From Candidatus Woesearchaeota archaeon (GTDB taxonomy: Archaea; Nanobdellota; Nanobdellia; Woesearchaeales; ARS49), in the NCBI GenBank assembly GCA_016203425.1, contig JACQMU010000155.1:1-11131 (forward strand): DNA of 11,131 nucleotides, given 5' to 3'. Each line of letters begins with the position of its first letter. Position 1 is the stretch's first letter. The notes under the pieces are model-generated. The model did no database searches, was not told where the DNA came from, and worked only from the letters and a program-made list of their open reading frames with translations. Below, piece after piece: positions 1-11,131 of the stretch. The translations under genes were made by a program, and so were the position numbers.

Positions 1-3
1 AAA

Positions 4-972
4 ATGTACAGCTGGGGAGATGACACGGCAACATGGAAAAACGCAGGCGCCTACGACTACGGCGATGCAAAACGAGGATATTTTGAAGAACTAAAAAAAG
101 AAGCAAGCATCAAAGGCTCAAGAACATACAGCAAGAAGAAAGGGCCAAACCTTGAGCTTGTCGACCCAAAAGGAAAAAATTTAGCCACAGAAAGCGAAAA
201 CCCAATAATAGTCATGGTCGACGGCACAGGCTCAATGCAGACATGGCCTGCAGAAATCTTTGACAGGCTGCCATTGTTTTATCAAACACTGTCAAAATAC
301 AAAGATGGCATTGAAGTAAGCTTTTCAGTCATTGGCGATGCAAACATCGACCAAGCACCATGCCAAATAACACCATTTGGAAAAGGAACAACACTCGATG
401 ACTACCTAAAAGGGCTGCACCCAGAAGGAGGCGGAGGGCCAGGCATACGCGAAAGCTACGAACTCTGGGCACATTTCGTGAACGAACACGTCAAAACACC
501 CAAAGCAACATCACCATTCATGATAATAATGGGTGATGAAAAATTCTATGACCAAATAAGCCCAGAACAAGCAAAACACTACTTAGGCGATACTATACAA
601 GCGCCAATCGACGCGAAAACAGTGTGGAAATCACTTGCCCAAAAGTTTGACATATACCTTCTAAGAAAAGAATATGCCGGGCATGATGACGAAATAAAAG
701 CACAATGGGCAGAAGCAATAGGCCCACAAAAAATAATTCCCGTCTATGAACCGACAAGGGTGGTGGACGTTGCAATGGGCATAATTGCAAAACGCTGGGG
801 CAAATTCGGAGACTTCAAAACAAACCTCAGTGCACGGCAAGATGATGGAGGCATTGCAAAAGTAATGGACTCACTGCGCTCAGCACCAGGAATAAATCCA
901 ACAATGAAGTCTGCAATGAAAGACAAATCTGCAGGCAAAAAAAGCAAAGAACTAACAGAGGGAGAAGCATGA
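4..972 (+). CDS. VWA (von Willebrand A) domain protein
   Basis: This 322-residue soluble protein has a VWA-like fold. A beta strand (IIVMV) runs into D73-G-T-G-S77, a MIDAS motif of the D-x-T/S-x-S type. A glycine-rich loop follows (EGGGGPGIRES, about 141-151), in the place of the second metal-binding loop, and then a strand ending in MIIMGDE (about 173-179), in the place of the third. The last ~45 residues are Lys/Ser-rich and probably disordered. No signal peptide or membrane segment is visible. The MIDAS looks usable, unlike that of the large VWA protein on the other strand. The gene overlaps its downstream neighbour by ATGA, so the two are probably translated together. VWA genes commonly follow a MoxR-type AAA+ gene, which could lie just left of the window. 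The start is the first ATG, three bases inside the window edge, so an upstream start cannot be excluded. The exact role is unknown. Confidence 0.85.
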   Translation: MYSWGDDTATWKNAGAYDYGDAKRGYFEELKKEASIKGSRTYSKKKGPNLELVDPKGKNLATESENPIIVMVDGTGSMQTWPAEIFDRLPLFYQTLSKYKDGIEVSFSVIGDANIDQAPCQITPFGKGTTLDDYLKGLHPEGGGGPGIRESYELWAHFVNEHVKTPKATSPFMIIMGDEKFYDQISPEQAKHYLGDTIQAPIDAKTVWKSLAQKFDIYLLRKEYAGHDDEIKAQWAEAIGPQKIIPVYEPTRVVDVAMGIIAKRWGKFGDFKTNLSARQDDGGIAKVMDSLRSAPGINPTMKSAMKDKSAGKKSKELTEGEA

Positions 973-1826
973 AAAAAGCATACGAAACAAGCGGAAAAAT
1001 CTTTGAACAAGTAAGCCAAAAATACGCACCAGGGCTGCACGAACAACTGAAATCAATCGAGCCGAGGGAAATTGTTGTCGTGCAAGGAACATATGACCAC
1101 ATAGAAACACTGCTTGATACGCTAAAAGTGCCGTACGAACTCATAACACCTGCAGAAATAGAAAAACACAACGGCGGAAGAGTATTGTTTGTAAACTGCG
1201 CACAATACGAATCAGGAGTGCCAGCAAAAGCACTCAAAGAGTTTGTCAATGACGGCGGCAGGCTGGTAACAACAGACTGGGCGTTATCAGTAATAACAAA
1301 AACATTTCCAGGCAGGCTACACAAAACAAAAACAACAAGCGATGATGTTGTCGAAGTTCAAGCACACACAGACCTTGCACGCAGATTAGTCGGGCTAAAT
1401 TACGCACAATGCCACCCAAAATGGTGGCTGGAAAACTCAAGCCATGTTTATTCCATAGATAATGGAGTAACACCAATTATTACAAGTGATGAAATGAAAG
1501 AAAAATATGGTTCGCCCAACATCGCAGTAGGATTTTCAGAAGGCAAAGGTGAAGCCATTCACTTCATCAGCCACCTTGAACTCCAAAGAACACACCTGCG
1601 AACAAACAGTGACACTGAAGGATTAGAAGCATTTGTCAAAAAAATGAAAGTGTCAAAAACAGCAGACATGGACGATGCAAATGTTGCAGAATTAGAAGCA
1701 GCATTCAGCACACTAAACACACTGGCATACCTGTGCATCAGAACACCAGTACTGCCGCAAGAAATGAAAAGCATCACAAGTGCAGTGAACAAAGGGGGTG
1801 AAAAAAGCACAAAACTTGCACCATGA
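969..1826 (+). CDS. class I glutamine-amidotransferase-like fold protein
   Basis: This is a 285-residue protein. Residues 34-110 read as alternating strands and helices of a GATase1/DJ-1-like Rossmann fold: EIVVVQG (34-40), a helix, VPYELIT (54-60), VLFVNCAQY (72-80) and then FVNDGGRLVTTDWAL (92-106). C77 lies in the strand-turn where such folds can carry a nucleophile, but no clear Cys-His-Glu triad is visible, so catalysis is not established. A second conserved-looking stretch, GEAIHFISHLELQ (about 194-206), has H198 and H202. The C-terminal 80 residues are helical. It starts inside the stop of the VWA gene (ATGA) behind a GAGGGAG ribosome-binding site at 958-964, and itself overlaps the next gene by ATGA. 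I infer it works with the VWA and PK-like proteins. Fold assignment is moderate; function is unknown. Confidence 0.72.
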   Translation: MKKAYETSGKIFEQVSQKYAPGLHEQLKSIEPREIVVVQGTYDHIETLLDTLKVPYELITPAEIEKHNGGRVLFVNCAQYESGVPAKALKEFVNDGGRLVTTDWALSVITKTFPGRLHKTKTTSDDVVEVQAHTDLARRLVGLNYAQCHPKWWLENSSHVYSIDNGVTPIITSDEMKEKYGSPNIAVGFSEGKGEAIHFISHLELQRTHLRTNSDTEGLEAFVKKMKVSKTADMDDANVAELEAAFSTLNTLAYLCIRTPVLPQEMKSITSAVNKGGEKSTKLAP

Positions 1827-2710
1827 CAACAGCAATCGTGACTGTACCACCATATGCCCCATTCTTGGACGAAGTGGCACAGCACAAGATTGTTTCAGGA
1901 TTAAGGCTAAACACAGTCATGCCAGTCAAAGAGCCATTAGAAAATGTTCTCAAAAGGCTGCAAGACACAGGCAAACAAGCCTGGATAGACCTAAAAGGAA
2001 GACAATTACGCACAAGAGGCTATTGGGTGCCGCCGTTTACTGAAGTCTGCGTTAGTCACAAAATTGACGTCAAAACACCAACAACAGCATATTTTGGCAA
2101 TGGCAAAGAATCAGCAACACTAATTGGAGTTGACGGCTACAGACTATTGTTTTTAGAAGGACCGCGGCGCGTTGTGGGGCCTGGAGAAGCAATCAATATA
2201 CCAGACAAAAGCTTAGTCATTTATGGCGGATTGACAAACACTGACAAGAAATACATTGAAGCAGCAACAAAACTCGGTATGCACGATTACATGCTATCAT
2301 TTGTTGAATCACAAACAGACATTGCAGAACTACTGCGTTACGACAATAAAGCAAACATTGTGGCAAAAATAGAAAGCAAAAAAGGGCTTGATTACGTAAA
2401 AGAAAATTATGACTCCAAAACAAGGCTCATGGCAGCACGCGGCGACCTGTACATTGAAGTTGAACGCCCCCACCAAATACTTGAAGCACTTGAAGCAATT
2501 GTTGTAAAAGACAAACAAGCAATTGCAGCATCACGCATATTTGAATCCCTGGCTAAAAGCGCAGAGCCAACAAGCCAAGACATAACTGACGCTGCTTATT
2601 TAATGAAAATAGGCTACCAAACACTAATGTTAGGAGACGATGTGTGTTTACAGCGAGAATCTGTTATCGGAGCACTAAATTTATTAGAAGCAATAGTAAA
2701 CAAGGCATAA
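1823..2710 (+). CDS. pyruvate-kinase-like TIM-barrel protein, shortened
   Basis: At 295 residues this is much shorter than canonical pyruvate kinase (about 470), but several signatures appear in order. IDLKGRQLRT (55-64) resembles LDTKGPEIRT, and LTNTDKKYI (137-145) resembles LTEKDxxDI. MLSFVESQTDI (157-167) resembles ALSFVRSxxDI. VAKIES (180-185) keeps the catalytic-type Lys182 and Glu184, and MAARGDLYIEV (203-213) keeps Asp208, so both metal-ligand positions survive. SQDITDAAYLMKIGYQTLML (251-270) matches the end of the barrel. The residues between about 80 and 130 look like a reduced B domain. The N-terminal NFSHG-type motif, the ATQ of the T-A-T-Q motif and the whole C-terminal regulatory domain are missing. 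It could bind phosphoenolpyruvate or pyruvate in a repurposed reaction. Ordinary glycolytic pyruvate kinase activity is unlikely. The ATGA overlap with the preceding gene implies translational coupling; no good ribosome-binding site lies close to the ATG. Confidence 0.8.
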   Translation: MTTAIVTVPPYAPFLDEVAQHKIVSGLRLNTVMPVKEPLENVLKRLQDTGKQAWIDLKGRQLRTRGYWVPPFTEVCVSHKIDVKTPTTAYFGNGKESATLIGVDGYRLLFLEGPRRVVGPGEAINIPDKSLVIYGGLTNTDKKYIEAATKLGMHDYMLSFVESQTDIAELLRYDNKANIVAKIESKKGLDYVKENYDSKTRLMAARGDLYIEVERPHQILEALEAIVVKDKQAIAASRIFESLAKSAEPTSQDITDAAYLMKIGYQTLMLGDDVCLQRESVIGALNLLEAIVNKA

Positions 2711-2761
2711 AATGTTTGAAAACAGCAATAAGCAGAACAGCAAAAGAATTAGAACGAATTA

Positions 2762-3298
2762 TTACATTTGTTTGAGCTGACATTGCGCCCATTCATCCTT
2801 ACAGAGTGCGACAAGCTCCATGTCACGACGCTCACCGCCAGGCAACACATATTCTTTTCTAAGATACCCCTCAATTTTAAAACCAACTGATGCCAAAAGA
2901 TGACGCATGCGCTCATTTGTTGCAAAATAATTCGCCCAAAGCTTAAACAAACCAAGCTCATTAAGAGCTTTTGGCAACAATAATCTTAGTGCACGCTTGG
3001 CATGACCTTTACCCTGCTCTTGCTTGTTACCAATCACCAAAGCCAAACGGCCTTTTTGTGAAGGCCAATAAATCTGGTGAACAGAAATCTGGCCGACATA
3101 ATCATGGCACTCATTTTCTATTGCAAAAACATAATCATTCTTTGACGAAACAATTCTTTCAAGCCACAACTGTTCATCTTCACGTGTTCTCACTTTATTG
3201 AAATCAGCAAAATTGCCAACAATCCCCGCATCATTAACCCACGTCATTAAATTATCAACATCATCAAGACAAACCGGACGAATGTAGGTTTCAGGCAT
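2762..3298 (-). CDS. GNAT-family N-acetyltransferase, RimJ/RimL-like
   Basis: This 178-residue protein has the full layout of a RimJ/RimL/SpeG-type GNAT. The N-terminal strand is YIRPV, followed by a helix with DDVDNLMTW (12-20). A YVGQISVH strand spans 67-74 and LALVIGN 85-91. The acetyl-CoA pyrophosphate loop is QEQGKGHAKRAL (93-104), fitting Q-x-x-G-x-G/A. The C-terminal part has ATNERMRHLLASVGFKIEG (126-144) and a terminal YVLPGG...RRDMELVAL stretch, typical of the family. It transfers an acetyl group from acetyl-CoA to an amine, but the substrate (protein N-terminus, antibiotic or polyamine) cannot be read from sequence. Its ATG lies one base after the TAA of the large NorD-like gene, so it is very probably the last gene of that operon. 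A 51-bp gap separates its stop from the convergent PK-like gene. Confidence 0.88.
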   Translation of the reverse strand: MPETYIRPVCLDDVDNLMTWVNDAGIVGNFADFNKVRTREDEQLWLERIVSSKNDYVFAIENECHDYVGQISVHQIYWPSQKGRLALVIGNKQEQGKGHAKRALRLLLPKALNELGLFKLWANYFATNERMRHLLASVGFKIEGYLRKEYVLPGGERRDMELVALCKDEWAQCQLKQM

Positions 3299-3299
3299 G

Positions 3300-6200
3300 T
3301 TAAACAGTCAACCTCGCGTACAAGTTAGGCAAAACAAATGGCAATTCTTTTGCATCACGAACTTCGCGATAAATTGCGTGCTGGCCAATTGAACGCATTT
3401 TTTCATCTATTTTTGAGCCGTAAGCAAGCACTACCGGGATGCAGCCAGCACGCTTTGCTTCAATAACTGCTTTTTTTGTATCCTCAATTGCATACAAATT
3501 CTCGTACTCAAAATCATGAGGCACACCCTCCATCAAATAAAAAAGAATCTTTGTTTTCTCAGGACGCCGAGCCAACAAGTGCGTTGCATGGCGAATGCCA
3601 GCACCATCACGATTCTGCTGCAACGGGCTCAACGAAGCAATAGCATCACGAACAGCTGTGCTGTATTGAACATCAAAATCCTTTAACAAATAAAACTCAA
3701 CACGCTTTGCAGTCTCGCCAGAATAACCAGCAATTGCAAGAGGGTCTCCAATAGCATCAATAGCCTCACTAAAATAAATTGCAGACTGCTTAACAATATC
3801 AATCAACTTTTCTTTAGGAGCCATAATGTCAACAAACTTTCTCAAAGAACCACTAAGCTCAGACACAACCATTGCTGCAACAGAACGCTGGCGCACTAAT
3901 TCTTTTGAATAAATCTTGTCAGAAGGAGTAATGCCAGCATTCATTTCAGCTTTTGCTTTAACCAATGCATCATAATCCACATCACCAGAACGCTGCTTTC
4001 TGACAACAACGTGCTCTTCTGGCTTTAACAACTCAAAACGTTTTCGCAGGCGCTGGATAGCAGCATTATCAAACATACCTTTAGCAAAGCCTTCTTTAAC
4101 AGGAAGCGAACGCTCAAATAACTGAACAGCATTATGCCTGTACGCCAGACTCTTTGAGTCCCACTCATCATAACGGAAACGCCTGCCAACACCAGCTTCA
4201 TCAGAAGGCATTGCAATCAACGGTGAAGGACTGCCTTTTCCATTATCAACAATCCTGTCAAGCGCTATTGCCACACCAGTCACTGGGGTTGAAGCAACAG
4301 GTGCTTTGACATCAATAAAACATCCTGCAAGAGTATACAATGTGTCAACAACCCACAATGTGCGATTAATATCACGCCCACCACAATCTTTCTCTGCAAC
4401 AACAATATTCCAAGCATTTTCAAGAACAGTGCTAACTTTAGATGACATTGCCTTCAACACTTTAATATCAACACTCCCAGTCATTAGCTTTTGATACAAA
4501 CCATCCAACAACAGCTGAACATCACCTGCGTTCTCAACAGGCGAGTGTGAACAACCTTTATACTTTCTAAAAAAATCAAGGTCGCGCTTTAAGCCAGGAT
4601 AGTTATTGCGCAAAAATTTGTCAACCCGTTCAAGCTCAACAATCTCAAACAAGCTTCTCACAAGAGCAGGATTCTCATACGAAGCAAAAAAATTACTGAT
4701 TGAAGCATCATCACCAAAACGCTTTCTAATATCACAATCAAGCTTATCAACACCAACAACAAAAGTTCCTGCCTCAATCATACCTGCCTGATACGAAGCA
4801 AGTGCCTTAAAAACACCAAAATTTCTGTCAACATCACGCGATGCTTTAACAACACCAGGCAAAAAAACTTTGTTGCCATCCATCGAACACGAAAGCTCAT
4901 TTTGCGGAGATTTTTGAACCACAACAGCCTTGCCTGTTAAAGACTCAACATAACGCTGCAAGATTTCACCAACATCATCCAAACGCACAGCTGCAACATC
5001 AGTTATGTGCGCGTCATCAAAATAACCACTCTCATCAGTCAAGTACTCCACAAGTTTATCAACAGACCTGCTTTGCGAAACACCAAACGCAAGCCACTGA
5101 GTAAAATCTTTCTTAAGCAAAACAACCTTTTCAGGCATTACTTTAAAATACGCATCAGTAACTTTACGAATATCATTTGGATTACAACTAAATGCATTAG
5201 CTGCATCAACAACTTTTTGCGCGCCATTAATGCACAAAGTGCGATATTCTTCAGGAATGTTTACAATCATTTCAACACGATTAGGAAGCTCCTCAAAAGG
5301 CTCACTTGCGCGCTCTCCATTCTTGACAACTGAATTTTTAATGATTCTTGACAAATCTTTTACAGTTGCGCACAAAGCTTCAGCCTGCCCAATGCTCAAC
5401 GTGCGATAAGTCTGTTCAACAAGAGGCATTATTTTTTCAGCAATGTAAGAAGGCCTCAATCCATTTAATTTAGTCTTGGCAAGGTCCAACTGCTCAAAAA
5501 AAAACTCTTGCTGCTCACGACGCATTGCGCCAAAACGAATAAGCAAATCACGCACAAAAGCTTCCATTATGACAGGACGATTAGGCACTTGGTCTGCAAC
5601 CATAGCTTCATGCTTGTTTCCAACAATATCCACCAAACGCGTCCACATTTCACCATCAATACCAGACGGCATAGCAGCAGCAATCGTTGACATATAAGGC
5701 AACACTCTTCCATCAATAGCAGTATTCAGTGCAGAAGACGAACCTGCAGGCTCTGACAACACACGATTAACATAAGCAACAACATTTTCTTCAATTGCTT
5801 TCGCAGGAACTTCCTTTCTTTTCAAGCCATAAACTATACGGCCAGCACCTTTGATAACCTGTTCTCTCGCAGATTTATCAAGCTTGAAAACACGAGAAAA
5901 AAGGTCATTAAGATGAAAAACATTATTCCTGTCAAGCGCGGGATAAACAGCATTAGCAACATAAACAAGCTTTTCAAACTCTTCTTTTCCCAAAAAAGCC
6001 AAATCATCATTATTACAAATCCCCTCAATCATTGTGAGATAGCCAACACTTCTTACACCATCATTTGTTTCAAGAACTTCCCTGACAGAACGTGTTGTTT
6101 CCAAGCCAGCCTTAACACCAACCCTGCGAATAATTGGAAGTGCAAGCCTGAAAAACTCCAAAGGGTCTCGAGCATTTTTTGCACCATAAAGAGAACAAAA

Positions 6201-7046
6201 CTTAAGCAACTCCTTCTTTAAAGGCTCACTGTCAGTTTTTTTGGAATTAGCAGAAACAACAACTTCGTTGTACAACAACTTATCAAAAAAAATAATTTTG
6301 CCTGCATCCCAACAATATTTTCTTATAAGCTGTTCACGCACAGCAGAAAGCTCCTGTTGCGTAGTTTTAACACAATAACTAACATCGCGAGCAAATTTAT
6401 CAACTTTATTTTCATCACCAGTATCAACAACACTTAACAAAAAATCAAGCGCATAAAAAACATCATACTGCGGCAAAAACCTCAACAACGCGCGCTTTTG
6501 AGCAGTCGGATGATTAAAATGCTTTGCAGAAACAACAAAAAAGTTTCTGTAATTATCATCATGATACAAAAATTCTTCTACACCGCCCTGCTTAACACGA
6601 ATCTGCCCTGGAACAGATGATAAAGCAGTAACCCATTCATCACGCTCAGCAGCATTAATGCCTAACCTGCCCCAAGTTTTAGCAAGCTCTTCAAGAGAAG
6701 AAGCATACATGCAATCCTCATTAACAACACGCACAGCACTATTGCATTGCGGAATCAACTCCGGAGACTGCTTAGACAATTCAACAAAATGCTTCACTGC
6801 ATTAAGAAAACTCAAATGCGAAGCTGTTTTCCCATATGCTTTATCAACAAAAAACATCAGCTCAGAGATTTGCTGTTCTGAAAAACCACTAATGTTTTTT
6901 GCAATGCCTGAAGCAATAGATTTTAGCTCGCGGCCGCCTTTATTCTCAACAGACTTAAGAAACTCCTCAAGGTCATCACGTTTTTTAAAAGTTTTAAGCA
7001 CAATGCGAGAAGCCCCAACAACGGGTTTTTCATCAGGCATGGTCAT
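3300..7046 (-). CDS. NorD/CbbO-type giant protein with degenerate C-terminal VWA domain
   Basis: This 1248-residue protein is about twice the usual NorD/CbbO length. Residues 1-700 are mostly helical and unrecognised, possibly a helical-repeat scaffold. From about 745 the family signature begins. ASYQAGMIEAGTF (750-762) stands where relatives have a HQxGHxExGTF-like segment, followed by FFASYENPALVRSLFEIVELERVD and a long linker. RKRFELLKPEEHVVVRKQRSGDVDYDALV precedes the VWA domain (about 1055-1240). There, KDFDVQY, GIRHATHLLARRP and YAIEDTKKAVIEAKRAG all match NorD. Metal-site positions are altered: E1063-L-S-G-S replaces D-L-S-x-S, N1145 replaces Thr, and E1173 (LMEG) replaces the Asp of LTDG. 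Family members work with a NorQ/CbbQ AAA+ ring to activate metalloenzymes such as NO reductase or Rubisco. The start overlaps the upstream AAA+ stop (TGATG), giving a stoichiometric pair. No NO reductase or Rubisco gene is in the window, so the target is unknown. Confidence 0.85.
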   Translation of the reverse strand: MTMPDEKPVVGASRIVLKTFKKRDDLEEFLKSVENKGGRELKSIASGIAKNISGFSEQQISELMFFVDKAYGKTASHLSFLNAVKHFVELSKQSPELIPQCNSAVRVVNEDCMYASSLEELAKTWGRLGINAAERDEWVTALSSVPGQIRVKQGGVEEFLYHDDNYRNFFVVSAKHFNHPTAQKRALLRFLPQYDVFYALDFLLSVVDTGDENKVDKFARDVSYCVKTTQQELSAVREQLIRKYCWDAGKIIFFDKLLYNEVVVSANSKKTDSEPLKKELLKFCSLYGAKNARDPLEFFRLALPIIRRVGVKAGLETTRSVREVLETNDGVRSVGYLTMIEGICNNDDLAFLGKEEFEKLVYVANAVYPALDRNNVFHLNDLFSRVFKLDKSAREQVIKGAGRIVYGLKRKEVPAKAIEENVVAYVNRVLSEPAGSSSALNTAIDGRVLPYMSTIAAAMPSGIDGEMWTRLVDIVGNKHEAMVADQVPNRPVIMEAFVRDLLIRFGAMRREQQEFFFEQLDLAKTKLNGLRPSYIAEKIMPLVEQTYRTLSIGQAEALCATVKDLSRIIKNSVVKNGERASEPFEELPNRVEMIVNIPEEYRTLCINGAQKVVDAANAFSCNPNDIRKVTDAYFKVMPEKVVLLKKDFTQWLAFGVSQSRSVDKLVEYLTDESGYFDDAHITDVAAVRLDDVGEILQRYVESLTGKAVVVQKSPQNELSCSMDGNKVFLPGVVKASRDVDRNFGVFKALASYQAGMIEAGTFVVGVDKLDCDIRKRFGDDASISNFFASYENPALVRSLFEIVELERVDKFLRNNYPGLKRDLDFFRKYKGCSHSPVENAGDVQLLLDGLYQKLMTGSVDIKVLKAMSSKVSTVLENAWNIVVAEKDCGGRDINRTLWVVDTLYTLAGCFIDVKAPVASTPVTGVAIALDRIVDNGKGSPSPLIAMPSDEAGVGRRFRYDEWDSKSLAYRHNAVQLFERSLPVKEGFAKGMFDNAAIQRLRKRFELLKPEEHVVVRKQRSGDVDYDALVKAKAEMNAGITPSDKIYSKELVRQRSVAAMVVSELSGSLRKFVDIMAPKEKLIDIVKQSAIYFSEAIDAIGDPLAIAGYSGETAKRVEFYLLKDFDVQYSTAVRDAIASLSPLQQNRDGAGIRHATHLLARRPEKTKILFYLMEGVPHDFEYENLYAIEDTKKAVIEAKRAGCIPVVLAYGSKIDEKMRSIGQHAIYREVRDAKELPFVLPNLYARLTV

Positions 7047-7900
7047 CAGGGAAAGAATATTTTCAAAACTTCCTCAAGACCTCTCCTGGCATCTTTGTCA
7101 TCAGTAATCGGGCTTAACAAAGAAACACGACAAGCATCCTTTGCAGGAATGCCGTCATGAATTAATTTTCCAGCATAAGACAACAAACGAGTACTTGCAC
7201 CTTCCTCTAAACCTTGTTCTTTAAGGTTGCGAACTTTTTCAGCAATCTTTCTCAACAAATGCGCGTTTTCTGCATCAATGCCAGATTCATGCATTATAAT
7301 GTCTTCTTCAATTTTTGCAGGCGGATAATCAAAATCCAGAGCTATAAAACGCTGGCGCATGCTTTGCTCCAAATCCTGAGTTTTTCTATGATAACCCGGA
7401 TTGTAAGAAGCAACAACAATGCCTGTATCAGGAACTTTGAAAACTTTGCCAAGCCTTGGAACAGACAAATACCGACGGTCATCTGTCAACGAATAAACAA
7501 CAGTGTGCGCATCAGAACGCGCTTTGTTAATCTCATCAAGATACAAAATACCCCCATTTTTGGCAAACACTAACGCAGGACCATCCTGAAAACCACCAGA
7601 TATTAGAAAACGGCCCTGCAAATAATCCTCATCAATTGAATCATTGCACAACACAGTAATTAACGGAAGATTGCTCTTGCTGTCATGATTAATCTTCCAC
7701 GACATATATTGCACAAAACGCGTCTTTCCACAACCAGTAGGGCCTTTCAACAAAACAGGAATCTGGTTGCGATAAGCTGTCTCCAACAAACTCACTTCAT
7801 TACCAACCTCAACATAGAAAGGCTTTTCGTCAACACTAAAAGTATCAATACTAAAACCATCAGTTTGTGTTTTTTCTTTATTTCTTGTTGCTGTAGCCAT
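7046..7900 (-). CDS. NorQ/CbbQ-type (MoxR-like) AAA+ ATPase
   Basis: This 284-residue ATPase matches the NorQ/CbbQ/GvpN branch in length and motif order. Walker A is GPTGCGKT (53-60), and Walker B is GGILYLDEIN (116-125). Sensor 1 is Asn167 in ASYNPGY, the arginine-finger region is SMRQRFIALDF (180-190), and the branch-typical STRLLSYAG (236-244) holds sensor 2. It should form a hexameric ring that uses ATP hydrolysis to remodel a client, with the downstream VWA protein as adaptor. It overlaps that partner by one base (TGATG). The ATG at 7900 has only a weak upstream AGGTTA-like ribosome-binding site, and a terminator-like hairpin with a T-run lies just before it. Its expression may therefore depend on read-through from the small upstream gene. 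Family assignment is secure; the client is unknown. Confidence 0.95.
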   Translation of the reverse strand: MATATRNKEKTQTDGFSIDTFSVDEKPFYVEVGNEVSLLETAYRNQIPVLLKGPTGCGKTRFVQYMSWKINHDSKSNLPLITVLCNDSIDEDYLQGRFLISGGFQDGPALVFAKNGGILYLDEINKARSDAHTVVYSLTDDRRYLSVPRLGKVFKVPDTGIVVASYNPGYHRKTQDLEQSMRQRFIALDFDYPPAKIEEDIIMHESGIDAENAHLLRKIAEKVRNLKEQGLEEGASTRLLSYAGKLIHDGIPAKDACRVSLLSPITDDKDARRGLEEVLKIFFP

Positions 7901-7915
7901 TGTAATAACCTATTT

Positions 7916-7945
7916 AAAAAAAAAGAAATGCTCAATAAGAGCATT
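7916..7945 (-). terminator. hairpin plus T9 run between the hypothetical and AAA+ genes
   Basis: A perfect 7-bp inverted repeat, AATGCTC (7927-7933) and GAGCATT (7939-7945), has a 5-nt loop and touches the stop codon of the upstream minus-strand gene. On the minus strand it is followed by TC and nine T residues (7924-7916), about 15 nt before the AAA+ ATG. Poly-T tracts terminate archaeal RNA polymerase. Placed inside an apparent operon, this is more likely a partial terminator that lowers AAA+/VWA output than an operon end. Confidence 0.6.
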
Positions 7946-8439
7946 CAACCAAAAGGCGTGTAAGGCTTGCCAGGCAACATTGACTCACCGTTATCAAGAC
8001 GGTCGGTCATAAGCTGCATAATTGCTTGATTAGTAACATCAGCAACCTCTGCATCCAACTGAGCCTTAACTGCGTCATGCTGTGGTGAACCTTTGCCTGC
8101 AGAGAGCCAACTCAATGTTTGTTCAAGATCAAGCTGAACAACCTGGTCCTTGCGAACAAAAACTCTGCGCAAATGAACACACTTTGGTGACTCTTTTGTC
8201 TGATAACCCCACTCTAAATCAACAATGCCGTTACTTAACTTTATTGGATTAGTAACAACATGATTTGGGTACACAATAGCCGGGCTATCATGAGCCCTTA
8301 ACTGTTCTCCAAACCTTGACCATTCATTGTCAGTAAAGTATTGTGCAGCATCACGATGAGCAGGTGACTTTAACATGCGAGTCACCATATCAGATCCGCC
8401 TTCATACATACGTTCATCAGTTATTGGAATTTCTGCCAT
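7945..8439 (-). CDS. hypothetical protein, first gene of the AAA+/VWA operon
   Basis: I do not recognise this 164-residue protein. It is soluble-looking, with no signal peptide, membrane segment or cysteine cluster (one Cys, at 87). A central strand-rich part (about 53-105) includes SPAIVYPNHVV, IVDLEWGYQT and HLRRVFVRKDQVVQLDLEQ. It is followed by a Ser/Gly-Lys segment, a long helix (about 119-148) and a Pro/Gly-rich tail ending PYTPFG. The start at 8439 is chosen because AGGAGG lies 7 nt upstream. An in-frame ATG 24 bases further upstream (8463) lies beyond the ribosome-binding site and is unlikely. It lies 44 bp before the AAA+ gene, past a terminator-like hairpin. It is the best candidate for a small, highly expressed client or cofactor of the AAA+/NorD-like pair, but that is only positional inference. 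Confidence 0.8.
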   Translation of the reverse strand: MAEIPITDERMYEGGSDMVTRMLKSPAHRDAAQYFTDNEWSRFGEQLRAHDSPAIVYPNHVVTNPIKLSNGIVDLEWGYQTKESPKCVHLRRVFVRKDQVVQLDLEQTLSWLSAGKGSPQHDAVKAQLDAEVADVTNQAIMQLMTDRLDNGESMLPGKPYTPFG

Positions 8440-8446
8440 TTTGTTT

Positions 8447-8452
8447 CCTCCT
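8447..8452 (-). promoter_or_regulatory. strong Shine-Dalgarno AGGAGG
   Basis: AGGAGG on the minus strand sits 7 nt before the ATG at 8439. It is the strongest ribosome-binding site in the minus-strand operon and fixes the start of the hypothetical protein at 8439 rather than 8463. The partial gene at the right edge has the same site and spacing. Confidence 0.85.
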
Positions 8453-8502
8453 AAAGTAACCACTTAATAGTTACGACTTTTTTGGGTTTAAAGAGAAAGC
8501 GA

Positions 8503-8510
8503 TTTATAAA
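8503..8510 (-). promoter_or_regulatory. TATA box of the minus-strand operon
   Basis: TTTATAAA is an archaeal box A. With the usual ~25-27 nt spacing, transcription would start near 8480, giving a leader of about 40 nt that contains the AGGAGG site. This fits it as the promoter of the hypothetical/AAA+/VWA/GNAT operon. Confidence 0.6.
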
Positions 8511-8530
8511 CCTTCACTTTTTGGAATGTG

Positions 8531-8593
8531 TCAGAAACTGCTCTCGACGCACACTATTGACTTCAGTCTGTAGAAAGGACGAGCAGTTTCTGA
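8531..8593. repeat. 13-bp perfect inverted repeat, first module of hairpin element copy A
   Basis: The arm TCAGAAACTGCTC (8531-8543) and its exact complement GAGCAGTTTCTGA (8581-8593) enclose 37 nt. It stands upstream of the core described next, in the same place as the 10-15-bp hairpin at 9400-9462 in copy B. The arm sequences differ between the copies, but pairing is kept in both. Confidence 0.85.
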
Positions 8594-8599
8594 GCACGC

Positions 8600-8673
8600 T
8601 CAAGAACCACGTGCTGTTAAATATACACGTCGTGATCACTTCACGCCACCTTGCTTTAGCAGGTGGTTCTTGA
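8600..8673. repeat. hairpin element copy A, core
   Basis: Outer arms TCAAGAACCAC (8600-8610) and GTGGTTCTTGA (8663-8673) are perfectly complementary over 11 bp. Inside are CGTGA/TCACG (8631-8645) and CCACC-T-TGCT / AGCA-GGTGG (8646-8666). This last hairpin uses bases of the outer right arm, so the two folds exclude each other. Much of this core recurs at 9527-9683, including ATCACTTCAC, CCACCTTGC and TTTAGCAGGTGGTTCTTGAC. No protein is encoded here. It could be an RNA structure or a palindromic DNA repeat. Confidence 0.8.
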
Positions 8674-8683
8674 CGGCTAAACA

Positions 8684-8691
8684 TTTATAAC
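8684..8691 (+). promoter_or_regulatory. TATA box upstream of the tRNA-Pro half-copy
   Basis: TTTATAAC is centred about 30 nt before the tRNA-Pro 5' half-copy at 8718. No comparable box lies 25-30 nt before the complete tRNA at 8823. The transcript making tRNA-Pro probably begins in front of the half-copy and carries both. Confidence 0.55.
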
Positions 8692-8717
8692 ACCACAAAA
8701 ATAAACAATCTTTCAAC

Positions 8718-8749
8718 GGGGCCGTGGTCCAGCCTGGTAAGCCTCACCC
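8718..8749 (+). pseudogene. partial tRNA-Pro: duplicate of the 5' 32 nt only
   Basis: This stretch matches the first 32 nt of the complete tRNA-Pro 105 bp downstream at 30 of 32 positions. It covers the acceptor 5' strand GGGGCCG, the D arm and the 5' anticodon strand CACCC, and homology stops there. The two differences fall in the 3' strand of the D stem, weakening the U11-A24 pair. No anticodon, T arm or acceptor 3' strand follows, so it cannot make a tRNA on its own. It could be a remnant, a mark of site-specific insertion, or (less likely) a split-tRNA 5' half. Confidence 0.8.
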
Positions 8750-8750
8750 A

Positions 8751-8801
8751 CAAACTTTATTAAAGTTTGATCAAAGAAGGGTACCGTTTGCTGCGCAAAC
8801 G
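8751..8801. repeat. two hairpins between the tRNA-Pro half-copy and the full gene
   Basis: CAAACTTT-ATT-AAAGTTTG (8751-8769) is an 8-bp hairpin starting one base after the half-copy ends. CGTTTGC-TGC-GCAAACG (8785-8801) is a 7-bp hairpin with CTGCG at its tip. The arms CAAAC and GTTTG occur in both, in opposite order. Confidence 0.75.
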
Positions 8802-8822
8802 ATACAAAAGATGACCAACGAA

Positions 8823-8895
8823 GGGGCCGTGGTCCAGCCTGGTAAGATTCACCCTTGGGGTGGGTGCGACCCGAGTTCGAATCTCGGCGGTCCCA
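8823..8895 (+). tRNA. tRNA-Pro (anticodon GGG)
   Basis: A complete 73-nt cloverleaf. The acceptor GGGGCCG pairs with CGGTCCC (one G-U). The D arm follows U8-G9, and the anticodon stem is CACCC/GGGTG around TTGGGGT, giving anticodon GGG. The T arm is CCGAG-TTCGAAT-CTCGG and the discriminator is A73. There is no intron and CCA is not encoded. A T-rich stretch about 10-30 nt downstream can serve as terminator. It decodes CCC and CCU proline codons. Confidence 0.95.
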
Positions 8896-8903
8896 TTAAA
8901 CAA

Positions 8904-8914
8904 GTTTTAAAAAG
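8904..8914 (+). promoter_or_regulatory. TATA-like box of the Nudix gene
   Basis: GTTTTAAAAAG is centred about 29 nt before the Nudix ATG at 8938, and no ribosome-binding site precedes that ATG. This spacing fits a leaderless transcript starting at or next to the ATG. Confidence 0.45.
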
Positions 8915-8937
8915 CGTTTTGTATTTTCATAGATTTC

Positions 8938-9528
8938 ATGAACACTTCAACTATGGAATTTGCAGACCTCGCGTGTGCAATTATTTTTAACTCATTTGGA
9001 GAAATTTTACTGCAAAAAAAAGATGTCAGATATTGGCGATATCCTGGCATTTGGAGTTTTTTTGGAGGAGCCATTGAAAATGGCGAAACACCAAAAGAAG
9101 CAGTCATCAGAGAACTTCAAGAAGAATTAGGCATTACATTTGAAGACCTGAAATTGTTTAATGTCTGCGAATATGAAGACCTACACCCACAACAAACCAG
9201 ACGTGGAAAACTTTTTACTTTTGTTGCACGCCATGACGGAAAACAAACTGATATCAGATTAAATGAAGGTGCAGGATTTGCATTTTTTTCACGAGAAGAA
9301 GTACTTTCTTTACACATGATTCCTTACACTAAAAAATTAGTTCTTGATTCCTACAACGAAATTGAAAAATGTGGCAGTGTGGATAAATTTGTTCAGACAT
9401 CGGAAATCCATTGCGTGGAATCCACTTGCTTGAGCTCGTTGAAGGAGCGCAAGGATTTCCGAGGTGCTCAAGTCTCTCAAACGCCAACCGTTTGTGAGAA
9501 CTTACGAATCTTTGAGATTCGAAAGTAA
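8938..9528 (+). CDS. Nudix hydrolase with a repeat-encoded C-terminal tail
   Basis: This 196-residue ORF has a perfect Nudix box, G44-x5-E50-x7-R58-E59-L-Q-E62-E63-L-G65-I. It lies in a MutT-like frame: LACAIIFNSFGEILLQKKD (11-29), then WRYPGIWSFFGG (33-44), and a later strand with FTFVARHDG (93-101). It should hydrolyse a nucleoside diphosphate linked to another moiety using divalent metal. The substrate is not predictable, though the RYWRYPGIWSFFGG segment is like that of general NTP pyrophosphohydrolases. Typical members end near residue 145-150. Residues 155-196 are encoded by hairpin element copy B, which begins at 9400, so the tail is probably acquired or the true 3' end was replaced. 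The start at 8938 suits a leaderless mRNA; an in-frame ATG at 8953 is the alternative. Confidence 0.88.
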   Translation: MNTSTMEFADLACAIIFNSFGEILLQKKDVRYWRYPGIWSFFGGAIENGETPKEAVIRELQEELGITFEDLKLFNVCEYEDLHPQQTRRGKLFTFVARHDGKQTDIRLNEGAGFAFFSREEVLSLHMIPYTKKLVLDSYNEIEKCGSVDKFVQTSEIHCVESTCLSSLKERKDFRGAQVSQTPTVCENLRIFEIRK

Positions 9529-9683
9529 CCACATGCTCTTTAGTATTGTGTCTCGTTATCACTTCACACCACCTTGCCCTCTCGAAATCCTGACAGATGC
9601 ATATCGAGGATTTCGTGAGGTGCTCGATAATCGCTTGTTAATATGTCAACTGCGATTATCGACATTTAGCAGGTGGTTCTTGA
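9400..9683. repeat. hairpin element copy B (expanded, nested hairpins)
   Basis: The first module is TCGGAAATCC (9400-9409) with GGATTTCCGA (9453-9462), continued after a bulge by TTGCG/CGCAA. GTGCTCAAG follows. Next come two extra hairpins absent from copy A: CAAACG/CGTTTG (9478-9494, extendable past one mismatch) and CGAATCT-TTG-AGATTCG (9505-9521). The core then runs AACCAC (9527-9532) to GTGGTTCTTGA (9673-9683). Inside the core, between TTGC and TTTAGC, are about 87 nt absent from copy A. These contain CGAAATCC/GGATTTCG and the perfect 11-bp TCGATAATCGC/GCGATTATCGA (9624-9661). Its left part overlaps the Nudix reading frame. Confidence 0.8.
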
Positions 9684-9689
9684 CATGCT

Positions 9690-9775
9690 GCGAGAATAAT
9701 CACCACCACAGTAACCTTGACGAATTCTTTAAAGTGTTGAAAGAACGAGAAGCTCAATCAGGCAGAAAGTTTTAA
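9690..9775 (+). other. possible gene remnant (C-terminus-like reading frame)
   Basis: Right after copy B, an open frame ends at TAA 9773-9775 with a helical, protein-like sequence, NLDEFFKVLKEREAQSGRKF. No start or ribosome-binding site belongs to it; upstream the frame is only repeat DNA. It may be the displaced 3' end of the Nudix gene or of a lost gene, or it may be chance. Confidence 0.25.
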
Positions 9776-9779
9776 ATAA

Positions 9780-9860
9780 CACGAACTCGTTGCTCGTGGC
9801 TATCTCAATCGCAGCAAGCTGCGGAGTATTACACCACTCGCTTCAACACGCGAGTTCGTG
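9780..9860. repeat. nested inverted repeat with CAAG-loop hairpin (unit 1)
   Basis: Outer arms CACGAACTCG (9780-9789) and CGAGTTCGTG (9851-9860) pair perfectly over 10 bp. Inside is CGCAG-CAAG-CTGCG (9810-9823), followed by GAGTATTACACC. The loop and right flank match unit 2 at 9863-9916, while the stems differ. Confidence 0.8.
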
Positions 9861-9862
9861 AG

Positions 9863-9916
9863 ATCTTGAAATTGAGACCATAGCAAGCTATGGAGTATTC
9901 AACCCAATTTCAAGAT
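9863..9916. repeat. nested inverted repeat with CAAG-loop hairpin (unit 2)
   Basis: Outer arms ATCTTGAAATTG (9863-9874) and CAATTTCAAGAT (9905-9916) pair perfectly over 12 bp. Inside is CCATAG-CAAG-CTATGG (9878-9893), followed by AGTATTCAACC. It ends 26 nt before the next ATG, and its right arm runs into an AGATAAAA stretch that could be that gene's TATA element, so the fold might influence that promoter. Confidence 0.8.
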
Positions 9917-9942
9917 AAAAACAATTAACAATTCTATCCAGC

Positions 9943-10575
9943 ATGCCTGACAAAAGAACTGGAAACTGGGATTTTGCAAACTTCTTCCAAAGACTGCCTG
10001 AACCTACAGAAGCAGAAAAACAAGCATACGCATACCACAAAATAATGTCGAACACACACAAACCACAACAACAAAAAGAACAACCAATCGACGAACAGAT
10101 TTCTGCATTAACTGAAGACGAACGCAATGGCATGATAACATTTGAAGACAGAAAACTATGTTTAACTTACAGCCCATTTGCTCCAGAACCAACCACACCA
10201 ACACAGTTATTCTCTCGGTACAAAAAGTTTGAAACAACAGAACAAAGATTAATGATGGTCAAACACCGCAGAAAACTCGAGGAAACACTGGCAAAAACAT
10301 ACATTGCAACCAACTTTGTAATAAATTCTTTTGTACCTGGAGTTTTAGTTACAGAAAACAGCGAAATATGCGTCGCAGCAATCGGAGTTATTAACTTTTC
10401 AGCCAAAGAAAAAATAGAAGCAGTTCTTTTCAGGCCAACACAAAAAAGCAAAACCACAGCATACCAAATCAACAACAAAACACTTGACAAAATAATAGGC
10501 GCAGGATTCCTCTACGCAACAAACACTGAAGAAATAAAGATTTATGAAATCAAAAAGTGTTTGGCAATAGAATGA
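9943..10575 (+). CDS. hypothetical protein
   Basis: I do not recognise this 210-residue protein. It is hydrophilic, with no signal peptide or clear membrane helix. The N-terminal half is polar and Gln/Pro/Glu-rich (KPQQQKEQPIDEQ, 40-52). A predicted helix spans about 98-120 (TTEQRLMMVKHRRKLEETLAKTY). A strand-rich C-terminal half follows: IATNFVINSFVPGVLVTEN (121-139), EICVAAIGVINFS (141-153) and IEAVLFRP (158-165). The last ~35 residues alternate a helix and a strand (TLDKIIGAGFLYATN, EIKIYEIKKCLAIE). There is no ribosome-binding site. An AGATAAAAAC stretch centred about 26 nt upstream suggests a leaderless mRNA. It stands alone between repeat clusters, and nothing around it suggests a role. 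Coding is supported by length and protein-like composition. Confidence 0.75.
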   Translation: MPDKRTGNWDFANFFQRLPEPTEAEKQAYAYHKIMSNTHKPQQQKEQPIDEQISALTEDERNGMITFEDRKLCLTYSPFAPEPTTPTQLFSRYKKFETTEQRLMMVKHRRKLEETLAKTYIATNFVINSFVPGVLVTENSEICVAAIGVINFSAKEKIEAVLFRPTQKSKTTAYQINNKTLDKIIGAGFLYATNTEEIKIYEIKKCLAIE

Positions 10576-10739
10576 GACGACAAACGTTATCTTTAAATAG
10601 TTCTTCAACTTATAATGCAATCATGAACACACAACGAGTTGGTTATCTTCATTGTGAATTTAGATAGTTCTAACTCTTTATTCGTTGGTGGTTGTATTCA
10701 TAACCAATACAAATAATTCTTTCAATACTAACTTTTACT
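10576..10739 (+). other. intergenic stretch with a TATA box and a 14-codon ORF
   Basis: Together with the repeat at 10740-10837 this makes about 295 bases without a clear gene. TTTAAATA (10592-10599) is centred about 27 nt before an ATG at 10623 that opens a 14-codon frame, MNTQRVGYLHCEFR, ending at TAG 10665-10667. That is the exact geometry of a leaderless archaeal gene. The ORF is too short to trust and may be the stub of a decayed gene. A weak GGTTAT (10641-10646) / ATAACC (10700-10705) inverted repeat follows. Confidence 0.3.
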
Positions 10740-10837
10740 CCGCTGTTGCCGCGTGGCGAGGCAGGGGTTGTCCATTCGGGATGCCGAGTAGGATTTTGAA
10801 CGCAGTGAAAAATCCGTCGCGCTGGCAACAACAGCGG
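10740..10837. repeat. nested inverted repeat with a GAACGCAGTG loop
   Basis: Outer arms CCGCTGTTG (10740-10748) and CAACAGCGG (10829-10837) pair perfectly, and GCC/GGC extends the stem past a short bulge. Inside, GGATTTT (10791-10797) pairs with AAAATCC (10809-10815) around GAACGCAGTGA. On the minus strand the loop reads CACTGCGTTC, the same apical sequence as the plus-strand hairpin in the tRNA-His spacer. The region is GC-richer than its surroundings. Confidence 0.75.
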
Positions 10838-10870
10838 CAAAAACTAATTCTTGACAACAATTTTAATTCT

Positions 10871-10902
10871 GGCGATTGTGGTGTAGCGGTAGGCATACAA
10901 GC
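10871..10902 (+). pseudogene. partial tRNA-His: duplicate of the 5' ~32 nt only
   Basis: This repeats the complete tRNA-His 133 bp downstream from G-1 to the end of the 5' anticodon strand CAAGC, with two substitutions and one inserted G in the D loop/arm. The D-stem pairs G10-U25, U11-A24, G12-C23 and U13-G22 can all still form. Homology then stops, with no anticodon or 3' half. It ends at the same structural position as the tRNA-Pro half-copy. Confidence 0.8.
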
Positions 10903-10911
10903 AAATGACAC

Positions 10912-10961
10912 GTATTTGGAACGTACTAGTAAGAGGGTATTTCCACTGCGTTCCAATACCC
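10912..10961. repeat. two mutually exclusive hairpins in the tRNA-His spacer
   Basis: GTATTTGGAACG (10912-10923) pairs with CGTTCCAATAC (10949-10959), 11 bp with one bulged T. Alternatively GGGTATT (10935-10941) pairs with AATACCC (10955-10961), leaving CACTGCGTTC in the loop. The right arms overlap, so only one can form at a time. Confidence 0.75.
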
Positions 10962-11003
10962 TATTTCCGTTAATTGATAACATTCTAAAATGCACTTATT
11001 TCT

Positions 11004-11075
11004 GGCGATTGTGGTGTAGCGGCAGCATTCAAGCCTGTGGAGCTTGCAGCCCGAGTTCAACTCTCGGCAATCGCC
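11004..11075 (+). tRNA. tRNA-His (anticodon GUG)
   Basis: The acceptor GCGATTG (11005-11011) pairs perfectly with CAATCGC (11068-11074). G-1 is encoded at 11004 opposite C73 at 11075, the identity element of histidyl-tRNA synthetase. U8-G9 are followed by a four-pair D stem. The anticodon stem is CAAGC/GCTTG around CTGTGGA, anticodon GTG. The T arm is CCGAG-TTCAACT-CTCGG. There is no intron; one C follows C73 but CCA is not encoded. A weak TTGATAAC at about 10974-10981 is 27 nt upstream and may be its box A. Confidence 0.95.
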
Positions 11076-11088
11076 CTTCAAAGCAAAC

Positions 11089-11112
11089 TATATAAACCAA
11101 CCAGACAGGAGG
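11089..11112 (+). promoter_or_regulatory. TATA box and Shine-Dalgarno of the right-edge gene
   Basis: TATATAAA (11089-11096) and AGGAGG (11107-11112) both precede the ATG at 11120. The ribosome-binding site is 7 nt from the ATG. The TATA box is only ~27 nt from it, so initiation at normal spacing would begin past the ribosome-binding site. Either the message comes from upstream (perhaps with tRNA-His) and uses the AGGAGG, or a leaderless form also exists. Confidence 0.55.
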
Positions 11113-11119
11113 AATAACT

Positions 11120-11131
11120 ATGACGCAATTC
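11120..11131 (+). CDS. start of a gene cut by the window edge
   Basis: Only the first four codons (M-T-Q-F) are present, too few to assign a product. The start is well supported by AGGAGG at 7-nt spacing, the same arrangement as the hypothetical gene at 7945-8439. Confidence 0.6.

Follow-up and report, generated by a model that had tools for sequence, protein, structure and literature searches.

Partial tRNA copies and short gene-less inserts beside intact tRNA genes in an archaeal metagenome-assembled genome

Introduction

Transfer RNA genes have a classic role as entry sites of mobile DNA, and tRNA loops are also sites of archaeal introns. Casposons make short target duplications at tRNA 3' ends, and Williams is said to have described in 2002 partial tRNA genes left by mobile-element integration. 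The published systems below are cited from excerpts of the papers concerned. Partial tRNA copies resulting from mobile-element integration are described as common, and six further archaeal integration cases involve elements of about 9-23 kb (PMC9897764). In the papers compared, integrated elements are kilobases long (e.g., PMC9897764, PMC3293823). Archaeal integrases use tRNA genes; cleavage by the SSV1 enzyme was seen at the anticodon-loop borders and has been extrapolated to the loops for other integrases, and pTN3-like integrases use the tRNA 5' half (PMC8371274). For a tRNA-Thr fragment in Caldiarchaeum, intron gain together with an inserted element was proposed as the cause (Sugahara 2012, PMC3293823). 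Transposition of tRNA introns is on record for the Thermoproteales (Fujishima 2010, as described in PMC4033280).

The hallmark of an integrated element, a partial copy opposite an intact tRNA with an insert between them, is present at tRNA-His and tRNA-Pro in the window analyzed here (the whole stretch of DNA under study, 11,131 nt). Complete genes for both tRNAs are present, unlike in a split tRNA.

Materials and methods

The window is contig C87 of the host genome (G000), a metagenome-assembled genome (MAG) of 168 contigs and 865 kb that is 82.5% complete. C-numbers denote contigs of this genome, L-numbers denote loci, and G003 is the genome of a family relative. The tRNA set of the host genome (n = 25) consisted of 21 genes above the Rfam cut-off plus Thr, a second Ser (C124), Asp, and Lys (predicted introns). 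For the copy test, the first and last 36 nt of each tRNA were aligned locally to its own flanks of up to 300 nt; eight flanks were shorter than this, ending with the contig or the sequence piece. The null consisted of 40 block shuffles of each flank for the 25 tRNAs, and the highest score overall was 14.0. Homologues of the inserts were searched for in 740,791 bases. A scan for disrupted tRNAs in the host genome gave 95 matches, of which the top 19 were retained and the remainder judged noise by eye. The matrix for TATA-like boxes was built from host tRNAs without a 5' copy.

For the relatives, 62 tRNAs (40 + 22) at loci from the same family or order were used; one gene was counted twice, and a few were without a flank. 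A genome collection was searched for the pattern of a tRNA T loop, an inverted T loop, and a direct T loop, which gave at least 120 stretches, with 80 loci listed. The same kind of scan of viral contigs gave 104 stretches, 80 of which were turned into loci, with 26 loci listed.

Results

The intact tRNA-His(GTG) gene is predicted at 11005-11076 (+ strand), with G-1 at 11004, and its 3' end lies just 55 nt short of the contig end. Direct reading and repeat finding place a copy of its 5' half, positions -1 to 31 (GGCGATTGTGGTGTAGCGGTAGGCATACAAGC), at 10871-10902 (+), with a score of 21.5 against the shuffle maximum of 14.0. The match runs from G-1 to C31, the end of the 5' anticodon-stem strand. 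Past this breakpoint the copy reads AAATGAC and the gene CTGTGGA, so that the overlap in the anticodon loop is not identical. When aligned, copy and gene differ three times (C20 to T, an extra D-loop G, and T26 to A), and because all three differences sit at unpaired positions, the four D-stem pairs are intact in the copy. The insert between copy and gene (10903-11004, + strand, 102 nt) ends with the G-1 of the intact gene. Its first part, 10903-10969, matches a dispersed repeat at C98:6381-6448 with 78% identity over 68 nt, and this homology begins at the first base past the breakpoint; no tRNA is predicted on C98. The unit as a whole (10871-11004) had no BLAST match among phage and plasmid records. 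Directly upstream of the copy lies an unstranded MITE-like palindromic repeat of ~100 nt at 10741-10845 (ends set by eye, query 10730-10862), which has the ends CCGCTGTTGCC and GGCAACAACAGCGG and matches on 9 other contigs.

At the second locus, the intact tRNA-Pro(GGG) gene is predicted at 8823-8895 (+), and the copy of its positions 1-31 occupies 8718-8749 (+; 32 nt, 94% identity, score 27.0). The copy ends at position 31 like that of tRNA-His, and one of its D-stem pairs is broken. Past the breakpoint the copy reads ACAAACT and the gene TTGGGGT, again with an anticodon-loop overlap that is not identical. The insert (8750-8822, + strand, 73 nt) contains two perfect stem-loops, and a search of 740,791 bases gave no homologue of it. 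A preliminary description of the window had reported the upstream copy of the tRNA-His 5' end (~32 nt, stopping at 31), its preserved D-stem pairs, and the same design at an unrelated tRNA, here tRNA-Pro, all of which were found as described. Its statement that hairpins follow the copies holds for the Pro insert, which folds better than its shuffles (z = -3.95), and hardly for the His insert (z = -1.32). The two inserts have no sequence in common.

Compared with Rfam at E up to 5, the stretch 8500-11131 gave just the two tRNAs above the curated cut-off; five further matches (E 1.5 to 4.9) were regarded as chance. A dispersed hairpin repeat occurs at 8630-8674 and 9553-9684, once uninterrupted and once split by an insertion. 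In the interrupted repeat, a double hairpin of ~87 nt is inserted at the loop (CCACCTTGC/TTTAGCAGGTGG); relatives lie at C52 and C54.

Across the host genome, upstream 5' copies scored above 14.0 at 5 of the 25 tRNAs (Ser-GCT 28.5, Pro 27.0, His 21.5, Ile 15.5, and Arg-CCG 15.0) and downstream 3' copies at 3 of 25 (Arg-TCT 17, Arg-GCG 17, and Trp 16). Four weaker cases exceeded their own shuffles only: Gly 13.5, Arg-TCG 13, the 3' copy of Ser-GCT 12, and the 5' copy of Glu 10. Values for Val-TAC and Gly slightly over their own shuffles were set aside as two neighboring complete tRNAs matching one another. Significant 5' copies were found upstream only and significant 3' copies downstream only; Ser-GCT (13.0) and Arg-CCG (12.5) alone also have 3' matches on the upstream side, at weaker scores. 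At these two tRNAs (L016 on C124 and L021 on C23), a complete tRNA is nested in the T loop of another one of its kind that is disrupted, and the outer tRNA-Arg at L021 retains its acceptor, anticodon, and T stems. Breakpoints fall at 15/16 in the D loop (Ile, Glu) and at 31/32 at the start of the anticodon loop (His, Pro); the 3' copies begin within the T loop or right behind it, and this loop is also where the nested Ser-GCT and Arg-CCG are interrupted. The duplications are 15 or 31-32 nt long for 5' copies and 14-24 nt for 3' copies. Relative to their own tRNAs, the 5' copies carry three changes at His, two each at Pro and Glu, and none at Ile. Contigs C19, C71, C75, C123, and C163 have ends that coincide with or lie close to tRNAs or tRNA-end repeats, and tRNA-associated repeats may be a cause of assembly breaks in this genome.

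The inserts are about 20-130 bp long and contain no genes. Those at Arg-GCG and Arg-TCT are 93-94% identical over 53-55 nt, and the copies beside them are alike at 13 of 17 positions, each fully equal to the end of its own tRNA. The inserts at Ile (5' copy) and Arg-TCG (3' copy) are 88% identical over 41 nt, and a 16-nt piece of the Glu insert, which adjoins a 5' copy, is common to both (E 0.03). The Gly-GCC insert is shared with a tandem repeat that opens C19, with units that close in a 3' end like that of tRNA-Gly. On the Woesearchaeota contig L271, an identical unit core adjoins both tRNA-Gln-TTG and tRNA-Gln-CTG, and three of three 20-nt ends at each gene carry the acceptor strand of that gene. 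Near-identical inserts thus stand at different tRNAs with each copy matching its own tRNA, as target duplications would. This is the best evidence that the copies may derive from the target tRNA of the host and not from the element; the comparison was made on 3' copies, His and Pro having one copy each. Dispersed homologues exist for the His (C98), Arg-GCG/Arg-TCT, Ile/Arg-TCG, and Gly inserts, and several besides that of Pro have none in the bases searched.

Seven inserts were folded as single-stranded DNA, a set that omitted those of Glu, Arg-TCG, Ser, and Arg-CCG. Folding was better than for shuffles at Arg-GCG (z = -5.7), Arg-TCT (-4.4), Pro, and Trp (-3.7), and there was no clear gain at His, Gly (-0.4), or Ile (+0.3). 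The motif CACGAAA..TTTCGAGA occurs 4 times in the host sequence versus 0 or 1 times in 10 shuffled sets; a second motif with a stem rule has no occurrence there. Several 3'-unit inserts contain an inverted T-arm. Over 48 units, its agreement with the tRNA of the same unit beyond the motif is 3.96 of 9 positions versus 3.25, and none of 2,000 permutations was as high (observed 190, permutation maximum 189). The covariation is real but weak, and the reading proposed below does not rely on it.

TATA-like boxes score higher before the copy than before the intact gene at Glu (11.1 vs 1.5) and Ile (7.9 vs -0.5) and, more weakly but in the same direction, at Arg-CCG (3.2 vs -2.1), Ser-GCT (4.5 vs 3.0), and Pro (-0.8 vs -3.5). 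The weak Pro box, ATTTATAAC at 8683-8691 (+), lies 35 nt before the copy, and no comparable box lies ahead of the intact tRNA-Pro. A box upstream of the copy is as predicted by insertion behind a promoter. Because the box lies ahead of the copy, the Glu and Ile tRNAs are probably transcribed through it, as perhaps is the Pro tRNA. An AT-rich stretch upstream of the intact Ile gene is a possible alternative promoter. tRNA-His is off this pattern (-7.2 before the copy, -1.1 before the intact gene), and the MITE-like repeat may have displaced its promoter. A poor box is not peculiar to copy-bearing loci, since tRNA-Lys, which has no 5' copy, scores -1.2.

In the relatives, downstream 3' copies with a score of 13 or more were found at 7 of the 62 tRNAs (Thr at L173, Lys at L190, Arg at L191, Ala at L200, Met at L201, Gln at L212, and Asp at L214) and 5' copies at none. 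The scores at L173, L190, and L200 are 14.0, no higher than the top shuffle in the host genome; matches at L201 between neighboring predicted tRNAs and weak matches under 13 were excluded from this count. Given 0/62 against 7/62, 5' halves are the rarer form, concentrated in the host genome. There are arrays of four 3' ends in tandem at L173 (the end of the gene itself included) and of three at L212. The tRNA-Gln array at L212 in G003 reads the same by eye as that of L271, and the two may be the same genome. On account of this likeness the host genome is placed near the Woesearchaeota, and its predicted tRNA introns are the ground for regarding it as archaeal. No copy precedes tRNA-His in any of the five other loci with upstream sequence (L167, L169, L170, L178, and L213), a count that leaves aside L193, where the upstream sequence is missing. 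None was found at L168 of G003 either, a tRNA-His by similarity to the window that ARAGORN calls a tRNA-Asp with an intron.

The 80 loci listed from the genome collection contain 87 predicted tRNAs, 46 of which start a pattern match; none of the counts from these loci is a frequency. A downstream copy was scored at 42 of the 46, as expected from the selection, and at 18 of the remaining 41, mostly arrays matched one unit further on. Two of these 18 (L238) are probably neighboring tRNA-Ser genes, and five are stand-alone downstream copies (Thr at L239, Phe at L267, Ser-TGA at L268, Val at L280, and Phe at L288). Where no tRNA stands at the match, many of the listed loci are probably due to chance. 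The first copy usually begins 59-113 nt downstream of the tRNA, with one to four copies in succession. By record title, 44 of the 80 listed loci are haloarchaeal, and in many haloarchaeal 3' units the copy includes the T loop. Copies adjacent to tRNAs also occur among the listed loci in Woesearchaeota, Methanomassiliicoccales, Patescibacteria, Omnitrophota, and others and in one Actinomycetota and one Lachnospiraceae record. A 5' copy was scored at 2 of the 87 tRNAs, at L225 and at L238, the latter probably a neighboring tRNA. The clearest 5' copy outside the host genome is at L225 (5900-6600), where a Woesearchaeota tRNA-Leu(TAA) is preceded by a 5' copy that is interrupted and followed by two 3' units, the last of these itself split by a hairpin. 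Among the 26 viral-contig loci listed, 24 carry GGATTCGAAATCC, by eye a bacterial tRNA-Ser anticodon arm, and were rejected. L341 has a haloarchaeal-type unit next to tRNA-Glu, and L366 is of neither type.

At L062 (C37:9340-9617), tRNA-Asp has a T-loop insert and tRNA-Lys has a D-loop and a T-loop insert, all of which are probably non-canonical introns, as predicted. The predicted intron of a tRNA-Ser(TGA) at L022 (C16:1547-1569) holds a 23-nt hairpin that recurs without a difference in the Arg-CCG insert. That inserts become introns is a suggestive hint from this shared hairpin and no more.

Discussion

The 5' halves are read here as flank duplications from the insertion of small gene-less elements into tRNA genes, with a probability of roughly 0.57. 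An element would enter a tRNA gene at positions that form tRNA loops, and the insertion would duplicate a segment on one side, either the stretch between the 5' end and the D or anticodon loop or that between the T loop and the 3' end. One full tRNA would survive, and the partial copy would mark the far side of the insert. After a 5' duplication the promoter could remain ahead of the partial copy, and the intact tRNA would probably be matured normally from a longer precursor. A single class of element would lie behind both 5' and 3' copies, and the duplication would have arisen at the moment of insertion. The polarity of the copies, the inserts shared between tRNAs, the agreement of copies with their own tRNAs, and the homology of the His insert from the breakpoint onward favor insertion with duplication, as do the TATA-like boxes ahead of the copy at Glu and Ile (weakly at Pro) and the five tRNA-His genes of other genomes that have no copy. 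Several points weaken it: the 5' copies are inexact at His, Pro, and Glu, no homologue of the Pro insert was found in the bases searched, the His insert folds into no clear hairpin, and the promoter argument fails at His. That argument is weakened further by L225, where the intact tRNA-Leu has a TATA-like box of its own (by eye). The varying duplication lengths make a single enzyme look odd, and the inverted T-arm in many 3' units is not accounted for by simple target duplication.

The main rival, an unlikely one on this evidence, is that a virus or plasmid with a tyrosine integrase entered the tRNA, rebuilt the gene, and was then mostly lost, so that about 70-130 bp remain. Differences of the copy from the gene would be natural in that case, and in the excerpts archaeal integrases use tRNA genes, the pTN3-like group their 5' half (PMC8371274), and integration-derived partial copies are common (PMC9897764). 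The host genome has one PF00589 match, a 411-aa tyrosine recombinase (L106, C81:4329-5564) ~95 nt downstream of tRNA-Thr(GGT), which matches the NCBIfam archaeal XerA model below the cut-off. This sole match found in the 82.5% complete genome is on C81, and the His (102 bp) and Pro (73 bp) inserts hold no integrase gene; in G003, which has an array, PF00589 gave no match at E 0.001. With a crossover across the anticodon loop, both copies would be expected to retain positions 32-38, whereas identity stops at 31. The same small insert at different tRNAs is hard to obtain by independent deletions, as are arrays of several similar units. Under either reading, small elements or integrase scars, the halves are marks of integration.

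Decay of a tandem duplication of the tRNA gene, with the second half eroded or overwritten, is very improbable, although Ser-GCT and Arg-CCG are surrounded by nearly a whole second tRNA and the 5' copy of tRNA-Leu at L225 is longer and interrupted. The upstream flanks of His and Pro have no trace of a 3' half (6.0 and 5.5, shuffle maxima 9), the breaks at the loops are sharp, and inserts are common to different tRNAs. Each tRNA has an intact cloverleaf that needs no half, the His and Pro copies are without positions 32-37, and no 5' copy occurs at the 62 tRNAs of the relatives; a functional half is accordingly very improbable, be it one that acts as a leader, one that is joined in trans as part of a split tRNA, or one that serves as an alternative exon for the tRNA body after splicing. 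Consistent with such a half are the promoters upstream of the copy at Glu and Ile (weakly at Pro), the restriction of the changes in the His copy to unpaired positions, and the predicted D- and T-loop introns of the host genome. Chance similarity or misassembly at a short repeat is hardly credible: the data come from one MAG of 168 contigs with tRNA-His near a contig end, but the scores exceed every shuffle, and the 3' form is present in other assemblies, including the haloarchaeal "complete genome" records L254, L260, L267, L270, and L273.

The recurring process that the preliminary description had proposed, with integration at the anticodon loop among its options, is supported in the wider form of one acting at tRNA loops: several tRNAs are flanked, inserts are shared, and copies follow their own tRNA. 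The single architecture with a breakpoint at 31/32 proposed there had to be given up, as Ile and Glu stop at 15 and others break in or near the T loop. Further halves in this or related genomes with clustered breakpoints had been its proposed test; other host tRNAs do have copies, but 5' copies are absent from the 62 relatives' tRNAs and the breakpoints fall at several loops. The regulatory leader, its other option, gains from the probable transcription of Glu, Ile, and perhaps Pro through the copy, but no sign of regulation emerged, and His departs from the pattern.

A wider proposal is possible and still doubtful. Unrecognized gene-less, often hairpin-forming elements of ~50-130 bp may enter tRNA loops in archaea and some bacteria, duplicate the tRNA end each time, and build arrays of a tRNA 3' end, a spacer, and an inverted T-arm hairpin, with some inserts becoming introns. 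If true, such arrays would bear some likeness to an integron or a CRISPR array, with a tRNA as the anchor, and decay of the inner copies would turn inserts into D-, anticodon-, and T-loop introns. Inserts of this small size, able to duplicate tRNA ends and stack into arrays, would show tRNA-directed entry in a new light. Comparison of inserts, partial copies, and introns at each locus would also make the long-standing question of the origin of archaeal tRNA introns testable.

No recognized description of such units was found in the literature searched, which is weak evidence of absence, since subscription papers were mostly outside the search. Casposons differ in that the inserts here are gene-less and Cas1 (PF01867) was found in 1 of the 12 family genomes and is missing from the other 11, including the host genome (82.5% complete). 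The introns of the Thermoproteales are alike in that similar short sequences occur in several tRNA genes; they lie inside the tRNAs, whereas the inserts here adjoin intact genes (PMC4033280, in excerpt). As in the tRNA-Thr of Caldiarchaeum, a 5' fragment lies upstream of a complete gene, but that case, as excerpted, comprises 1.8 kb, a predicted recombinase gene, and one tRNA, compared with about 100 bp, no gene, and several tRNAs here (Sugahara 2012, PMC3293823). The loci resemble the pTN3-like sites in the duplicated tRNA 5' half with the intact gene downstream; they differ in that identity ends before the anticodon loop and that the insert holds no integrase, whereas the rebuilt tRNA at pTN3-like sites is expressed from the integrase promoter (PMC8371274, in the parts consulted). 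The integrated elements in the excerpts of PMC9897764 are kilobase-sized, whereas those here are about 20-130 bp, gene-less, found at either tRNA end, and sometimes arranged in arrays. A miniature variant of known tRNA-directed integration is the best reading of these loci.
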